From Pseudomonadales bacterium (lineage in GTDB: Bacteria > Pseudomonadota > Gammaproteobacteria > Pseudomonadales > Azotimanducaceae), in the NCBI GenBank assembly GCA_028281005.1, contig JANQKS010000030.1, positions 1 through 64,000 of the forward strand: DNA of 64,000 bases. Direction: 5' to 3'. Under the pieces are notes generated by a model, which was not told the DNA's origin, made no database searches, and worked only from the letters and a program-made list of their open reading frames with translations. Numbering within the stretch: the first letter of the stretch is position 1; every line of letters begins with the position of its first letter. Made by a program: the position numbers and the translations under genes. Below, one piece after another: positions 1 to 64,000 of this stretch.

Positions 1-32
1 TTGGTGCCAAGAAGTTGATCGAGGCGATCTAA
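1..32 (+). CDS. C-terminal tail of an unidentified CDS (partial)
   Basis: Reading from base 3, the frame gives nine residues (GAKKLIEAI) and then TAA at 30-32, which looks like the end of a gene entering from the left. It is far too short to name. No other reading of 1-154 is convincing, so that stretch is otherwise unassigned. Confidence 0.2.
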   Translation, partial: GAKKLIEAI

Positions 33-154
33 CAAGTTCGGTCGTCCAAACAAAAGTACCGCCAAATCAGTTCGTCTGACAAAGAGTTTTTCCACGGCCT
101 CGGCCAGGAACGGCCATTCGCCTAGGACTCCATGTCGTGAGCTGCCGAGTTCTG

Positions 155-688
155 TTAACCCGGCGCGGATTCAGAAACTGGACGGCCGGGTACTTGAATC
201 TGTGAGTAGTCGTACTCGATAGTATCGTCGGGATTCACGGTGCCCGCGAGCGACTCCTCTAGGCGGTCAACGTAGAAGTGCCAACCGGCCAGCACCGAGT
301 TTGATATTTCGTAATCGCTGCGGTGATCCTGTTTGAATCGTAGAATGTCAGTGAATGTCAGCTGACACCCCCCAGGAGTCGATTCGAGCCGCCATCGCAT
401 ACTGCCACACCGGAGTTCATTAGGCGGATCGTAGACCTCGACAATGCCGCTCACGTGGGCTGGCCCGTTACAATCACCGCCAAACCAAATATTGAACGCA
501 CCGCCTTGGCGATGCTCGAGCTGAAATCCCGGGAACCAGCTAGCCAAAGAGTCGGCATCGGTAATCGCATGCCAAACCTGATCTAACGAGTAAGGCATCA
601 CACGAACAAACTCCACCAGTGTATCTCCCGTATCAGTTTTTCCCACCTTACCAAGTCGGTCCGTTGGAACTTCGCGAATGTTCTTCAT
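155..688 (-). CDS. SRPBCC / AHSA1-family protein (START-like fold)
   Basis: A 177-residue protein of the polyketide-cyclase/AHSA1 type. These are small helix-grip domains with a hydrophobic cavity, often of unknown ligand. The sequence shows the typical order: an N-terminal strand with a 'PYSLDQVWHAITD' type helix (about residues 32-45), a 'LASWFPGF' turn, a central 'GGAFNIWFGGD' strand, and a C-terminal helix 'VLAGWHFYVDRLEESL' ending in a proline-rich tail. Its ATG overlaps the stop of the upstream ArsR-type gene by four bases, so the two are translationally coupled. ArsR-SRPBCC pairs are a common arrangement in which the regulator controls the SRPBCC gene. The ligand cannot be told from sequence. 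Confidence 0.8.
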   Translation of the reverse strand: MKNIREVPTDRLGKVGKTDTGDTLVEFVRVMPYSLDQVWHAITDADSLASWFPGFQLEHRQGGAFNIWFGGDCNGPAHVSGIVEVYDPPNELRCGSMRWRLESTPGGCQLTFTDILRFKQDHRSDYEISNSVLAGWHFYVDRLEESLAGTVNPDDTIEYDYSQIQVPGRPVSESAPG

Positions 689-1005
689 GTTGACTCTCCT
701 TGACTGTGTTTGGAGTGCAGATGACTTTCTAGAGCATCCAAGCGTTCAGCCCACAATTTACGAAATGGCGTCAGCCATTCGTCTAGCTCGCTCAGAGGCT
801 CTGGATTAAGGTCATACAGGCGGCGTTGACCGTCTGGAGACACGATGACTAGCTGGGCGTCGCGGAGCACCTTCAGGTGTTTGGACACAACCGGTTGGCT
901 CATACCGACTGTTTGCACGAGTTCGTTAACGGACTTTTGGCCGTCTACCAGCGCTTCGAGCAACTTCCGCCGATTAGTTTCCGCAAGTACGGAGAATGTG
1001 TTCAT
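685..1005 (-). CDS. ArsR-family winged-helix repressor
   Basis: A 106-residue protein with one winged-helix domain. The recognition region 'VNELVQTVGMSQPVVSKHLKVLRDAQLV' (about residues 26-53, written here in full only by position) is the classic ArsR HTH, followed by a wing 'SPDGQRRLYDLNPEPL'. The alpha-3 helix has no CxCxxC metal motif, so it is more likely of the non-metal class paired with SRPBCC proteins than a true arsenic or cadmium sensor. It is first in a two-gene operon with the SRPBCC gene. A dyad overlapping its own promoter suggests autoregulation. Confidence 0.85.
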   Translation of the reverse strand: MNTFSVLAETNRRKLLEALVDGQKSVNELVQTVGMSQPVVSKHLKVLRDAQLVIVSPDGQRRLYDLNPEPLSELDEWLTPFRKLWAERLDALESHLHSKHSQGEST

Positions 1006-1011
1006 GAAAAA

Positions 1012-1041
1012 AACATATCCCTATGGATATATATCTGTCAA
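1012..1041 (-). promoter_or_regulatory. Promoter and operator dyad of the ArsR gene
   Basis: On the minus strand TTGACA (1041-1036) is followed after 18 bp by TATGTT (1017-1012), a plausible sigma-70 promoter a few bases from the ArsR start codon. A perfect 6-bp dyad ATATCC-N4-GGATAT (1015-1030) lies inside the spacer and -10 region, where ArsR-type repressors usually bind. Autorepression is inferred. Confidence 0.5.
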
Positions 1042-1208
1042 GGAATATATATGTTCGATTTTCCTATTTTGATCGTCTGCTCGGGGTCGATAGCAAATCT
1101 TTGTCGTGCATCAAAAAGGATCCCTTTTACACCGCATACCCCAAGTTTCTATGTGATTGATTTATAAAAAGCTGGACTGGGGCAAAAGGGCTGGTTAAAA
1201 ATAAACTC

Positions 1209-1766
1209 ATGAAAATTGGCTACGCTCGCGACTCTACCGACGAACAATTGCTCGACATGCAGATGGATGCTCTGCAGGCGGCTAAATGCGACCAAATCTT
1301 CAGAGATGAAGGTGTTTCTGCGATCGCGGCCAATCGGCCAGGGTTTGAAGCCGCGCTCGATGCTCTGAGCTCCGGCGACACGTTGGTGATTTGGAAACTT
1401 GATCGAGCCTTTCGCTCAACCGTCGATGCCATCCTTACGCTCGATAGTCTGCGGGATCGAAAGGTTGGCTTTCAGTGCACCACTTTACAGATCGATACCT
1501 CTACACCAGAAGGCCGCAAGTGGTATCGAGATACGGCCTCCTGGGCTGAGTATGAACGAGAACTTGTTTCCCAACGGACAAAGGCGGGCATGGCTGCAGC
1601 CAAGCGGAGGGGAAAACACGTTGGCCGACCTCGAGCACTAAATGCTGAGCAAATCCAACATGCAAAAATACAGATTGAGCAAGGCGGTACAGTCAGCGGC
1701 ACAGCTGCCTTGTTAGGGGTTGATCGGTCCACACTGCGCCGGGCATTGGGGAGCGCTCATGCCTAA
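1209..1766 (+). CDS. Serine recombinase (resolvase/invertase family)
   Basis: A 185-residue small serine recombinase that would catalyse site-specific DNA inversion or resolution. The N-terminal catalytic domain starts 'GYARDSTDEQ', placing the nucleophile at Ser9 with Arg7 beside it. The active-site arginines appear as 'LDRAFRS' (Arg66, Arg69), a variant of the usual LDRLGRS. The E-helix region is 'YERELVSQRTKAGMAAAK', followed by 'GRPRAL' and a C-terminal Hin-type HTH (about residues 160-182). Length and order are normal, so it should be active. It lies upstream of, and overlaps, a protease/PIN pair; the next ATG (1759) is inside its last codons. A recombination site was not recognised. Confidence 0.9.
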   Translation: MKIGYARDSTDEQLLDMQMDALQAAKCDQIFRDEGVSAIAANRPGFEAALDALSSGDTLVIWKLDRAFRSTVDAILTLDSLRDRKVGFQCTTLQIDTSTPEGRKWYRDTASWAEYERELVSQRTKAGMAAAKRRGKHVGRPRALNAEQIQHAKIQIEQGGTVSGTAALLGVDRSTLRRALGSAHA

Positions 1767-2901
1767 ATATGATCCCATACCTGTTACCCCTGCAATCATC
1801 ACCTGGGCACGGAACAATGCCGGGTTCTCTATCGAGCAGGCGAAAGAAACCTTCAAGGCAATCGAGCAATGGGAATCAGGCGAGGTCATGCCTAGCTATC
1901 CACAACTTGAATCTATGTCAGATAAATTCAAGGTGCCGATCGCGGTCTTCTTCTTCCCGGAACCGCCAGACCTTCCATCAATCAGCGAGTCGTTTCGTAC
2001 GATCCCTGAAAACGAGTTCGACACGTTGCCGCCAAAAATTCGTCTTTTGGTTCGCAAAGCCAAAGCCTTTCAGATAAATCTTGCCGAGCTCACTGGTGGG
2101 CAAAATCCGTCCGAGCGCATCCTTACCAAAGATTTGACCTTCACAGTTGATACTGCCATTGAAACGATGGCGGCAGAGGTTCGCAAATATCTCGGCATTT
2201 CTATCGCGGATCAACTGAGCTGGCCGGATGCCGACAAAGCATTAGAGGTTTGGCGAGATGCTATCCAGGATGCAGGCATCTATGTATTCAAAGACCCCTT
2301 CCGGGATAAAGATTTTTCGGGGTTCTGCCTTTACGACGATCAATTTCCGCTGATCTACGTCAACAACACTACGCCGAAAACGCGCCAGTGCTTTACCTTG
2401 TTTCACGAGCTCTGCCATTTGATCTTCCATACAAGTGGGCTGGATGGGTTCACTGAAGAATTTATCGATCACCTGCCCGACGAGGACCGGCGAATTGAGG
2501 TTATCTGCAATCGATTCGCTGCTGAGTTTCTCTTGCCGGATTCCGAATTTGAGAACGCGATTAGCGGCCTCGAGGCAAATCGGGAAACAGCCGCCCTACT
2601 CGCTAACAATTACAACGTCAGCCGCGAGTTTATTTACAGAAAACTGCTCGATAGATCTCTCATTACGCAAACAGAATATCGTGAAGCTGCCGCAGCCTGG
2701 AAAGGCGAAGCGAGCCGAACGGGCAGCGGCGGCGACTACTATTACAACGTTATTGCTTATCGTGGCCGTCCTTACATTGGCCTGGTCTTAAGCCAGTTCT
2801 ATCAAAATCGCATTGATGACGTAGAGGCTGCCGACTATCTCGATGTGACACCAAGAAACCTGGGCACCCTGGAAGACTATTTTGCGCGGGGCGCTGTTTG
2901 A
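1759..2901 (+). CDS. ImmA/IrrE-type metallopeptidase with N-terminal XRE-like region
   Basis: A 380-residue protein counted from ATG 1759, which overlaps the end of the recombinase gene; an earlier in-frame ATG at 1720 would lie deep inside that gene. The N-terminal 60 residues resemble a degenerate XRE-type helix-turn-helix ('ITWARNNAGFS', 'IEQWESGEVMPSYPQL'). The C-terminal half is a zinc peptidase: HELCH at residues 216-220 and an E...CNRFAAEFLLP block near 247-260. This architecture is often the antitoxin-like partner of DUF4411 proteins and is also related to phage-repressor proteases (ImmA). The downstream gene starts on a TTG inside its final codons. Membership of a toxin-antitoxin operon is inferred from this pairing. 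Confidence 0.85.
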   Translation: MPKYDPIPVTPAIITWARNNAGFSIEQAKETFKAIEQWESGEVMPSYPQLESMSDKFKVPIAVFFFPEPPDLPSISESFRTIPENEFDTLPPKIRLLVRKAKAFQINLAELTGGQNPSERILTKDLTFTVDTAIETMAAEVRKYLGISIADQLSWPDADKALEVWRDAIQDAGIYVFKDPFRDKDFSGFCLYDDQFPLIYVNNTTPKTRQCFTLFHELCHLIFHTSGLDGFTEEFIDHLPDEDRRIEVICNRFAAEFLLPDSEFENAISGLEANRETAALLANNYNVSREFIYRKLLDRSLITQTEYREAAAAWKGEASRTGSGGDYYYNVIAYRGRPYIGLVLSQFYQNRIDDVEAADYLDVTPRNLGTLEDYFARGAV

Positions 2902-3368
2902 TTTACGTCTTTGACACGAACACCTTCTCCGATCTGTTTAAAAGCTACTACCGAGGAAGATTCCCAACACTGTGGGGGCACTTCGATCAAATGATCGAAG
3001 CGGGAAGCATTACTTCTACGCGCGAAGTAAAGCGCGAGCTTGAAATCGGCCCCGTTCACACGTTGATTGATTGGAGCAAGGACAACGCCGAGGTGTTCAC
3101 TACGCCTACCGCTGAGGAAGCCGCGATCGTTCGACGTATCTATGAGGTTGAGCACTTCCAGCAAAATATCGAGCTGAAAAAAATGCTCAAAGGAGGACTA
3201 AACGCTGACCCCTTTATCGTAGCAAAAGCAGGCACGATAGAAGGAACCGTTGTTACACTCGAAGTAGAAAAGCCGAACGCCGCTAAGGTTCCAAATATTT
3301 GCAAGGAGCTCGATATACCCTGCATGAATCTCGAGCAATTCATGGAAGCTGAGGACTGGCAATTCTAA
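2898..3368 (+). CDS. DUF4411-family protein (PIN-like, putative toxin)
   Basis: A 156-residue protein starting at a TTG overlapping the stop of the peptidase gene (TTGA). It opens with a PIN-type first strand 'YVFDTNTFSDL' (Asp6) and has further acidic residues at expected places (Glu43, Glu48 in 'STREVKREL', Asp104 in 'ADPFIVAKA'). PIN domains of VapC type are Mg2+-dependent RNases. DUF4411 is found next to XRE-ImmA/IrrE proteins, as here, and is taken to be the toxin. RNase activity is inferred; the target is unknown. Confidence 0.75.
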   Translation: MIYVFDTNTFSDLFKSYYRGRFPTLWGHFDQMIEAGSITSTREVKRELEIGPVHTLIDWSKDNAEVFTTPTAEEAAIVRRIYEVEHFQQNIELKKMLKGGLNADPFIVAKAGTIEGTVVTLEVEKPNAAKVPNICKELDIPCMNLEQFMEAEDWQF

Positions 3369-3383
3369 AAGTGGCTTAGGGCA
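3367..3383 (+). repeat. Left arm of 17-bp perfect inverted repeat
   Basis: AAAAGTGGCTTAGGGCA here is the exact reverse complement of 3586-3602. The arms begin at the stop codon of the DUF4411 gene, enclose 202 bp with one small ORF, and do not extend by another matching base on either side. Confidence 0.85.
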
Positions 3384-3422
3384 TTACGCTATGCGGAGCA
3401 GAAACCTGCGACCAAATCGAAA

Positions 3423-3432
3423 TCACTAGTGA
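3423..3432. promoter_or_regulatory. Palindrome TCACTAGTGA
   Basis: A perfect 10-bp palindrome 18 bp before the start of the 47-codon ORF. It shares the core CACTAGTG with the larger palindrome at 3627-3640, so both may be operators for one protein, perhaps the winged-helix protein at 3698. Confidence 0.4.
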
Positions 3433-3449
3433 CAAGAGGAGGAATCGCC

Positions 3450-3593
3450 ATGGTAAAACAAATGCTCAAAGCCGGAGCTCAAAACTCCGCCCTGTTGACC
3501 ATCTTCGGATGGCTTGCCTTTTTAGGATCGTTTTTCGTCACAGGCTTAGGTCTAGAAATCGCCTTTAAATCGGTCGCCAGGGTTCTGCCCTAA
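3450..3593 (+). CDS. 47-residue single-span membrane peptide
   Basis: A small ORF with a strong ribosome-binding site (AGAGGAGG seven bases before the ATG). The product has a short basic N-terminus (Lys3, Lys7), a hydrophobic stretch at about residues 14-36 ('LLTIFGWLAFLGSFFV' followed by TGLGLEIA), and a basic C-terminus. That is the shape of a small inner-membrane peptide such as a type I toxin or a mobile-element accessory peptide. The last codons and stop lie inside the right arm of the 17-bp inverted repeat. No family is recognised; function unknown. Confidence 0.55.
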   Translation: MVKQMLKAGAQNSALLTIFGWLAFLGSFFVTGLGLEIAFKSVARVLP

Positions 3594-3602
3594 GCCACTT
3601 TT
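3586..3602 (-). repeat. Right arm of 17-bp perfect inverted repeat
   Basis: TGCCCTAAGCCACTTTT, the exact inverse of 3367-3383. It overlaps the stop codon of the small membrane peptide. No target-site duplication is seen outside the arms. Confidence 0.85.
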
Positions 3603-3626
3603 TCACACCCAAATCGCCAATATTTG

Positions 3627-3660
3627 CGACACTAGTGTCGTTCTATACATACGAAGTATG
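3627..3660. promoter_or_regulatory. Palindromic operator region before the winged-helix gene
   Basis: The 14-bp perfect palindrome CGACACTAGTGTCG (3627-3640) is followed by the dyad CATAC-GAA-GTATG (3648-3660). A third, shorter dyad ATGCG-GT-CGCAT lies just before the start codon at 3698. Stacked dyads like these are typical of autoregulated plasmid or ICE control genes. Confidence 0.55.
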
Positions 3661-3697
3661 AGACGCAACGTCGATTTTTTTTATAGCATGCGGTCGC

Positions 3698-4177
3698 ATG
3701 AGTGAAGCGATATTAGAAAACGACGATACCGACGACGGTGCAGTGAATTACCGAATTCGGGAAAAATGGGGTAACGCAGTCGGCAAAGGCGGTCTTACGG
3801 GATACCTCGCCCTGCCTGAAGTGCTTGTTAGAGGACAGCATCGGCTCGGCCTGAACTCGACTGAGATGATGGTTCTCATCAACATCCTGTTGCACTGGTG
3901 GTATCCCGAAAAAATGCCGTTTCCGAGTAACCAGAAAATCGCCAAGCGCATGGGCGTTGACCCTCGCACGGTTCAAAGGGCCTGCAAAACTCTCGAGGAC
4001 AAAAAACTGATCAAGCGGGAAGTTAAGATTTTCCACGATAAAGAAACCAACATTTATCAGTCGCAAAGAACCATTGACCTTACGCGACTCGTCGGTCGGC
4101 TCAACGAGATTGCGAAAGATTTAGGTCAGTACGCAAGTGATGTCGGGTTGGGCGGGGCTGCGAAAAAGCAGCCCTAA
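3698..4177 (+). CDS. Winged-helix protein, HTH_36 / replication-initiator-like
   Basis: A 159-residue protein with one clear winged helix at about residues 50-112: 'LNSTEMMVLINILLHWW', 'PFPSNQKIAKRMGVDPRTVQ', 'LEDKKLIKREVK'. This pattern is shared by HTH_36 proteins and by the winged helices of plasmid and phage replication initiators. The acidic N-terminus and Lys/Pro C-terminus look disordered. It is too short to be a full initiator, so a regulator of the mobile region is more likely. Dyads upstream suggest autoregulation. It ends six bases before the tRNA-like gene. Confidence 0.7.
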   Translation: MSEAILENDDTDDGAVNYRIREKWGNAVGKGGLTGYLALPEVLVRGQHRLGLNSTEMMVLINILLHWWYPEKMPFPSNQKIAKRMGVDPRTVQRACKTLEDKKLIKREVKIFHDKETNIYQSQRTIDLTRLVGRLNEIAKDLGQYASDVGLGGAAKKQP

Positions 4178-4183
4178 GCAACA

Positions 4184-4297
4184 AATGGCGTAGCTCAACT
4201 GGATAGAGCAGCTCGGTTACGAGGTGCACTGCGAGAAGATTAGAGAACTCCAGTGTACCGCCGAGAAGATGCGGGTTCGAGTCCCGCCATGCCATTT
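4184..4297 (+). tRNA. tRNA-Arg(ACG)-like gene with a 37-nt hairpin insertion in the anticodon loop
   Basis: Acceptor AATGGCG (4184-4190) pairs with TGCCATT (4290-4296). The D arm is GCTC/GAGC (4193-4196, 4206-4209) with a GG-containing loop. The anticodon stem is CTCGG (4212-4216)/CCGAG (4261-4265). The variable loop is AAGAT and the T arm is GCGGG-TTCGAGT-CCCGC (4271-4287). The anticodon loop reads TTACGA up to 4222, is interrupted by 37 nt (4223-4259), then resumes with G4260; without the insert it is a 7-nt loop with anticodon ACG. The insert folds on itself (GGTGCACTG/CAGTGTACC, 9 bp with one G-U). D arm and anticodon stem resemble bacterial tRNA-Arg(ACG). Oddities: one extra base (G4211), two extra bases (CA, 4288-4289), and no encoded CCA. 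It may be a decayed or specialised tRNA-like RNA. Confidence 0.55.
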
Positions 4298-4683
4298 ACA
4301 ACAACGGGAAGTGAAGGAAGGGTGGCGCAGCGTTGGTCATACTATTCCAAGCGATTGCCACCTGTGGCCTAGATGGTGTGATTGCGGCTTACTGCCCCGC
4401 GCTGATCCTACACTGTAACCCTATTAACCAGAGATGCGCGCCCCCTTCAAAAGTTTGGTCAACATGGACCCTCCTTATTTTCAAGGATCAAATGAAGGGT
4501 ATTAACCGACCCGATTAGAATTTCCTCAGAAAAATTAGTTCAACTTCAGCCCATTTTTCGCCGAAAAAAATGCCGAGATAGCTGCATCTCAAAAAGGACC
4601 CACTTTTTAAGATCAGAATTAGCCCCATTTTGTCGGCATTTAAAGTAGCAGCAAATTGCTACTCATAAAGCCCTCCAAGTACT
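4298..4683. other. Gene-free stretch; possible IS21-family end debris
   Basis: No credible ORF. Repeated short motifs resembling IS21-family terminal repeats occur: CCCATTTTTCG (about 4550), GACCCACTTTTTAA (about 4598) and CCCCATTTTGTCGGC (about 4624), plus the inverted pair AAATGCCGA/TCGGCATTT. The hairpin AGTAGCA-N6-TGCTACT is at 4644-4663. No istA or istB remains, so if this is an IS end the element has been deleted. The identification rests on remembered family patterns and is tentative. Confidence 0.3.
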
Positions 4684-5027
4684 CCGGTCACCTTAAGTCA
4701 TTTACTGACCCACACCTCCGGCTTTGTTTATACGATGTGGAACGAAGCATTCCGCGACTATGTGCTGAAAAGCGAGACACCCCCGCTCGGCAGCTTGCAA
4801 CGCGCGGCCTTGCGGGTGCCGTTAATGTTTGATCCCGGCACCCGTTGGGAATACGGCATCGACTGGGCGGCGGGCTGGACGGCGTGCGGGTACTGGCCGC
4901 AAACACCGTCAAGCAGATGTGTCGCAACCACATCGGCGATCTACGTGTGCAGCTGCTCAAGGCAGCGGAGCCCGCCATAACCAATGACGCAAGTTCTTTC
5001 CGGGCAGCCTACCAAGAGTTTCACTAG
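4684..5027 (+). pseudogene. Remnant of a serine hydrolase of the beta-lactamase (class C/EstB) fold
   Basis: The frame starting near 4684 reads 'PVTLSHLLTHTSGF', the conserved block following the SxxK helix in this family, and runs to 'PGTRWEYGIDW' near 4865. The reading then shifts by one frame to 'GGGLDGVRVLAANTVKQM' and 'CRNHIGDLRV', which belong much later in the protein. The central portion (roughly 100-150 residues) is missing, and the N-terminus with SxxK and the C-terminal domain are absent. No start is left. It is a dead fragment, perhaps cut by the recombination that built the region to its left. A different, better preserved member of the family is at the right edge. Confidence 0.8.
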
Positions 5028-5045
5028 CCTGCTTACGAGGACTCG

Positions 5046-5936
5046 TTAACCACCCAAATTGCGGTTTTTCTCCGGCTGTTCAGTGTCATGGGCATCATCT
5101 GCGCCAGCAGTATTTGGCTCACCTTCTAGGTTTGTCTGCTGCTCGGCTTTTTGCACATCAGTCAGCACCGGCACATCGGTGGATTCACCCACAACGATGT
5201 TGTCGTCTTCAATCGACTTTTTGTCTGGGGAGTAGGCATCTGGGGAATCGGCTTCTGGTGAATCTGCCGCTGTCGACTCTGTCGCTGCCGTGTCCGCTGT
5301 CTGTGTCTTGGACACATCATCGGTGTTGTCCTCAGTCTTGGTGCTGTCCTGTGTGGCCTCGGACTCAACGGCAGCCGTTTTTTCCACTTCTTCGTCAGTC
5401 TGGTCTTGTGCAGCCGTCACCGATTCTGCGGATGTTGGCTCTGCGTTTTGCGCGGCTTCGGTTTTCTCCTCCGCTTGAGGCGGTGCCTCAGGATCACCTA
5501 TTGCAGCATCCGTTGGGTCTGCTGCGTCTGTTGCGTCAGCCGCAGTGGCCTCCTCAGCGGATGCCCCTGCCTCTGCTGTCGGGTTAATTTCTTTTTCTTC
5601 CCGCTCTGCCGAATCATCCTCGGTCAACAATGATGTGTTGGGACCGGCCAGCAGCGGCGTCGCGTCATCTCCACACAGGGCCACGGAGCTTTCCGCAAGC
5701 TGTCGGTGTAATTCGTTATAACTCTTATCCAAGGCACGAAACTTCTCCGCGGTTTCGGCAAACTGGCCGTATACCTCGGAGCGATAGTCCGCCAACTCGC
5801 TTTGCGACCCTTCAAGGGCTTCTTCCAACTCTTGCACCCGCGCGCGGTTGTCTTTGCCTTTCCCAACAAAAAAGCCAACCGCCGCGCCGCCAAACAGCGC
5901 CAGCGCCACAATTCCGATCACCATCTCTATCACCAT
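5046..5936 (-). CDS. YhcB/ZapG-like (DUF1043) membrane protein with long acidic C-terminal tail
   Basis: A 296-residue protein. Residues about 4-22 form one membrane span ('VIGIVALALFGGAAVGFFVG'), followed by a basic stretch and a coiled coil (about 30-80; 'RVQELEEALEGSQSELADYR', 'FRALDKSYNELHRQLA'). This matches DUF1043 (YhcB/ZapG), an envelope and division-associated protein usually near 130 residues. Residues from about 105 to 296 are low-complexity and rich in Glu, Asp, Ala, Thr and Ser, about twice the usual total length. The start at 5936 is followed by a second in-frame ATG five codons in; either could be used. The function of the tail is unknown. Confidence 0.75.
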   Translation of the reverse strand: MVIEMVIGIVALALFGGAAVGFFVGKGKDNRARVQELEEALEGSQSELADYRSEVYGQFAETAEKFRALDKSYNELHRQLAESSVALCGDDATPLLAGPNTSLLTEDDSAEREEKEINPTAEAGASAEEATAADATDAADPTDAAIGDPEAPPQAEEKTEAAQNAEPTSAESVTAAQDQTDEEVEKTAAVESEATQDSTKTEDNTDDVSKTQTADTAATESTAADSPEADSPDAYSPDKKSIEDDNIVVGESTDVPVLTDVQKAEQQTNLEGEPNTAGADDAHDTEQPEKNRNLGG

Positions 5937-6049
5937 ATGTGCTAATACCTCGCAAGAAGTTCAGCGTATGATACCCGGCCCGTGACGAGGTCTACATCAC
6001 CCGTGGGAATTTTTTGTCCGTGCATAGTCATCCGTGAATCCGTGAGCCC

Positions 6050-7438
6050 GTGAATAAAAACGCAACCAAAACAGTGAACACCAAGACAGAGCTTCGGGAA
6101 GTTCTACACTTGGGTTGGCCCATGGTGCTGACCCAGCTGTTTATCATGGCGACGGGTTTTCTCGACACCGCCATGGCAGGCCACTACAGCTCAGTAGACT
6201 TGGCCGGCGTTTCTCTCGGCGGCAACATTTTGTGGCCTACCTTTTTGTTGCTGACCGGCACCACCATGGCCCTAACCCCCATCGCCTCACAAATGCGCGG
6301 TGGCGGCCGTGGCCAGGAAGTGGGTCACCAAATCCGCCAGGGGATGTGGATCTGTCTGGTGACCAGCACACTGCTGATCGTAGCGCTGCTCAATGCCGCC
6401 CCTATTTATGCGTATGCGGGTGTTGAACCCGCCGCGGCAGAGATTGCCGCGGCATACCTGGAAGCAGTGGCATGGGGTATCCCTCCCGTAGTGTTTTATG
6501 TGGCGTTGCGTCACTCGTCAGAAGGATTGGGGCAAACTCGTCCACCGATGCTCATCGCCGCCAGCGTGTTGCCGCTTAATGGCTTTCTCAACTACGCCTT
6601 TATTTATGGCGAATTCGGCTTTCCCGAACTGGGGGGTGTGGGATGCGGCTGGGCCACCGCGATTGTTTTCTGGGTGCAGTTTACGGCCATGATGTGTGTC
6701 ATTCGGCTGCCGTACTTCCGTCAAACCGGCCTTTTCGACAAGTTCGAATGGCCGAACCTGCGCTCAATTACCAGCATCGTGCGCGTGGGTGCGCCCATCG
6801 GGCTGTCCATTTTTTTGGAAATGGCGGTTTTTTCAGTGATTGCTCTGCTGATCGCGCGCATCGGCGTGGAAGCGGTGGCGGCTAATACCATCGCCGGTAA
6901 CATCAATTGGCTCACCTACGTTATCCCCATGAGTCTGGGCAGCGCGGCGAGTATCCGCGTGGGTTATCACGTCGGTGCGCATAATCTCGCTGCGGCGCGA
7001 GCCACTTCCGCCACGGTGTATAAGTTTTCCATTGGTTATGCCTTAGTGGTTAGCGTGTTGTTGGTCAGCTTGCGCTACGTGCTGATCAGCGTCTACACCA
7101 CCGACCCGGCGGTCATAGACATCGCCGCTACGCTGTTACTCTTTATTGCCGTTTATCAGTTGGTGGACGACAGCCAAGCGGTGACCATCGGTGCGTTACG
7201 CGGTTACAAAGACACGCGCGTACCCATGATTTACGGTTTAATCGGCTATTGGTGCATCGCCCTGCCATTGGGTTATTGCTTAGCAGAAGGCATCTTGTTT
7301 CCGGGCTTGGCGCCCGGGGTATATGGTTACTGGAGCGGCCTAACCGTGGGGTTGGCCATCGTCGCCACGTGCGTGGGCTTACGCTTGTTGCACATCAGCG
7401 GCAATAGTCAAAAAGTGATGCGCCTGGCGGCCACCTAA
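6050..7438 (+). CDS. MATE-family multidrug/cation antiporter
   Basis: A 462-residue membrane protein with twelve predicted spans in two related halves. Family hallmarks are the first-helix block 'LGWPMVLTQLFIMATGFLDTAMAGHYSS' (given by position, residues 22-49) and its repeat near residue 235 ('VGAPIGLSIFLEMAVFSV'). MATE proteins such as NorM and DinF export organic cations or metabolites using Na+ or H+ gradients. The start is GTG at 6050. It stands 40 bp before an MscS gene on the same strand, possibly co-transcribed. The substrate is not predictable. Confidence 0.9.
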   Translation: MNKNATKTVNTKTELREVLHLGWPMVLTQLFIMATGFLDTAMAGHYSSVDLAGVSLGGNILWPTFLLLTGTTMALTPIASQMRGGGRGQEVGHQIRQGMWICLVTSTLLIVALLNAAPIYAYAGVEPAAAEIAAAYLEAVAWGIPPVVFYVALRHSSEGLGQTRPPMLIAASVLPLNGFLNYAFIYGEFGFPELGGVGCGWATAIVFWVQFTAMMCVIRLPYFRQTGLFDKFEWPNLRSITSIVRVGAPIGLSIFLEMAVFSVIALLIARIGVEAVAANTIAGNINWLTYVIPMSLGSAASIRVGYHVGAHNLAAARATSATVYKFSIGYALVVSVLLVSLRYVLISVYTTDPAVIDIAATLLLFIAVYQLVDDSQAVTIGALRGYKDTRVPMIYGLIGYWCIALPLGYCLAEGILFPGLAPGVYGYWSGLTVGLAIVATCVGLRLLHISGNSQKVMRLAAT

Positions 7439-7478
7439 CTTTACTTTGCTAAGCTCAAACACAACGCGGTAAATCAAC

Positions 7479-8312
7479 ATGCAGGAAGAACTCAACGAAC
7501 AATTGGATCTGATCAACCAGGTTTATGAACTGCTCATCGACCTGGCGGTGAACTGGTCGTTCAAGCTGTTTGGTGCGGTGTTGGTGTTGATTGCCGGCTT
7601 TATAGTCGGCCGCTGGTTGGCCAACCTGATGCTGCGCGTCATGGAAAAACGTGAGGTGGACGTCACCTTACGTCAATTCCTGGTCTCCACGGTGCGCCTG
7701 ATTGTACTCGTCATGTTTGGCGTCATTGCGCTGAACCAATTGGGTATTTCCATCACTCCCTTGATCGCCGCCATCGGTGGCTTAGCGGTGGGTTTAAGCT
7801 TGGCATTGCAGGGCCCGGTGTCCAACTATGGCGCCGGCTTGGTGATCATCTTGACCCGCATGTACCGGGTGGGTGACACCATCACCACTCAAGGGTGTTC
7901 CGGTTTGGTAGAGGAAATCAGCCTGGCGCAGACCCATTTGCGTGCTGAAGACGGTGAGCTGATAGTGATCCCCAACAAACATATTGTGGGTGAAATCCAC
8001 ACCAATTCAGAAGCCAACCGCATCGTCGAAGGGGTCATTGGCATCGCCTACAGCGCAGACCCCGGCACCGCCATCGCGTTGATTGAAAGCGTGCTGGGCA
8101 ATAATGATAACGTCGACCAAAACGCTGCCCCGGAGGTGGGGATCAGCAATTTTGGCGATTCCAGCATCGACATTGAATACCGTTATTGGACTGCCACCGG
8201 TTCCTACTACAACACGGTGCACGCCGTAAATTTGGCCATCTTTGAAGCGTTTGGGGAGCACGGCATCGCCATTCCGTTCCCCCAACGAGAGGTGCGTTTG
8301 CTCAACGATTAG
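7479..8312 (+). CDS. mscS: Small-conductance mechanosensitive channel, MscS family
   Basis: A 277-residue protein of standard MscS length. Three N-terminal spans (about residues 20-115) end in the Gly/Ala-rich pore helix TM3 ('AAIGGLAVGLSLALQGPVSNYGAG', residues about 95-118). The beta domain follows ('YRVGDTITTQGCSGLVEEI') and then an alpha/beta cage domain ending 'IPFPQREVRLL', a conserved closing motif. It opens under membrane tension to release solutes on hypo-osmotic shock. It follows the MATE gene and precedes the flagellar cluster. Confidence 0.9.
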   Translation: MQEELNEQLDLINQVYELLIDLAVNWSFKLFGAVLVLIAGFIVGRWLANLMLRVMEKREVDVTLRQFLVSTVRLIVLVMFGVIALNQLGISITPLIAAIGGLAVGLSLALQGPVSNYGAGLVIILTRMYRVGDTITTQGCSGLVEEISLAQTHLRAEDGELIVIPNKHIVGEIHTNSEANRIVEGVIGIAYSADPGTAIALIESVLGNNDNVDQNAAPEVGISNFGDSSIDIEYRYWTATGSYYNTVHAVNLAIFEAFGEHGIAIPFPQREVRLLND

Positions 8313-8336
8313 GGTGCTTCTGAATAAGTCTCAAGC

Positions 8337-8352
8337 TGGCGCGATAATTGCT
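8337..8352 (+). promoter_or_regulatory. Sigma-54-type promoter of flgA
   Basis: TGGCGC-N5-TTGCT, with GG and GC exactly ten bases apart. The predicted start point (about 8362-8364) is almost on the ATG at 8366, so the flgA message would be nearly leaderless. Confidence 0.6.
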
Positions 8353-8365
8353 TCATCATGGGCGT

Positions 8366-9106
8366 ATGCGTCGAACATCGTCCAATTCGCCACGAAGTCA
8401 CGGATTCTTGACGGCTTTTGCCGTGGTTTTTGCCTTTGGGTGGCTAAATATTGGCACTGCCCATGCGGAGCCGTGGCATTCTCTGGACGATATTGCCGCC
8501 GCCGCCGTGAAACATGCACAAACCAAGTTAGCCATGCCCGGTGCGCGCGTGAAAACCAGCGTGAAATCGTTGGATACCCGGCTCAAACTCCGCCGTTGTC
8601 AGCATGCGTTGCAAACGTTTTTACCCGATCACGTCACTGAGCTGAGGCGCAACGCCACCGTTGGCGTACGCTGCACGGCGCCTAAACCTTGGAAGCTTTA
8701 CGTCCCCGTCCAAGTGGCCATCTACCGGCCCGTGCTGGTGGCCAACCGGCCGCTGGGACGAGGCGCGGTATTGTCCGCGGCTGATGTACGCACCGATGAG
8801 CGCGATGTGGCGACGGTACGTAGCGCCTATTTAACCGATGTCCTACAGCTAGACGGCAAGGTATTACGCCGCTCGCTGGCGGAGGGAACGTTAATCACGA
8901 TTGACCATCTAAACGAAGAGCGCATCGTCAAACGCGGCCAAAGTGTAACGTTGTTGGTTAACCGCGGCGGGTTACAAGTCAGAATGGCGGGTACCGCACT
9001 GAGTGACGGCACCATCAACCAACGCATCCAGGTGGAAAACCATTCTTCCAAGCGTGTGGTCGAGGGTGTGGTACGCTCACAGCAGTTGGTCGAAGTGGTC
9101 ATGTGA
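8366..9106 (+). CDS. flgA: Flagellar P-ring assembly chaperone FlgA
   Basis: A 246-residue periplasmic chaperone needed for FlgI polymerisation around the rod. An N-terminal signal peptide (hydrophobic 'FLTAFAVVFAFGWL', cleavage near AHA-EP) is followed by the FlgA N-terminal domain and a SAF-like C-terminal domain ('GRGAVLSAADVRTDERDV', 'GQSVTLLVNRGGLQVRMAGTAL'). I chose ATG 8366 because the upstream in-frame TTG (8348) lies inside the sigma-54 promoter. It is the first gene of the flagellar region, and its P-ring partner flgI is 36 kb away on the other strand. Confidence 0.9.
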   Translation: MRRTSSNSPRSHGFLTAFAVVFAFGWLNIGTAHAEPWHSLDDIAAAAVKHAQTKLAMPGARVKTSVKSLDTRLKLRRCQHALQTFLPDHVTELRRNATVGVRCTAPKPWKLYVPVQVAIYRPVLVANRPLGRGAVLSAADVRTDERDVATVRSAYLTDVLQLDGKVLRRSLAEGTLITIDHLNEERIVKRGQSVTLLVNRGGLQVRMAGTALSDGTINQRIQVENHSSKRVVEGVVRSQQLVEVVM

Positions 9107-9141
9107 ACCCGGATGTAACGCCGTGATTTACAAATTTAGCC

Positions 9142-9168
9142 TAAAGTTATCCGGCTCATTGCCGATTA
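9142..9168 (+). promoter_or_regulatory. Sigma-28 (FliA) promoter of flgM
   Basis: TAAAGTTA-N11-GCCGATTA, a near-perfect match to the flagellar class III consensus, 40 bp before flgM. It lets FliA drive its own anti-sigma factor. Confidence 0.85.
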
Positions 9169-9207
9169 ACCGGATGATCCAGAGAAAATGTCTGGAGAGA
9201 AGTGAAG

Positions 9208-9507
9208 ATGGTAAACAATATTGACGGAATTTCGGGAAATCGCCCGAATACAATCAATCCGAACAGCAAAACTCGACCTGAGCCGGGAGATGCAAGCTCG
9301 CGCGCGCCTGAATCGAGCCGCACCGATGAAGTGAGCCTGACCTCTTCTGCACAGCTGCTAAAAGAGCTGAACGAAGCTGTTGAAGCAGCTCCGAGCAGCG
9401 ACCAACAGAGAATTGACGCCATTCGCCAAGCGTTGGCGGACGGTCGCTACGAAGTGAACTCCGGCAATATTGCCGACAAGCTCTTAAGCCTCGACGAACA
9501 GCTCTAG
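9208..9507 (+). CDS. flgM: Anti-sigma-28 factor FlgM
   Basis: A 99-residue protein from ATG 9208, with a GAGAAG ribosome site before it; a GTG two codons earlier is less likely. The N-terminal half is low in hydrophobics ('NRPNTINPNSKTRPEPGD', disordered). The C-terminal half has the sigma-binding helices ('DEVSLTSSAQLLKELNE' and 'RIDAIRQALADGRYEV'), ending 'NIADKLLSLD', as in other FlgM. It binds FliA until the hook is complete and is then exported. It is followed ten bases later by flgN. Confidence 0.9.
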   Translation: MVNNIDGISGNRPNTINPNSKTRPEPGDASSRAPESSRTDEVSLTSSAQLLKELNEAVEAAPSSDQQRIDAIRQALADGRYEVNSGNIADKLLSLDEQL

Positions 9508-9516
9508 TAGCTGCTG

Positions 9517-9984
9517 ATGTCGTCCGCCCAAGCCATTGCGACGCTGCACAGCGTTCTTCAGCACGTTCTCGAGCAACTGCATGATGCCTGCCAACAACTG
9601 CGGCAAACTTTAGAGGCGGAAACCGACGCCATCAGCCACCGTGATCTCGATGCGTTAACCCGTTGCGGCGAAACCAAAAAAGCGCAGTTACAAGCCGTTG
9701 AAGCGCTGGATGCGCAGCGGCAACAAACCCTCACGCAGCTCGGCTGGTCCGATAGCTCCGAACTAAACGACGCAAGCCTCAATAAACTGTGGCAAACGGT
9801 GCTTACACAATTGCAAAGCTGTCAGGATGCCAACGAAGTGAACGGTGCTTTGTTACGTCATCAACAAGACACGGTACAAAAGACATTAGCCATTATGTCC
9901 GGCGGCAATGGCCCGGCCACCCTCTACCAAGCGGATGGTAAAGCCAGCCACAGCGCAAACAACTTGCCCATCGCAAAAGCCTAA
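9517..9984 (+). CDS. flgN: Flagellar export chaperone FlgN
   Basis: A 155-residue, mostly helical cytoplasmic protein with a long N-terminal helix ('LHSVLQHVLEQLHDACQQL') and the conserved segment 'LDALTRCGETKKAQLQAVE'. FlgN binds the hook-filament junction proteins FlgK and FlgL before export; both are encoded in this window. Its place right after flgM is the standard order. Confidence 0.85.
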   Translation: MSSAQAIATLHSVLQHVLEQLHDACQQLRQTLEAETDAISHRDLDALTRCGETKKAQLQAVEALDAQRQQTLTQLGWSDSSELNDASLNKLWQTVLTQLQSCQDANEVNGALLRHQQDTVQKTLAIMSGGNGPATLYQADGKASHSANNLPIAKA

Positions 9985-10072
9985 ACTTCTAGGCACCTAT
10001 CCCTTACAAGTCTAAAAGCACGCCACCAGCTTTTGCCCTATGATGATCTTGGGGCACAGGTTAGGACATGAA

Positions 10073-10447
10073 ATGGAGCGACGTTTAGCGGATCGCAAAC
10101 GGACGACAACCAAGGTATTTCTGCATCATCCGGATCTACCGACGACGCCGTGTTTAACACGCAACATGAGCAAAGGCGGCGTCTTTGTTGAAGTGCAAGG
10201 CGCACACCTCATTGAGCGCGGCACCCGCTTGGAAATGACTTTTGCGGTGGAACTTGGCAACTTGACCAAGCTCCATCAACTGGCAGTTGCGGTGGCACAA
10301 GTAGCGCCGGACGGTTTGGGTCTATCGATCGAACGTCTGCTGCCCGAACGGACCGTGCGCGGCGCTGTCAACAGCGGTGAAGACTGCCAAGTGTTGCCGC
10401 TTAAAGGTCCGCGTAACTCACAACGCAAGCCTTACCCCGTTGTTTAG
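10073..10447 (+). CDS. Single-domain PilZ c-di-GMP receptor (FlgZ-like position)
   Basis: A 124-residue protein from ATG 10073; ATG at 10040 is also in frame but has no ribosome site. It is a bare PilZ domain with both nucleotide motifs: an Arg-rich RxxxR region in 'ERRLADRKR' and 'NMSKGGVFVE' (NxSxGG). In Pseudomonas the PilZ protein FlgZ, which brakes swimming under high c-di-GMP, is encoded right after flgMN, as here. FlgZ/YcgR has an extra N-terminal domain that this protein lacks, so the same role is only inferred. Its 3' end overlaps the convergent HDOD-GGDEF gene by 47 bp. Confidence 0.8.
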   Translation: MERRLADRKRTTTKVFLHHPDLPTTPCLTRNMSKGGVFVEVQGAHLIERGTRLEMTFAVELGNLTKLHQLAVAVAQVAPDGLGLSIERLLPERTVRGAVNSGEDCQVLPLKGPRNSQRKPYPVV

Positions 10448-11933
10448 CATGTTTTAAGGCTTCATCCGCCGCGTTGATCAAATCGTCACCAGACAAGCCG
10501 CTGCTCAATTCTAACGTTGCCAGGCCAATGGAAATACTCACTTCCACCTGCTGTCCATCCACCATGTGGGTGGAGTTGTTATAAGCGTTTAACACGCGTT
10601 CGCACACGGAGCGGGCGTTTTCTTCCGATTCAGCGCCGAACAGCAGGACAAACTCGTCTCCACCAAAACGCGCCACAATGTCACTATCGCGGACCTGGTC
10701 GGAGATGATTTTGCCGGTGCGACGCAGGATCTCATCACCCGCGCTGTGACAGTAAGTATCGTTGACCGCCTTAAACCCGTCTAAGTCCATGAAGGCCAGG
10801 CTCACCGAAAATCCAAATTGGCGTGAGCGTTTCACCCATTCCTGGATTTGCGCCTCCATAAAATCTCGATTGCGCAAGCCGGTCAGTTTGTCGGTGTAAT
10901 TCTCTTCTTCGAGGCTCTGCGCCTTGGTGTCGAGGGATTCCATTTGTTGCTGTAGCTGCATGATTTCGCGCTGAGCGTTGAGACTAACGTTGGTCAAGAC
11001 TTTGCGTGCCTGATCCATGATGGTCAGCATTTCATCAGCATCGACAATCTCCATACCGAACTGACTTTCTATCTCAGGCAATTGTTCGCTGACATCAGAC
11101 AAGATCTTCAACGTCGATTGTTTATCGAGCTCTAAGCGTTCTTGCATCAAAAGTGCCACGTGACAGATGGCTTCGTCACGGCGATCGGTGAGCAACACGT
11201 CGGATATGTGGCTCGCCACGCTGACGCAGTCGACAAACTGTTGCAGCGGGCCTTCACCCAGTTCCGGCGCGTGGTCGTGGCTGTAACGGGCAGCCTCGCA
11301 AATCTGTTCCGGTAAACCCCAGCGTTCCAATAACCACGAGCCGATCCAGGCATGGTCTACGCCAAGTTCCTTGATCTCATGGGCACACACCAGGTTGTGG
11401 TGGTACATGTTATCGCCCAGCTCCACGTAATGTTCTGGAATCAATTTGTCGAGCACCAACAAACCAATGTCCTGCAACAAACCGCCAAGAAACAACTCTT
11501 CTTTGCCTGCGTGCTTCAGGGCATCACCCAAAGCCCTGGCGGTGGTTGCGGTGAGTAGGGAGCGATTCCAAAAATACTTCAGATCGATGCCTGAGCTTTT
11601 GCGATCTTTTAGCGAACTGACCAGGGAAAAACTCAGCGCCAAAGTGGCGGCTGCTGCTTGCCCCATGGTCAGCAAGGCTTGATTGAGATTAGTGACCTCG
11701 CGCCGACGAGCATACATGGCCGAGTTGGCGGTTTTGAGCAATTTCACCGACAAAGCCGGGTCCTTCTCAAGGTCTTTAACCACATCGTGAAAATCCGCAT
11801 CCGGATCTTTCAACGCTTCTATGATGCGTGTGACGATGTCCGGAGGGCTTGGAAGATCCTCCATCTGTTCCAGTTGAGTTAACAGGTGCGCTGGCGGTGT
11901 GGCGTTAAACTCGTTGCTCGCAGTCAACTGCAT
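10401..11933 (-). CDS. HDOD-GGDEF protein, probable diguanylate cyclase
   Basis: A 510-residue protein from ATG 11933; an in-frame GTG 13 codons upstream is possible. The N-terminal HDOD domain (about residues 15-215; 'LPSPPDIVTRIIEAL', 'DPALSVKLLKTANSAMYA') is followed by a helical linker with a coiled coil. The GGDEF domain occupies the last 170 residues ('NYTDKLTGLRNRDFME', 'RFGGDEF'). The intact GGDEF signature and an upstream RDSD (RxxD I-site, five residues before the signature region) predict an active, product-inhibited c-di-GMP synthase. It sits inside the flagellar cluster, tail to tail with a PilZ gene, which suggests local control of motility. Confidence 0.9.
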   Translation of the reverse strand: MQLTASNEFNATPPAHLLTQLEQMEDLPSPPDIVTRIIEALKDPDADFHDVVKDLEKDPALSVKLLKTANSAMYARRREVTNLNQALLTMGQAAAATLALSFSLVSSLKDRKSSGIDLKYFWNRSLLTATTARALGDALKHAGKEELFLGGLLQDIGLLVLDKLIPEHYVELGDNMYHHNLVCAHEIKELGVDHAWIGSWLLERWGLPEQICEAARYSHDHAPELGEGPLQQFVDCVSVASHISDVLLTDRRDEAICHVALLMQERLELDKQSTLKILSDVSEQLPEIESQFGMEIVDADEMLTIMDQARKVLTNVSLNAQREIMQLQQQMESLDTKAQSLEEENYTDKLTGLRNRDFMEAQIQEWVKRSRQFGFSVSLAFMDLDGFKAVNDTYCHSAGDEILRRTGKIISDQVRDSDIVARFGGDEFVLLFGAESEENARSVCERVLNAYNNSTHMVDGQQVEVSISIGLATLELSSGLSGDDLINAADEALKHAKQRGKACVVSYADL

Positions 11934-12120
11934 CCTTGCTGTACCCCTAAATCTTATTAGTTTCCGACTCACCAGATAACGGCAAGGAATTGCCGATCTT
12001 TAAGGGCTTTAGGTAGCAGCGTTGTACATTCGTGAGCCCGTTCGCACTTTTAGCCGCTTGTTAGAAGCAAATCATCGCTGCGACGCGTCGGTAGCCGTTC
12101 GGTGACGCTTCAGATTGGCC

Positions 12121-12136
12121 TGGCCTGATTGTTGCA
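12121..12136 (+). promoter_or_regulatory. Sigma-54-type promoter of fliK
   Basis: TGGCCT-N5-TTGCA with correct GG-N10-GC spacing, 45 bp upstream of the fliK start. Confidence 0.55.
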
Positions 12137-12181
12137 CTACTAGTCCGCAGCAAAGGACACTGAAGTAACAAGGCAGCTGCA

Positions 12182-13486
12182 TTGGCGGAGATACCCACAT
12201 CGGCTCTACCCGTGGATCTGATTGCGCCGGTCATGGCGAATCAGCGCGGCAGCGTGCAACCAGTGCCGCCACCAGCGGCGCAGACCACTGCGCACGCAAG
12301 CTTAACGTCAAACATACTGCCTAATATCGAGCCTAATTCCCCAAAACGAGCGGATTTCGCCGCCATGTTGGCGCAGTTGAAGGCGCCAGAAAGCACTACC
12401 GCTACAAACTCACTGCTGCCTAACACCGCGCTGCCGAACTTGCCAGTGCCGGCCATCGCACCCCCAACCAGCTTACCAATTGATGGGTTAGGAGACGGTC
12501 TCAGCTTGGCTAGGTTAGCGACAGAGCTACCGCCGACTGCGGACGGCAAACTCTTGCCGCTTAGCGGCAATGGGTTGCCGCAGCCCGAACCTGCACTCGC
12601 CCCGCAGCCACAACAAGCAGCAAAGCCAGACCAACCAGAGGCTGCTGTCGATCTGGCCGCGGCGCTAGAGGTAAACCCGACGACAGCACCTGTACCCATC
12701 GACCCAGCCCTACCCGCTGCCGGGGTTAATGCATCAAGCACGAACGTGACCAGCAACGCGCCTAGCCTGCCTCAGGTTAACCTCACCGCGAGCAACACGC
12801 CGAACAGCACCGCAACCCCTGTGAACACACCGGCTGTCGCCACTGAGGCGGGCACCTCAAGCGGTGATCAATCTGCCGAGTACACTTTTACCGAGCGTCA
12901 GCAAGCTGAGTTAGCCACCAAACTGAGCCGAGCAGACAATGAAACGTTGCGCCAGGAAGTGGTGAGGTCCGATGCCACTCGAACGGCCGCGACGGAGTTT
13001 GCCCGGGTTGAACCCAGTGCTCATACCTCACCCTTAAATATGGCGCGGCCCGCTATGGAAGCGCCGGCACCGCAATCAGGCTTGTTGAACTTACCGGCGG
13101 ACCGGGCCCAATGGTCGGAACCGTTGGCCGAGCGCATCGCTTGGATGTTACAGAAAGGCGGCAATACGGCTGAATTACGCCTCAATCCTCCCCACTTGGG
13201 CCGCATTGAGGTGCAATTTACCTTGAATGGTGATCAGGCAAGTATCGTCATGACCACGGCGAGCGCTGAAGTTCGCGACGCACTGCAGCAATCGCTACCG
13301 CGTTTGGAAAACCTGCTGCAACAATCAGGCTTACAACTGACTGACTCCCAGGTGGCCCAGCAAGAAGGTCAAACACCCGAAGACCAAGGCTTCGACACCC
13401 CTGCGGGAGATAACGCTGAAAACAATGGCGAACCGCACCCGGGTAGCACACCCATCGCACTGGGCTTGATCGACACCTACGCCTAA
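12182..13486 (+). CDS. fliK: Flagellar hook-length control protein FliK
   Basis: A 434-residue protein. The first 300 residues are Ala/Pro/Thr/Asn-rich and variable, the export ruler. The C-terminal Flg_hook domain is at about 315-400 ('LAERIAWMLQKGGNTAELRL', 'PPHLGRIEVQFTLNGDQASI', 'LLQQSGLQL'). FliK measures the hook and switches FlhB to filament substrates. The start is TTG 12182 with a weak AAGG site; an ATG lies 17 codons downstream. A sigma-54 promoter precedes it and fliL has its own. Confidence 0.9.
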   Translation: MAEIPTSALPVDLIAPVMANQRGSVQPVPPPAAQTTAHASLTSNILPNIEPNSPKRADFAAMLAQLKAPESTTATNSLLPNTALPNLPVPAIAPPTSLPIDGLGDGLSLARLATELPPTADGKLLPLSGNGLPQPEPALAPQPQQAAKPDQPEAAVDLAAALEVNPTTAPVPIDPALPAAGVNASSTNVTSNAPSLPQVNLTASNTPNSTATPVNTPAVATEAGTSSGDQSAEYTFTERQQAELATKLSRADNETLRQEVVRSDATRTAATEFARVEPSAHTSPLNMARPAMEAPAPQSGLLNLPADRAQWSEPLAERIAWMLQKGGNTAELRLNPPHLGRIEVQFTLNGDQASIVMTTASAEVRDALQQSLPRLENLLQQSGLQLTDSQVAQQEGQTPEDQGFDTPAGDNAENNGEPHPGSTPIALGLIDTYA

Positions 13487-13499
13487 CAATGCTTGGCAC

Positions 13500-13524
13500 C
13501 GTTGGCCGCAGTTAGGCGCCAACG
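13500..13524 (+). terminator. Hairpin after fliK
   Basis: CGTTGGC (13500-13506) pairs with GCCAACG (13518-13524), 14 bases after the fliK stop. There is no immediate T-run, so termination is only possible, not clear. Confidence 0.3.
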
Positions 13525-13616
13525 AACCGACAACCGAGATCGTCAAAGTTCTGACTCTTTTCCGCCGTATTCTTTTTTTCTCTATATTTTTCAATAACTT
13601 ATAAACAAAAATTCAG

Positions 13617-13632
13617 TGGTACGTTTTTTGCT
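13617..13632 (+). promoter_or_regulatory. Sigma-54-type promoter of the fliL operon
   Basis: TGGTAC-N5-TTGCT, matching the -24/-12 consensus with one change, 69 bp before fliL. It would drive fliLMNOPQR and probably on to flhBAF-fleN-fliA, since all gaps are short. Confidence 0.7.
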
Positions 13633-13700
13633 AGGAGGTATGAGCAGGCTCAAGAGCACTGCGTTTACACCGCCAGCAGGATGGAGCCAAGCAAAACGCC

Positions 13701-14225
13701 ATGGCAGAGAACGATACCCAAGCTACTGAAGCCGCCCCCCAGGCCAAGTTAGGCATGATGCAACTGTTGATGATCGTCGGCATCGTGTTAGTCACCGAAG
13801 TGGCCATCCTATTTGCATGGGAATCTCTGCGCCCGCCGCCGGCGCCGGTAGACCCAACCGCAGAATCGGAGGAAGCCGCCACCGCGGACGTCTCTGAATT
13901 AGAACCTGCTAACTATCTACCTTTGGATCCGGCCTTGGTGGTCAACCTCCAAGGCGAAGGTGGTGAGTCACACTTTCTGCAAACCACCATCCAGTTGATG
14001 ACACGCAACAAAGAGGTCTACGAGGCGGCAAAAACCCACAGTCCTGCCATTCGTAATGCGCTGATCATGTTATTTGGCACCCTCAACCACAGCGACATCA
14101 CCAGTCTCGAGGGCAAAGAACAAATCCGTGAACAAGCCCGCGAGGTGGCTGATGAAGTGCTGCTGGAGCTGTCCGGACAGCAAGGTATCGATGCTTTGTA
14201 CCTAACGAGTTTTGTCATCCAATGA
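13701..14225 (+). CDS. fliL: Flagellar basal-body-associated protein FliL
   Basis: A 174-residue single-span inner-membrane protein. A short cytoplasmic head is followed by a span at about residues 14-36 ('MMQLLMIVGIVLVTEVAILF'), a flexible linker and a periplasmic domain ('YLPLDPALVVNL', 'HFLQTTIQLMTRN'). FliL surrounds the stators and supports torque. The last bases overlap the fliM start (ATGA). Confidence 0.9.
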   Translation: MAENDTQATEAAPQAKLGMMQLLMIVGIVLVTEVAILFAWESLRPPPAPVDPTAESEEAATADVSELEPANYLPLDPALVVNLQGEGGESHFLQTTIQLMTRNKEVYEAAKTHSPAIRNALIMLFGTLNHSDITSLEGKEQIREQAREVADEVLLELSGQQGIDALYLTSFVIQ

Positions 14226-15187
14226 AGGATGTCCTCACTCAAGAAGAAGTAGACGCGCTGCTGCGCGATGTCTCCAACGGCAACATCGAAACCGGCGGCG
14301 GGGTTAAGTTTAATCCTGAAGACGTCAGAGATTTTGATCTGTCCACGATGGAATCTGTGGGCCGTGATAGCAAACCCGACGTTGAATTTGTCAACGAAGT
14401 CTTCGCGCGTTACTTCCAACACAGCATCCGTAAGCTGCTCAACGATCAGCTTGATGTGACCGCCGGGGAATCGCGGCTCGAGAAGTTTGCCGATTATTTG
14501 GTGGCGCAGTCCCGCCCCACCAGCCTCAACGTCACCACCGTGCCGCAAATTGATGGTCAGGTGATGTTTGTGCTCGATTCGAACCTCATTCTCAACTACG
14601 TCAATTTGTATTTTGGCGGTGCGTTAGGCTCCCCCATCGAGCTCGATCGCGACTTCACCGCAACCGAAGCCGGGGTCGCTCGCAAGTTGTTGCAGCAAGC
14701 CTGCACCAATCTGGCAGCGGCCTGGGAAGGTATCGTCAGCATGGAGTTTGAGAACATTCAAACGGAGTCAAATCCTAAGTTTTCTACTGCTTACAGCCCC
14801 ACAGACATCCTAGTGGTGTCACGCTTCGACGTGCAGATGGAAGAAGAACCCTTGGGCACTTTGGAAGTGCTGATCCCCACCAGTTGTTTGGTGCCGCTGA
14901 AGAAAAAACTCGAAAACAGCAATAAAGGCGACCAGGTCAGCAAACAGGCACGTTGGGCGGCAATTCTCGAACAGCACGTGAAAGACACAAACGTCGAGCT
15001 AAGCTCGGTGCTCACCACCCTCAAGGTCAACCTGCGGGATCTGGTCAGATTACGGCCCGGGGATGTTTTACCCATCGAGCTACCGGAAAGCGTTGAGTTG
15101 GCCTCTGACAGCGTGCCGTTGTTCCGCGGCAAATTTGGTACTTCCAACGGCCACAACGCCATTCACATCACCGAACGTATCAGCTGA
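14222..15187 (+). CDS. fliM: Flagellar motor switch protein FliM
   Basis: A 321-residue C-ring protein. The N-terminal CheY-P binding peptide is present ('LTQEEVDALL', residues 5-14). The middle CheC-like domain (about 45-230) and the C-terminal SpoA domain (about 250-320; 'LRDLVRLRPGDVLPIELPE') follow. It couples CheY binding to rotation switching together with FliG and FliN. The intact CheY peptide shows that the cell must have a chemotaxis response regulator, although none is encoded here. Confidence 0.95.
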   Translation: MKDVLTQEEVDALLRDVSNGNIETGGGVKFNPEDVRDFDLSTMESVGRDSKPDVEFVNEVFARYFQHSIRKLLNDQLDVTAGESRLEKFADYLVAQSRPTSLNVTTVPQIDGQVMFVLDSNLILNYVNLYFGGALGSPIELDRDFTATEAGVARKLLQQACTNLAAAWEGIVSMEFENIQTESNPKFSTAYSPTDILVVSRFDVQMEEEPLGTLEVLIPTSCLVPLKKKLENSNKGDQVSKQARWAAILEQHVKDTNVELSSVLTTLKVNLRDLVRLRPGDVLPIELPESVELASDSVPLFRGKFGTSNGHNAIHITERIS

Positions 15188-15212
15188 TGCGGGTCATAGG
15201 AGCCATTGATAC

Positions 15213-15584
15213 ATGAGCGCAACAGACGCAGAACCTAACCAACCCGATGCAGAGAGTAACGAAGTAGAAAAAGCCGATTTTGACGCGCTAGATCAAAACG
15301 CAGAGGCCGGCGCTGCACCATCCGACGTCAATCTTGAGGTGGTGCTGAACGTCAACGTTAACCTTGCGCTTGAAGTTGGCCGCACCAGCATCAGTGTACG
15401 GGAACTGTTGCAACTGAACCAAGGTTCCGTCGTGGAACTGGATCGCCTCGCCGGTGAACCTCTGGACGTGCTGATTAACGGCACCTTGGTGGCGCGCGGT
15501 GAGGTGGTTGTAGTGAACGACAAGTACGGCATCCGTCTAACGGATGTCATCAGCCCTTCTGAGCGCATCAAGCAATTCCAGTGA
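15213..15584 (+). CDS. fliN: Flagellar motor switch protein FliN
   Basis: A 123-residue protein with an acidic disordered N-terminus (about 40 residues) and one SpoA domain ('LEVVLNVNVNLALEVGRTSI', 'LLQLNQGSVVELDRLAGEP', 'VVNDKYGIRLTDVI'). FliN forms the base of the C-ring and a docking site for FliH. It lies 25 bp after fliM and overlaps fliO by four bases. Confidence 0.95.
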   Translation: MSATDAEPNQPDAESNEVEKADFDALDQNAEAGAAPSDVNLEVVLNVNVNLALEVGRTSISVRELLQLNQGSVVELDRLAGEPLDVLINGTLVARGEVVVVNDKYGIRLTDVISPSERIKQFQ

Positions 15585-15943
15585 ACGCGCAAACGCCTTT
15601 GGAACCGTTGTCCACCAGCTCGTTCGACATGCTGATCGCGCTGACGGCCGTGCTGCTGGTGATCTTTGCGGTAGCCTGGCTGTTGAAACGCGTGCAATTT
15701 GGCGGCGCCAGCAATCGACAACACCTGCGCGTGCTTAGCGTGTTGCCGATGAGCGGCAAAGAACGCGTGGTTCTGATCGAGGTCGGCGACGAACAGCTGC
15801 TCATGGGCGTCAGCTCAGCCGGCATACAACATTTACACACGCTGGAACACCCCATCCAGGTAGACACGCGCGAGGCTAACGCAGCGCCGGTACCCATGAG
15901 TTTTGCCGACAGTTTGCGCCGCGCCATGGGGCGAGAGACATGA
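15581..15943 (+). CDS. fliO: Flagellar export-gate assembly protein FliO
   Basis: A 120-residue protein starting at GTG 15581 within the fliN stop. One membrane span ('MLIALTAVLLVIFAVAWLL', about residues 12-31) is followed by a small cytoplasmic domain with the family motif 'LRVLSVLPMSGKERVVLIEV'. FliO helps fold and assemble FliP. Its end overlaps the fliP start. Confidence 0.9.
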   Translation: MNAQTPLEPLSTSSFDMLIALTAVLLVIFAVAWLLKRVQFGGASNRQHLRVLSVLPMSGKERVVLIEVGDEQLLMGVSSAGIQHLHTLEHPIQVDTREANAAPVPMSFADSLRRAMGRET

Positions 15944-16680
15944 CACGCATCATACTAACCACGGTGTTGCTGGCCACGGCGGCTTCCGCACACGGCGAAG
16001 CCGCCGCAGTGCCGTTTATCGCCCTCAACGGCGATGGCAGTGAAGCCGAAGGTTATACGTTAACCATCCAGATCCTGGCACTCATGACCGTGCTAACGCT
16101 GCTGCCGGCGTTAGTTCTGATGATGACTTCATTCACCCGCATCATCATTGTGCTGAGCATCCTGCGCCAAGCGCTCGGCACCGCGCAAACGCCTCCAAAC
16201 CAGGTGCTCATCGGACTTTCGCTGTTTCTCACCATTTTTATTATGGCGCCGGTGATGAGTAACAGCTACGAAGCCGGCATAGGCCCTTATATGGAGGGGG
16301 CTATGGCGCCGGAGGAAGCGCTGACCCAAGCCATGGAGCCGGTTCGCCAGTTTATGTTAGGCCAGACGCGTGAAGCGGAGCTGGAACTGTTTGTTTCCTT
16401 GTCAAACCGCGAGGATATCTCCTCCCCACAAGAGGTCCCCACGTCAATCTTGATACCCGCTTTCATCACCAGCGAGTTAAAAACCGCGTTTCAAATCGGC
16501 TTCCTGCTGTTTATCCCATTTGTCGTGATCGACCTAGTGGTCGCCAGCACGTTGATGTCCATGGGCATGATGATGCTGTCCCCGATGCTGGTGTCGTTGC
16601 CGTTCAAGATTATGTTGTTTGTGTTGGTTGACGGCTGGTCGCTGTTGATGAGCACCCTGGCATCCAGCTTCTTCTTTTGA
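15940..16680 (+). CDS. fliP: Flagellar export-gate protein FliP
   Basis: A 246-residue polytopic protein with a cleavable signal peptide (to about residue 19, 'AAASAHGEA') and four spans. Signatures are 'LTLLPALVLMMTSFTRIIIVLSILRQA' (given by position, about 50-76), 'TPPNQVLIGLSLFLTIF' and the C-terminal 'MMLSPMLVSLPFKIMLFVL'. Five FliP with FliQ and FliR make the export channel entry. Confidence 0.95.
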   Translation: MTRIILTTVLLATAASAHGEAAAVPFIALNGDGSEAEGYTLTIQILALMTVLTLLPALVLMMTSFTRIIIVLSILRQALGTAQTPPNQVLIGLSLFLTIFIMAPVMSNSYEAGIGPYMEGAMAPEEALTQAMEPVRQFMLGQTREAELELFVSLSNREDISSPQEVPTSILIPAFITSELKTAFQIGFLLFIPFVVIDLVVASTLMSMGMMMLSPMLVSLPFKIMLFVLVDGWSLLMSTLASSFFF

Positions 16681-16705
16681 CGCGGCCGTTTAGGAGTATC
16701 CCACT

Positions 16706-16975
16706 ATGAGTCCCGAAGCTGTCGTAACCATCGGCCAGCAAGCCTTACAAATCATGGTGTTGCTGGCCGCCCCGCTGTTGCTGTCTGCTTTGGCCGTCGG
16801 CTTGCTGATCGGGATGTTGCAAGCCGCCACACAGATCAACGAGATGACCTTAAGCTTCATACCCAAGCTCATCATCTTGGTGGTGGCGCTATGGCTAGCC
16901 GGTCCATGGATGCTGAATCTGATCATGAGCTATACCAGCGGCTTGGTACTCAATATCCCCAATATGATCGGCTGA
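16706..16975 (+). CDS. fliQ: Flagellar export-gate protein FliQ
   Basis: An 89-residue protein with two helices forming a hairpin ('ALQIMVLLAAPLLLSALAVG' and 'FIPKLIILVVALWLAGPWML') and the family block 'LLIGMLQAATQINEMTLSF'. A clear ribosome site (TAGGAGT) precedes the ATG. It is standard in size and position between fliP and fliR. Confidence 0.95.
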   Translation: MSPEAVVTIGQQALQIMVLLAAPLLLSALAVGLLIGMLQAATQINEMTLSFIPKLIILVVALWLAGPWMLNLIMSYTSGLVLNIPNMIG

Positions 16976-16985
16976 CACGTGCGTA

Positions 16986-17765
16986 ATGCTTGCCGAACTC
17001 ATCGACCTAGAGCAACTCGTTACCGACTTTGCCCTGCCGTTTTTCCGCATTGCCGCCATGCTCATGGTGGCGCCGATGTTCGGCGCGCGCTTGGTACCTG
17101 CGCGGGTGCGGATTATTTTGGCGCTGGTTTTAGCCGCCAGCCTCACTTCGCTGATACCTTCTCCGGGCGCCATCGATCCCTTGAGCGGGCCGGGTCTGAT
17201 GGCCATCGCCCAGGAGATAGCCATAGGCGCCACCATGGGGTTTATGGTGCAAATGGTGTTCGACGCAGTGATTATCGGCAGCCAAACCATCGCCATGAGC
17301 ATGGGTCTGGGTTTTGCGATGCTGATCGACCCACAGCGCGGTGTAAACGTACCCATCTTGAGTCAGTTCTTCGTCATCCTCACCACCATGATGTTCCTTG
17401 CCCTCAACGGCCATCTCATCTTGATCGAGGTGTTGATGCAGAGCTTCGTCACGTTGCCGCCGGGCACAGCGAGCTTTGGCACCGAAGGCATATGGACGGT
17501 GGTGAGCTGGGGGACACAGATGTTTGCCGGGGCCGTGCTGATTGCGCTGCCGGCGGTGGTGGCGCTGCTCGTGGTGAATCTAGCCTACGGTGTCATCAGC
17601 CGCGCGGCACCTACACTCAACCTGTTTGCGGTGGGTCTACCGACCACCATCCTGCTGGGCTTTGTCATTCTGCAGTACAGCTTGCAGACCACCTTAGTGG
17701 GCCTCACCGACATGCTCGACAGTGTGTTCATTGTCCTCAAAGCCATGACCGGGGTCGCGCCATGA
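16986..17765 (+). CDS. fliR: Flagellar export-gate protein FliR
   Basis: A 259-residue protein with about six spans. It opens with 'FALPFFRIAAMLMVAPMFG' and contains 'GATMGFMVQMVFDAVIIGSQ' (about residues 78-97), typical of FliR. One copy closes the spiral of the FliP5Q4R1 gate. It is followed after 36 bp by flhB. Confidence 0.95.
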   Translation: MLAELIDLEQLVTDFALPFFRIAAMLMVAPMFGARLVPARVRIILALVLAASLTSLIPSPGAIDPLSGPGLMAIAQEIAIGATMGFMVQMVFDAVIIGSQTIAMSMGLGFAMLIDPQRGVNVPILSQFFVILTTMMFLALNGHLILIEVLMQSFVTLPPGTASFGTEGIWTVVSWGTQMFAGAVLIALPAVVALLVVNLAYGVISRAAPTLNLFAVGLPTTILLGFVILQYSLQTTLVGLTDMLDSVFIVLKAMTGVAP

Positions 17766-17801
17766 TCCTGCAGGCACCAACACCGGGCGAGTTGCGGCGC
17801 C

Positions 17802-18929
17802 ATGGCTGAACAACAGGATAAATTCCAGGAACCTACAGAACAGCCAACACCCAAGCGCCTAAAAGAGGCGCGAGACAAAGGCCAGGTTCCCCGCTCCCGC
17901 GAACTCAACACCATGGCGATCACCTTGTGCGCAGCCCTGGCGGTGTATCTGTTCGGCGAATCAATGATGTTCGATGTGTCGAGGCTGATGATCGATGGCT
18001 TGTCGCTGTCGCGGGCAGACGTAGTCGACACCAGCCGTTTACTGTTTCCGCTCGAAACCGCTACCAGCACCGCGTTGCAAATGCTCACTCCGTGGTTGCT
18101 TTTGTTAAGCGTGGTGGCGTTGCTGGCGCCCATGGCCCTGGGTGGCTGGTCCTTCAGTATGCAAGCCATGAAGTTTAAAGGCGAGCGCATCAACCCCATC
18201 GCCGGGATGAAACGTTTGTTTTCCATGCGTGGACTGGTGGAGATGCTCAAAGCCATAGCAAAGTTTGCCTTTGTCGGCGGCATCGCCATTTTTGTATTGC
18301 AGTGGGAAGCCAACGAATTTTTTGCGTTGGGGCGCAAACCCATCCTCGAAGCGTTGGCCCATTCCGGCTGGCTCATGTCGATTTCGTTTTTATTATTTAG
18401 CCTTGGCTTGATTGTCATCGCCGCGGTGGATGTGCCGTTTCAAATCTGGGATCACATGAAGAAGCTGCGTATGACCCGGCACGAAATCAAAGAGGAAGGC
18501 AAAGAAACCGAGGGCCGGCCGGAAGTGCGCGGGCGCATGCGCAGCTTGCAGCAAGAAGTGGCCAACCGGCGCATGATGGAAGATATTCCTATCGCGTCAG
18601 TAGTGGTCACCAACCCCACCCACTTTGCTGTGGCCTTGCGTTACGAAGCAGACGAAATGGATGCCCCCAAGGTGGTGGCCAAGGGGGCTGACCACCTGGC
18701 AGCCCGCATCAGGGAAGTAGCCCAAGAGCACGGTGTGCCGATATTCGAAGCCCCGCCCCTGGCGCGCGCGCTATACGACACCTCCAAGATAGGGGACCAG
18801 ATCGACGAACAGCTGTATGTCGGTGTGGCGCAAGTGCTGACCTACATCTACCAGTTGAATCAGTACATGGAACACGGCGGGGTTGAACCCGAGATGCCCG
18901 AAGTAGAAGCACCCGCTGAGTATGAGTAA
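17802..18929 (+). CDS. flhB: Flagellar export switch protein FlhB
   Basis: A 375-residue protein. Its N-terminal cytoplasmic lead 'TEQPTPKRLKEARDKGQV' is followed by four spans and the autocleaving cytoplasmic domain with NPTH at residues 271-274. Self-cleavage between Asn and Pro switches export from hook to filament substrates in response to FliK. The C-terminal tail is acidic and Pro/Glu-rich. It is tightly coupled to flhA. Confidence 0.95.
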   Translation: MAEQQDKFQEPTEQPTPKRLKEARDKGQVPRSRELNTMAITLCAALAVYLFGESMMFDVSRLMIDGLSLSRADVVDTSRLLFPLETATSTALQMLTPWLLLLSVVALLAPMALGGWSFSMQAMKFKGERINPIAGMKRLFSMRGLVEMLKAIAKFAFVGGIAIFVLQWEANEFFALGRKPILEALAHSGWLMSISFLLFSLGLIVIAAVDVPFQIWDHMKKLRMTRHEIKEEGKETEGRPEVRGRMRSLQQEVANRRMMEDIPIASVVVTNPTHFAVALRYEADEMDAPKVVAKGADHLAARIREVAQEHGVPIFEAPPLARALYDTSKIGDQIDEQLYVGVAQVLTYIYQLNQYMEHGGVEPEMPEVEAPAEYE

Positions 18930-18932
18930 GCC

Positions 18933-21059
18933 GTGATCGGTTATTTACAACAAAACGTGCTGCCGTACCTCAACCATGGCTTGGGGGCGCCGATCTTTGT
19001 GCTGTTGATTCTCGGCATGCTGGTCATCCCGTTGCCGCCGTTTCTGTTGGATCTGCTGTTTACTTTCAACATCACCCTGTCGCTGATCATCATCCTCGCA
19101 GTGATCTACGTTCAACGCCCGCTTGATTTGGGCGTCTTCCCCACCGTGCTGCTGTTGGTGACGTTGCTACGTTTGTCACTCAACGTGGCGTCCACGCGCG
19201 TGGTGTTATTAAACGGCCACGAAGGCACCGATGCCGCCGGTAAAGTCATCGAAGCTTTCGGCGAATTTGTCATCGGCGGTAACTACGCCATCGGTCTGGT
19301 GGTGTTTTCGATCCTGGTCATCATCAACTTTGTGGTGGTCACCAAAGGTGCCGGGCGCGTGTCCGAAGTCACCGCGCGCTTCACCTTGGACGCCATGCCC
19401 GGGCGCCAAATGGGCATCGATGCAGACCTCAATGCCGGCATCATCGATCAAGACGAAGCGGCCAGGCGCCGCAACGAGATTCGCGAAGAAGCCGACTTTT
19501 TCGGTTCCATGGACGGCGCCAGCAAGTTTGTGCGTGGCGACGCCGTGGCGGGTGTGCTGATTCTGTTCATCAATATCATCGGCGGTCTGTTTATCGGCAC
19601 ACTGCAACACGACATGGCCTTCGGCGACGCCATGCGCAACTACACGCTGTTGACCATCGGTGACGGCTTGGTGGCGCAAATTCCTTCGCTGCTGTTGTCC
19701 ACCGGCACCGCCATCATCGTCACCCGCATGTCACGGCCCCAGGACATGGGTGAGCAGGTCATCACCCAGGTGTTCAAGCAACCCAAGGTGCTGGCCATCA
19801 GCGGCAGCGTGTTGATTCTCCTCGGGCTCATTCCGGGGATGCCGAGCCTGGTGTTCCTGTTTTTGGGCGGTTTAGCCCTGGCCGGTGCTTACCAAGTAAC
19901 TCAAACCCAACAAGCCCCTGCCGAGGATGCGCCGGAAGAACCGGTACAAACCGAAGTCCGCCCGGAAGAACTCACCTGGGATGAAGTTGGACCCATGGAC
20001 GCCCTGGGTCTAGAAGTAGGCTACCGATTGATCCCCTTAGTCGACCGGGAACAAGGTGGTGAGTTGATGGCACGCATCCGCGGGGTGCGTAAAAATCTCA
20101 CCAACGAGTTGGGTTTTCTGATCCAACCCATCCACATACGCGACAACTTAGACATTGCCCCTGGGGCTTATCGCATTTCCCTGCACGGCGTGCCGGTGGC
20201 GGAAGGTGAAGTGCACCCCGGACGGCACCTGGCCATCAACCCCGGACAAGCCGCCGGTAAACCCAGCGGCATCGAAACCAAAGATCCGGCTTTTGGCCTG
20301 GACGCGGTTTGGATAGATGCCTCCTCCGCCGACCACGCCCGCACCTTGGGTTATACCGTAGTGGACGCCAGTACGGTCATCGCCACCCACTTGAGTCAAA
20401 TCATCAAGACCCACGCACACCGCCTGCTCGGCCACGAAGAAGCACAACAATTGGTTGATCGGCTCACCGCGGATGGACCTAAGGCGTTGCAGGATCTGGT
20501 GCCCAAGGTAGTGCCATTGGCAACGGTGGTCAGGGTGTTACAAGACTTGCTGATGGAGCAGATACCGATACGCAACATGCGAACGATCGTCGAAACTTTG
20601 GCGGAACTGGCGCCAAATAACCCAGATCCCCACACATTATTGACGGCTGTGCGTATCGCGCTGGCGCCCTCAATTATTCATAAAATCAATGGCTTAGAGC
20701 AGGAAATACCCGCATTTACGTTGGATCCAAAGTTGGAACAAATCCTGCAGTCCAGTATTCAACAGGGCAACCCACAGCCGCATGGCATGGCACAAGACAA
20801 CTCCGCAGCACCCCTGCACAACCAATCTGAGGGGATTGGTATCGAACCGAACCTTGCCGACCAGATTCATCAGGCACTGCTGCAACAAACCCAGCGCCAA
20901 GAAGTTGCAGGTGAGCCGGCGGTGCTGTTGGTACCGCCGGCCATCCGCTCCTGGATGGCCCGCTTTGTGCGCCAAGGTATTCCGGGGTTAAGCGTGTTGG
21001 CCTACAACGAAATACCGGACGATCGCAAAGTACGCCTGGTGGCTGCGGTGGGGAGCTAG
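18933..21059 (+). CDS. flhA: Flagellar export gate/proton channel component FlhA
   Basis: A 708-residue protein starting at GTG 18933. The N-terminal half has about eight spans and the FHIPEP signature region ('GRVSEVTARFTLDAMPGRQM', about residues 140-160). The C-terminal cytoplasmic half forms the nonameric ring that docks export chaperones and substrates. The closing segment 'RKVRLVAAVG' is usual. Length is standard. Confidence 0.95.
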   Translation: MIGYLQQNVLPYLNHGLGAPIFVLLILGMLVIPLPPFLLDLLFTFNITLSLIIILAVIYVQRPLDLGVFPTVLLLVTLLRLSLNVASTRVVLLNGHEGTDAAGKVIEAFGEFVIGGNYAIGLVVFSILVIINFVVVTKGAGRVSEVTARFTLDAMPGRQMGIDADLNAGIIDQDEAARRRNEIREEADFFGSMDGASKFVRGDAVAGVLILFINIIGGLFIGTLQHDMAFGDAMRNYTLLTIGDGLVAQIPSLLLSTGTAIIVTRMSRPQDMGEQVITQVFKQPKVLAISGSVLILLGLIPGMPSLVFLFLGGLALAGAYQVTQTQQAPAEDAPEEPVQTEVRPEELTWDEVGPMDALGLEVGYRLIPLVDREQGGELMARIRGVRKNLTNELGFLIQPIHIRDNLDIAPGAYRISLHGVPVAEGEVHPGRHLAINPGQAAGKPSGIETKDPAFGLDAVWIDASSADHARTLGYTVVDASTVIATHLSQIIKTHAHRLLGHEEAQQLVDRLTADGPKALQDLVPKVVPLATVVRVLQDLLMEQIPIRNMRTIVETLAELAPNNPDPHTLLTAVRIALAPSIIHKINGLEQEIPAFTLDPKLEQILQSSIQQGNPQPHGMAQDNSAAPLHNQSEGIGIEPNLADQIHQALLQQTQRQEVAGEPAVLLVPPAIRSWMARFVRQGIPGLSVLAYNEIPDDRKVRLVAAVGS

Positions 21060-21068
21060 TAACGCAGC

Positions 21069-22484
21069 ATGAAGATAAAGCGATTCTACGCCAACACCAT
21101 GCGCGCGGCGTTGCAGCAAGTCCGCGAAGAACAGGGCCCCGATGCGGTGATCTTGTCGAATCGGCCGGTAGTAGGCGGCATCGAGGTGATCGCCGCGGTG
21201 GATTACGACGAGTCCCTGTTCCATCAGGGTTTTGGCCGTCCCGCGGCCCAAACACGCTCGCCAGAACCCTCCTTTGTGGATCAAGCCAGCCCAGCCGCGG
21301 ATGAGGAAAGTGTACAGATCAGCGCCCGCGCTCGATCCGCAGCACAGGAAGAGCCATATACCGACAAAGTGGCTGAACTCCCCTCAAGCGCTACGGTCGC
21401 CGACACCACCCCTGCGGCTCTATATAGCGAGGCAGCAGCGGAGTTTGAATTAGACGCACCCATCGCCATCGTCAAAGAACCGGTGGCGGGCCACGTCGAC
21501 AGCGTTGACGGCGCCGGTCTCAGCGCGCTGAACGAAGAATTGAAGTCCTTGCGCACAATGATGCAGGAGGAGTTCTCCGCAATCTCCTTTAACGATCTCC
21601 AGCGTAAGCGCCCCGCATTAGCGCCGGTTATACGTCGCCTCAATCAGTTGGGTTTGGAACACGCGCTCATAGAATCGTTGGTCAACATCATTCCCGCCAA
21701 AGCGGATGAAAAGTACGCTTGGCGTACGGTGTTGGCCCTGCTTTCCAAGCGTTTACCGATGGCACCCGATGACTTGTTAGAAACCGGCGGTACGTTTGCC
21801 TTTGTCGGTCCTACTGGAGTCGGCAAAACCACCACGCTGGCTAAGGTTGCCGCTAAATACCGTTTGCGCCACGGCGCCGACAGCGTGGCATTAATTAGCA
21901 CCGACAAAACCAGTATCGGCGCTCAGCAGCAGTTGTTTCGTATTGGCAAAATCCTCGGTGTGACGGTGCGCTTCGTCACCGATGCAAACACGTTAGATCG
22001 CACCCTTGAACGCCTTGGCAACAAATCTTTAGTCCTGATCGATACCCCAGGTTACGGTCACCGCGATGGACGGCTGCTCGAAGCGCTGGCCATGCTGACC
22101 AGTACCGCGGTGCCGATTCAGCCGCTGTTAACCCTGGCGGCAAATAGCCAAACGGAATCCATCAAAGAAGCCATCCAAGCGTTTGGTTGTATCGAACTGG
22201 CGGGCACCGTCATCACAAAAATTGACGAAGCGTCGAGTTTAGGTGGCACGTTATCCGCCGTTCTAGAAGCCACGTTACCCGTCTACTTCGTTAGCGATGG
22301 TCAACAAATACCTGCTGATCTGCACGTTGGCGCCAAATTCCGCGCCGAACTGGTGAGCCGGGCTGTACAACTCATCAAACAGCCAATCCCGGAACAAACC
22401 CAGCGGAACACAGCGGATACAGATTTCACAGAGGAGGAACCTAGGTTGTCGAATCAACTGCGTCAGGCGGTGAGCAATGGGTAA
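21069..22484 (+). CDS. flhF: SRP-like GTPase FlhF (flagellar pole placement)
   Basis: A 471-residue protein. An N-terminal 'MKIKRFYANTMRAALQQVRE' B-domain start is followed by a variable acidic linker (about 60-170), then the N and G domains. The P-loop GPTGVGKT is at residues 247-254 and 'LIDTPGYGHRD' marks the G3 region. FlhF marks the pole where the flagellum is built, which supports polar flagellation here. It overlaps fleN by eight bases. Confidence 0.95.
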   Translation: MKIKRFYANTMRAALQQVREEQGPDAVILSNRPVVGGIEVIAAVDYDESLFHQGFGRPAAQTRSPEPSFVDQASPAADEESVQISARARSAAQEEPYTDKVAELPSSATVADTTPAALYSEAAAEFELDAPIAIVKEPVAGHVDSVDGAGLSALNEELKSLRTMMQEEFSAISFNDLQRKRPALAPVIRRLNQLGLEHALIESLVNIIPAKADEKYAWRTVLALLSKRLPMAPDDLLETGGTFAFVGPTGVGKTTTLAKVAAKYRLRHGADSVALISTDKTSIGAQQQLFRIGKILGVTVRFVTDANTLDRTLERLGNKSLVLIDTPGYGHRDGRLLEALAMLTSTAVPIQPLLTLAANSQTESIKEAIQAFGCIELAGTVITKIDEASSLGGTLSAVLEATLPVYFVSDGQQIPADLHVGAKFRAELVSRAVQLIKQPIPEQTQRNTADTDFTEEEPRLSNQLRQAVSNG

Positions 22485-23361
22485 AGTCTTACCCCTCAAA
22501 TCCCAAGCCAACGGTGTGCCTGAAAGGCAACCACCCTCGCCGGTGAAGGTCATCGCCACCACAGCGGGCAAAGGTGGGGTCGGCAAAACTGCCATATCCG
22601 TCAACCTAGCGTTGGCCATGGCCAAACAAGGCCAGCGCACCATGTTGCTGGACGCCGATCTTGGCCTTGCCAACATAGATACACAGCTCGGTTTGCAAGC
22701 CAAATACAATTTATCCCATGTGCTCAACGGCGAATGTACCCTACAAGACATCATTTTGCCGGTGTGTCCGCGCCTTGATCTGGTTCCCGCGGCTTCTGGC
22801 GTGTTACACATGGCACAACTCAACCGCACCGAACAAGCCGGTCTCATCCAAGCCTTCAGCGAACTCACCAACGACCTGGATGTACTGCTGATCGACAATG
22901 CGCCTGGCTTGTCTTCCAGCATGATGCAGTTTGTGAAGGCTGCTCACGAAGTGATTGTGGTGGTCTGTGACGAACCCGCCTCCATTACGGATGCATATGC
23001 GGTCATAAAGGTGCTGAGCAAAGAATACGATGTGCGGCGCTTTCACGTGGTGGTGAACATGGTGCGCGAACCCACCCAGGCCAGTGAAGTATTCTCCAAG
23101 ATTGCTCGGGTTGCTGAGCGATTTCTCGACGTCACGCTAGTGCCGATGGGCGGTATTCCGCATGACGACTACATGTTGCGCGCCATCCAAGAACAGTCCG
23201 CTGTGGTGCAACGTTTCCCTGGAGCGCGCTCATCATCAGCTTTCAACAAACTGGCCCGTGCCGCCAGCAATTGGCCAATTCCAAATGCGCCGCGCGGCCA
23301 TATCGAATTTTTTATGGAGCGTACGCTCGCTAACCCCGCTTTGAGTGGATCCCCAACATGA
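22477..23361 (+). CDS. flhG: MinD/ParA-like ATPase FlhG (FleN), flagellar number control
   Basis: A 294-residue P-loop ATPase with the deviant Walker A 'KGGVGKT' (about residues 32-38), 'LLDADLGLANIDTQLGL' and 'DVLLIDNAPGL'. It restrains flagellar number, partly by binding the master regulator FleQ and blocking its ATPase. Here the FleQ-like protein is truncated, so that contact is worth checking. It overlaps fliA by four bases. Confidence 0.95.
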   Translation: MGKVLPLKSQANGVPERQPPSPVKVIATTAGKGGVGKTAISVNLALAMAKQGQRTMLLDADLGLANIDTQLGLQAKYNLSHVLNGECTLQDIILPVCPRLDLVPAASGVLHMAQLNRTEQAGLIQAFSELTNDLDVLLIDNAPGLSSSMMQFVKAAHEVIVVVCDEPASITDAYAVIKVLSKEYDVRRFHVVVNMVREPTQASEVFSKIARVAERFLDVTLVPMGGIPHDDYMLRAIQEQSAVVQRFPGARSSSAFNKLARAASNWPIPNAPRGHIEFFMERTLANPALSGSPT

Positions 23362-24074
23362 GTGCAGCCAACGAGTACCTCGACAACGCTGGTGAAAACC
23401 ACAACGAGCTGGTGCTCAAACATGCTGAGCTGGTGAAACGTATTGCTTACCACCTCGTGGGTAGAATGCCCGCCAGCGTCGAGGTCGACGATCTCATACA
23501 GGCCGGCACCATTGGTCTACTCATGGCAGCGCGCAACTATACGCCGGACAAAGGCGCTAACTTCGAAACTTATGCGGGTATTCGTATTCGCGGCGCTATG
23601 CTAGACGAAGTGCGTAGCTCTGATTGGACGCCGCGCTCCGTGTATCGCAAGGTGCGCGAAGCCACCGAAGCCATCAACAAAATAGAAAACGAGACGGGAG
23701 CCAAAGCCAAGGACAAAGACATTGCCGCAGCCATGGGCATCAGCATCGAGGAATACCAAAAAGTTCAGCGCGACGCAGCCGCCTGTCGCCTGTTCAGCCT
23801 AGACGAACCGGAAAGCGAAGACGGCGGTTCTACCCCTAAACCTGTTGCCAACGAACAGGAACCATCAGACATACTGGAACACGAAGATTTCCGCGAACAC
23901 CTGGTGCAAGCCATCGAACTCCTCCCTGAACGAGAACGCTTAGTGATGTCGCTGTACTACGATGAGGAGCTTAACCTGCGCGAAATTGGCGAAGTGCTTG
24001 GTGTGTCTGAATCCCGCGTTTGCCAGATTCACGGCCAAGCGTTATTGCGCCTGCGCGCGAAACTAGATGAGTGA
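23358..24074 (+). CDS. fliA: Flagellar sigma factor sigma-28 FliA
   Basis: A 238-residue sigma factor. Region 2 ('LVKRIAYHLVGRMPASVEVD', 'GLLMAARNYTPDKGANFETYA'), region 3 and region 4 ('LREIGEVLGVSESRVCQIHG') are all present. It transcribes flgM, fliC and probably pomAB from promoters visible in this window. In related genomes cheY, cheZ, cheA and cheB follow; here a 54-residue basic protein does. Confidence 0.95.
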   Translation: MSAANEYLDNAGENHNELVLKHAELVKRIAYHLVGRMPASVEVDDLIQAGTIGLLMAARNYTPDKGANFETYAGIRIRGAMLDEVRSSDWTPRSVYRKVREATEAINKIENETGAKAKDKDIAAAMGISIEEYQKVQRDAAACRLFSLDEPESEDGGSTPKPVANEQEPSDILEHEDFREHLVQAIELLPERERLVMSLYYDEELNLREIGEVLGVSESRVCQIHGQALLRLRAKLDE

Positions 24075-24094
24075 AGCAGCTCCAGGAGGCTTCC

Positions 24095-24259
24095 ATGTCA
24101 GAGATCGACAGCCTTGGACCGAAACCACGTACTGTGCCGACTCAGGGTACCGCCGGTAAGAAGCAACGCCAAACTCAAGGTCCCGCCGAGAAAAAGCTGC
24201 GCAAAAAACCGCCTAAGAAACCACCGCCAAGCGACCATCAAGTAGACGAATACGCATGA
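24095..24259 (+). CDS. Small, highly basic unknown protein (54 residues)
   Basis: Begins at ATG 24095, which has an ideal ribosome site (AGGAGG, five-base spacer); an in-frame GTG at 24071 inside the fliA stop lacks one. The product is rich in Lys, Pro and Gln ('KKLRKKPPKKPPP' near the middle) and probably disordered. Its stop overlaps the next start (ATGA), so it is translated with the flagellar operon. I recognise no family. It sits where the chemotaxis genes usually are. Confidence 0.55.
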   Translation: MSEIDSLGPKPRTVPTQGTAGKKQRQTQGPAEKKLRKKPPKKPPPSDHQVDEYA

Positions 24260-24654
24260 CCCAATACATCACCCAACACGGCGAGTTGATCGAGCTGACG
24301 CTGTTTGTTCTCCTGTCCTTGGTGCTGCTGGCCATGATTGGAATAGCGGTGCTGCTGTTCAGGTCTCTGCGTATCACCAGCCGTCAGCTGCAGACCTTAC
24401 ATTCCGCCGCAGACCTCAATGCAGCTTCGCAAGCACGCCTCTCCGAAGCACTGTTTAGTCTGGAAAAAAAGCTTGCGCGTGTCACCGAACAAAACCTTGA
24501 CATTCAAAACCAGACCTTTGTCAGCGGCTCCATCGATGAAGCCATACAGATGGCTGGCCGGGGAGCACCCCCGGAAAAACTGGCAAAAACTTGTGGACTG
24601 ACGGAGGCGGAAGCAGATCTGATGGTGCGTCTACACCGCGGCGCTCAGGCTTAA
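24256..24654 (+). CDS. DUF2802 protein of the flagellar/chemotaxis cluster
   Basis: A 132-residue protein with one N-terminal span ('LTLFVLLSLVLLAMIGIAVLLF', about residues 13-35), a coiled coil ('LSEALFSLEKKLARVTEQN') and the DUF2802 C-terminal motif 'PPEKLAKTCGLTEAEADLMVRLH' (by position about 103-127). In Pseudomonas-type genomes this gene follows cheW at the end of the fliA-che-mot block. Function unknown. Confidence 0.8.
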   Translation: MTQYITQHGELIELTLFVLLSLVLLAMIGIAVLLFRSLRITSRQLQTLHSAADLNAASQARLSEALFSLEKKLARVTEQNLDIQNQTFVSGSIDEAIQMAGRGAPPEKLAKTCGLTEAEADLMVRLHRGAQA

Positions 24655-24679
24655 GCGTATTCTTTAGCTTTAGCTTAAG
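24650..24679. terminator. Possible bidirectional terminator between converging operons
   Basis: CTTAAGC (24650-24656) pairs with GCTTAAG (24673-24679). The stem covers the stop codons of both converging genes. It is AU-rich and weak, so confidence is limited. Confidence 0.35.
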
Positions 24680-25526
24680 ATGCCGGCGATGGCTCACCGC
24701 CAGGTGAGTAGTCGTCGCCGTGAATGATCGAGATATCCACACGACGGTTTTTAGCGCGGCCGGTTGAATTGTCGTTGCTGGCGATGGGTTTGGTATCGGC
24801 ATAACCTGCCACCAATAGGCGTGCCGGCTGTAACTCCCTGGGTTTTAGCAGCTCGTGCAGCACCGAAACCGCACGGGCGGACGATAACTCCCAATTCGAG
24901 CGAAAACGCAACGTGGATATGGGCAGATTGTCTGTGTGCCCGGCGATACGAATCACCCCTTCGGTTGTCATCAACAGACCGTGAATCTTCTGCAGCACCG
25001 GCACAAACTCGGGCTTGATGTCGGCGGAACCTAACGCAAAAGAACCTTTTTCCAGAATATGGATGACCGTTCGTGTACCAGCGGCACGCACCAACACCTT
25101 ACCTTCTTCTATCTCTTGCGCCAGCTCTTCAGAGATTTTGGCGGCATCCCGCTCGGCCTGCTCTTCCAAACGCCGCTGTTCCTCAAGCTTCTCCATCTCG
25201 ATGGCGCCGGTAAATTTCAGCGTGTTTTTGGAGGAATCGATGGTGAACTGACGCACCTCGTTAAGCACCGTCTTTTGTGGTTCGCCAGGACTAAACTCCC
25301 GGGCAATGATACTGGTGCCTTTAGGGATGTGCTTGACTTCAATTTCCGCTTGCACACCAAAAGCTTCACGCATGGAACCCGCCAACTGCTTAAATTTGGC
25401 GACGTCCATTTCCGAAAAAGACAGCAGCAGCACAAAGAAACACAGCAACAACGTCGACAAGTCCGCAAACGTCACCATCCACTTCGGCGCGCCTGCGGGT
25501 TTCGGTGCCTGTTCTTCTTCTTCCAT
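24675..25526 (-). CDS. pomB: Flagellar stator protein PomB/MotB (Na+-type)
   Basis: A 283-residue stator subunit. The single span begins right after 'MVTFADLSTLLLCFF', with the ion-binding Asp at residue 22. The plug and linker read 'SFSEMDVAKFKQLAGSM', 'FGVQAEIEVKHIPKGTSII', close to Vibrio PomB. An OmpA-like peptidoglycan-binding domain covers about 130-270 ('RIAGHTDNLPIS', 'NRRVDISI'). The resemblance points to sodium drive, but this is inference from memory of PomB. It follows pomA by 30 bp. Confidence 0.9.
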   Translation of the reverse strand: MEEEEQAPKPAGAPKWMVTFADLSTLLLCFFVLLLSFSEMDVAKFKQLAGSMREAFGVQAEIEVKHIPKGTSIIAREFSPGEPQKTVLNEVRQFTIDSSKNTLKFTGAIEMEKLEEQRRLEEQAERDAAKISEELAQEIEEGKVLVRAAGTRTVIHILEKGSFALGSADIKPEFVPVLQKIHGLLMTTEGVIRIAGHTDNLPISTLRFRSNWELSSARAVSVLHELLKPRELQPARLLVAGYADTKPIASNDNSTGRAKNRRVDISIIHGDDYSPGGEPSPAS

Positions 25527-25556
25527 GAGACTGACTAAGACTGTCTAATCTAAGAT

Positions 25557-26333
25557 TTACGCGGCGGCTTGTTCGGGCGCATCCGCGGCCGGGCGCTTGG
25601 AAGGCGGCAAGTAATTGCTGAGCAAACTCTCCAATACCCGCGGGTTTTGGCTGTCTTGGATACCGGCAATAGCATCCGCCACCAGCATCTTGGCGTTTTT
25701 CTCTTCTTTGGCGCGCAATTCCAACTTGTCCGCGATGGGCAATGCCACCATGTTGGCAAGAATAGCGCCGTACAGCGTGGTGATCAGCGCCACCGCCATG
25801 GCTGGGGCAATCTGTTTCGGGTCATCCATGGTGGACAACATTTGTACCAAGCCAATCAACGTACCGATCATACCCATGGCCGGTGCGACATCACCGATGG
25901 CCATAAATATGCTACGCCCTTCCATATGCCGTTGGACCGTCAGGGTAATGTCCTTGTGCAGAATATCGCGCACGATGTTCGGTTCGTGTCCATCGATAAC
26001 CAGATTTAGCCCTTTCTGCATAAACTCGTTGGGAATTTCTGCTTCTTCTAAGGCAAGGATGCCGCCTTTGCGAGCGAGACCCGCGAGCTCCACAGACTTC
26101 TCGATGAGTTCCTCAGGGGCGTCCTGTTTAAGCGAAAATGCACGGCCGGCCACCTTGGTTGCACTGAGAAACTGACCAAGGCTGAACTTGATCATCGTTA
26201 CCATGAGGGTGCCAACGATCACTATGATCAACGACGGCACGTTGACGAACACCACGGGTTGTCCGCCAATAAACACTGTGACTGCGACGACTACTACGGC
26301 GCCTACCAGGCCGAGTAGAGTGGCTAGATCCAC
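25557..26333 (-). CDS. pomA: Flagellar stator protein PomA/MotA (Na+-type)
   Basis: A 258-residue four-span protein. The start 'MDLATLLGLVGAVVV', then 'VPSLIIVIVGTLMVTMIKF', closely follows Vibrio PomA. The loop between spans 2 and 3 carries the charged residues that meet FliG ('EELIEKSVELAGLARKGG'). Spans 3-4 contain 'IGDVAPAMGMIGTLIGLVQML' and 'AMAVALITTLYGAILANMV' (by position about 145-200). It has its own sigma-28-like promoter and forms an operon with pomB. Confidence 0.9.
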   Translation of the reverse strand: MDLATLLGLVGAVVVVAVTVFIGGQPVVFVNVPSLIIVIVGTLMVTMIKFSLGQFLSATKVAGRAFSLKQDAPEELIEKSVELAGLARKGGILALEEAEIPNEFMQKGLNLVIDGHEPNIVRDILHKDITLTVQRHMEGRSIFMAIGDVAPAMGMIGTLIGLVQMLSTMDDPKQIAPAMAVALITTLYGAILANMVALPIADKLELRAKEEKNAKMLVADAIAGIQDSQNPRVLESLLSNYLPPSKRPAADAPEQAAA

Positions 26334-26429
26334 AACCGAACTCCTTTTCTCAGTTGAAGGATGTCGAGACCAAAAGGCATGGCATCAACCGGCAAATTGA
26401 CTATCAAGAGTCGTTGCTGGGACTATCGA

Positions 26430-26456
26430 CTATCGGTTAGGCAACTTCAAACCGGA
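26430..26456 (-). promoter_or_regulatory. Sigma-28-type promoter of pomAB
   Basis: On the minus strand TCCGGTTT-N11-ACCGATAG, with a good -10 and a partial -35, about 97 bp upstream of pomA. It fits late (class III/IV) stator expression. Confidence 0.5.
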
Positions 26457-26498
26457 TGGCGGGAACTGTGATGGGGGTCTCAGGTAAGGGTGAAGCTG

Positions 26499-26942
26499 CT
26501 ACCAACTTTGGTGCTGGCGGGCCGCCAACTCATCCAGCGAATGCTGTTCGCGACGATTTTCTACTTGGCCTTCTTCACGCTGAAAGCGGTCCACCGCCTT
26601 GCCCAACGCGGTGCCGCGTAGGTGTTTATTTAGCCACCGGGAGCGTAACAGCTGGTAGCGGCTACGGGCATTTTCCACCACCTGTCGCTGCGCTTCGATG
26701 GCTTCCGATAAACGTTTCATAAACGCTTGTTGTTCTAACAACAGCATCGAGTTGACCGCGTTCGCAGACCCCGATTGCTCTTGATAGCTATTAAAATACT
26801 CAATCAAATCCTGCAGCTTGGTTTCACCTTGGTGAAGCAACTGCGCTTGCTGCTCCATTTGCACCGCAACACTTTTTGCCTCGTTGCTGGCAAGATTTTC
26901 CAATGATGCCATACGTTCAGAGCGCAACTTAGTGGTCGCCAT
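26499..26942 (-). CDS. fliJ: Flagellar export protein FliJ
   Basis: A 147-residue protein predicted to be a long antiparallel coiled coil throughout ('SLENLASNEAKSVAVQMEQQ', 'RFQREEGQVENRREQHSLDE'). FliJ fits in the centre of the FliI ring and links it to FlhA. Its ATG overlaps the fliI stop by 14 bases. It ends the fliEFGHIJ operon. Confidence 0.9.
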   Translation of the reverse strand: MATTKLRSERMASLENLASNEAKSVAVQMEQQAQLLHQGETKLQDLIEYFNSYQEQSGSANAVNSMLLLEQQAFMKRLSEAIEAQRQVVENARSRYQLLRSRWLNKHLRGTALGKAVDRFQREEGQVENRREQHSLDELAARQHQSW

Positions 26943-28314
26943 TTACATTTTCCTCGGTTTGCTGCGGGATTTCGCTGGTCAGTACTTGCTCCAGCGTGGC
27001 CAACCCTTCTGCCAGGCTGGCTGATTCGTTCATGTCCTGGCGCAAAAATTCCATCATCTTCGGATACAACGCGACGGCCATGTCGATATTTGGATCCGTG
27101 CCACTATTGTAGGCGCCGACACTGATCAGATCTTTGTTCTCTTCGTACAAAGCATTGAGACGTCTGTACACTTGTGCCAATTGACGGTGTTGTGGGGAAA
27201 CAATCTGTTCCATCACCCGACTCACAGAGGCATCCACGTCCACGGCAGGGAAAATGCCCGCACCCGCCAATTGCCTCGATAACACGATATGGCCGTCCAA
27301 AATCGAGCGGGCGGCGTCGGCAATGGGATCGTTGTGGTCATCTCCTTCGGTTAAGACGGTGTAAACCGCTGTGATAGATCCTTGCCCTTGCGCTCCGTTG
27401 CCAGCGCGCTCTACCAATTCCGGCAGGCTGGCAAACACCGAGGGCGGATAACCCTTCGTTACCGGCGGCTCACCGATGGCCAATGCGATCTCACGCTGGG
27501 CTTGGGCAAAACGTGTCAGTGAATCCATCAGCAACAAGACTTTAAGGCCTTGATCGCGAAAATACTCGGCGATGCTGGTGGCCAGCAGGGCACCATGGAT
27601 CCGCATCAAAGGTGGGTAATCGGACGGTGTGGCCACTACCACCGAGCGCTGCATACCTGCAGGGCCAAGCGACTGATCAATAAACTCCTGCACCTCGCGA
27701 CCGCGTTCGCCAATTAGGCCCACCACTACGATGTCGGCCTCCGTGTTGCGGGTCATCATGCCCAGCAACACACTTTTACCCACGCCGCTGCCGGCAAACA
27801 GACCGACACGTTGCCCGCGGCCGAGGCTGATAAAACTGTTTATAGAACGCACCCCGACGTCCAAAGCTTCGGTGATAGGTTGCCGCGCTAACGGGTTGAT
27901 GGCTTTGCCGTGTAGATCCACCTGCTGCTCACTGCGTATCGCGCCTTTGCCGTCTATCGGTTGGCCCGATCCGTCCAGCACGCGGCCCAACATGCCCGCG
28001 CCCACCCCAATGTGCGCTGCCCGCAACTTAGGGCGCACACTGGCGTTGTTGCTCATGCCACGGATATCGCCCGTCGGCATGAGAAAGATGCGATCGTCGG
28101 CAAAGCCCACCACTTCTGCATCGATGCGAGTGCCATCCGGTCTCGACACTTCACAGTATGACCCTATAGATGCTTCACACCCTTCCGCCTCAAGGGTCAG
28201 GCCAACCAGCCGTTTAAGCTTACCTTCCACCACCAAACGGCTTGCGCTTTCTACCTGCGCTTCACGTTCGGCTAAGCGTGAGGCCCAAACAGAATTGCGC
28301 GGGACTTCCAGCAA
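26929..28314 (-). CDS. fliI: Flagellar export ATPase FliI
   Basis: A 461-residue F1-beta-like ATPase. The Walker A motif AGSGVGKS is at about residues 174-181, with 'LIGERGREVQEFI', the Walker B 'KVLLLMDSLTRFAQAQRE' and 'GYPPSVFASLPELVERAG' all as expected. The start is TTG 28314, one codon after the fliH stop. It unloads export substrates from chaperones. Confidence 0.95.
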   Translation of the reverse strand: MLEVPRNSVWASRLAEREAQVESASRLVVEGKLKRLVGLTLEAEGCEASIGSYCEVSRPDGTRIDAEVVGFADDRIFLMPTGDIRGMSNNASVRPKLRAAHIGVGAGMLGRVLDGSGQPIDGKGAIRSEQQVDLHGKAINPLARQPITEALDVGVRSINSFISLGRGQRVGLFAGSGVGKSVLLGMMTRNTEADIVVVGLIGERGREVQEFIDQSLGPAGMQRSVVVATPSDYPPLMRIHGALLATSIAEYFRDQGLKVLLLMDSLTRFAQAQREIALAIGEPPVTKGYPPSVFASLPELVERAGNGAQGQGSITAVYTVLTEGDDHNDPIADAARSILDGHIVLSRQLAGAGIFPAVDVDASVSRVMEQIVSPQHRQLAQVYRRLNALYEENKDLISVGAYNSGTDPNIDMAVALYPKMMEFLRQDMNESASLAEGLATLEQVLTSEIPQQTEENVNGDH

Positions 28315-28317
28315 GGC

Positions 28318-28905
28318 TTAAGTCTCTGGGTCCCGCTGCTCACCCACCAAGGTCACTAACAAGTCATTGAGGCGTTGTTCAAGACTCGCATCAATGCGCG
28401 AGGTTTCTGTAATCACCTGCAGGCCGCCCCGACTTAACAACGGATCGTCTACCAGGCGCCAGTTAAATTCCGTTTGGGTATCGCTGTATACCTGACGCAA
28501 TACCGCAGCGTCTTCAGGATGCAAACGCACTTCGACGGAACGGGCGGCCACCGGCAGCACGCTCAGGGCTTCGTGCACCATGCCGACAATGTGCTGCGGT
28601 TCAATTTGTAACTCCCTGCGGATTAATTGACCGGCGATACGCACGGCCAAGCTGACCGTGGCGTGCTCTACTTCATCATCCAGCTGGCGAAAGGGTTCCG
28701 CCAAGCAAGCGACCAATTGATTGAGGTAATTTAAGCGCTCCGCCAGCTCTTGCCGGCCGGCTTGGCGCCCCTCTTCTAAACCGGTGGCGTAGGCTTCGTC
28801 GTAGGCGGCTTGCTGCAATGCTTCCAGACGATCAGCTGTCATCAAGCCGGCGCCACCGCTGAATTCTGGAGCGACCCAGGGTGAGGCAGATCCGGCGTTA
28901 GACAT
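28318..28905 (-). CDS. fliH: Flagellar export ATPase regulator FliH
   Basis: A 195-residue protein from ATG 28905, which has a GGAGAAG ribosome site and overlaps the fliG stop by eight bases; a start at 28950 would lie inside fliG. It has an N-terminal variable part, a coiled middle ('YATGLEEGRQAGRQELAERL') and the C-terminal FliI-binding domain ('VEVRLHPEDAAVLRQVY', 'GGLQVITETSRIDASLEQRL'). Confidence 0.9.
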   Translation of the reverse strand: MSNAGSASPWVAPEFSGGAGLMTADRLEALQQAAYDEAYATGLEEGRQAGRQELAERLNYLNQLVACLAEPFRQLDDEVEHATVSLAVRIAGQLIRRELQIEPQHIVGMVHEALSVLPVAARSVEVRLHPEDAAVLRQVYSDTQTEFNWRLVDDPLLSRGGLQVITETSRIDASLEQRLNDLLVTLVGEQRDPET

Positions 28906-29905
28906 ATTCTTCTCCGCTGGCACCCAGCTGAATCTTGCCTTCATCCGCAAGTTTCAGCGCAGTGGTGAGAATGTCTTTCTGCGCTTCTTCCACCTCGCTT
29001 AGGCGCACCGGGCCTTTGGCTTCCATGTCTTCTTTGAGAATCTCCGCAGCGCGTTTCGACATGTTGTTGTAGATGTGCTCCTGCACATCCGGGTCCGCGC
29101 CTTTCAGCGCAACCCCCAACACATCGCTGCTGACTTCACGCAACAGAGCTTGCATGCCGCGGTCATCCACATCCCGCAGTGATTCAAACACAAACATCAA
29201 CTCTTGGATTTGCACACCCAAGTCGTCGTCTATGGCGCGCACTTTTTCCATGATCTCGCTCTCTAAATCTGCGCCTACCTTGTGGATGATGTCTGCGGCC
29301 GCGCGTTTGCCGCCAAGGCCGGAAGCCTGGTCGCCGCGACTTTCTGCGATGCGACGTTCCATGATTTCATCAAGGTCGGTTAAGGCTGAACGGCGCACAC
29401 CGTCAAGGTTGGCGATCCGAATCAAAACATCTCCCTGGATGTCTGTCGGCAGGCCCCGCAGCACTTGAGCAGCCCGGTCGCGGCTCAAGTGGGTCAGCAC
29501 CACGGCAATCACTTGGGGCTGCTCTTCCCGCAGCAGATCTGCCACCGCTTCGGGTTCCATCCATTTGAGCGCCTCAAGCCCCTTGGTGTTGCGGCCTTGT
29601 AAAATGCGTTCGATATAACCTTTGGCGGCATCCGGCCCCAGCGCGCTGTCTAAAATGTTGCGCAGGTACTCTTCGCTGCCAATACCCAGCGAGGTGTGGT
29701 GTTGCACATCTGCGGCAAAACTTTCCACCACCGCATCCACTTCCTCCTGGGAGATGTTGCCAATTTCAGCCATGGCTTGACCCACCTGTTGGACTTCTTG
29801 GGGGTCGATGTACTTGAGCACCTGGGAAGCGGCCTCTTCTCCCAACGTCATCAACAGAATGGCGGCACGGCTTTTCCCGTCCAGAGGCTCGGTACGACTA
29901 TCCAT
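28898..29905 (-). CDS. fliG: Flagellar motor switch protein FliG
   Basis: A 335-residue C-ring protein. The N-terminal domain ('KSRAAILLMTLGEEAASQVL') binds FliF. The middle domain carries the EHPQ-type motif variant 'EEQPQVIAVVLTHL' and the C-terminal torque domain has the charged helix 'DLDEIMERR...' and 'VFESLRDVDDRGMQALLREV'. It interacts with PomA. Confidence 0.95.
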   Translation of the reverse strand: MDSRTEPLDGKSRAAILLMTLGEEAASQVLKYIDPQEVQQVGQAMAEIGNISQEEVDAVVESFAADVQHHTSLGIGSEEYLRNILDSALGPDAAKGYIERILQGRNTKGLEALKWMEPEAVADLLREEQPQVIAVVLTHLSRDRAAQVLRGLPTDIQGDVLIRIANLDGVRRSALTDLDEIMERRIAESRGDQASGLGGKRAAADIIHKVGADLESEIMEKVRAIDDDLGVQIQELMFVFESLRDVDDRGMQALLREVSSDVLGVALKGADPDVQEHIYNNMSKRAAEILKEDMEAKGPVRLSEVEEAQKDILTTALKLADEGKIQLGASGEEYV

Positions 29906-31511
29906 CTGCGGCTACCCAATGTTTCACCACTTGTGCAATACGTTTGGGGTCTGAACTGGCCAGGTTTTGCGCCAATTGCAAGGGTTCCTCTTGAGGCACC
30001 AATTCCGCATCCGCATAACCTTGCACCTGAGCGGCTGCTTGCGGAACCAAGGCGGCAACTGCTTGGGCGCGATGAGCCTGCACCAAACCTTGTACCAAGG
30101 GGCGCAACACAAAAAAGACCAAAGCCAGGCCCACCAGCACCGCTATGGCAAGCTTGGCCACATCCATCACCCAGGGTTGTTCCCAGATAGGCGGCGGCTC
30201 CAACTCGGGAAGAGCAGGTGAAGATTGAAAGGGCTGATTCATTAGATTTAGCGTGTCGCCACGGTCCTCGTCGAACCCCACGGCTTCCCTGATCAAACCG
30301 CGAATCTCTTCCAACTTTTCGGCAGGCAGCGGCTGCGGTGCTGCTGCGCCCTCGCCTTCACCTGCGGCACCGGCGGGCAAGTAGTCGAGCACCACCGCCA
30401 CCGACAAGCGCTCAAGCCGCCCCTTGGGTTCACGCTTGCGGCTGATGGTGCGATCTACTTCATAGTTAAGCGTCCGATCACGCATGGTGTTTTGCTGTGC
30501 TTCGGTGGGTGCTGCCGCGCCTTCCGGTGCCGGTGCGGTCGGCGGCTGATTAGACAACGCCCCGGGAATACCCACTGCACCAAGTGCTGAACTGGTGGAC
30601 TGTTCCTTGGATTGTTCACTGCGTACCACCTGCCCGGCGGGATCAAAGCGCTCTGTGGTTTCTTCCATCTCGCTAAAGTCCAACTGCGCTACCACCTTGG
30701 TACGCGACCGTCCGGGCCCCATGATCGGCACCAGCAAGGCATCTATGTTTTCAGCCAGAGAATTTTCTAAACGCTGTTTGTACTCAAACTGACCCGTGGC
30801 CGCGCCCAACACATCACCTGAGGCAACATCCGACAACAAGTTACTGTTTTGATCTAACAGCGTGACATTGGATGTGCTCAAATCCGGCACACTGGATGCC
30901 ACCAAGTGAATGATGGCCCGTACTTGACTCGGCTCCAACGAACGCCCGGGATATAGATGCACCAGCACGGAGGCAGTGGGGTCTTTGCGATCCCGGATAA
31001 ATACCGAAGGCTTGGGCAAACCTAACGATATTTCCGCGGCTTTTACCGCGTTTAAGCCGCTGATCACTCGCGCCAGTTTGTTCTCCAACGCATGGGTGTA
31101 AAACTTACTCTCCATAAACTGGCTGGTGGAGTAGCCACTGCCTTCATAGAGGTTTTCTAAACTGACCCCTTTGCTGCGTGGTAGGCCCTGCCCAGCGAGC
31201 AACAATTGCGCGTCGTTGAGCTTGTCAGCGTCTACCACCAGGGAGCCGGAGGCGTGATCGATCTGATAGTCGATTCCCGAAACTTCCAGCACGTTGGCCA
31301 CGGGACCCATTTCGCTTTGGTCGAGACTCGGATAGAGCACGCGGTAATTTGGACTCTGTGACCACAACGCCAGCGCGGTGCCGGCGGCTACCGCCGCTGC
31401 TAAGCCAAACAACAACAACACTTGGCGCATACCGGGGATGGTTTGCAGTGGGCTGGCCGTGGCGCTAGCTAATTGTGCTTCTCCTAATGGCTGGGTTTGC
31501 GCTTCCGCCAT
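29898..31511 (-). CDS. fliF: Flagellar MS-ring protein FliF
   Basis: A 537-residue protein with two spans (about residues 28-50 and 430-455) flanking a large periplasmic part. The ring-building motifs 'VLYPSLDQSEMGPVANVLEV' and 'RVISGLNAVKAAEISLGLP' are seen. The C-terminal tail binds FliG and overlaps the fliG start by eight bases. Confidence 0.95.
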   Translation of the reverse strand: MAEAQTQPLGEAQLASATASPLQTIPGMRQVLLLFGLAAAVAAGTALALWSQSPNYRVLYPSLDQSEMGPVANVLEVSGIDYQIDHASGSLVVDADKLNDAQLLLAGQGLPRSKGVSLENLYEGSGYSTSQFMESKFYTHALENKLARVISGLNAVKAAEISLGLPKPSVFIRDRKDPTASVLVHLYPGRSLEPSQVRAIIHLVASSVPDLSTSNVTLLDQNSNLLSDVASGDVLGAATGQFEYKQRLENSLAENIDALLVPIMGPGRSRTKVVAQLDFSEMEETTERFDPAGQVVRSEQSKEQSTSSALGAVGIPGALSNQPPTAPAPEGAAAPTEAQQNTMRDRTLNYEVDRTISRKREPKGRLERLSVAVVLDYLPAGAAGEGEGAAAPQPLPAEKLEEIRGLIREAVGFDEDRGDTLNLMNQPFQSSPALPELEPPPIWEQPWVMDVAKLAIAVLVGLALVFFVLRPLVQGLVQAHRAQAVAALVPQAAAQVQGYADAELVPQEEPLQLAQNLASSDPKRIAQVVKHWVAADG

Positions 31512-31555
31512 TTAGCGTATTTCCAAAAACGATCGGGTTATCACAGGTGCCTCCA

Positions 31556-31876
31556 CTACACCGGCATATTCATTATTTCTTGGTAGGCGTTCACCAGCTT
31601 GTTGCGCACTTCAGTCATCGCGGTAAACGACACATTGGCTTTCTGTAAGTTGATCATTACTTCAGCCAAGTCCACATTCGGATCGCCGCTTTCAAACGCC
31701 TCCGCCAGGGCCGATGCGCGCTGTTGAGTTTGGTTCACCGCATCAATCGACTGCCCAAGGACTTCGGCAAATGCCGTGGTTGGGGTACCGGTATTGGCTG
31801 GCACACCCAGGTTCTGGGTTTCATTCGCCAGCGCCCGCATTTGCGCCAGCAGTCCACTCACATCGATATCATTCAT
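31556..31876 (-). CDS. fliE: Flagellar hook-basal body protein FliE
   Basis: A 106-residue protein joining MS ring and rod. The C-terminal half carries the family helix 'VMINLQKANVSFTAMTEVRNK' (about residues 71-91) and ends 'LVNAYQEIMNMPV'. It lies between fleR and fliF. I looked for a sigma-54 promoter in the 57 bp upstream and found none. Confidence 0.95.
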   Translation of the reverse strand: MNDIDVSGLLAQMRALANETQNLGVPANTGTPTTAFAEVLGQSIDAVNQTQQRASALAEAFESGDPNVDLAEVMINLQKANVSFTAMTEVRNKLVNAYQEIMNMPV

Positions 31877-31932
31877 CTGATTATCTCCGCTGCCATCACT
31901 TCACGCTTCATCAAATAGTCCATGTTGTTTTG

Positions 31933-33279
31933 TTACGCGGTTTGTACCGCTTCACCCGGTATTTGCGCACCTTCTTCGCGTATTCTCGCGAGCTTGTGGC
32001 GCAGGGTGCGTGGGCTGATACCTAGGCGTGCCGCCGCTGTTTCACGATTGCCATTGCCGGAACGTAACGCCTCAAAGATCACTTCGCGTTCGCGCAGCTT
32101 CAGATCCTCTTCTAAACTGGTCGGCAATTCAGCAACGTTTGAGCTGGGGGTAAGGGGCGCGGCTGCAGGCTGTTCGAACAAGAGGTGTTCGACGTCAATC
32201 ACACCATCGCCGGCGAGCACCTGGGCACGTTGCACCAGGTTTTCTAGTTCACGGACGTTGCCCGGCCAATGGTAGGTTTGTAATTGCTGCCGTGCGCATT
32301 CGGTCATCGCGTTCGGCGCCGTGCTCCCGCTACTGCGCTGCAACACCCGTTCTACCAAGGGCAGAATATCGCCGGGCCGTTCGCGTAGAGGGGGCAATAC
32401 CAGCGGTAAAACGTTGAGGCGGTAAAACAGATCTTCGCGAAAGCGCGCGGCGGCCACTTCGTCTTTCAGATCCCGGTTGGTGGTGGCCAACACCCGCACA
32501 TCTAACTCGATGGTTTTTTTCGATCCAAGCCGCTCAACTTCGCGTTCTTGCAGAACCCGCAACAACTTGGCCTGCAGCGCCGGCCCCATCTCTGAAATTT
32601 CATCCAACAGCAGCGTGCCACCCTGGGCTTGCTCAAACTTACCGGCGTGAGAGGTTTGGGCCCCGGTAAAGGCGCCTTTCTCATAACCAAACAGTACTGC
32701 TTCCAGCATGTTCTCAGGGATGGCGGCACAATTGATCGCCACAAAGGGGCCAGCCTGGCGCTCGGAATGATCATGAATGTAGCGCGCAAACACTTCTTTG
32801 CCCGTACCGCTTTCGCCGGAGATCATCACGGTTAGGTCGTTGTTGGCCATGCGGTGGGCCAGTGACATCACTTCGCGCATGCGCGGGTCTTCCGCCACGA
32901 CATCACCTGCGTGGTGGGCGCTCAAATGGCGGCGCACCATCTCCAGCAACGCATCCACCTCAAAAGGTTTGGCTAAATAATCCACCGCGCCACCACGCAT
33001 GGCCTGCACCGCTTGTTCAATTGACCCATAGGCGGTCATCAACACCACCGGGATGTCCGCATGTTTGTTACGCAATTGGCTCAACAATTCCCAGCCGTCC
33101 ATCGGACTCATCTGCACATCGCTGACCACCAGACCCACCGCTTGGCGCTCCATCACCAGCATGGCCTTAGAGCCATCTTCCGCAGTCAGAACGTGACAGC
33201 CAGCCTCCAACAACGCATCTTGCAACGCTTCGCGCAGGGACGCGTCATCTTCAACCACTAAAACTGCAGGTTGGCTCAT
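31933..33279 (-). CDS. fleR: Sigma-54-dependent response regulator FleR/FlrC
   Basis: A 448-residue NtrC-type regulator. The receiver domain has phosphoacceptor Asp54 ('VVSDVQMSPMDGW'). The AAA+ domain has GESGTGKE (155-162) and GAFTGA (202-207), the sigma-54 contact loop. The C-terminal Fis-type HTH is 'NRETAAARLGISPRTLRHKL'. It turns on the class III flagellar genes (flg, fliD, fliE operons). Its start overlaps the fleS stop (ATGA). Confidence 0.95.
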   Translation of the reverse strand: MSQPAVLVVEDDASLREALQDALLEAGCHVLTAEDGSKAMLVMERQAVGLVVSDVQMSPMDGWELLSQLRNKHADIPVVLMTAYGSIEQAVQAMRGGAVDYLAKPFEVDALLEMVRRHLSAHHAGDVVAEDPRMREVMSLAHRMANNDLTVMISGESGTGKEVFARYIHDHSERQAGPFVAINCAAIPENMLEAVLFGYEKGAFTGAQTSHAGKFEQAQGGTLLLDEISEMGPALQAKLLRVLQEREVERLGSKKTIELDVRVLATTNRDLKDEVAAARFREDLFYRLNVLPLVLPPLRERPGDILPLVERVLQRSSGSTAPNAMTECARQQLQTYHWPGNVRELENLVQRAQVLAGDGVIDVEHLLFEQPAAAPLTPSSNVAELPTSLEEDLKLREREVIFEALRSGNGNRETAAARLGISPRTLRHKLARIREEGAQIPGEAVQTA

Positions 33280-34523
33280 GCGCTTACCTCCATGAGGGCT
33301 GCAACTTCCGCGCCCGGCAATGCCGCTACGGGGTAGCTGTTTTGCTCGGACAACTCAGCCGCGGGTATGCGCAACACAAAGGTAGCGCCGGCAGCACCGT
33401 TGTTTTCCAATAGCACCGTGCCGCCCAGCGATTCAGCTTCCGAGCGCACCACCGCCAATCCCAACCCGGTACCTCCTGTACGGGTGGTAAAAAACGGATC
33501 AAATATCCGCTCGGCAATTTCCTTCGGTACACCGGGGCCATTGTCTTTAACAAAAATATCCACGTAGCCGGCGCGGCTCTGTCGCGCGCCAATTTCAACC
33601 CGATCCGCACCACATTCCACTGCGTTGGCTGCCAAGTTACCCAAGGCGCCGGCCATGGTGTCTAAGTTGCCCAACATCCAAACATCCGGCGTGCCCTGCT
33701 TATCCACATACACTTTCTGCCGCACGTATGGGTCTAAGGCGCGATAGGTCAAACACAGCAACTCATTTGCAGACAACGGCTGCTGTTGGCTACCACCCCC
33801 CTTGGCGAACACCAGCATGTCATTCACCGTGGCTTCCAGGTGGCGCAAACGTTCGAGGATTTTCTGACCACCGCGACGACTGTCTTGATTTTCAGCGCTC
33901 GCCAAACGCGAAGCGTAGAGCATCGCGGAAGCCACCGGCGTACGGATCTGGTGAGCCAGGCGCGCGGCCATTTCTCCCATCTCAGAAAGCCGCTGATTGC
34001 GCGCCACACGTTGCTGCAGGTCATGGACCTCGCTGACATCAGTTAAGACCACGATGCAAGATTCATCGTCCAGCACACGCCGGGTCAAAGTGATACGCTG
34101 ACCGGTTTTGGATACCAATTCTGCCTGATGGGTTGAGGCGGCAAAGTTTTCCGCAATGGCCTGTTGCAACGACGTGCCCACCAGCGGGCCATCGAGCATT
34201 TCTTGAGCAGCACGATTCACCTGCTCTATCCCGCCAGACTGACCCACCAAAACCACGCCGACCGGAAGTTCCGCCAGCAATTCGGACAAACGGTCCGCGA
34301 TACGTTCTTTCTCTACGCGTTGTGCCTCACGCTCCAAACGTGCCTGTCGAAGCTCAACTTCCAGGGCTGCCACCTTGGCTTCAAGGTCCCCGTAGGCTTC
34401 TTCCAACCGCACTGACAAGGTATTGAACAGATTAAAAGCAGATTCCAGCTGCTGCTTAGACTGTTCGTTTGACGTCGTGTCTGTCGTCGTGTCTGCGATG
34501 TTACACCTCCTCTGCAAAGGCAC
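33276..34523 (-). CDS. fleS: Sensor histidine kinase FleS/FlrB
   Basis: A soluble histidine kinase of about 415 residues with no membrane span. A long N-terminal coiled coil (25-85) is followed by a PAS-like domain (85-165), HisKA with the phospho-His at about 191 ('AARLAHQIRTPVASAM') and HATPase_c ('VKDNGPGVPKEI', 'GTGLGLAVVRSEAE'). The start is doubtful: the only frame-opening codon is GTG 34523. However, a strong AGAGGAGG lies inside the reading frame, six bases before an ATC codon (34499), so initiation at ATC is possible. It forms an operon with fleR. Confidence 0.9.
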   Translation of the reverse strand: MPLQRRCNIADTTTDTTSNEQSKQQLESAFNLFNTLSVRLEEAYGDLEAKVAALEVELRQARLEREAQRVEKERIADRLSELLAELPVGVVLVGQSGGIEQVNRAAQEMLDGPLVGTSLQQAIAENFAASTHQAELVSKTGQRITLTRRVLDDESCIVVLTDVSEVHDLQQRVARNQRLSEMGEMAARLAHQIRTPVASAMLYASRLASAENQDSRRGGQKILERLRHLEATVNDMLVFAKGGGSQQQPLSANELLCLTYRALDPYVRQKVYVDKQGTPDVWMLGNLDTMAGALGNLAANAVECGADRVEIGARQSRAGYVDIFVKDNGPGVPKEIAERIFDPFFTTRTGGTGLGLAVVRSEAESLGGTVLLENNGAAGATFVLRIPAAELSEQNSYPVAALPGAEVAALMEVSA

Positions 34524-34564
34524 ACGGGCATCTGTGCCTTACACGCTTTAAACGCCATATAAGA

Positions 34565-34580
34565 GGCAAGAAACGTGCCT
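34565..34580 (-). promoter_or_regulatory. Sigma-54-type promoter of fleSR
   Basis: On the minus strand AGGCAC-N5-TTGCC, with GG-N10-GC spacing, 42 bp before the fleS GTG. This fits FleQ-type activation of fleSR. Confidence 0.65.
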
Positions 34581-34703
34581 GGAAGAGAAAATCTATTTAT
34601 TTCAATGGGTTAGAGGCGAGAGGATTTGCGTGACAGGGAGAAGAGTCAACATTCCGACGGACTGAATAACAGATTTCTGTCAGCCCAGGCCCGTGGCAAC
34701 GTA

Positions 34704-35690
34704 CTACGCTACTTGAGCGGCGCCGCCCAAGTTGTACTTACGCATCTTCTCCACCAAGGTGGTGCGGCCAATACTCAACATACGGGCAGCTTCCGCGACG
34801 GTACCGCCGGAGCGACAAAGCGCTTGCTCTATGAGCTGCACCTCTATCTGCTGAAGGTGCAGTTTGAGGTCGATGTTGCTGTCTTCCGGCAACATCCAAT
34901 TTGCGTTGGTAGGCCTGTCAGGTTGCGGTACCGAGCCGCAAAACTCCATGGGTAGATCCGTAGCCCCTACTTCAGCGTTAGGGTGCAAGATGGCCATGCG
35001 CTCCACCAGATTGCCTAGCTCACGGATATTACCCGGCCAATCGTAGGCGGTAAGCGCCGCCATGGCAGCGCTAGAGAAATCCACTGGCTCGCCGCCGCGG
35101 CGTAGGTTTTCTTCTACCAATTCACGGATCAACATCGCAAGGTCGAGTTTGCGCTCGCGCAGAGGGGGGACGTCTATGGGAAAAACGTTGAGCCGGTAGT
35201 ATAAGTCTTCACGAAACTTACCTTCCGCCACCAACTGTTTGAGATCACGGTGCGTGGCGGCAACGATGCGCACATCGCAGTGTATCGTAGAAGTACCCCC
35301 GACCCGCTCAAAACACCGTTCCTGCAACACCCGCAGCAACTTCACCTGCATGTCCAGGCTCATGTCACCAATTTCATCCAAGAACAAAGTGCCCCCGTGC
35401 GCCATTTCGAAGCGCCCCTTACGCGCGACTAACGCGCCGGTAAACGCACCTTTCTCATGGCCAAACAACTCACTTTCCATCAATTCCGACGGTATGGCGC
35501 CACAATTCACGGGCACAAACACGGCATCGCTACGTTTTGAGTGTTCGTGAATGCTGCGAGCAATACGCTCTTTACCGGTGCCGGACTCACCCAGTACCAA
35601 CACCGAAGTATTGAAGGGTGCTACCTGTTCGATGTGACTCACCAGAGTCTGGACTTGAGGCGTGCGGCCGCTGGGTAACAAACGCGTCAT
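34704..35690 (-). CDS. fleQ: FleQ/FlrA-position sigma-54 activator lacking the N-terminal domain
   Basis: Located where fleQ stands in Pseudomonas, between fliT and fleS. From ATG 35690 the protein is 328 residues (a TTG at 35807 would add 39 residues of no recognisable domain, after an in-frame stop at about 35825). AAA+ motifs are complete: GESGTGKE (34-41), GAFTGA (81-86), 'GGTLFLDEIGDM'. The Fis HTH 'GTVAEAARMLSIGRTTLVEK' ends the protein. FleQ is normally about 490 residues with an N-terminal receiver-like domain, absent here. A short 'MTRLLPSG' replaces the LFRSLVG c-di-GMP motif. Whether this is the true master regulator is uncertain. Confidence 0.8.
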   Translation of the reverse strand: MTRLLPSGRTPQVQTLVSHIEQVAPFNTSVLVLGESGTGKERIARSIHEHSKRSDAVFVPVNCGAIPSELMESELFGHEKGAFTGALVARKGRFEMAHGGTLFLDEIGDMSLDMQVKLLRVLQERCFERVGGTSTIHCDVRIVAATHRDLKQLVAEGKFREDLYYRLNVFPIDVPPLRERKLDLAMLIRELVEENLRRGGEPVDFSSAAMAALTAYDWPGNIRELGNLVERMAILHPNAEVGATDLPMEFCGSVPQPDRPTNANWMLPEDSNIDLKLHLQQIEVQLIEQALCRSGGTVAEAARMLSIGRTTLVEKMRKYNLGGAAQVA

Positions 35691-36017
35691 CGCACACACC
35701 GACTTAAGATTGGGAACACAACTGTTTTCAGCGAGGCAGATACGGTGATCGGGTTCACCCTCTGAACATGCCCGTGCGGGATCAATAGATATACTCCAAA
35801 AACGCAAACACTTCCCACGCGCAGCCTGTTAAGGCTCACGGCGCGCACCCCGTGCCTCCCTTGCGTCTTTCCCCGATAGTCGTCTCAAGCGTCGCACCGC
35901 ACCTTGCGTAGGTGGCTTACAGCGCGCCTGATGTAGTTATGGTTCCGACGTAACAAAACGCCGTAACTGTTTGGCGCGTATGATAATCACACCGCCCACG
36001 GGATTACAATCAAAGAT
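35691..36017. other. Upstream region of the fleQ-like gene; no gene seen
   Basis: This 327-bp interval holds no convincing coding sequence in any frame, no detectable remnant of the missing FleQ N-terminal domain, and no clear sigma-70, sigma-54 or sigma-28 promoter. It may contain a promoter I cannot recognise. Confidence 0.4.
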
Positions 36018-36329
36018 TCAATCAAGCTGTGGTTGGGCCGCCGCGTAGGCACGCAGCGCAACAGATTTTTGCCGATGATCTTGCAGTTGGGTGAGGGTCA
36101 GATCTCGGGCAGCAGTCACCATCGCGGTGACCTCGTGATCAACCTCTCGTATGACGGAGGCCAAGGCGGCAAGTTCATCTGCATGCACCTCGGCTTGGAA
36201 CGTTTGCTCTAAAAGTGGCTGTCGTTGTTGCACAAGACTCGTGGAGGCGTCCCAATCCTCAGCTTGTGCGGCTTGGCGTATCTGCTCGGTGAGCTGCAGC
36301 ACCTGTTGTAGGAGGGGGTGCGATACCAC
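36018..36329 (-). CDS. fliT: FliT-like flagellar protein
   Basis: A 103-residue, mostly helical protein starting at GTG 36329, seven bases after fliS. The pattern 'LQLTEQIRQAAQAEDWDAST', 'LVQQRQPLLEQTF' resembles the FliT chaperone group that binds FliD. FliT proteins are very divergent; the name rests mainly on position in the fliD-fliS-fliT order. Confidence 0.6.
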   Translation of the reverse strand: MVSHPLLQQVLQLTEQIRQAAQAEDWDASTSLVQQRQPLLEQTFQAEVHADELAALASVIREVDHEVTAMVTAARDLTLTQLQDHRQKSVALRAYAAAQPQLD

Positions 36330-36336
36330 GGTTTAT

Positions 36337-36738
36337 TTAAGCTGGTTGTTGCGCGATGGTCTCGGTGGCCACCACATCCCAAGCGGACTTGATCTCGTTC
36401 AGCAGGCCGGCCACCTCATCAAGGATTCCTGTGTCGTCTTGCATGTTGGCTTCAGCCAGGCGTCGACCCACGTAGTCGTAGAGGTCCTGCAGGTTTTCGC
36501 TGAGTTCGCCGGCGTCGAGGTTGAGACTGGTGCGCAACCCTTCAACGATCGATATGGCTTTACCGATACGTTCACCCTTTTGTGCAATTTCGCCGCGCTG
36601 CACATTTCCTTTAGCTGCTGCGATCGCTTCCAAGGCGCCGTCCAACAGCATTTGTACCAGCCGCTGTGGCGAGGCGGAATCGATGGCACTGCTGGTGCCG
36701 ACTCGCTGATAGGTGTTGAGTGCTTGGCTGTTATTCAT
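36337..36738 (-). CDS. fliS: Flagellin export chaperone FliS
   Basis: A 133-residue four-helix protein ('LNTYQRVGTSSAIDSASPQR', 'LVQMLLDGALEAIAAAK', 'LDAGELSENLQDLYDYVGRR'), standard FliS. It caps the C-terminus of FliC before export. It is between fliD and fliT. A 15-bp tandem duplication (36777-36805) lies in its upstream gap. Confidence 0.95.
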   Translation of the reverse strand: MNNSQALNTYQRVGTSSAIDSASPQRLVQMLLDGALEAIAAAKGNVQRGEIAQKGERIGKAISIVEGLRTSLNLDAGELSENLQDLYDYVGRRLAEANMQDDTGILDEVAGLLNEIKSAWDVVATETIAQQPA

Positions 36739-36844
36739 CCTTTAATTCCTTTGTCCAATGTCGTGTGTGTGACTGCTTGTTTAGGATCTGTTTGTTTAGG
36801 ATCTGTGCTTGAGCGTTGTTTTATTGGAATTGGACCAATCACCG

Positions 36845-38239
36845 TTACTGCCCGGGGTTAAACGTAAAGCCGGGTAGGTTTGTCAGCTGTTGGCCGAGGA
36901 ACGAACTGGTGTTGTTGAGCTGGCCCACCAATGAATCCAAGGCGGTGAATTGCGCACGCAGCCGCTCTTCCACCGCGAGCATACGCTCATCCAAAGCCAC
37001 ACGCTGTTCAGTGATGTCCTCTACCAACAGTTCCAATACATCGGTGCGCGTTTCCAAACGCCCGGTCGGCTCCAGGTATTGGGCCACCAGATCGTCTAGC
37101 TGGGTGGCAAATCCGTTTTCACCGGCAAACAAACGCCCGACTTCATCAAAGTTTTCCGCCAAGGCATTGTCCAGCGTGCCGCCGTCAATACTTAAAGTAC
37201 CGTCGAGCTCTGTGGTGATACCAATTTCCGCCAGGCTGCTGTACAGATCAGAATCTGTATCCAAAAAACCACCCACTGCGGATCGGATGCCACCGCGTAA
37301 GTCGCGCAATGCGCTTTCACCAAACAGCGGACTGGCTTGCAGGGTTTCCGCGTCAAAACTGGTTTGGTCGGCAAGTGCACCCAACAGGCTGTTGTAGCTG
37401 GCCACAAAGCTGCTGAGCTGTTCCCGCGCGGCATTCACATCGTAATCGATGGTCAGGTCGTAAGTGGTGCCGGGCTCCGCGTCTAACAAGTTAATGGTCA
37501 CACCCTCTATGGCGTCGGTCACCACATTGTCATCCGCGCGCACTTCCAACCCATCGATAAACAACACACCATCGGCGGCTGCGGTGACTTCAGTCAGGTT
37601 GGTGATGACGTTGCCAGGGTCATAAACCAGGCTGTCCAGACCGCCGTCACCACCTGCGGCGGTCACCGTAATGGCACTGTCTGCACCTTTGGAGGCAGAT
37701 GACAAAATAAGGTGAGCGCCATCCACGCTGTTGACGATGGTGGCAAGTACTTCGGTGTTGCCGTCCGCAGCATTTATAGCCGCGGCAATGTCATCCAAGG
37801 TGTTGGCCGGACTTTCGATGTCCACGGAAAAGGCTTCGCCGCTGGCGGAGGCAATGGTCAACGTACCGGTACCCACCGCCGTCAAGGCATCCGCAAACGG
37901 ATCGGAACGGAGTTTGTTGGCGGTCGCAAGACTCTGCACTTCTATCGCATAGCGGCCGATGGTAGAGGAGGCGTCGGCCGACGCGCTGAAGATTTCTTCG
38001 TTGCCGCTAGAGACACTGCGACCTTGAAAGGTATCCAACTCTTGCAGAGAGGTAAGAGAAGACTGGAAACCGGAAACGGCACCTTTGATGGAGCCTAGCG
38101 CAGACAGTTTGCCCAGGGCTTCGGCTTCACGGCGGTCAAGGCGGGTTTGTGTGGGCGCGCGCTCCGCGGCCACAATCTGGCTGACTAACCCGGCTATGTC
38201 TAGCCCGGAACCGATACCCAATGAAGTGATTGACGCCAT
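36845..38239 (-). CDS. fliD: Flagellar filament cap protein FliD
   Basis: A 464-residue cap protein. The N-terminal FliD_N ('ITSLGIGSGLDIAGLVSQIV') and the C-terminal FliD_C coiled coil ('LDDLVAQYLEPTGRLETRTD', 'ALDERMLAVEERLRAQFTAL') are intact; the middle is variable. It folds flagellin at the filament tip. A sigma-54-like promoter is upstream. Confidence 0.95.
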   Translation of the reverse strand: MASITSLGIGSGLDIAGLVSQIVAAERAPTQTRLDRREAEALGKLSALGSIKGAVSGFQSSLTSLQELDTFQGRSVSSGNEEIFSASADASSTIGRYAIEVQSLATANKLRSDPFADALTAVGTGTLTIASASGEAFSVDIESPANTLDDIAAAINAADGNTEVLATIVNSVDGAHLILSSASKGADSAITVTAAGGDGGLDSLVYDPGNVITNLTEVTAAADGVLFIDGLEVRADDNVVTDAIEGVTINLLDAEPGTTYDLTIDYDVNAAREQLSSFVASYNSLLGALADQTSFDAETLQASPLFGESALRDLRGGIRSAVGGFLDTDSDLYSSLAEIGITTELDGTLSIDGGTLDNALAENFDEVGRLFAGENGFATQLDDLVAQYLEPTGRLETRTDVLELLVEDITEQRVALDERMLAVEERLRAQFTALDSLVGQLNNTSSFLGQQLTNLPGFTFNPGQ

Positions 38240-38293
38240 TTGCCCGCTTTTAGTCGGTTACAACTTCGACACGTACTATCTGCAGTTAAGACT

Positions 38294-38309
38294 TGCAGGT
38301 TCCGTACCA
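38294..38309 (-). promoter_or_regulatory. Sigma-54-type promoter of fliDST
   Basis: On the minus strand TGGTAC-N5-CTGCA with GG-N10-GC spacing, 55 bp before fliD. Two deviations from consensus. Confidence 0.45.
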
Positions 38310-38318
38310 ACCAAGACG

Positions 38319-38696
38319 CTAGGCTTGCGCGTCGAACAAAAGCGCGCTGGCGCCTTCTAACGCCTCGGCCAAACGCAACACTTCCTCGCTGGGAATCTGG
38401 CGGATAACCTCTTCGGTTTCGCCGTCAATCACCGTCACCACGGTGCGTCCGGAGGATTCGTCGACACGGAAACTCAAATCCCGATTCATGCTTTTGGCAA
38501 AATCGGCAAGACCTTGACTGAGTCTTTCAAGCTCCGGCAAGTCGGGCGCCTTGGCACTGTCTTTACCGCTGGCCGGCAAACTTGTGCCACTGACCGGCGG
38601 AGTTTGACCTCCCCCGGTTCGGGTGCCCGGCTGAATGGGCTTGGCTTGCGCCTGCAAAGCCATCAGTCTCGGCTCTGTTACAGTAATGTCTGGCAT
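38319..38696 (-). CDS. flaG: FlaG family protein
   Basis: A 125-residue protein from ATG 38696 (preceded by GGGG); an ATG at 38735 is further upstream without a site. The N-terminus is variable, while the C-terminal half has the FlaG core 'LSFRVDESSGRTVVTVID' and 'EEVIRQIPSEEVLRLAEAL'. FlaG affects filament length in some polar flagellates. It lies between fliC and fliD, as in Pseudomonas and Vibrio. Confidence 0.9.
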   Translation of the reverse strand: MPDITVTEPRLMALQAQAKPIQPGTRTGGGQTPPVSGTSLPASGKDSAKAPDLPELERLSQGLADFAKSMNRDLSFRVDESSGRTVVTVIDGETEEVIRQIPSEEVLRLAEALEGASALLFDAQA

Positions 38697-38802
38697 GGTT
38701 TTACCCCGTCCAAACGCCTCTATTGAGACGAACAACGGGCCAAGCCACTGTTGTGGACCCGGCCCGCAAGATCGTCATAACTTAAACGATCCGTCCTAGC
38801 TC

Positions 38803-38828
38803 CCAGTAGGCGCTATCGCGCTTACTGG
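38803..38828 (-). terminator. Hairpin at the fliC stop codon
   Basis: CCAGTA (38803-38808) and TACTGG (38823-38828) enclose a second GCGC/GCGC pairing. The stem covers the fliC stop. It lacks a strong T-run, so it may be a weak terminator or an mRNA 3'-end stabiliser. Confidence 0.4.
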
Positions 38829-40339
38829 AGCAGACTCAAGACCACCTGGGGCTGCGCATTGGCCTGAGCCAGTACCGCTACACCAGCCTGCTGCAAAATC
38901 TGCGCCTTGGTTAAGGCTGCTGTTTCCGCCGCAAAATCTGCGTCCTGGATCCGGCCGCGTGAAGCGGCCAGGTTTTCAGACACCGTTTGCAGGTTGGCAA
39001 TGGTGGATTCAAATCGGTTCTGTATCGCCCCAAACTCACTGCGCAGGGTGCTTACCGTGGTGAGCGCCGCGTCAATGCGGGCGATGGTATCGTTAGCGCC
39101 GGCCACACTGGAAACGCTGACGGAGTTCAAGGTGGACGCGTCCAAAGCGATGGTGGCGTCTACCGCCGCAAAGCCCATGTCGTCCGCATCACCTGTGATG
39201 ATGACGTTTTCCGTCGCAGTAAAGGTCAACGTACCGCCGTTAACAGCTGCGTCCGTGGTGCTGTCCGCGGCTGCCTGAGCCACGGTACCCAGGGTACCTT
39301 CGCGGTAGTCGATGCCGTTTGCAGTCTGTGTGCCGTCACCGGTTGCGCTCAAGCCGCCGGTCACACCAGTCAGGTCTTGACCGACGATGATGTCACGGCC
39401 ATCCGCAGCACTCAGTCGCAGTACGCCGCCGTCCAACGCCGCCGTCACACCGGTTGCGGAGGATTCTGCGTTAATGGCGTTAACAATTTGCTGAGCGGAC
39501 AGTGCCGGGTTGTTTTCCTGGTCGTAGCTGGCGTAAATCGCTTCACCGTTGATGGTCAAACCGTACGCATCACTTGCATCACCGGTACCACCGAGACCCG
39601 CTATATCAAACTCGATGTAGTTTTGCGCGGTGACCGTCAGACCCGGAACGCTGGAAGCATTAATGGCTTCCGCCTTGGCGTAGGCGCTGCCTGCGTTCTG
39701 ACCAGCCGCAGCACCGGCGACAGATGCGCCAATGGTCACGGCCGCATCAGAGCCAACCTGGATGGTGCCGGAACCGGACAGAGCGGTGGTGTTTACTTCA
39801 TCCGTAGAAGTACCCGTCGCCACCTGACCAATCTGGTTGGCGCGAACACCGGTGGCCAGATTAATGTTGATGGTTTCACCAACGTTTGCACCCACCTGGA
39901 ATTGGGCATCACCGAAGGTACCGTCGAGTACTTTCTGGCCGTTGAATGAAGTTTGCTGTGCAATTCGGTCAATTTCCGCCAGACGCTGCTGCACTTCGTT
40001 GTCCAGTGCTGCACGGTCCGAAGCGGAGTTTGTCGAGTTGGCCGCCTGAATGGCCAGCTCACGAATACGCTGCAAGTTATTGGTCAATTCGCCCAACGCA
40101 CTCTCTGCGGTCTGTGCCAGGGAAATGCCGTCGCTGGCATTTCGTACAGCCTGATTCAAACCACGGATCTGTGTGGTGAAACGCTCCGCAATGGCCAAGC
40201 CAGCGGCGTCGTCTTTCGCGCTGTTGATCCGCAGACCCGTTGATAGGCGCTCCAACGACGTTGCTAACGTGTTCTGAGACGCGGTCAAGTTTCTCTGCGC
40301 ATTCAGTGACAAGATGTTGGTGTTAATTCCAAGAGCCAT
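38822..40339 (-). CDS. fliC: Flagellin FliC
   Basis: A 505-residue flagellin. The conserved N-terminal D0/D1 ('LSLNAQRNLTASQNTLATSL', 'RLSTGLRINSAKDDAAGLAI') and C-terminal D0/D1 ('LRSEFGAIQNRFESTIANLQ', ending 'VLAQANAQPQVVLSLLQ') flank a variable outer domain (about 180-400) containing a flagellin_IN-like repeat ('IVNAINAESSATGVTAALDG'). TLR5-type residues of D1 are present in the first 110 residues. It is the only flagellin gene in the window. Confidence 0.95.
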   Translation of the reverse strand: MALGINTNILSLNAQRNLTASQNTLATSLERLSTGLRINSAKDDAAGLAIAERFTTQIRGLNQAVRNASDGISLAQTAESALGELTNNLQRIRELAIQAANSTNSASDRAALDNEVQQRLAEIDRIAQQTSFNGQKVLDGTFGDAQFQVGANVGETININLATGVRANQIGQVATGTSTDEVNTTALSGSGTIQVGSDAAVTIGASVAGAAAGQNAGSAYAKAEAINASSVPGLTVTAQNYIEFDIAGLGGTGDASDAYGLTINGEAIYASYDQENNPALSAQQIVNAINAESSATGVTAALDGGVLRLSAADGRDIIVGQDLTGVTGGLSATGDGTQTANGIDYREGTLGTVAQAAADSTTDAAVNGGTLTFTATENVIITGDADDMGFAAVDATIALDASTLNSVSVSSVAGANDTIARIDAALTTVSTLRSEFGAIQNRFESTIANLQTVSENLAASRGRIQDADFAAETAALTKAQILQQAGVAVLAQANAQPQVVLSLLQ

Positions 40340-40428
40340 GATTTGCTCCTCTTCCTCTAATCTTCATTATTGTTTAAACGTGGTCGAAAGACAGCCACCG
40401 AAGGGATTCATTCACCACTTGGATCTAT

Positions 40429-40455
40429 GTATCGGGCGCGATCAGAAAAACTGAA
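40429..40455 (-). promoter_or_regulatory. Sigma-28 promoter of fliC
   Basis: On the minus strand TTCAGTTT-N11-CCCGATAC, about 90 bp before fliC. It has good -10 and -35 agreement. Confidence 0.7.
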
Positions 40456-40556
40456 GGAAAAAGTTTGAACTTGCGCGCATTTTGTAACACTGCGCTGCCG
40501 GCAGCCGCATGAAACACGCTAACCGACTGTTTTATATAAGAAAAAAACCAGAGGGT

Positions 40557-41750
40557 TTAGAGGAAATTAAACAGCGAAAGGCCCTGCACACGGGCAAAAG
40601 ACTGTTGCGCGGCCTGCAAACCGGTGAGTTGTAGATTAAGCCGGCCGATCGCATCCGCGTAATCAAGGTCACGAATATCGGACAGCGTGCTCTGTAGTTG
40701 CAGCTTGAGTTCTTGATTTGCGCCTTCCTGGCTATCCAGGGTAGTGGCGCGTGTGCCAACCTCGGTGCGCACCTGCACGATGCGCTCGAGCATACGGTCT
40801 AGATTGTTCAAACCGTTGTTGAGCTCAGAACGGATCTGCGCGCGCAACGCATCGGTTTGCCCACCCAGTTCCAACGCACTGGCTATGTTGTCCAAACTGG
40901 TAAACATGTCCTGAAAACGACTGGGTGAAATCGAAAACGTGTCGTTGGTGTCTGGGGTACCGGTAATCGATACCTGCACGCCATTAACCACGATGGCTTC
41001 GCCTTCGGTGTAGACCCCGGATTGGATCACTGCACTGGTGGCATCCAGCACGTCGTATGTGGTCGCGCTGGTGAATTCTATGGTGTATTCACCGCCGTCA
41101 TAGGCGGTTGGATCAACCACGGCGCCGGGAATAATCAAACCACTGCCGGTGTTGGTGTCTGTTACCGCGGTGGTGAAGGTGCCGTTGCCTGTGCGTATCT
41201 GCTGAAAGACCTCGGCCCCGGAGTTGCCGTCGGCAATTTGCAAACTGTCGCTCACTTGCAAAAGCCGTTGTCCTTGATCACCAAAATACTCCACACCGCT
41301 GGCACTGCGCGCAAACGGCTGGGTACCGGTTTGGTAACCGGCAAAGATGTATTCACCTTCGCCATTCTGGCTGTTTGCCACATTCAGCAACGCTTCCGAG
41401 AGCTGGCGAACTTCCGCAGCCAGCAGCCGTCGGGTTTCAGGATTCTGGGTGTCGTTGCTGGCCTGCACCACCAATTCGCGGGCGCGTTGCAACAGGTCGC
41501 TTGCACCGGCCAAGGCGTTCTCCTCCAGATTGAGCCGCATGCGCACCAAATCCGCGTTGTCTTGGTACTGATCAATACGCTGCAGAGCAGCCTCCAGTCC
41601 CAAGATACGCTGAGAGCCTACCGGGTCGTCCGAGGGGTTTATGATGCGCTGCCCGCTCGCCACCTGCAGTTGGGTGCGCGCCAATTCAGTCTGCTGATTC
41701 AAGATGGCGTTAATGGCCTGCTGCTGCAGGGCTGTAGTGGAAATACGCAT
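40557..41750 (-). CDS. flgL: Hook-filament junction protein FlgL (HAP3)
   Basis: A 397-residue protein. The flagellin-like N-terminal helix ('MRISTTALQQQAINAILNQQ', 'VASGQRIINPSDDPVGSQRI') and C-terminal helix ('ALELGGQTDALRAQIRSELN', 'DYADAIGRLNLQLTGLQAAQ') are intact. It links FlgK to the filament and is exported by FlgN. It lies directly after flgK. Confidence 0.95.
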   Translation of the reverse strand: MRISTTALQQQAINAILNQQTELARTQLQVASGQRIINPSDDPVGSQRILGLEAALQRIDQYQDNADLVRMRLNLEENALAGASDLLQRARELVVQASNDTQNPETRRLLAAEVRQLSEALLNVANSQNGEGEYIFAGYQTGTQPFARSASGVEYFGDQGQRLLQVSDSLQIADGNSGAEVFQQIRTGNGTFTTAVTDTNTGSGLIIPGAVVDPTAYDGGEYTIEFTSATTYDVLDATSAVIQSGVYTEGEAIVVNGVQVSITGTPDTNDTFSISPSRFQDMFTSLDNIASALELGGQTDALRAQIRSELNNGLNNLDRMLERIVQVRTEVGTRATTLDSQEGANQELKLQLQSTLSDIRDLDYADAIGRLNLQLTGLQAAQQSFARVQGLSLFNFL

Positions 41751-41752
41751 AG

Positions 41753-43636
41753 CTACCGCCGTACCGCCGACAACATGGTTTGAAATAAGACATCCGCCAC
41801 GCTGATGAGTTGGGCGGTCGCTTGATAAGCTTGCTGGTAGCGCAGCATATTGGCTGCCTCTTCATCAAGGTTTACGCCGGAGACCGCCAGTTGATCGTTA
41901 ATAGACTGCTCGGTGATGGCGTTTTGCGCTGTGAGATTAATTTCAGCGCGGCGCGTGACAGTGCTCACCTCAGACACCAGGTTGCCATAACTTTCCCGCA
42001 CACTGGTGGTACCGCCCGCCAATACATCGCGCTCCAGGACGCTGGCCAACTCCAAGGCGTTGCGGTTATCGCCCACACCACCGGCATTTGACCGCACCAC
42101 AAACTGATCTCCGGCCTCTGGTGTACCGTCGATACGTAGTCGCCAACCATTGATGTCAATGGGCCCACCAGGGCTGTAAGCAAATGAGCCTGCGCCGTTA
42201 ATGCTGAAGTTATTCGGGTCGATAAATTCGATGGTGACGGTGTTAAGCAGGTTAGGATTTGCAGGATCCAATACCTCTTCACCCACCACCGCGCCAGTGC
42301 CGGTATTGGCCAACTCCGCGGCGCTGCGGATGGGAAAAGCCGCGGCAATCCCTTCCGGGCTGGTCACTTGTACCCCAAAGCCAACCGCCGCACCGTAAGT
42401 GGGACGAATTAAAAATTGATCCCCGGCCGCGGGTGCACTGTTCACGACTATGGACACACCGTCGGCAACAAACGGATCACCCACCGTGCCACTTCCCGCC
42501 AGCGCAACGGCTGTGCCGGTATCGCGGCGGGTTAAGGTGTAGTTGGCGCCGTCATAAGCCAGCAGATAGTCCGCATTGGTGAGGTTGGACACATCGGTCA
42601 CTGCGACCGAGAAGTCACCGCTGCCGGTATTTTGCGCGCGGGGTAACACCTGAGGCTCACCCACGGCAAAAAAGTCACCGCCGAGATTACCTTGCAGATC
42701 CATCCCTACGCTGTGCTGTGCGTTCAGGGTTTCCGTGAGGGCAATCGCCATTTGGCCCAGAGAATTCATGCTCGGATCGAGCATTTCCCGGCGAAAGTTC
42801 ATCAACCCGCCGATCTCGCCGCCATCCACACTGATGGTGCTGACGCCTGCACTGCTCACCAATCCAAGCTCGGGGGTGGCAGTGCCAAAGTCGCCATTGA
42901 TCACCGTCAGCCGACTGGCTTGGTTACCTAACACCAAAGCCTGTCCACTGCCGACAAAGATGTTCACCGCACCATCGTTTTGCGTCACAACATCCACCGC
43001 TACTAACTCGGAGAGTTCTTGCAAGACCAGATCACGCTGATCCATGAGGTCGTTAGGCGTGCCGCCGTTGGCTGCCCCAGCCTCAAAAATGGCGGTGTTT
43101 AACGACGCCACCGATTCAGCCAGGGCGTTTACTTTCTGTACCGCGGCACCCATCCGCGCCGTCACCTCGGTGTTTTGCGCCTCTAGGCGTTGCTGCAGGG
43201 ATTGCACACGATCAGCCAGCGCGTTGGCCTGACCTAATGCAACCTGCCGCGCTGGTATGGAAGCCGGTGTATCTGCCACCGTCTGCAGCGCGTTGAAAAA
43301 CTCTTGTAGCGGTTGCGATAACCCGGTGTCGGAACTGGCCAAAAGACGGTCCAAACTCGACGACATTTGTGTAAACGCATCCAAACGGCTTTGTTGCGCC
43401 ACGTTGCTGCGCACTTGATTAACTTGAAACTGGTCAAGCACCCGCGACACGCTGGCAATCTCAACACCCTGGCCAATGATGTTGCCGCCCGAACCCACAC
43501 CGGGTACGGCCGCAAGATCTACCCGCTGACGGTTGTAACCCTCTGTACCCACGTTAGCGACGTTGTGACTGGTGGTCGCCAGCGCACGCTGAAAGGTTAA
43601 CAGGCCGGATAAGGATGTGTTTAGGAAATCTGCCAT
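41753..43636 (-). CDS. flgK: Hook-filament junction protein FlgK (HAP1)
   Basis: A 627-residue protein. N-terminal rod/hook motif 'LLTFQRALATTSHNVANVGT' and 'EGYNRQRVDLAAVPG' and C-terminal 'EEAANMLRYQQAYQATAQLI' are classical. The middle is variable. It is the first filament-junction protein and is coupled with flgL (2-bp gap). Confidence 0.95.
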   Translation of the reverse strand: MADFLNTSLSGLLTFQRALATTSHNVANVGTEGYNRQRVDLAAVPGVGSGGNIIGQGVEIASVSRVLDQFQVNQVRSNVAQQSRLDAFTQMSSSLDRLLASSDTGLSQPLQEFFNALQTVADTPASIPARQVALGQANALADRVQSLQQRLEAQNTEVTARMGAAVQKVNALAESVASLNTAIFEAGAANGGTPNDLMDQRDLVLQELSELVAVDVVTQNDGAVNIFVGSGQALVLGNQASRLTVINGDFGTATPELGLVSSAGVSTISVDGGEIGGLMNFRREMLDPSMNSLGQMAIALTETLNAQHSVGMDLQGNLGGDFFAVGEPQVLPRAQNTGSGDFSVAVTDVSNLTNADYLLAYDGANYTLTRRDTGTAVALAGSGTVGDPFVADGVSIVVNSAPAAGDQFLIRPTYGAAVGFGVQVTSPEGIAAAFPIRSAAELANTGTGAVVGEEVLDPANPNLLNTVTIEFIDPNNFSINGAGSFAYSPGGPIDINGWRLRIDGTPEAGDQFVVRSNAGGVGDNRNALELASVLERDVLAGGTTSVRESYGNLVSEVSTVTRRAEINLTAQNAITEQSINDQLAVSGVNLDEEAANMLRYQQAYQATAQLISVADVLFQTMLSAVRR

Positions 43637-43653
43637 GGCACGTTTTTAACTGC

Positions 43654-44130
43654 TCAAGTGTCCTGCAGGCTGGAGCTATTTATATCGGCTTTGCGCTGCA
43701 AAGCTTGAGTCTCGAGGCTGTCACGTTGCACCGCCTCATAAGTGTCAGCAGCAGCACGACCCACCGGAAAGCCAGTGTTTTTCCGGCTTTCCGGAGCATC
43801 GTCGACGTGAGTCGACGTGGCATTTGCAGGCCCAGCAGACACTCGGCTTGAGAACTGGTTCACAAGTAACTCTGCAATTCCCAGGCTCTGCCCTTGATTG
43901 AGCTGCAACGCAATCTGTTGATCAAACAAATCCCGATACATCTCGGATTGCTCGTTGTCCAAAATCCCTTCGCCGAGGCTGGCCTGGCGCATACTTTTGA
44001 GCAACATGTTGGTAAACACCGCGGAAAACTGGCGCGCGGCACTTTCAAGTTTCTCGCGTTCGGTGGCACCCGGTTCCGCGTTGATGGCCGCCAAGCTGTT
44101 GAAATCGGTGTAAACCGGTAGCGCTTGCAT
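43654..44130 (-). CDS. flgJ: FlgJ rod-cap protein, muramidase domain absent
   Basis: A 158-residue protein carrying only the rod-binding domain ('KLESAARQFSAVFTNMLLKS', 'LGEGILDNEQSEMYRDLFDQ', 'QIALQLNQGQSLGIAELLV'), after which the C-terminal 50 residues are low in structure. In Enterobacteria and Pseudomonas FlgJ is over 300 residues with a C-terminal glucosaminidase that opens the cell wall for the rod. Here flgK follows after 17 bp, so no room is left for it. Single-domain FlgJ is known in other lineages, which use a separate lytic enzyme. Confidence 0.9.
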   Translation of the reverse strand: MQALPVYTDFNSLAAINAEPGATEREKLESAARQFSAVFTNMLLKSMRQASLGEGILDNEQSEMYRDLFDQQIALQLNQGQSLGIAELLVNQFSSRVSAGPANATSTHVDDAPESRKNTGFPVGRAAADTYEAVQRDSLETQALQRKADINSSSLQDT

Positions 44131-44132
44131 CG

Positions 44133-45251
44133 CTAGATCACCAGCAGCTCAGCCCGTAAAGACCCGGCTTGTTTGAGGGCTTCCAGGATCGCCACCAAGT
44201 CCCCGGGTGCTGCGCCCACTTCATTCACCGCAGTCACAATGTCGTTGAGACTGACACCCGGCTCAAACAAGAACATACGGGCTTCGTCTTCCGTCACCTC
44301 TATCTGGCTGTCCGGCACAACGACCGTTTCGCCGCCACGATTAAACGGCGCCGGCTGACTGACGCCGAAGTCTTCGGAGATGGTCACCACCAGCGATCCA
44401 TGCGCCACCGCCGCCGGGTTTACGCGCACATGGGAACCGATCACCACCGTGCCAGTGCGCGAGTTCACAATGACCCGGGCCGGTGCTTGCCCGGGATTAA
44501 TCTCTAGGTTTTCCAGCACCGATAAATAAGCAATCCGTTGCCCCGGGTCCTGCGGCGCTTGCACTTCGACCGACACCGCGTCAAGCGGGCGCGCAGTGCC
44601 CGGGCCCATTTCCGCATTGACGCGGGCTGCCAGACGCGTAGCACTGGTGAAATCAGGGGTATGTAAATTGAGGGTGACGGTCGGCCGGGCAGTAAAATCC
44701 GAGACCACAGCTCGTTCCACCGTGGCGCCGTTCGGAACGCGTCCAACACTGGGCACGTTGACCGATATGCGCGAGCCATCCTGACCGCTGACGCCCATAC
44801 CACCCACAACCAGATTACCCTGGGCGATGGCGTAGACGTTTCCGTCTAAGCCTTTTAACGGCGTGACCAACAAACTACCACCGCGCAAGCTGCGCGCATT
44901 GCCAATCGACGACACCGTGATGTCGATGGCCTGCCCGGGTTTGGCAAACGCCGGTAGATCGGCATGCACAGAAACCGCAGCGACGTTTTTCAGCTGCGGG
45001 TCGATCCCAGGAGGAATGGCGATCCCCAATTGCAGCAACATGTTTTTCAACGCTTGCACGGTAAATGGCGCTTGGGAAGTCTGATCGCCGGTGCTGTCCA
45101 AACCCACCACCAAACCAAAACCGATCAGCTGGTTGTTGCGCACACCGGCTACACCCGCCACATCCTTTATCCGCTCGGCCTGTACGTGGGTCGCCACTGA
45201 AAGGGTCAACAGCGCCGCCACAAGAGCCAGATATTTAGACCACACTGACAT
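44133..45251 (-). CDS. flgI: Flagellar P-ring protein FlgI
   Basis: A 372-residue periplasmic protein. I start it at ATG 45251, which has AGGAGGGG before it, giving a clean signal peptide ('[19 protein letters not shown]', cleaved after Ala-Glu region). Family blocks '[20 protein letters not shown]', '[19 protein letters not shown]', and '[20 protein letters not shown]' are intact. It needs FlgA to assemble. It overlaps no neighbour by more than a few bases. Confidence 0.95.
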
Positions 45252-45259
45252 AACCCCTC

Positions 45260-45928
45260 CTACAACAATGACCACGGCGAGTTAAAGAAGCGCGCCAAAA
45301 ACCCCATGCGGTTGGCGTCGTTGATCGGGCCTTTGCCTGAGTAGCTAATTTTTGACTCAGCGATACGGTCTGAGCGCACCGCGTTATTCGTGTCGATGTC
45401 CTGCGGCCGCACAATGCCGGTGACCGACACGAATTCATCCCCTTGATTGAGTGTGATCAGTTTTTTACCGCGAATCAGTAGGTTACCGTTCGGATAACGG
45501 TGCGCCACGGTGACCGCAACGCTACCGGCCAACGAGTTGCTCTGTGTGCTTTCACCGCTGCCGGAAAAATCACTGGCGCCATCGAGGGAACCTTGCAGCA
45601 TGGGTGTACCGCCATATGTTAAAGGCCGGCCAAATAAGGTGGGATTGGCGTTGTCGACGTTGGTCTCTTTTGAGGTGGAGGTGCTGGAGGATTTACTCGC
45701 ATCTGTCTGCTCAACTAACAACACCGTCAAAATGTCACCCACGTTGTGGGCTTTAACGTCGTCGAACAACGAGAAGCCACGCGCCTCGCTGTAGATCGCA
45801 CCCGCCACCGGTGTAGGCTCCTGATACTCCGGGTAATCCACCGTGAAGTCTTGTTGGGGTTTACTCGGCATAGAGAAACACCCAGCCAGTCCCAGCAATA
45901 AAAATACAAGTGTTAAGCGGTGCAACAT
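45260..45928 (-). CDS. flgH: Flagellar L-ring lipoprotein FlgH
   Basis: A 222-residue outer-membrane lipoprotein. A signal peptide with lipobox 'LAGC' (Cys17) starts it; family blocks '[20 protein letters not shown]', '[20 protein letters not shown]' and 'GVVRPQDID' type '[20 protein letters not shown]' follow. It forms the bushing in the outer membrane. Confidence 0.95.
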
Positions 45929-45940
45929 GTCAAAGATGGC

Positions 45941-46726
45941 CTATAGGTTGTTGTTGACGTACTGCAACATCTGATCGCTGGTAGAGATGGCTTTGGAGCT
46001 CATCTCATAAGCGCGCTGGGTTTCTATCATGGTCACCAGCTCCTCAACGACGTTGACGTTAGAGCCTTCCAGATAGCCTTGGGAAATGGTGCCGAGGCCA
46101 TTTAGGCCGGCCGTGCCGGGGCTCGGTGGCCCACTGGAAGCCGTTTCCAGGTAGAGATTTTCCCCTCTTGGCTGCAGACCGCCGGGGTTGATGAAATCAG
46201 TGAGCTGCAGAGTCCCCACCGTCAACGGTGCAGCTTGCCCCGCCACCGTGGCGGAAATGATGCCGTCCGAACCTACCGTAATGTTTTGCACGCCCGGGGG
46301 GATGTTGATGCCCGGCTGCACCGTATAGCCGCTTGCAGTGACCAGCTGACCCTCTGAATCAATTTGAAATGAGCCATCCCGGGTGTAGGCGGTGGAGCCG
46401 TCGGGCAATAAGATCTCAAAGAAGCCACGGCCCTGTATGGCCATATCCAAACCGTTGTCGGTGCGATTCAAACTTCCCTGAGTGAAGGTACGTTCATTCG
46501 CCACCACGCGCACACCGGTACCAAGATGCAACCCGGAGGAGGCTTCGGTGTCTTGTGAGGTCTGCCCACCCGCCTGCTGCACGTTCTGATACAACAAGTC
46601 TTCAAACACCGGGCGGCCACGTTTAAAGGCGGTGGTGCTGGCGTTGGCTAAGTTGTTTGCCACTACCGCCATACGCGTTTGTTGCGCGTCCAAACCGGTT
46701 TTAGCTGCCCATAGTCCTATGTTCAT
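45941..46726 (-). CDS. flgG: Distal rod protein FlgG
   Basis: A 261-residue rod protein. '[20 protein letters not shown]' at the N-terminus and '[20 protein letters not shown]' at the C-terminus form the axial coiled domain. The D1 part has '[18 protein letters not shown]'. It is standard in length and position between flgF and flgH. Confidence 0.95.
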
Positions 46727-46751
46727 TGCTTTACCCTCTTATTCTTTGTGG

Positions 46752-47492
46752 TTACGACAAACGCATAATGCTGGCAGCGGCCTGGGCATTTTCATTCGCG
46801 GTGTCGATCAGGCGCACTTGTAACTCAAACTGACGCGCCAACTCGATCATGTTGACCATGGCATCCACCGGATTGACGTTGCTGGCCACCAGCACACCGC
46901 TGGTTAGCTTGACGTTGGCGTCCGCCGGTGCGGTGCTGCCGTCCGCCATGGTCATAAGGCCGTCGTCCCGCTTAACCAGCTCCGCCGGTTGGGGATTGAC
47001 CAGCTTGATGCGATCCAAGCTGGCGGCAGTCTCCGGCCCCTGACCCAAGGCGATGATTGATACCGTACCGTCGCCGCCGATGGTCAGCTTAGTATTGGGC
47101 GGCACCGCCACGGGGCCACCCTCACCCAACACCGGGTGGCCAGCGCCGTTGGTGAGAATACCCACGGAGTCGACCCGTAAATCACCGGCCTTGGTATACG
47201 CTTCCGAACCATCCGGTGCTTGCACCGCTATCCAGCCGCTGCCGTCTACCGCCACATCCATGGGATTGCCGGTACTCACCAGCGCACCTTTGGCGTTGCT
47301 CCAACCACCGTGCTGCACTTGCGCGTTAACCCGGGTGTCATAACCCGGGCCTTGGACCGGAATACTTTCAAAGTCCGTTAAGTTAGCGCGAAAGCCGACT
47401 GTGCTGGCATTTGCGAGGTTGTGGCTGTTGACGGCCTGGGCGAGCATGATCTGCTTCGCACCGGTCATCGCTACGTAGGCCAATTCATCCAT
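46752..47492 (-). CDS. flgF: Proximal rod protein FlgF
   Basis: A 246-residue protein with the axial N-terminus 'TGAKQIMLAQAVNSHNLANA' and C-terminus 'NPVDAMVNMIELARQFELQV'. The DUF-like middle 'PMDVAVDGSGWIAVQAPDGS' is typical of the flagellar rod/hook family. It follows flgE by 52 bp. Confidence 0.95.
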   Translation of the reverse strand: MDELAYVAMTGAKQIMLAQAVNSHNLANASTVGFRANLTDFESIPVQGPGYDTRVNAQVQHGGWSNAKGALVSTGNPMDVAVDGSGWIAVQAPDGSEAYTKAGDLRVDSVGILTNGAGHPVLGEGGPVAVPPNTKLTIGGDGTVSIIALGQGPETAASLDRIKLVNPQPAELVKRDDGLMTMADGSTAPADANVKLTSGVLVASNVNPVDAMVNMIELARQFELQVRLIDTANENAQAAASIMRLS

Positions 47493-47544
47493 TGCGGTTG
47501 TCCGTTACCTTCTACTCAGTCAATTTCTTCTATTCGTTTATCGA

Positions 47545-48762
47545 TTAACGAATGTTGATGATGGTTTGGGTGATGGCGTCCGCGGTGGAGATCACCTGAG
47601 CGTTAGCCTGGAAATTGCGCTGGGCAGTGATCATGTTGACCAACTGATCGGTGAGATCGACGTTGGAAGCCTCCAACGCGCCTGACTGGATCAAGCCAAA
47701 ACTGGCGGTACCGGCTTCGCCACGCAGGGCGTCACCTGAGGCAAAAGTTTCCACCCAGTTGGTATCGCCGACCTGGCCTAGATTCTCCAAGCTGGCGAAA
47801 TTAGACAACGCCACCTTACCAATCTCGTCAGCTCGGCCGTTGGTGAACCGTGCAAACACCACACCAGATTGATCCACTTCAATTCCCGTTAGGCGACCAG
47901 AGGCAAAACCATCTTGCGCCAAGGTGTTAACGCCGTAAGAACCACCAAATTGTGTGGTCAGCTGCAGATCCAAATCCAAGTTAATGGGGCTGGCGCCGTT
48001 ACCGGGATCATAGGGCGGGTTGGTGATCACACCTGTGGCTGGGGTCACCAGTTGGCCGGTGGCGTCAAACGTCACCGCGTTAGCACCACCTACCGCGTTG
48101 CCGTCAACAAAAACTCGGGTATCCCAAGTATTGGGTGCCGCACTGCGGATGAAATACACCGATGCGGTGTGGGTCGCCCCCAGAGAATCGTAGATTGTCG
48201 TTGAGGTGGTGTGGTTAAAGCTCAGTGGATCATTGGGATCAAACACACCAACCGCCGGCACCGTGGCATCAGCCGGCAGGTTAACACCTAAGGTGATCTC
48301 AGCCGTTGGCTGCGGCGGATTCTGTCCGGTTAGCAAGCGCAAATCCTGCAAACCACCGGTGTTAAACGCACCATTCCCCAGCGACGGGTAAACCTGCAAG
48401 CGCCGCCCGTCAGCGTCACCCACGTATCCGTCGCGGTTAACGGAAAAAGCACCCGCTCGGGTATAACTTAAACTGCCGTTCTCACTTAAGGTGAAGAAGC
48501 CTTCACCGGCAATGGCCAGATCCAGACTGTTGCCGGTGAAATCAATGTTGCCTTGGTCAAACTGTTGGGCAACGCTGTTGAGGCGCACGCCACTACCGGT
48601 GGAATTAGCCGCCAGCGACTCTGAACTGACCGCATAAACTTCCGCAAACTCGCTGCGCGACTTTTTAAAGCCGTTGGTATTGGAGTTGGCAATGTTGTTT
48701 GCGGTGACTCCCAAATCATCCGAGGCGGCGCTCAGGCCGCTGAGTGCTATGGTAAATGGCAT
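47545..48762 (-). CDS. flgE: Flagellar hook protein FlgE
   Basis: A 405-residue hook protein with the axial N-terminus ('GLSAASDDLGVTANNIANSN') and C-terminus ('LVNMITAQRNFQANAQVIST'). A FlgE D2 domain lies between (about 150-300, 'FNHTTSTTIYDSLGATHTAS'). The length is close to the E. coli protein. Its cap flgD is upstream and its length is set by FliK. Confidence 0.95.
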   Translation of the reverse strand: MPFTIALSGLSAASDDLGVTANNIANSNTNGFKKSRSEFAEVYAVSSESLAANSTGSGVRLNSVAQQFDQGNIDFTGNSLDLAIAGEGFFTLSENGSLSYTRAGAFSVNRDGYVGDADGRRLQVYPSLGNGAFNTGGLQDLRLLTGQNPPQPTAEITLGVNLPADATVPAVGVFDPNDPLSFNHTTSTTIYDSLGATHTASVYFIRSAAPNTWDTRVFVDGNAVGGANAVTFDATGQLVTPATGVITNPPYDPGNGASPINLDLDLQLTTQFGGSYGVNTLAQDGFASGRLTGIEVDQSGVVFARFTNGRADEIGKVALSNFASLENLGQVGDTNWVETFASGDALRGEAGTASFGLIQSGALEASNVDLTDQLVNMITAQRNFQANAQVISTADAITQTIINIR

Positions 48763-48783
48763 GGTTAAGCTCCTCTTTATTGA

Positions 48784-49452
48784 TCACGCACCTATCCGTC
48801 GAACATCCGCCAGCGCCTGCTCACCGAGACCTTCAAGGTTCAGCAGCACGCCACCGACGTTGCCCAACGTGACACTGTCTACCCGAGCTTCAATTAGCAT
48901 CGGGACCTGTTCGTTCACGCCCGCGGTCGCGGAAATGGCTTCCAATTGATAGTTACCCGGCGGCATACGCTCGCCGCTGGCGTTGAGACCGTCCCACTCA
49001 AAACGCACCAGACCGGCGTCTTGAGTGCCAAGCTCCAGACGCCTTACCAACACGCCGTTGGCATCTTTGACTTGTATGGCTAAAGATCCTGTGCTGCTCG
49101 GCAACTCCACCGCACCCGCTAAAGGAGCGTTGTTCGACAACACTCCAACATCTCGCGGCACCAACACACTGCGATCGATCAGCCCGGATGCCTGCAATGC
49201 TTGATCGGAGTACAGCGAATTGGCCAGGGATCCGAACGATTGCTGTAAATCTTCTATCCCGGAGACGGTGCCGAACTGCGCCAACTGGCCAAGAAAGTCG
49301 CCGTTTTCCATGGGTTTAAACGGATCCTGATTGCGAAACTGCGCAATCATCAACTCTAAAAAAGCATCCTGATTGAGGCGTCCTTGGGATTGCGGCGCGG
49401 TGGTTTGCGGCCGGGCTAAGCCAAGTTCCGTTATCGTATTTACATCCAGCAT
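48784..49452 (-). CDS. flgD: Hook-capping protein FlgD
   Basis: A 222-residue scaffold for hook growth. N-terminal 'LNQDAFLELMIAQFRNQDPF' and 'KPMENGDFLGQLAQFGTVSG' are the family signature. The C-terminal part is an FnIII/Tudor-like hybrid ('RFEWDGLNASGERMPPGNYQ'). It is upstream of flgE. Confidence 0.95.
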   Translation of the reverse strand: MLDVNTITELGLARPQTTAPQSQGRLNQDAFLELMIAQFRNQDPFKPMENGDFLGQLAQFGTVSGIEDLQQSFGSLANSLYSDQALQASGLIDRSVLVPRDVGVLSNNAPLAGAVELPSSTGSLAIQVKDANGVLVRRLELGTQDAGLVRFEWDGLNASGERMPPGNYQLEAISATAGVNEQVPMLIEARVDSVTLGNVGGVLLNLEGLGEQALADVRRIGA

Positions 49453-49475
49453 GAGACGACCTTAGTGATGTGCGG

Positions 49476-49883
49476 CTACTGACCCATGCGCAGCGTGCCG
49501 AGCATGAGTTCCTTGGTGGTATTGAGAATTTCGATGTTGCTTTGGAAAGAGCGTGCCGCCGATAACATGTCAACCATCTGCTCGATGGCATTCACGTTGG
49601 AGGCGTAGACATAACCTTCTTCGTTGGCCAGCGGATGATCCGGCTGATATCGCTGTACTGGAGGTGCGTTACTTTCCACAACGTCCAAAACGCGCACACC
49701 CGCTGACTCCGGTCCTTGGCCCACCATGTAGGATGAAAATACCGGGTGCCGGGAGCGATACACATCTTCCGCCTGGGTAGCGATGCTTTCCGCATTGGCC
49801 AAATTGCTGGAAGTGGTATTCAGGCGCAGGCTTTGCGCACGCATGCCGGAACCGGCCAAATCAAACACATCAAACATACTCAT
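49476..49883 (-). CDS. flgC: Proximal rod protein FlgC
   Basis: A 135-residue rod protein ('LAGSGMRAQSLRLNTTSSNL', 'PDHPLANEEGYVYASNVNAI', 'SARSFQSNIEILNTTKELML'). It overlaps flgB by four bases (ATGA). Confidence 0.95.
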   Translation of the reverse strand: MSMFDVFDLAGSGMRAQSLRLNTTSSNLANAESIATQAEDVYRSRHPVFSSYMVGQGPESAGVRVLDVVESNAPPVQRYQPDHPLANEEGYVYASNVNAIEQMVDMLSAARSFQSNIEILNTTKELMLGTLRMGQ

Positions 49884-50299
49884 CGTTGGCCTCCTTTGAG
49901 GGCATTACGGATGCCGCTGAATTTGCGGCCTAACAACATCAGGCTGACCTGATACTCCACCGCGTTGCGCGCGAACTTAGCCTGCTCGACTTCAGCTTCC
50001 ACGGTGTTGCCGTCTAAGGTGGGTTGATAGGGGTTGCGGTACAGCAAATCCCCTTGGCTATAGCTGCCGCCTACGCCGATGTGCCTAGCGTGAGTCTTGC
50101 GCAATCCAACGCCGTCGCCTTGGGTGCCGCTCTGGCTCTTGAGTACCTGCTGGAAATCCAGATCCCGTGCTTTGAAATTTGGGGTATCGGTATTGGCCAG
50201 GTTCGACGCCAGCACGCGACTGCGTGCGCTGCGAAACATCAGGGCATCGTCATGAATGCCCAAGGCTCTGTCGATGATGGATGTGATGGATGCCGACAT
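49880..50299 (-). CDS. flgB: Proximal rod protein FlgB
   Basis: A 139-residue rod protein ('ALMFRSARSRVLASNLANTD', 'TPNFKARDLDFQQVLKSQ', 'GNTVEAEVEQAKFARNAVEY'). First gene of the flgBCDEFGHIJKL operon, behind a sigma-54 promoter. Confidence 0.95.
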   Translation of the reverse strand: MSASITSIIDRALGIHDDALMFRSARSRVLASNLANTDTPNFKARDLDFQQVLKSQSGTQGDGVGLRKTHARHIGVGGSYSQGDLLYRNPYQPTLDGNTVEAEVEQAKFARNAVEYQVSLMLLGRKFSGIRNALKGGQR

Positions 50300-50337
50300 G
50301 GTGTCGCTCGTTTAATGGCTGTTTACGCCTACAACGG

Positions 50338-50353
50338 AGCAACCTTTGTGCCA
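50338..50353 (-). promoter_or_regulatory. Sigma-54 promoter of the flgB operon
   Basis: On the minus strand TGGCAC-N5-TTGCT, an exact consensus match, about 40 bp before the flgB ATG. It marks the right boundary of the flagellar regulon. Confidence 0.85.
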
Positions 50354-50418
50354 ACTATTTAAGTCACTGATTTACATGACCTTTTGGATTTAGAACGGCT
50401 GATCGGACCCAGCATGCG

Positions 50419-50488
50419 GCAAGGGTGTGCCGCCGCGACGGCAAGCCACGGCCAGCGCTTGCCGCTAGCTGGAGAGAGCGACCCTTGC
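50419..50488. terminator. Nested inverted repeats at the end of the flavoprotein gene
   Basis: GCAAGGGT (50419-50426) pairs with ACCCTTGC (50481-50488), and inside it GGCAAGC (50440-50446) pairs with GCTTGCC (50457-50463). The outer arm abuts the stop codon of the flavoprotein gene and could isolate it from the flgB promoter. No T-run is present. Confidence 0.4.
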
Positions 50489-51634
50489 TTAGGCGGGACC
50501 ACCCAACATCATCTCTTGGGGCGACAACCCCAAAAACACCCGCCCGGCATCTTCGATATTGTGGGGAGCAACGGTGGTGTGCTGCCCAACTACGCGCACG
50601 TCCCGCATGATGCGTTCCAGCGCAAATCCCTTTTGATTGGCGGTAGTACCGGCTGCATCACACAAGAGACTCACTGCCTCGATGCAAGCGCGCACCGAAT
50701 CAGAACAGGCCAGTTGAAACACCGCGCGATCATGGGTACTGATGTGCGCCTTGGTCTGTACTTGCTGCCACATCTTTTCTATTTCCGCCATGACATGCGC
50801 ACGGCCCGCGCGTAAACGCACTTCCGCTTCCGCCACCGCGCGCTGGGCGCGTGGCCGATCTTTGAGACCGCGGCGGGAAAAGCGCGGTAACTTACCCCCC
50901 GCCAATTCAACAAATGCATCGATAGCCGCCCGCGTGACACCCCAGGCCACGCCCATCTTGTTGTAAGACAGGCGGGAGCCCAATGGAAAATTCAGTAGGG
51001 GTGAGTCATGTTTGGCAGCCCCCAAAGGCAACACCAACCGCGACGCGGGAATCTCCACCGCATCGACGGTGACGTCATGGGAACCGGATCCACACAGGCC
51101 GCTGGTGTGCCAAGTATCAATGATCTGAAAATGAGGCTGTTCGATCATTGCATAAAAGTTGGGCAGCCCTTCCACCATCTCCCCGTCTTCCCACACCCGC
51201 ACAGTGGCACCAAACAGTTGGCTGTTGTGGCAGCCGCTGACAAACTGCCACTGGCCGGAAATACGGTATCCCCCAGCGATCTTGTCAGCCCGCCCCACCG
51301 CCGCGGTAGAGCTGCACATCACCACCATCGGGTCGGCCACCAGCTCTAGGCATTCTTTAAACCCAGGGGTGATTAAACTGAACGACTCAATGCCAATCAT
51401 GAGATTCCAGGCCGCGCTGCCATCGGCATAGGCAATGGCTTCAATAGTTTCCACCTGGGTCATCGGCGTATCCGCCGAGCCATAACAGTCTTGTGTAGCG
51501 GCTATCCGATACAACCCTTCACGGGCAAACGCTTGGGCAACCTCTGGTGCAAGATAACGTTGCTGTTCGCTGGCATCCGCATGTTCGCGCACCAGTGTTT
51601 GCAATGACCTCGCACGCTCTACTGCTGTAGACAT
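50489..51634 (-). CDS. Acyl-CoA dehydrogenase-fold flavin monooxygenase-like protein
   Basis: A 381-residue protein from ATG 51634; longer versions would run across the divergent promoter region. The fold is acyl-CoA dehydrogenase: an N-terminal helical part ('YLAPEVAQAFAREGLYRIAA'), a central beta part with 'RISGQWQFVSGCHNSQLFGA' and 'DTWHTSGLCGSGSHDVTVDA', and a C-terminal helical domain ('LLCDAAGTTANQKGFALERI'). The pattern is that of group D flavin monooxygenases (HsaA/HpaH-like), which use reduced flavin from a partner. The catalytic Glu of true dehydrogenases is not evident. The substrate is unknown. It is divergent from the P1 peptidase gene. Confidence 0.8.
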   Translation of the reverse strand: MSTAVERARSLQTLVREHADASEQQRYLAPEVAQAFAREGLYRIAATQDCYGSADTPMTQVETIEAIAYADGSAAWNLMIGIESFSLITPGFKECLELVADPMVVMCSSTAAVGRADKIAGGYRISGQWQFVSGCHNSQLFGATVRVWEDGEMVEGLPNFYAMIEQPHFQIIDTWHTSGLCGSGSHDVTVDAVEIPASRLVLPLGAAKHDSPLLNFPLGSRLSYNKMGVAWGVTRAAIDAFVELAGGKLPRFSRRGLKDRPRAQRAVAEAEVRLRAGRAHVMAEIEKMWQQVQTKAHISTHDRAVFQLACSDSVRACIEAVSLLCDAAGTTANQKGFALERIMRDVRVVGQHTTVAPHNIEDAGRVFLGLSPQEMMLGGPA

Positions 51635-51721
51635 CCCAATCCCCAATTCCCGATATGTCAAACCCAGAGTAGCAATCCCCACAGTAGAGATCGAGCGGCG
51701 AGCACAATACACTCTTAACGC

Positions 51722-52684
51722 ATGGGGGCGAGTTACCAAATTCCGATACCCGGTGTGCAAATGGGGCACGCCATCGATCAACGCGTGATGACCGGGGTCA
51801 CCGCTTGCTTGTTTGAGCAGCCGGCCGTTACCGCGATGCACATAATGGGCGGTGCGCCGGGTACACGAGACACTGAACTGCTTAACCCCGAATTTACCGT
51901 GAGTGAAGTTGACGCCTTGGTGCTCTCCGGTGGTTCGGCTTTTGGCCTGGACGCCGCCACCGGTGTGCAAGCCTGGCTAAAAGAAAACGATCGCGGCATC
52001 GAGTTGGATCCCGTGCGTATTCCCATCGCTCCGTGCGCAATCTTGTTCGACATGCGCAACGAAGGTGATAAAAACTGGGGGCAATATCCGCCCTATCGCG
52101 AGCTCGGCTACCAAGCCATGCAATCCGTAAGCCGCAACGTCGACTTAGGACGCGCGGGTGCTGCCTACGGCGCGCGCACCGCCAATACCCCTGGTGGGTT
52201 TGGCATGGCTGGCGCCAAGCTAAGCGCAGCAGGACAGGTTTGCGCGGCGGTAGCGGTGAACGCGGTCGGTTCTCCCTTGGTGGGGGACACAGCGCACTTT
52301 TGGGCAGCCCCGTTCGAAGAAGGCAACGAATTTGGCGGCAGAGGATATCCACACCCCTGGCCCGCCGACGCCAAACAAGGCCGCACCAAGTCCGGCCAAC
52401 GTGTTGCCGGCGCCAACACCACCCTGGCGCTGGTGATTACCGATGTGGCGTTAGATGCGGCTCAAGCCAAACGTATCGCCGTTGCAGCCCACGACGGCTT
52501 CGCCCGGGCTTTGTACCCGGTGCATACGCCGGCAGACGGCGATTTGGTATTTGTCGCCTCCACCGGTCAAGTGGCGGTAGACGACGAAGCTTTGTTAGAC
52601 CTGGGTGTTCTGGCAGGCAACGTCACCGCACGGGCCATTGCGCGCGGCGTTTATGAGGCCATGGCGGACGAAGCAGACGCTTAG
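51722..52684 (+). CDS. P1 (S58/DmpA) family peptidase
   Basis: A 320-residue Ntn-type hydrolase of the DmpA/BapA family, which release N-terminal residues from amides and peptides, including beta-peptides in some members. The N-terminal 'GVQMGHAIDQRVMTGVTACL' and 'LSGGSAFGLDAATGVQAWL' are typical. 'VAGANTTLALVITD' (Asn232-Thr233) is the expected self-cleavage and nucleophile site. Thr instead of the DmpA Ser is common in bacterial relatives. Its 3' end just overlaps the convergent kinase gene. Confidence 0.85.
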   Translation: MGASYQIPIPGVQMGHAIDQRVMTGVTACLFEQPAVTAMHIMGGAPGTRDTELLNPEFTVSEVDALVLSGGSAFGLDAATGVQAWLKENDRGIELDPVRIPIAPCAILFDMRNEGDKNWGQYPPYRELGYQAMQSVSRNVDLGRAGAAYGARTANTPGGFGMAGAKLSAAGQVCAAVAVNAVGSPLVGDTAHFWAAPFEEGNEFGGRGYPHPWPADAKQGRTKSGQRVAGANTTLALVITDVALDAAQAKRIAVAAHDGFARALYPVHTPADGDLVFVASTGQVAVDDEALLDLGVLAGNVTARAIARGVYEAMADEADA

Positions 52685-53640
52685 ACTAAGTCTGTCTGCC
52701 AGTCTTCCTGCAGCAGACGCACAAGCTCACCCATGTCTTCCAGACGATCCGCCGGATTTTTCTGTAAACACTGCATCGTCACGTCTTCCAGCAGCTGTGG
52801 AATGTGCTGTCGTGTCAAGGTGGAGGGTTTGGCCGGTGTTTCATTTAACGTGTGCTGCACAATGTGTTCGAGCTTATCTAGGCCCGACGTGGTCTGGCCG
52901 CACAACACCTCGTACAACACCGCACCGAGGCTGTAGATGTCGGTTTGCACACCGATATTGGGGTCTTTGTTGATCTGCTCCGGGGACATGTAGGACACCG
53001 TACCCTGCAACACCCCCCGCCCAGTCATGGAAATGTCGGTGAGGTTTCCTTTCTCGTCGACCTCGTCTTCTTCCACACTGGAACCGTCTTTGTTCCAGAC
53101 TTTCGCCAAGCCCCAATCCAACAACAAGACTTCGCCGTAAGGACCGACCAGAATATTCTCCGGCTTGATGTCGCGATGGGCGACACCGTGGGTGTGGGCA
53201 TACTCCAGGGCGTGACCAATCTGCACAATCACGTCCACGAGCTGGGTCAGATCGTAGCGCTCCCGGTAGTCGAGAATTTCCCGCAGGGTATAGCCATGCA
53301 CCAGCTTCATGGTGAAGTAGTAGGCGCCTGAATTTTCCCGCCCCAACTCGTAGGTGGGCACCGTATTGGGATGCTGCAACATGGCCGAAACCCTCGCCTC
53401 ACGCAGAAAACGCCGTTGCTCAATGGCGTCGTCCTTAAATTCCGGGCGCAGTGTCTTGTAACACACCACACGACACAGGTGCCGGTCGGTGCATGATTTG
53501 ATCAATGACTTACCACCCTTGGCGATGGTGGTAAACATGACATAGCGCGTGTTCGGATTGAGCTTTTTCGGCAGCGCTCTATCGGTGTCTTCCAAAAAAA
53601 CGTCGCCGTATTCTTTCGACGGCTGTGGGAATTCAAGCAT
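52681..53640 (-). CDS. Eukaryotic-type Ser/Thr protein kinase
   Basis: A 319-residue soluble kinase with no membrane span. The catalytic loop 'HRDIKPEN' begins at residue 155, the alpha-C Glu is about residue 81 and the beta-3 Lys is about 62 ('VVCYKTL'). The DFG motif is DWG (175-177), a variant accepted in many bacterial kinases, and APE is SPE ('SYMSPEQ'). The glycine loop 'IAKGGKSLIKSC' lacks the usual GxGxxG. All core residues for phosphotransfer are present, so activity is plausible. The substrate is unknown. Confidence 0.9.
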   Translation of the reverse strand: MLEFPQPSKEYGDVFLEDTDRALPKKLNPNTRYVMFTTIAKGGKSLIKSCTDRHLCRVVCYKTLRPEFKDDAIEQRRFLREARVSAMLQHPNTVPTYELGRENSGAYYFTMKLVHGYTLREILDYRERYDLTQLVDVIVQIGHALEYAHTHGVAHRDIKPENILVGPYGEVLLLDWGLAKVWNKDGSSVEEDEVDEKGNLTDISMTGRGVLQGTVSYMSPEQINKDPNIGVQTDIYSLGAVLYEVLCGQTTSGLDKLEHIVQHTLNETPAKPSTLTRQHIPQLLEDVTMQCLQKNPADRLEDMGELVRLLQEDWQTDLV

Positions 53641-53742
53641 GCCGAGTTACCGTTGGAGAATGACCCACAATGTAGCACCCTGTGTATTCGGCTGACTACC
53701 CTGATAGACCTCCACACCCACCAGCCAGCCACTCATCGGCAC

Positions 53743-55026
53743 TTAGGTTAAATGCAAATCCGCACGCCCCGTGTGCTGAGCATCATCTGCGGCCAATAGC
53801 TTAAAAACATCTCGCTGGGCTTTACTGCCACCAATCTTGTAGGTGTCAGACTGCAACGCGTGCAAACGTTGCAGCGCCGCCTCCGGCTGATCGATAGATT
53901 CCACAATGGCCTGCGCCAGACCGACACCCACCGATCGACAGACCCCACCTTGCTCTCCTGCCTGGGTAGACCATTGCCGCAGGGTTGTGAGCATTTCCTG
54001 CGCGTGCGCCGAGCGTGTCACCGCTAATGGAATCAGATAGTGGAGGCTGGCAAACACGAGCTCTTGATCCTGTGTGTGCTGCGCACAGACAGTCGCCAGC
54101 GATTGCCATCGGTCTCCAACATCTACGCCTAAGAAGTGTAGCCGCCACAACAACGCGGCGTTGTTGCAGATGTCCAGGTAGAAGTCGTCCGCGGTGCTGG
54201 CCGCGAGCTGCTGATCGTAAACATCCAAAGCAGCTTGGGTATCACCCAACCCAAGGTGATGCAGCGCACCGTGCCATATGACGTGATAGCGGAAATTATT
54301 AGTGCCCTGCCAGTGGCCACGCAGCTGCGCCAGCCAGTCTAAACCTTGCTGGTGATGGATTCGCTGAGATTGGCCTTGCTCAGTTTCGCCCCGCATAAGA
54401 TAAACGTGCGCCACGGCATGAGTGGCCCAAATGTCCGCCGGATTCGCTGCCACGGCACGTTGGCCGTGGTCTAAAGCTGTACTGTAATCACCCGCCTCTT
54501 CCAGCCCAAAGGCGTACATTCCCAACAAATAAGAAAAGTGGGGGTGTTCCTCCGGCCAGGCTGGCAAAACACGCGCGATGGAGTCACGCATCCCGGTTTC
54601 CAAACCTGTATAAAAATGCAGATAGTGGGCGATGCGTAAGGCCAACATATCGAGCGGGTGTTCCTGCAGCAACAACTCCAGTCGCGTCAGCGCAACATCC
54701 CCTTGGTCTTTGCTCCACAGCGCCAAAGCTTCCACGTGTAGCCGCTCGCGTGGATTGACGCGCCCCTGCTCGACCAGCGCCTGCGCTTGGGCCAAAGTTG
54801 CATCAAGAGCAGACTTGAACTGGGGGTGTGCTGCCAAGCGCAATAAGTAACCTCGCAAACAAAGTGCCATGACCATATCGGGCGCCGACTCTAATAACTT
54901 CTGCACCAAGGCCATGGTGTCCGCTTGTGCTGCCAGGTAAGACGTTACCGCACCTTCAAACTCGGTGACTGCAGCCGCGGAAGGTGCGCTGTAGCTGACA
55001 CCCCAGGCATCACTAAACTCACTCAA
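53743..55026 (-). CDS. Tetratricopeptide (TTC38-like) protein
   Basis: A 427-residue helical-repeat protein without signal peptide or spans. Repeat helices recur, e.g. 'LLRLAAHPQFKSALDATLAQ', 'LDHGQRAVAANPADIWATHA', 'GLGDTQAALDVYDQQLAAST'. The 'YHVIWHGALHHLGLGD' block and 'ATHAVAHVYLMRGE' match tetratricopeptide protein 38-like sequences widespread in proteobacteria. Function unknown. It is between a kinase and a methyltransferase, all minus strand. Confidence 0.8.
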   Translation of the reverse strand: MSEFSDAWGVSYSAPSAAAVTEFEGAVTSYLAAQADTMALVQKLLESAPDMVMALCLRGYLLRLAAHPQFKSALDATLAQAQALVEQGRVNPRERLHVEALALWSKDQGDVALTRLELLLQEHPLDMLALRIAHYLHFYTGLETGMRDSIARVLPAWPEEHPHFSYLLGMYAFGLEEAGDYSTALDHGQRAVAANPADIWATHAVAHVYLMRGETEQGQSQRIHHQQGLDWLAQLRGHWQGTNNFRYHVIWHGALHHLGLGDTQAALDVYDQQLAASTADDFYLDICNNAALLWRLHFLGVDVGDRWQSLATVCAQHTQDQELVFASLHYLIPLAVTRSAHAQEMLTTLRQWSTQAGEQGGVCRSVGVGLAQAIVESIDQPEAALQRLHALQSDTYKIGGSKAQRDVFKLLAADDAQHTGRADLHLT

Positions 55027-55068
55027 ATGTTGTACTCCATGTTTTGCCTGCAGACATCAATTGAGGCG

Positions 55069-55725
55069 TCAGTTGCAACGCTTAACCGCGCGGACATAGG
55101 TGTCCAACGCCACACGAGAGACATCGCCAACTGTCCCATGCCCCGGTTCACTTGCCACCGTGCGCTCGACCACTTCTGCGCGTACCACTTCGAACCCAAG
55201 CAACGCATCACACACGATGTCCACACCAGGCAAAACAGCTGGATCCTGCGGACCACCGGCGCCGTGATCAATATTGCTTGGGTCATGACCAAGGTAGATG
55301 AAGGTCCCGCCGCTACATAGGGCCTGTGACAGGTTAGCCAACCAGCGACTGCGGTCCTCGGCACTGGTATGCAGGTAAAGCACCGCCACCAGATCAAAAC
55401 TACCGGGGGTTATGACACATTGACTCACGTCGTCCACCCGCCATTGCACCTGTAGACCGCGAAGAGCTGCAATACGTTTGGCCTTATCGATGGCCACGCT
55501 GGAGAAGTCGATGGCGGTCACTTGCCAACCCCGTTCCGCCAGCCAGAGCGCGTTGCGCCCTTCACCGCAGCCGACATCTAAGGCCCGCCCGGGCGCGAGA
55601 TCGGCTACTTCTTGTGCAAACATCTGGTTGGGCGCAGCAGACCACACCAGCTCTTTGGCAGCGTAACGTTTATCCCAACGTGCCCGCCGTTCGTCCACGG
55701 TTGGCGGCTTTGAAGCTACAGACAC
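55069..55725 (-). CDS. Class I SAM-dependent methyltransferase (TehB-like)
   Basis: A 218-residue protein. The SAM-binding motif I is 'ALDVGCGEGRNALWLAERGW' (about residues 48-67), followed by 'VTAIDFSSVAIDKAKRIAAL' and motif 'FDLVAVLYLH'. The N-terminal 'RWDKRYAAKELVWSAAPN' is common to TehB/thiopurine-type methyltransferases. The substrate cannot be told. Confidence 0.9.
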   Translation of the reverse strand: MSVASKPPTVDERRARWDKRYAAKELVWSAAPNQMFAQEVADLAPGRALDVGCGEGRNALWLAERGWQVTAIDFSSVAIDKAKRIAALRGLQVQWRVDDVSQCVITPGSFDLVAVLYLHTSAEDRSRWLANLSQALCSGGTFIYLGHDPSNIDHGAGGPQDPAVLPGVDIVCDALLGFEVVRAEVVERTVASEPGHGTVGDVSRVALDTYVRAVKRCN

Positions 55726-55741
55726 CGCACATCCAAAATGT

Positions 55742-56434
55742 TTAGCCGCTCACTTTTACCGGCGGGTCGCTCTCCATGGAGTCAAACATCACCTCATCCG
55801 GTACGTTCATAATCGCCTCGTACGCACCTTGAGGGTAGTTGGTCATGTGTGGCCCAGAGGAGGTGCTCACATCGGGCTGCGCGACAGTACCGCCGCTGTC
55901 CGCATACGCCGGAGGATTCTTGTAACGTTCTAACTCTTCCGCGCTGATGCCAGCGAGTTCAACCACCTCCGGGTCGATCCAAGCTTCTGCATTAATGGGT
56001 TCATTAGAATAGCTCAGCTCCAAAGAGAGATTTTCCGGGCCGGCAAAGTACATGGAGCAACACATGCCGTGATCCACCGGCCCCATCACCGGCACACCTT
56101 TTGCGCGCAGACGATCGCGCATGGCCATCAACTCTTCGTGGTTTTTAACCTTCAACGCCAGATGCTGCATGGTGCCGCCGGCGCTGTTAGCACCGGGATT
56201 ACCGGCATGGGATTCGCCCAGCACACGCGGGATTTTACTGATCTCAGGATTGCAGACAAAGGCGATGGAGCTTTCGTCGTTTAAACGCAGAAAGCCATGC
56301 CAAGTGTTTTCAACGCCGTGCATCCAATACAGCGCCTGCAACTCCATGCCAAGTTTGTCGGTAAAAAACTCGATCTGCTCCTTCATATTGGCAGTACACA
56401 CTGCCAAATGATGTAAACCTTCAACCTTGTTCAT
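55742..56434 (-). CDS. VOC-superfamily (glyoxalase/dioxygenase-type) protein
   Basis: A 230-residue protein from ATG 56434, which has AGAGGA before it. It starts with 'VEGLHHLAVCTANMKEQIEF' (metal-ligand His at about 6-7), with a second module 'GTMQHLALKVKNHEELMAMR' and 'GPVDHGMCCSMYFAGPENLS'. These paired beta-alpha-beta-beta-beta units and His/Glu positions suit a metal-dependent dioxygenase or lyase. The reaction is unknown. A long C-terminal extension of about 70 residues follows. Confidence 0.8.
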   Translation of the reverse strand: MNKVEGLHHLAVCTANMKEQIEFFTDKLGMELQALYWMHGVENTWHGFLRLNDESSIAFVCNPEISKIPRVLGESHAGNPGANSAGGTMQHLALKVKNHEELMAMRDRLRAKGVPVMGPVDHGMCCSMYFAGPENLSLELSYSNEPINAEAWIDPEVVELAGISAEELERYKNPPAYADSGGTVAQPDVSTSSGPHMTNYPQGAYEAIMNVPDEVMFDSMESDPPVKVSG

Positions 56435-56567
56435 ACACGTCCTCTTATTTATGCATGCCGCAATTGTACTCAGGGTCACCAGCCAGCGTCATGTGTAAAG
56501 CGTGCACACCGAGATCTGCTTCAAAGCCGTGTGTATGCTTGGGATTGATATAACGCGGAGGCTCAAC

Positions 56568-57314
56568 ATGCCGCTAGAGACGATCCCCCTGGCAAGGCTG
56601 GGGGTGGCTTTTTTACCCGTGCTGGCTGTGATCGCCATCATGTGGCGCTGGCGCGTTCAACCCGGCAAAGCCGCCTATGCCCTGATGCGCATGCTGCTAC
56701 AATTGCTGCTCATTGGGTATGTACTGGTTGCGATCTTCCAGGCGGACTCCAGTTTGATTGTCCTAGGCGTTTTGTTGGTCATGGTGACAGCATCCGCCTG
56801 GATAGCACTGAACACCGTCCCCGGCCAGCGCCGTTCGTTGTATGCGATCAGTTTGGCGGCGGTGCTTCTCGGCGGCGGCACTACGCTTGCGATCACCACC
56901 CAAGCGGTACTTGCATTGGAAGTGTGGTTCGAGCCGCGTTTCTTGATTCCTCTCGCGGGCATGACGTTTGCAAATTGTATGACCAGCATCAGCCTGGCAG
57001 CAGAACGTGTCACCGCAGAGCTGGCTCATACAGACAACTATCTTGAGGCGCGTAACGCCGGCTTTCAGGCAGCCATGATCCCAGTGGTCAATTCGCTGTT
57101 TGCAGTGGGTTTGGTGTCTTTACCGGGCATGATGACAGGACAAATTTTGTCTGGGGTATCCCCTTTTACCGCAGCGCGTTACCAGATCATGGTGATGTGT
57201 ATGATGTTTGCTTCGGCGGGTCTTGCGACCTGGCTGTTTCTCATTCTCTCGCAAAAATTTACCAAGCTTGCTGGCGGGCAAAAGTCGCCCCGGGACGAAA
57301 AACCCAGCAGATAG
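56568..57314 (+). CDS. FetB/YbbM-like (UPF0014) ABC permease
   Basis: A 248-residue membrane protein from ATG 56568 (GGAGG site six bases before). Seven spans are predicted. Family blocks 'MRMLLQLLLIGYVLVAIF' and 'PLAGMTFANCMTSISLAAER' and 'FQAAMIPVVNSLFAVGLVSL', 'PGMMTGQILSGVSPFTAARY' are diagnostic. E. coli FetB exports iron with the ATPase FetA. No ATPase gene is beside it here, so its partner must be elsewhere. Confidence 0.85.
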   Translation: MPLETIPLARLGVAFLPVLAVIAIMWRWRVQPGKAAYALMRMLLQLLLIGYVLVAIFQADSSLIVLGVLLVMVTASAWIALNTVPGQRRSLYAISLAAVLLGGGTTLAITTQAVLALEVWFEPRFLIPLAGMTFANCMTSISLAAERVTAELAHTDNYLEARNAGFQAAMIPVVNSLFAVGLVSLPGMMTGQILSGVSPFTAARYQIMVMCMMFASAGLATWLFLILSQKFTKLAGGQKSPRDEKPSR

Positions 57315-57325
57315 GCAAACTTTTA

Positions 57326-57994
57326 TTAGTGCGCACGCCGCTGGTCCCTACTCTCCAAGCGCCCGATCAAGTCCGCCACTACCTCCGTGGCATCCAGCGG
57401 CAATGAGGCTAAAGCCAACGCTTCGCGACGCCCTCTCGCGCTGATCACCACCAAATCGCCTAACTCTGAAATCTTGCTGTAGAACACACCACAGCCTGGG
57501 ATATCACTTTTGTAGATGCGCTCTGGAACCAACATACCGTCTGCGGGGAAACCAAGCGCGCTGTAACGATGCGTAAAACTACGCAGAGGACCGGGTAAAT
57601 CAGCCACCGCATGATGACGCTGCTCATGGAGCGTTTCGGCATGTTTCAGCACCAACTCGCAACAGGCGTACAAATCATGTAAACGCGCGTGGAAATCCAA
57701 ACCCATCTCCACCGCAAGCTTGGACAACGTGCGCCACGCCGCCAGTACCTGGAGGTTTTGCAACTCGTCGAAGCCTTGCAGAAGTTTAACGCTCAGCGTG
57801 TCAGGCGCTTCGTCATAACCGGCGTCTATCTGCAAGCGTCGCATGTGCAAGCGTAACGCCCGTTCTGCCTCACCGCGGGTGGCATAAGGCCCTTCTTCGC
57901 GCTCCCGCGAGGAAAAGTACCAACTGTCATTAATTGCAAATACCCGGTCCGCCCGGAAATAGTGAGTTTTTTGCTCTCGTCTCACTTCATCCAT
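57326..57994 (-). CDS. DUF6316-like protein with unassigned C-terminal half
   Basis: A 222-residue cytoplasmic protein. The first 60 residues ('RVFAINDSWYFSSREREEGP', 'YATRGEAERALRLHMRR') look like the small DUF6316 domain, a short sandwich seen alone in marine gammaproteobacteria. The remainder, with 'DLYACCELVLKHAETLHEQR' (possibly helical) and a late 'PERIYKSDIPGCGVFYSKIS', matches no family I know. It ends convergent with the FetB-like gene, 11 bp away. Function unknown. Confidence 0.6.
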   Translation of the reverse strand: MDEVRREQKTHYFRADRVFAINDSWYFSSREREEGPYATRGEAERALRLHMRRLQIDAGYDEAPDTLSVKLLQGFDELQNLQVLAAWRTLSKLAVEMGLDFHARLHDLYACCELVLKHAETLHEQRHHAVADLPGPLRSFTHRYSALGFPADGMLVPERIYKSDIPGCGVFYSKISELGDLVVISARGRREALALASLPLDATEVVADLIGRLESRDQRRAH

Positions 57995-58252
57995 CGTACT
58001 GCCTATCGCGTTACTACGCTCACTGTCTACCCCTGTTTACCCCATCGGCGATAGTACATTTGTGTTGCAAGGACTATGTAAATAAAACGTAACACCGCCG
58101 CGCGTAGTAACGGTACCTGTCAGAACCAACACACCGATAGATTGTGCGCCATAAGCATCGAGGCATCTCACGCCCTCGTCAAACCGCGCCTCAAGTATCA
58201 CGCTTTGCGGCCCTCATTCATCACAACTTATGTGCTCACTAAGAGGAAGATA

Positions 58253-60323
58253 CATGTTTAGTCTTAGAGTCAGACTGCTGGAGCTGATGTTAGTCGTCAG
58301 TTTGTCGACGCTCACCCCGACCGCCCAAGCAGAAACCGCTGCAGCGGACAACTCCGACAGCGCCGAGATCGTTGAGGAAATGGTTGTATTTGGCTATCGG
58401 GAACGTACCTACGGCGCAAAGGACGCCAGCGCAGGAACGCTGTTCGACCTACCGTTGGATGAAACGCCGTTTAACATCAGCGTCATCACCGAAGACCTGA
58501 TAGACGATCTACAGCTCAATACCCTCTATGACGCCGTGCAACTGAATGCGAGTGTCAGCCGTACTCACTCTCACAGCAAGAACGCCGTGGGTTTTCAAAT
58601 CCGTGGTTTTGCGCTCAGCGCAGACCAGCAGGGTTATCTTCTTAACGGCGTACCCGTTTCAAGTTTTGACGCACCGCCAGCCCATACATCCGCGCTTGAA
58701 CGTATCGAAGTTTTAAAAGGCACCGGAAACAGAGTCAAGCTATCAGCTCCAAGCCACAGTCGGAGACTTTGATGTATACCGGGGCGAGTTTGATGCCATC
58801 GGCGCAATCAGCGACGGATTGTCCTATCGTTTCACACTTGGATAGGAAGACTCACAAGGTGTCGTTGACTACGACTATTCGAAAGACTTCGCACCCACTG
58901 TACAACTGCTGTGGCAACCCACGGATCAAACAAGCATCCGCTTCATCGCCGAATACATCGAACACGAAGGTAATCCGATCTCTTCTGATACCGTGTTTTT
59001 CGAGGGTGCATTCATTGAAGCAGATAAAGAGCAGTACCTCGGCTTTTCTACCGACTACGAGGAACAGGAGAGCAAAGGCGCGCAGATTCACATCGATCAT
59101 CAAATCACAGAGAACATCCGTTGGAAGACTCAGTTAGGCTACAAAGAAGGGGGTCGCGAAGCAGGTAATTCCGGCTATATTGCCCTCGTTCCTTTTGTCA
59201 TTCCCGGTTTCTCCGACGCGGCCAGCGGCCTCGCGTTCCGCTCAGCATTCGATCAGAAACGGGAGTCCGAAGCGGAGTATCTGGCCAGCCACATTGCCTG
59301 GGAATTTGAAACTGGCGGCATAAGCCATGAGTTTGTTATTGGCGCCAATTACTCCAAGGCGGAGATCACCAACATCGGGTACTTCAATTCGGTGGCCGGC
59401 CTGATCGCTGACGTGCTAGGAGGAAACTTTGCAGCGCTATTCACGCTGCCGCCGAGCGTCAACATTTTTAACCCCGCCACCGTCCCCTACCAACATCTCG
59501 ATAATTTCGGTAGTTCTCCGCCGTTCTATCGTGACACCTGGGAGTTTGAGAATGCGGGTCTCAACCTACAGGATGCCATCGACATTCCCTCGATGAATAT
59601 GCACGTGCTGCTGGGCCTGCGTTATTCAAGGGCAAGCTCCGATGCACTGGAATCAGCTCACGGGGTATAGACGGCAGATTGATTAAAGCCCCAGAGACCG
59701 GTGAGCAGGTTGAAATCGGTTGGCGCGGCAGCTTCTACGACGACAACCTATCGGCCACCTTGGCGGTGTACGAACTGACCAAGAACGATGTGATTGTTCC
59801 CACGGGGATTCCCAACATCTCTGAAGTAGCCGGCGAGCAGCGCAGCAGAGGGGTGGAGTTGGATATCAATGGCAGCATCGGCACGGTCTGGGATATTTTC
59901 TTCAGCTATGCCTATACGGATACCGAAATTATCGACGCGGGTACCACCTCGACGACGGATGGAGACCCGTTCCTGGGTGTACCCGAGCACAAATCTGTAC
60001 TCTGGAATAGTTTTTCAGCGGCGTTTTTGGGACTGGATAACGTGACCTTTGGCTACGTCATTGATTACGCTTCAGATTACGAAACATCTGCGCTCACCGA
60101 CGTCGCTACGCTGAGTTTCGGTCCAGTAGGGGTCGACAAGCAGGGATTTGTGCACAACATCAACGTTGCGTACAGCACAGACAGCAGCTGGGGCGATCTT
60201 GAGGTGACGGTTGCACTGCGTAATTTGACCGACGAGTGGTACGTCTTAAACACCAGCAATGCCATCTTTGGTAAACGCGGTGAACCGCGCAGCTATCTTC
60301 TCACCACCACTCTAAATTTTTAG
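58253..60323 (+). pseudogene. Decayed TonB-dependent (siderophore-type) receptor
   Basis: Starts at ATG 58253 with a good AAGAGGAAG site and a signal peptide ending 'TAQAETA'. The plug domain reads well to 'RIEVLKGTGN' (about 58737) and then loses frame just before the expected GG..N..TK block, so a piece is deleted. The barrel resumes in another frame ('LQATVGDFDVYRGEFDAI'), meets a TAG near 58842, then continues through 58860-59668 ('DYDYSKDF', 'FFEGAFIEADKEQYLGF'). A second frame break is at about 59670-59690, after which 'GEQVEIGWRGSFYDDNLSAT' runs to the true end 'YLLTTTLNF'. At least three lesions: not functional. Confidence 0.85.
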
Positions 60324-60457
60324 CGCCTACGCGTTGATTGAGGGGCGACACAGCGACGCTAACGCTAGCCGCCCCGCAAGACTACGCAGAATTACCAATG
60401 TGACTGAGAAGCATTTTCATTTAATATCACTCCACTCAAGTTGTTTTAGGGGGTTCT

Positions 60458-62599
60458 ATGCGAGTTTTAATGATCTGGTCCAGCATGGCGTTGGTATTGG
60501 CAGTCTCAGTCGCTGCGGCAGAGACAATCGACAAAGAGGTCGAAGTTGTCGAAGAGGTGGTGGTGGTCGGTGTCCGCGAGCGGCTCACCAAAACCGGTAT
60601 GTTGAAGGACGTGGTTGAAAAGACCGAAGAGATTGGCGCGGAATTCATCGAATCGACCCGCTCACTCAGCCTGACCGAGGCGATGCAGGACTCTCCAGGC
60701 GTGATTATCGCCAACGAATGCTCCATGTGCGGCTACAAGCGGATCCAACTGAATGGATTGAAGGCAGAACACACTACTATCCTCACCGATGGTCTGCACA
60801 CCCACACGATGCTGGGAGGATTTTATGCCGTCGATGCGATTGCCATGACGGGTGTTGATCGCATTGAAGTGGCCCGCGGGGCTGGAGCTTCGCTCACCGC
60901 GCCGGAAGCGATTGGCGGTGTCATCAACGTCATTACCACCGAACGCATGGAAAACACCCTGGATCTCGACATCTCCGGCGGCGAAGAAGGCTTCCGCCAG
61001 GTGGGTCTGGCCGGCACCCTTGCCGATGATGCGGGGCGCATGCGGCTCACAGTTACCGGCCAATACGACGAGCGCGATCAGTTCGATGCGGACAATAACG
61101 GTGTCTCAGAGCACCCCTTCCTTGAAAACATGAGCCTCGGAGCGCGCCTATCAATGGATCTATCAGATCGCGACAACCTGGTGCTGCGGGTGAATCGCGC
61201 AGAGCAGGAAGTGTTCGGCGGCCCAATGCTGGACGAATTAACACCCAGTATCTCTGCGGCCATTGCCAGTGAACGGTTCGGAGAAGCACCGCAGCTTTTT
61301 GTCGGCGACGACGTTCGCAACAATTACATCGGGCAACCTTGGGAGACCACTGAGTGGATCGAAACAACACGAGATGAGCTCTCAATCAGTTGGCTGCGCG
61401 AGTTGAACGATCGCTGGAACATGCGGCTGTCGCACAGCTATTCAGACCACGAGCAAGATTCCTATTACGAAGGTTTCGACTACGAGGCCGACAACGAGAT
61501 GCAGTTTTTCGAAGCGCGCTTCAGTTTCCGCGTCAACGACCAGCATCTGCTCACTTTTGGCAGTGATGCACGGATCGAGGAGTTGCGCTCCGATTCCGAG
61601 GCAGGCCTGTCCGCTAACTCTGACGGGGATCCGATAACGAACTACGTATCAGACAGCTTCGATTACGATGTGGTTGGTGTGTACATACAGGACAGTTGGA
61701 TCGTCAATGACCAATTGGAGATTAACGCCGCACTGCGCTTCGACAGCATCGAAGCGGATTTTGTAGACCCGGCCAAGCCAGGCACGGAAATTGACGAGAG
61801 TATTGTCTCACCGCGCGTGGACGTACGCTACGCACACACAGACCAGTGGACTTCACGTTTTTCAGCTGGTCGTGGCTATCGAGCGCCGTTGTCTTTCTTC
61901 GAGACGGATCATGGCATTCTAGATGCGACGTTAGGTTTTGAGATCGATATCGATGAGCTGGAGCGGTCGCTGTCTACAAGTTACACCTTGAGCTATGTGG
62001 GCGATCGCCTGACAGCGAGCTTCGCGGCCTCCCATACGGAAATTGACGATCTTGCCGCATTGGACGAAACAGACACTGGTGTGCCAATTCTGACGCAACT
62101 GGATGGGGATGCGGGGGTCACCACTCTGGATGTTTCACTAGGCTATGCCGTGACACCATCGCTCACGGTTAACCTCACTGCAGCCAGCTATCTGCACGAT
62201 GATGATTTTCAATCGTCTTTCGGTGTGGCAACCACCGAGGAGCAGCTTAACCTGTCGGTCGATTGGGAAGTGGGCGGCTGGGAGGTCTTTGCGGCATTGA
62301 CGTGGATTGGATCCCGAGACTTAGGTGACTACGGCTACGAAGGATTTAACGATGCAGGGGCGACCCTGGCGAAAAGCCTGAATGCCCCGTCCTTCTACTG
62401 GCTTGATGCCCGCGTTGCCCGGGATTTCGGCAACAACTGGACAGTCTATGTCGGCGGCAACAACCTGCTGGACGCAACGCAGGCTGAGGACGAAGATAGC
62501 CCATTGTTCTTCGACGCCGACGGCGGTTACGACGTTGCCTACATCTACGGCCTCCTACGCGGACGCGAACTGTATGCAGGCGTTCGTTACAGTTTCTAG
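60458..62599 (+). CDS. TonB-dependent outer-membrane receptor with CxxCG plug motif
   Basis: A 713-residue receptor. Signal peptide to about residue 21; a TonB box-like 'EEVVVVGVRER' near 33-43. The plug (about 50-175) contains 'ANECSMCGYKRIQLNGL' with Cys88 and Cys91 before the standard 'TTILTDGLHT' and 'IEVARGAGASLTAPEAIGG'. The beta-barrel closes with 'GRELYAGVRYSF', ending in the aromatic residue needed for outer-membrane insertion. A Cys pair at this plug position occurs in a distinct receptor group also seen in Bacteroidetes. The ligand is unknown. It overlaps a thioredoxin-like gene by 26 bp. Confidence 0.9.
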   Translation: MRVLMIWSSMALVLAVSVAAAETIDKEVEVVEEVVVVGVRERLTKTGMLKDVVEKTEEIGAEFIESTRSLSLTEAMQDSPGVIIANECSMCGYKRIQLNGLKAEHTTILTDGLHTHTMLGGFYAVDAIAMTGVDRIEVARGAGASLTAPEAIGGVINVITTERMENTLDLDISGGEEGFRQVGLAGTLADDAGRMRLTVTGQYDERDQFDADNNGVSEHPFLENMSLGARLSMDLSDRDNLVLRVNRAEQEVFGGPMLDELTPSISAAIASERFGEAPQLFVGDDVRNNYIGQPWETTEWIETTRDELSISWLRELNDRWNMRLSHSYSDHEQDSYYEGFDYEADNEMQFFEARFSFRVNDQHLLTFGSDARIEELRSDSEAGLSANSDGDPITNYVSDSFDYDVVGVYIQDSWIVNDQLEINAALRFDSIEADFVDPAKPGTEIDESIVSPRVDVRYAHTDQWTSRFSAGRGYRAPLSFFETDHGILDATLGFEIDIDELERSLSTSYTLSYVGDRLTASFAASHTEIDDLAALDETDTGVPILTQLDGDAGVTTLDVSLGYAVTPSLTVNLTAASYLHDDDFQSSFGVATTEEQLNLSVDWEVGGWEVFAALTWIGSRDLGDYGYEGFNDAGATLAKSLNAPSFYWLDARVARDFGNNWTVYVGGNNLLDATQAEDEDSPLFFDADGGYDVAYIYGLLRGRELYAGVRYSF

Positions 62600-63056
62600 C
62601 CTGGCCGCGCTGCTGACCTGCGCCGTTGCTGTTACAGCGGCGCAAGGGCCAGACCTGCTGGCCTATGAACTGAAGCGCCTCGATACGGTGGCCACCGAAG
62701 ACCTCAAGCAATTTCGCGGCAAGCCGGTGCTGATGATGTTCTTCGAGCCGGATTGTACCTGGTGCCTGCGACAGGCCAGGGAAATCGAACAGGTCACCAA
62801 GCGCTGCAACGGCGTGCAATCCATAGTGGTCGGCGCCAATGGCTCCCGCACGGCATTAAAAATGTGGCTGCGGCGCATGGCGGTGGACGCCCCTGCTTAC
62901 CAAATCAGCAAGCGGCTGTCTCAAGACATCGGTGGCGTAGCCACAACACCCATCACGCTGGTGGCCGATGCTACAGGCGCCTACCAGGGTTTTCTCCGAG
63001 GGTACAAGAAAATAGATGAACTTGTGGCTGCGCTGCCCGCAGGTAGTTGCTCGTAG
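62574..63056 (+). CDS. Periplasmic thioredoxin-like (TlpA-type) protein
   Basis: A 160-residue protein starting at ATG 62574 inside the last codons of the receptor gene, so the two are translationally linked. A signal peptide or anchor ('SSLAALLTCAVAVTAAQG') leads. The active site is 'EPDCTWCLRQ' (Cys61-Thr-Trp-Cys64), with the cis-Pro region 'VATTPITLVADATGAYQGF'. It is an oxidoreductase of the exported thioredoxin type, with a single catalytic pair plus Cys82 in 'KRCNGVQ'. Its linkage to a receptor with its own CxxC suggests the receptor or its cargo is the substrate, which is inference. Confidence 0.85.
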   Translation: MQAFVTVSSLAALLTCAVAVTAAQGPDLLAYELKRLDTVATEDLKQFRGKPVLMMFFEPDCTWCLRQAREIEQVTKRCNGVQSIVVGANGSRTALKMWLRRMAVDAPAYQISKRLSQDIGGVATTPITLVADATGAYQGFLRGYKKIDELVAALPAGSCS

Positions 63057-63077
63057 CGTTCGTCTAGAGTTCCGTTA

Positions 63078-63197
63078 TCAATCGCGCACCGGCGACTGAC
63101 CTTTTTCACGATCTGCATCCAGCGAGGCGGTCGGCTCATCCAGCAGCACCACGGAAGCGTCTTTTAGAATGGCGCGGGCAATCGAGATCCGATTGCG
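63078..63197 (-). pseudogene. C-terminal scrap of an ABC transporter ATPase
   Basis: On the minus strand 'RNRISIARAILKDASVVLLD', then 'EPTASLDA', matches the segment between the ABC signature and the D-loop of exporter-type ATPases, with Walker B intact. Everything upstream of the signature and after the D-loop is missing; it ends 'GQSPVRD'. It overlaps the 3' end of the serine hydrolase gene in another frame, marking a recombination scar. Confidence 0.7.
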
Positions 63198-64000
63198 CGG
63201 AACAGGGAAAACGTCTCTGCTTCGAGGTAGGCGTCGGCAGCATGGCTGGATGCATAGCGACGGTAAGCTGATAGCTTCACGATCACCGCCGCTGCCTCCG
63301 GGTCCACATATACAAACTGGTTGTATATGCCGATGGCCGAATAGTCTGAGGCATCGCCATCCGGCAACCACCAGTGAAAACCATACCCCATGATATGAGC
63401 GGAATCGGGATTTTCGCCCCGCGCTAAGTGTGGCGCTGTCACGGTGGTTGCCTCTCGCACCCATTGCGCATCCAGGATGCGACGGCCCTGCCAGATCCCG
63501 CCCTGGCGATAAAGTTCACCAAGCTTGGCAAGATCCCGCGCGCTGGCTGACAGCCCACCCAAACCCAGCTCGACCCCATGCCGGTCAGTTGTCCAATACG
63601 CCCGGTCCTGCATGCCAAGCGGGTGCCACAACTCATCCGTTAGGTACTGCGCGAGCGACATGCCCGTTACCGCGCGAACTAACATGGTGAGTGCCTGAGA
63701 GTTCATGCCTACGTAACTGTTGAATGTTCCTGGCTGCCTTTCACGCTCGATCCCGGCGACAAACTCATCATAAGAAGCACCAGCAATCATAACGCCACCA
63801 AATAGGTTTAGGTCTGAATCTGGATCTGCGTAGTCTTCATTCCACTTCACCCCGCTCGACATCTGCAGGATGTCGCGAATGGAAACACCGTCATACCCGC
63901 TGCCGCGCAGCGCAGCGACATAGGCGGTCACGGGATCGTCCAGGTCATTTATGAGTCCGTCGCGGAGCGCAATGCCCACCGCGGTAGCCACCATAGTTTT
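63164..64000 (-). CDS. Serine hydrolase of the beta-lactamase (class C/EstB) fold (partial at window edge)
   Basis: The 3' 278 codons of a beta-lactamase-like hydrolase, the 5' part lying beyond 64000. The visible start 'KTMVATAVGIALRDGLINDL' is the helix just after SxxK, with Lys at the very edge, so the catalytic Ser is probably just outside. 'LQMSSGVKWNEDY', 'FNSYVGMNSQALTML' (the YxN-like site), 'LGGLSASARDLAKLGELYRQ' and 'GYGFHWWLPD' follow in normal order. The C-terminus overlaps a decayed ABC fragment. Substrate (beta-lactam, ester or peptide) cannot be told. Confidence 0.8.
   Translation of the reverse strand, partial: KTMVATAVGIALRDGLINDLDDPVTAYVAALRGSGYDGVSIRDILQMSSGVKWNEDYADPDSDLNLFGGVMIAGASYDEFVAGIERERQPGTFNSYVGMNSQALTMLVRAVTGMSLAQYLTDELWHPLGMQDRAYWTTDRHGVELGLGGLSASARDLAKLGELYRQGGIWQGRRILDAQWVREATTVTAPHLARGENPDSAHIMGYGFHWWLPDGDASDYSAIGIYNQFVYVDPEAAAVIVKLSAYRRYASSHAADAYLEAETFSLFRAIGSRLPAPF

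Follow-up and report, generated by a model that had tools for sequence, protein, structure and literature searches.

A tRNA-like RNA with a hairpin in its anticodon loop, placed by comparison in a dispersed family tied to bacterial DNA-binding genes

A 64,000-nucleotide stretch of DNA from a Pseudomonadales bacterium (hereafter the window) contains, at 4184–4297, what reads as a tRNA-Arg(ACG) gene interrupted by a short hairpin in the anticodon loop. The earlier note on this DNA left three readings side by side: a spliced tRNA, a tRNA mimic and a decayed tRNA kept as an integration site. Which of these, if any, describes the RNA? Judged by comparison of its relatives, the odd tRNA is a real tRNA-like RNA and one member of a dispersed family. 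Its elements, together with the gene that precedes it, are the following.

3698..4177, plus strand: winged-helix (HTH_36 / DnaD_N-like) DNA-binding protein, 159 aa; Pfam HTH_36 2.5e-12, DnaD_N 2.5e-9
4184..4297, plus strand: tRNA-like RNA with hairpin insert, whole; RF00005 31.0 bits, R2 84.9 bits, covariation
4191 and 4192: T8 and A9, read from the sequence
4193-4196/4206-4209: D stem
4203..4203, plus strand: A20, the chief determinant of arginine identity in bacteria; conserved as A in 32 of the 33 aligned members
4212-4216/4261-4265: anticodon stem, CTCGG/CCGAG
4217..4222, plus strand: TTACGA, the loop bases left of the insert; C4220 = C35, G4221 = G36
4223..4259, plus strand: hairpin insert, 37 nt, stem GGTGCACTG/CAGTGTACC; double-sided changes in 7 of 7 modelled pairs
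4266-4270: variable region, AAGAT
4271-4287: T arm

The insert is positioned between residues 37 and 38, is followed by G4260 and forms its own 9-bp stem, which includes one G-U pair; direct reading (37 nt, 9-bp stem) bears out the earlier claim of a self-folding insert exactly at 37/38. The extra G4211, the extra bases past the T arm and the lack of an encoded CCA are likewise confirmed on the sequence, and the acceptor end of the window copy is irregular. A fold in which the hairpin forms the variable arm of a Ser/Leu/Sec-type tRNA is not seen: the variable region has the usual length of five bases, and the hairpin lies inside the anticodon loop. The Rfam tRNA model (RF00005) scores the RNA at 31.0 bits, above its gathering score of 29 bits, aligning all 71 model positions and setting aside 43 nt at the anticodon loop. 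The family covariance model R2, described below, gives 84.9 bits over 4184–4300, with the window copy itself among its 18 rows. ARAGORN makes no call on this RNA. Only RF00005 matched within the window at gathering scores, with no group I or II ribozyme core, and the insert measures 37 nt.

By minimum free energy the RNA is predicted to form a cloverleaf, with the insert prolonging the anticodon arm across an asymmetric loop. This loop is 6x1, as described before, or a 5-nt bulge if U4217 and G4260 are paired, and it is not a bulge-helix-bulge. Its energy is −48.1 kcal/mol, whereas 200 dinucleotide-shuffled versions average −31.5 (sd 3.3; z −5.05) and none of them reaches the native value. The signal is weak for the two closest relatives when each is folded alone: L034 gives z −1.96 (7 of 200 shuffles as low) with a best fold that is not a cloverleaf, and L035 gives z −1.63 (12 of 200 as low). 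The case for the fold therefore rests on comparison and not on single-sequence folding, and it is the existence of homologues that lifts the window RNA beyond chance.

At least 40 interrupted RNAs, located at 39 loci in proteobacterial genomes, plasmids and one viral contig, make up the family; they are the 42 matches to R2 minus two ordinary tRNAs. A blastn search of 200 genomes of the same taxonomic family returned two insert-bearing relatives, G076 (74% identity) and G120 (73%), each behind a related winged-helix gene. A covariance model of these two and the window copy (R1), scanned over 369 genomes of the class, gave two more members, G545 and G513, each behind such a winged-helix gene. 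The second model, R2, scanned over 398 genomes of the phylum, added G787, G619 and G741. With the own genome counted, carriers number at least 3 of 369 genomes in the class and at least 4 of 398 in the phylum; the scans score about 10 candidates per genome, which makes these counts lower bounds. Scanning named genomes and viral contigs for the pattern produced at least 236 stretches; some of these are further members, but many lie outside the family, being archaeal introns, tRNAs next to one another, masked stretches or other insert-bearing tRNAs. The window copy had no blastn match among plasmids and phages, and a search of E. coli genomes gave no match; an alphaproteobacterial member matched eight plasmid records, seven of which were examined and which supplied more members. 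Environmental carriers include Caulobacter sp. FWC26 (plasmid p1, L350) and Spongiibacter sp. IMCC21906 (L354). Eleven phage records matched over 29–38% of the query, nine of them from Caulobacter phages, where the matches are annotated as tRNA genes; these were not taken as members. L115 was dropped as a member (42.5 bits, hairpin unclear). A viral stretch, L307, scores 56.2 bits over 108 nt.

ARAGORN places a gene call inside the RNA in just 1 of 34 member-bearing sources, and with so few calls members of the family may be overlooked. Locus-tag gaps in the plasmid records suggest that other annotators list some members as RNA genes: the tags skip one number at the RNA in 6 of 7 records, which would fit an RNA gene entered at that point by NCBI's pipeline; the tables compared here contain no RNA genes.

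Inserts of another kind were seen in Lachnospiraceae records and viral contigs. Here tRNA genes carry inserts of very roughly 35–50 nt, placed by eye at about 28/29 on the anticodon stem's 5′ side, with several anticodons and, in L163 and L170, in tandem.

L163:1044-1434: tRNA with 28/29-type insert
L170:6601-7177: tRNA with 28/29-type insert
L140:968-1083: tRNA with 28/29-type insert
L252:2119-2233: tRNA with 28/29-type insert
L277:5244-5366: tRNA with 28/29-type insert
L277:6064-6183: tRNA with 28/29-type insert
L235:5452-5564: tRNA with 28/29-type insert

Common to these inserts is a short hairpin with a stretch resembling CAGCAA or TGCAA after it; Rfam calls tRNA only, and by look they form a class of small introns or inserts. 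Two more insert types, in tRNA-like genes mostly from Bacteroidetes, occur in L131, L148, L182, L193, L212 and L215 and in L116, L155, L179, L180, L208 and L214. One reads TTACTTTCCGCT...AAAGTTCCT (Chryseobacterium and others) and the other GGTCAAT-like...ACTTACT, each conserved by eye.

The family alignment holds 33 of the 40 RNAs; L165, L167, L173, L191, L211, L355 and L356 were left out because their anticodon arms are divergent or poorly aligned. The 33 rows are not independent, L034 and L035 being near-identical and L143 supplying two tandem copies, and the alignment was fitted to a model, which favours structure, so that controls matter. Standard pairs occupy 97.1% of 909 pair cells, against a mean of 78.7% with shuffled partners (0 of 500 shuffles as high; the shuffles ignore kinship), and the share drops to 38–48% when partners are slid by 1–3 columns. 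Changes on both sides occur in 22 of 28 pairs over the 33 rows. The count is 6 of 6 for the anticodon stem and 7 of 7 modelled pairs for the insert helix, in which 91.0% of cells are paired; covariation of tRNA arms and insert alike, which the earlier note had proposed to look for, is thus found among the homologues. Since G-U accounts for 62 of the 88 cells that are not Watson–Crick, the fold fits RNA better than single-stranded DNA.

Tertiary pairs of the tRNA core are also kept. The 15–48 (Levitt) pair, which the model structure does not impose, is G-C in 19 rows and A-T in 14, matching in 33 of 33, where shuffles average 16.9 and never reach 33 in 100,000 trials that ignore kinship. The 8–14 pair is T-A in all 33. 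The family RNA very probably folds as a tRNA core, on the evidence of the alignment, and readings at the DNA level (recombination site, attachment site) are set aside because of the G-U share and these tertiary pairs.

The arginine identity set comprises A20, C35, U/G36 (once U/C36) and A/G73 (PMC9976931). In the family, with numbering anchored on the hairpin, A20 is kept in 32 of 33 members, C35 in 33 and G or U36 in 33, and base 34 is free. All 5 tRNA-Arg of the own genome have A20, against 0 of its 26 other tRNAs. The triplets read back from the hairpin are TCT (12), TCG (10), GCT (4), GCG (3), ACG (3) and CCT (1); 29 of 33 are arginine anticodons and the four GCT are not. Where the anticodon stem has six pairs, the triplet would move by one base if it were counted from the D arm. 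The RNAs outside the alignment were read by eye: before the hairpin L173 has TCT, L355 TCG and L356 TCT, and in L191 and L165 the triplet stretch is not clearly kept. In L211 and L167 the hairpin appears to lie 5′ of TCTAA and not 3′, as if the insert had moved across the anticodon. CCA is encoded in 20 of 33 members. The discriminator departs from the A or G called for at 73, being C in 15, A in only 10 and T in 8; the pyrimidines, 23 of 33 together, speak against charging. When the anticodon arm is excluded, the nearest own-genome tRNA is Pro for 15 members, Arg for 13 and others for 5 (n = 33), so arginine is not singled out, and the ordinary tRNA scoring best with R2 is tRNA-Met in 20 of 26 loci; like the possible shift of the triplet, these comparisons weigh against an arginine origin or charging.

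The neighbouring gene is the second recurrent element of these loci. In the window, the RNA starts 6 nt past the stop codon of the winged-helix gene, and the Pfam match to HTH_36 agrees with the description given in the earlier note. In 25 of 39 loci the RNA directly follows a winged-helix gene on its own strand, and in 14 that gene is absent; the 25 include L364, a weak match (E 2.4e-6; Pfam DnaD_N only, below its cut-off). The distance from stop codon to RNA ranges from −10 to 59 nt and is 3–14 nt in 19 of the 25. Among pattern-scan loci the gene is found in 14 of 25 member loci versus 2 of 211 others, a Fisher comparison that is not matched for taxonomy, the 211 including archaea, Bacteroidetes, Firmicutes and phages. 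Other regulators occupy the same spot in L137 and L200 (HTH_3) and in L141 (MerR), and the order of regulator, then RNA, is seen at these loci too. The trees of gene and RNA agree weakly (Mantel r 0.17, 23 pairs, 489 of 9999 permutations as high). On a tree of 34 winged-helix proteins, the label ‘has RNA’ changes six times (9.5 on average when shuffled, and as few in 7 of 500 shuffles), and one clade of 11 proteins always has the RNA. A search for relatives of the protein through shared peptides in genome and viral contigs confirmed none, and 11 of 11 plasmid HTH_36 / DnaD-like relatives taken as controls have no RNA within the stretch examined. Two RNAs lie in tandem behind one winged-helix gene on the minus strand of L143 (4474–4583 and 4631–4738). 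Among winged-helix genes with no family RNA, those of L357 (3028) and L358 (3025) are followed by a common stretch, GCTGAGCCCCGG...CCAGGGCTTAC, and those of L052 (2968) and L361 (3001) by another, TTTTGTCCCGGGAGGAGGCTTTCGCCC; the winged-helix gene may have partners among several kinds of RNA.

The wider setting is one of mobile and defence genes. The window encodes a serine recombinase, in keeping with the mobile region described previously, and an XRE-M78 protein. On a Caulobacter plasmid the gene–RNA pair is flanked by GajA and AbiTii, and Abi_2 and Abi_C genes adjoin it in L141 and L329. In four loci of Rhodobacterales type (L135, L151, L167, L191) the RNA adjoins a DUF1489 gene, and in L135, L167 and L191 a ribonucleotide reductase gene follows 10–43 nt downstream; the stretch of L151 ends too early to show its downstream gene. 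This placement suggests a chromosomal copy kept in place. Terminator-like hairpins follow the RNA directly in L352 and L354 (about 0.5 expected by chance per stretch); around the gene–RNA pair of the window, no site resembling a promoter or a terminator turned up. At 1720–3368 of the window, the XRE-M78 peptidase gene, with PADLOC matches to the CapP and RmrA models, overlaps a DUF4411 gene, by look a toxin–antitoxin or defence pair. A 47-aa single-span membrane protein with no family match is encoded at 3450–3593, between the DUF4411 and winged-helix genes, and small membrane-like reading frames come after the winged-helix gene in the plasmid relatives L048 and L053.

How, then, is the RNA to be explained? 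Were it a real tRNA-Arg, the insert would be an intron, and some novel pathway of the bacterium or the element would have to excise it to yield a decoding tRNA. The insert does lie at the archaeal and eukaryal intron position, its removal from L055, L124, L141 and L225 would by eye yield a canonical 5-bp stem and 7-base loop, and the arginine triplets and encoded CCA ends fit a tRNA-Arg. However, RtcB and EndA were each found in 0 of 8 carrier genomes by searches that were positive in 9 (RtcB) and 4 (EndA) of 14 control genomes, the insert junctions lack a bulge-helix-bulge, and the window holds no ribozyme match. An elongator tRNA has an uninterrupted 7-base anticodon loop with U33, which is to our knowledge nearly universal in decoding tRNAs. 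In this family the hairpin is in the anticodon loop in 33 of 33 rows, U33 is present in 25 and missing in 8, and 32–38 is U-G in 31; the four GCT triplets and the pyrimidine discriminators also speak against an intron-bearing tRNA-Arg. Splicing of the insert is unlikely because RtcB and EndA were not found, no bulge-helix-bulge is present, 32–38 is U-G and U33 is so often lost, and the family RNA is probably not a decoding tRNA. In the own genome (5.1 Mb in 135 contigs), ordinary tRNA-Arg genes cover the anticodons ACG, TCG, CCG, CCT and TCT, among them the normal tRNA-Arg(ACG) that the earlier note had proposed to look for. Its spliced-tRNA reading is thus disfavoured, the RtcB named with it having been found in none of the eight carrier genomes searched, and we judge the intron explanation decidedly improbable. 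The third of the original readings, that of a tRNA in decay or of an attachment site that a mobile element has left behind, draws on the mobile neighbourhood and the irregular acceptor end of the window copy, but a fold that covaries and keeps its tertiary pairs over 33 members makes it hardly credible. An attachment site in a tRNA is expected to repeat the 3′ half; among the 135 contigs of the own genome this half is not repeated, and the only match to the RNA elsewhere is a 24-nt stretch of the D arm.

Two further explanations dispense with an arginyl-tRNA synthetase (ArgRS) partner. The tRNA fold might act in cis at the end of the regulator's transcript, as a signal for RNase P and RNase Z and a protector of the mRNA end, with the arginine features as inherited leftovers. 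The short gap behind the stop codon in 19 of 25 loci, the terminator-like hairpins of L352 and L354 and the kept tRNA core would suit such an element, but it leaves unexplained the conserved hairpin and the invariant C35 and G/U36 beside a free base 34, and in L135, L167 and L191 the RNA precedes the ribonucleotide reductase gene instead of lying behind a regulator; we consider it unlikely. Alternatively, the RNA could be a ligand of the winged-helix protein, either as a co-regulator or as a target to be neutralised. Tight linkage to DNA-binding genes and the 11-member clade that always has the RNA point that way, whereas the upstream genes vary (HTH_36, HTH_3, MerR), some loci have none, and gene and RNA co-vary weakly, which together make this a distinctly doubtful proposal.

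The reading that we prefer, and whose chances we put at about even, is that of a non-decoding mimic of arginine tRNA, made as the 3′ end of a regulator transcript in mobile, defence-rich DNA and serving as a decoy or sensor of arginine charging. Of the earlier suggestions, it is the mimic that gains support, from the covarying tRNA core, the U32-G38 pair and the losses of U33. The kept arginine determinants, the linkage to DNA-binding genes, the CCA ends encoded in 20 of 33 members and the terminator-like hairpins of L352 and L354 also count in favour; the pyrimidine discriminators, the missing CCA and irregular acceptor end of the window copy, the 14 loci with no winged-helix gene, the weak agreement of the trees and the negative search for promoter- or terminator-like sites in the window count against. 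The fold, determinants and gene linkage of the putative mimic are drawn from comparison, and we infer the remaining parts, namely ArgRS binding, release by RNase P and the role. The RNA would be co-transcribed with the upstream DNA-binding gene, cut by RNase P at its 5′ end a few bases past the stop codon and matured to CCA as a species of about 110 nt. ArgRS might then bind it, and perhaps charge it, through A20 and C35-G/U36, the latter left accessible in a bulge by the hairpin. Decoding, in turn, would be blocked by the hairpin together with the U32-G38 pair. As a decoy or sensor, it may be tied to, or checked by, the DNA-binding protein. A more specific version, which we offer tentatively and think rather unlikely, makes winged-helix repressor and arginine-tRNA-mimicking RNA a two-part module of mobile or defence DNA, acting in addiction or abortive infection. 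The RNA would occupy or deplete ArgRS and slow translation, and the protein would repress the operon. The RNA would be set free if the element were lost or if a phage interfered with the host's transcription or tRNAs.

Comparison with known systems places the family among familiar RNAs without equating it with any of them. With bacterial elongator tRNA-Arg it shares the tRNA core, tertiary pairs, A20, C35, G/U36 and often an encoded CCA; unlike it, the family has the loop hairpin, U32-G38, frequent loss of U33 and a mostly pyrimidine discriminator. The position and small size of the insert recall archaeal and eukaryal pre-tRNAs with a 37/38 intron, but the bulge-helix-bulge is absent and EndA and RtcB were not found in the eight carrier genomes. 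The protein partner is of the same kind as HTH_36 / DnaD-like plasmid proteins (PDB 2vn2 and 2v79, by sequence), although the 11 control relatives of that kind lack the RNA in the stretch examined. In Bacillus cereus, tRNA-Other is described as a pseudo-tRNA by a genomic island, non-translational and proposed to be part of a larger regulatory RNA (PMC3399842). It too is a tRNA-like element, and the sequence features and gene spacing of the present family would fit a regulatory pseudo-tRNA, but the part of that report available to us mentions neither an anticodon-loop hairpin nor a linked DNA-binding gene (PMC3399842), and the present family differs in being dispersed in proteobacteria and in its arginine signature. 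CreT RNA toxins are reported to sequester a rare tRNA via a tiny reading frame and to be repressed by CRISPR machinery, and one version was re-programmed for arginine tRNAs (PMC8501985). Like CreT as portrayed there, the family may pair a small RNA tied to rare-tRNA control with a check by transcriptional repression; unlike CreT, its RNA is itself a tRNA look-alike beside a DNA-binding gene (PMC8501985). In the open-access literature, surveyed through listings and abstracts, we found no description of a dispersed bacterial family with an ArgRS signature and a hairpin-closed anticodon loop.

RNAs that resemble tRNA and work outside translation are already a known kind. What seems new here is the combination of a kept ArgRS signature with a hairpin-closed anticodon loop, in RNAs linked to genes for DNA-binding proteins on plasmids and islands. 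Binding to ArgRS, if it occurs, would connect mobile elements with the charging of tRNA, a link that standard assays could test.
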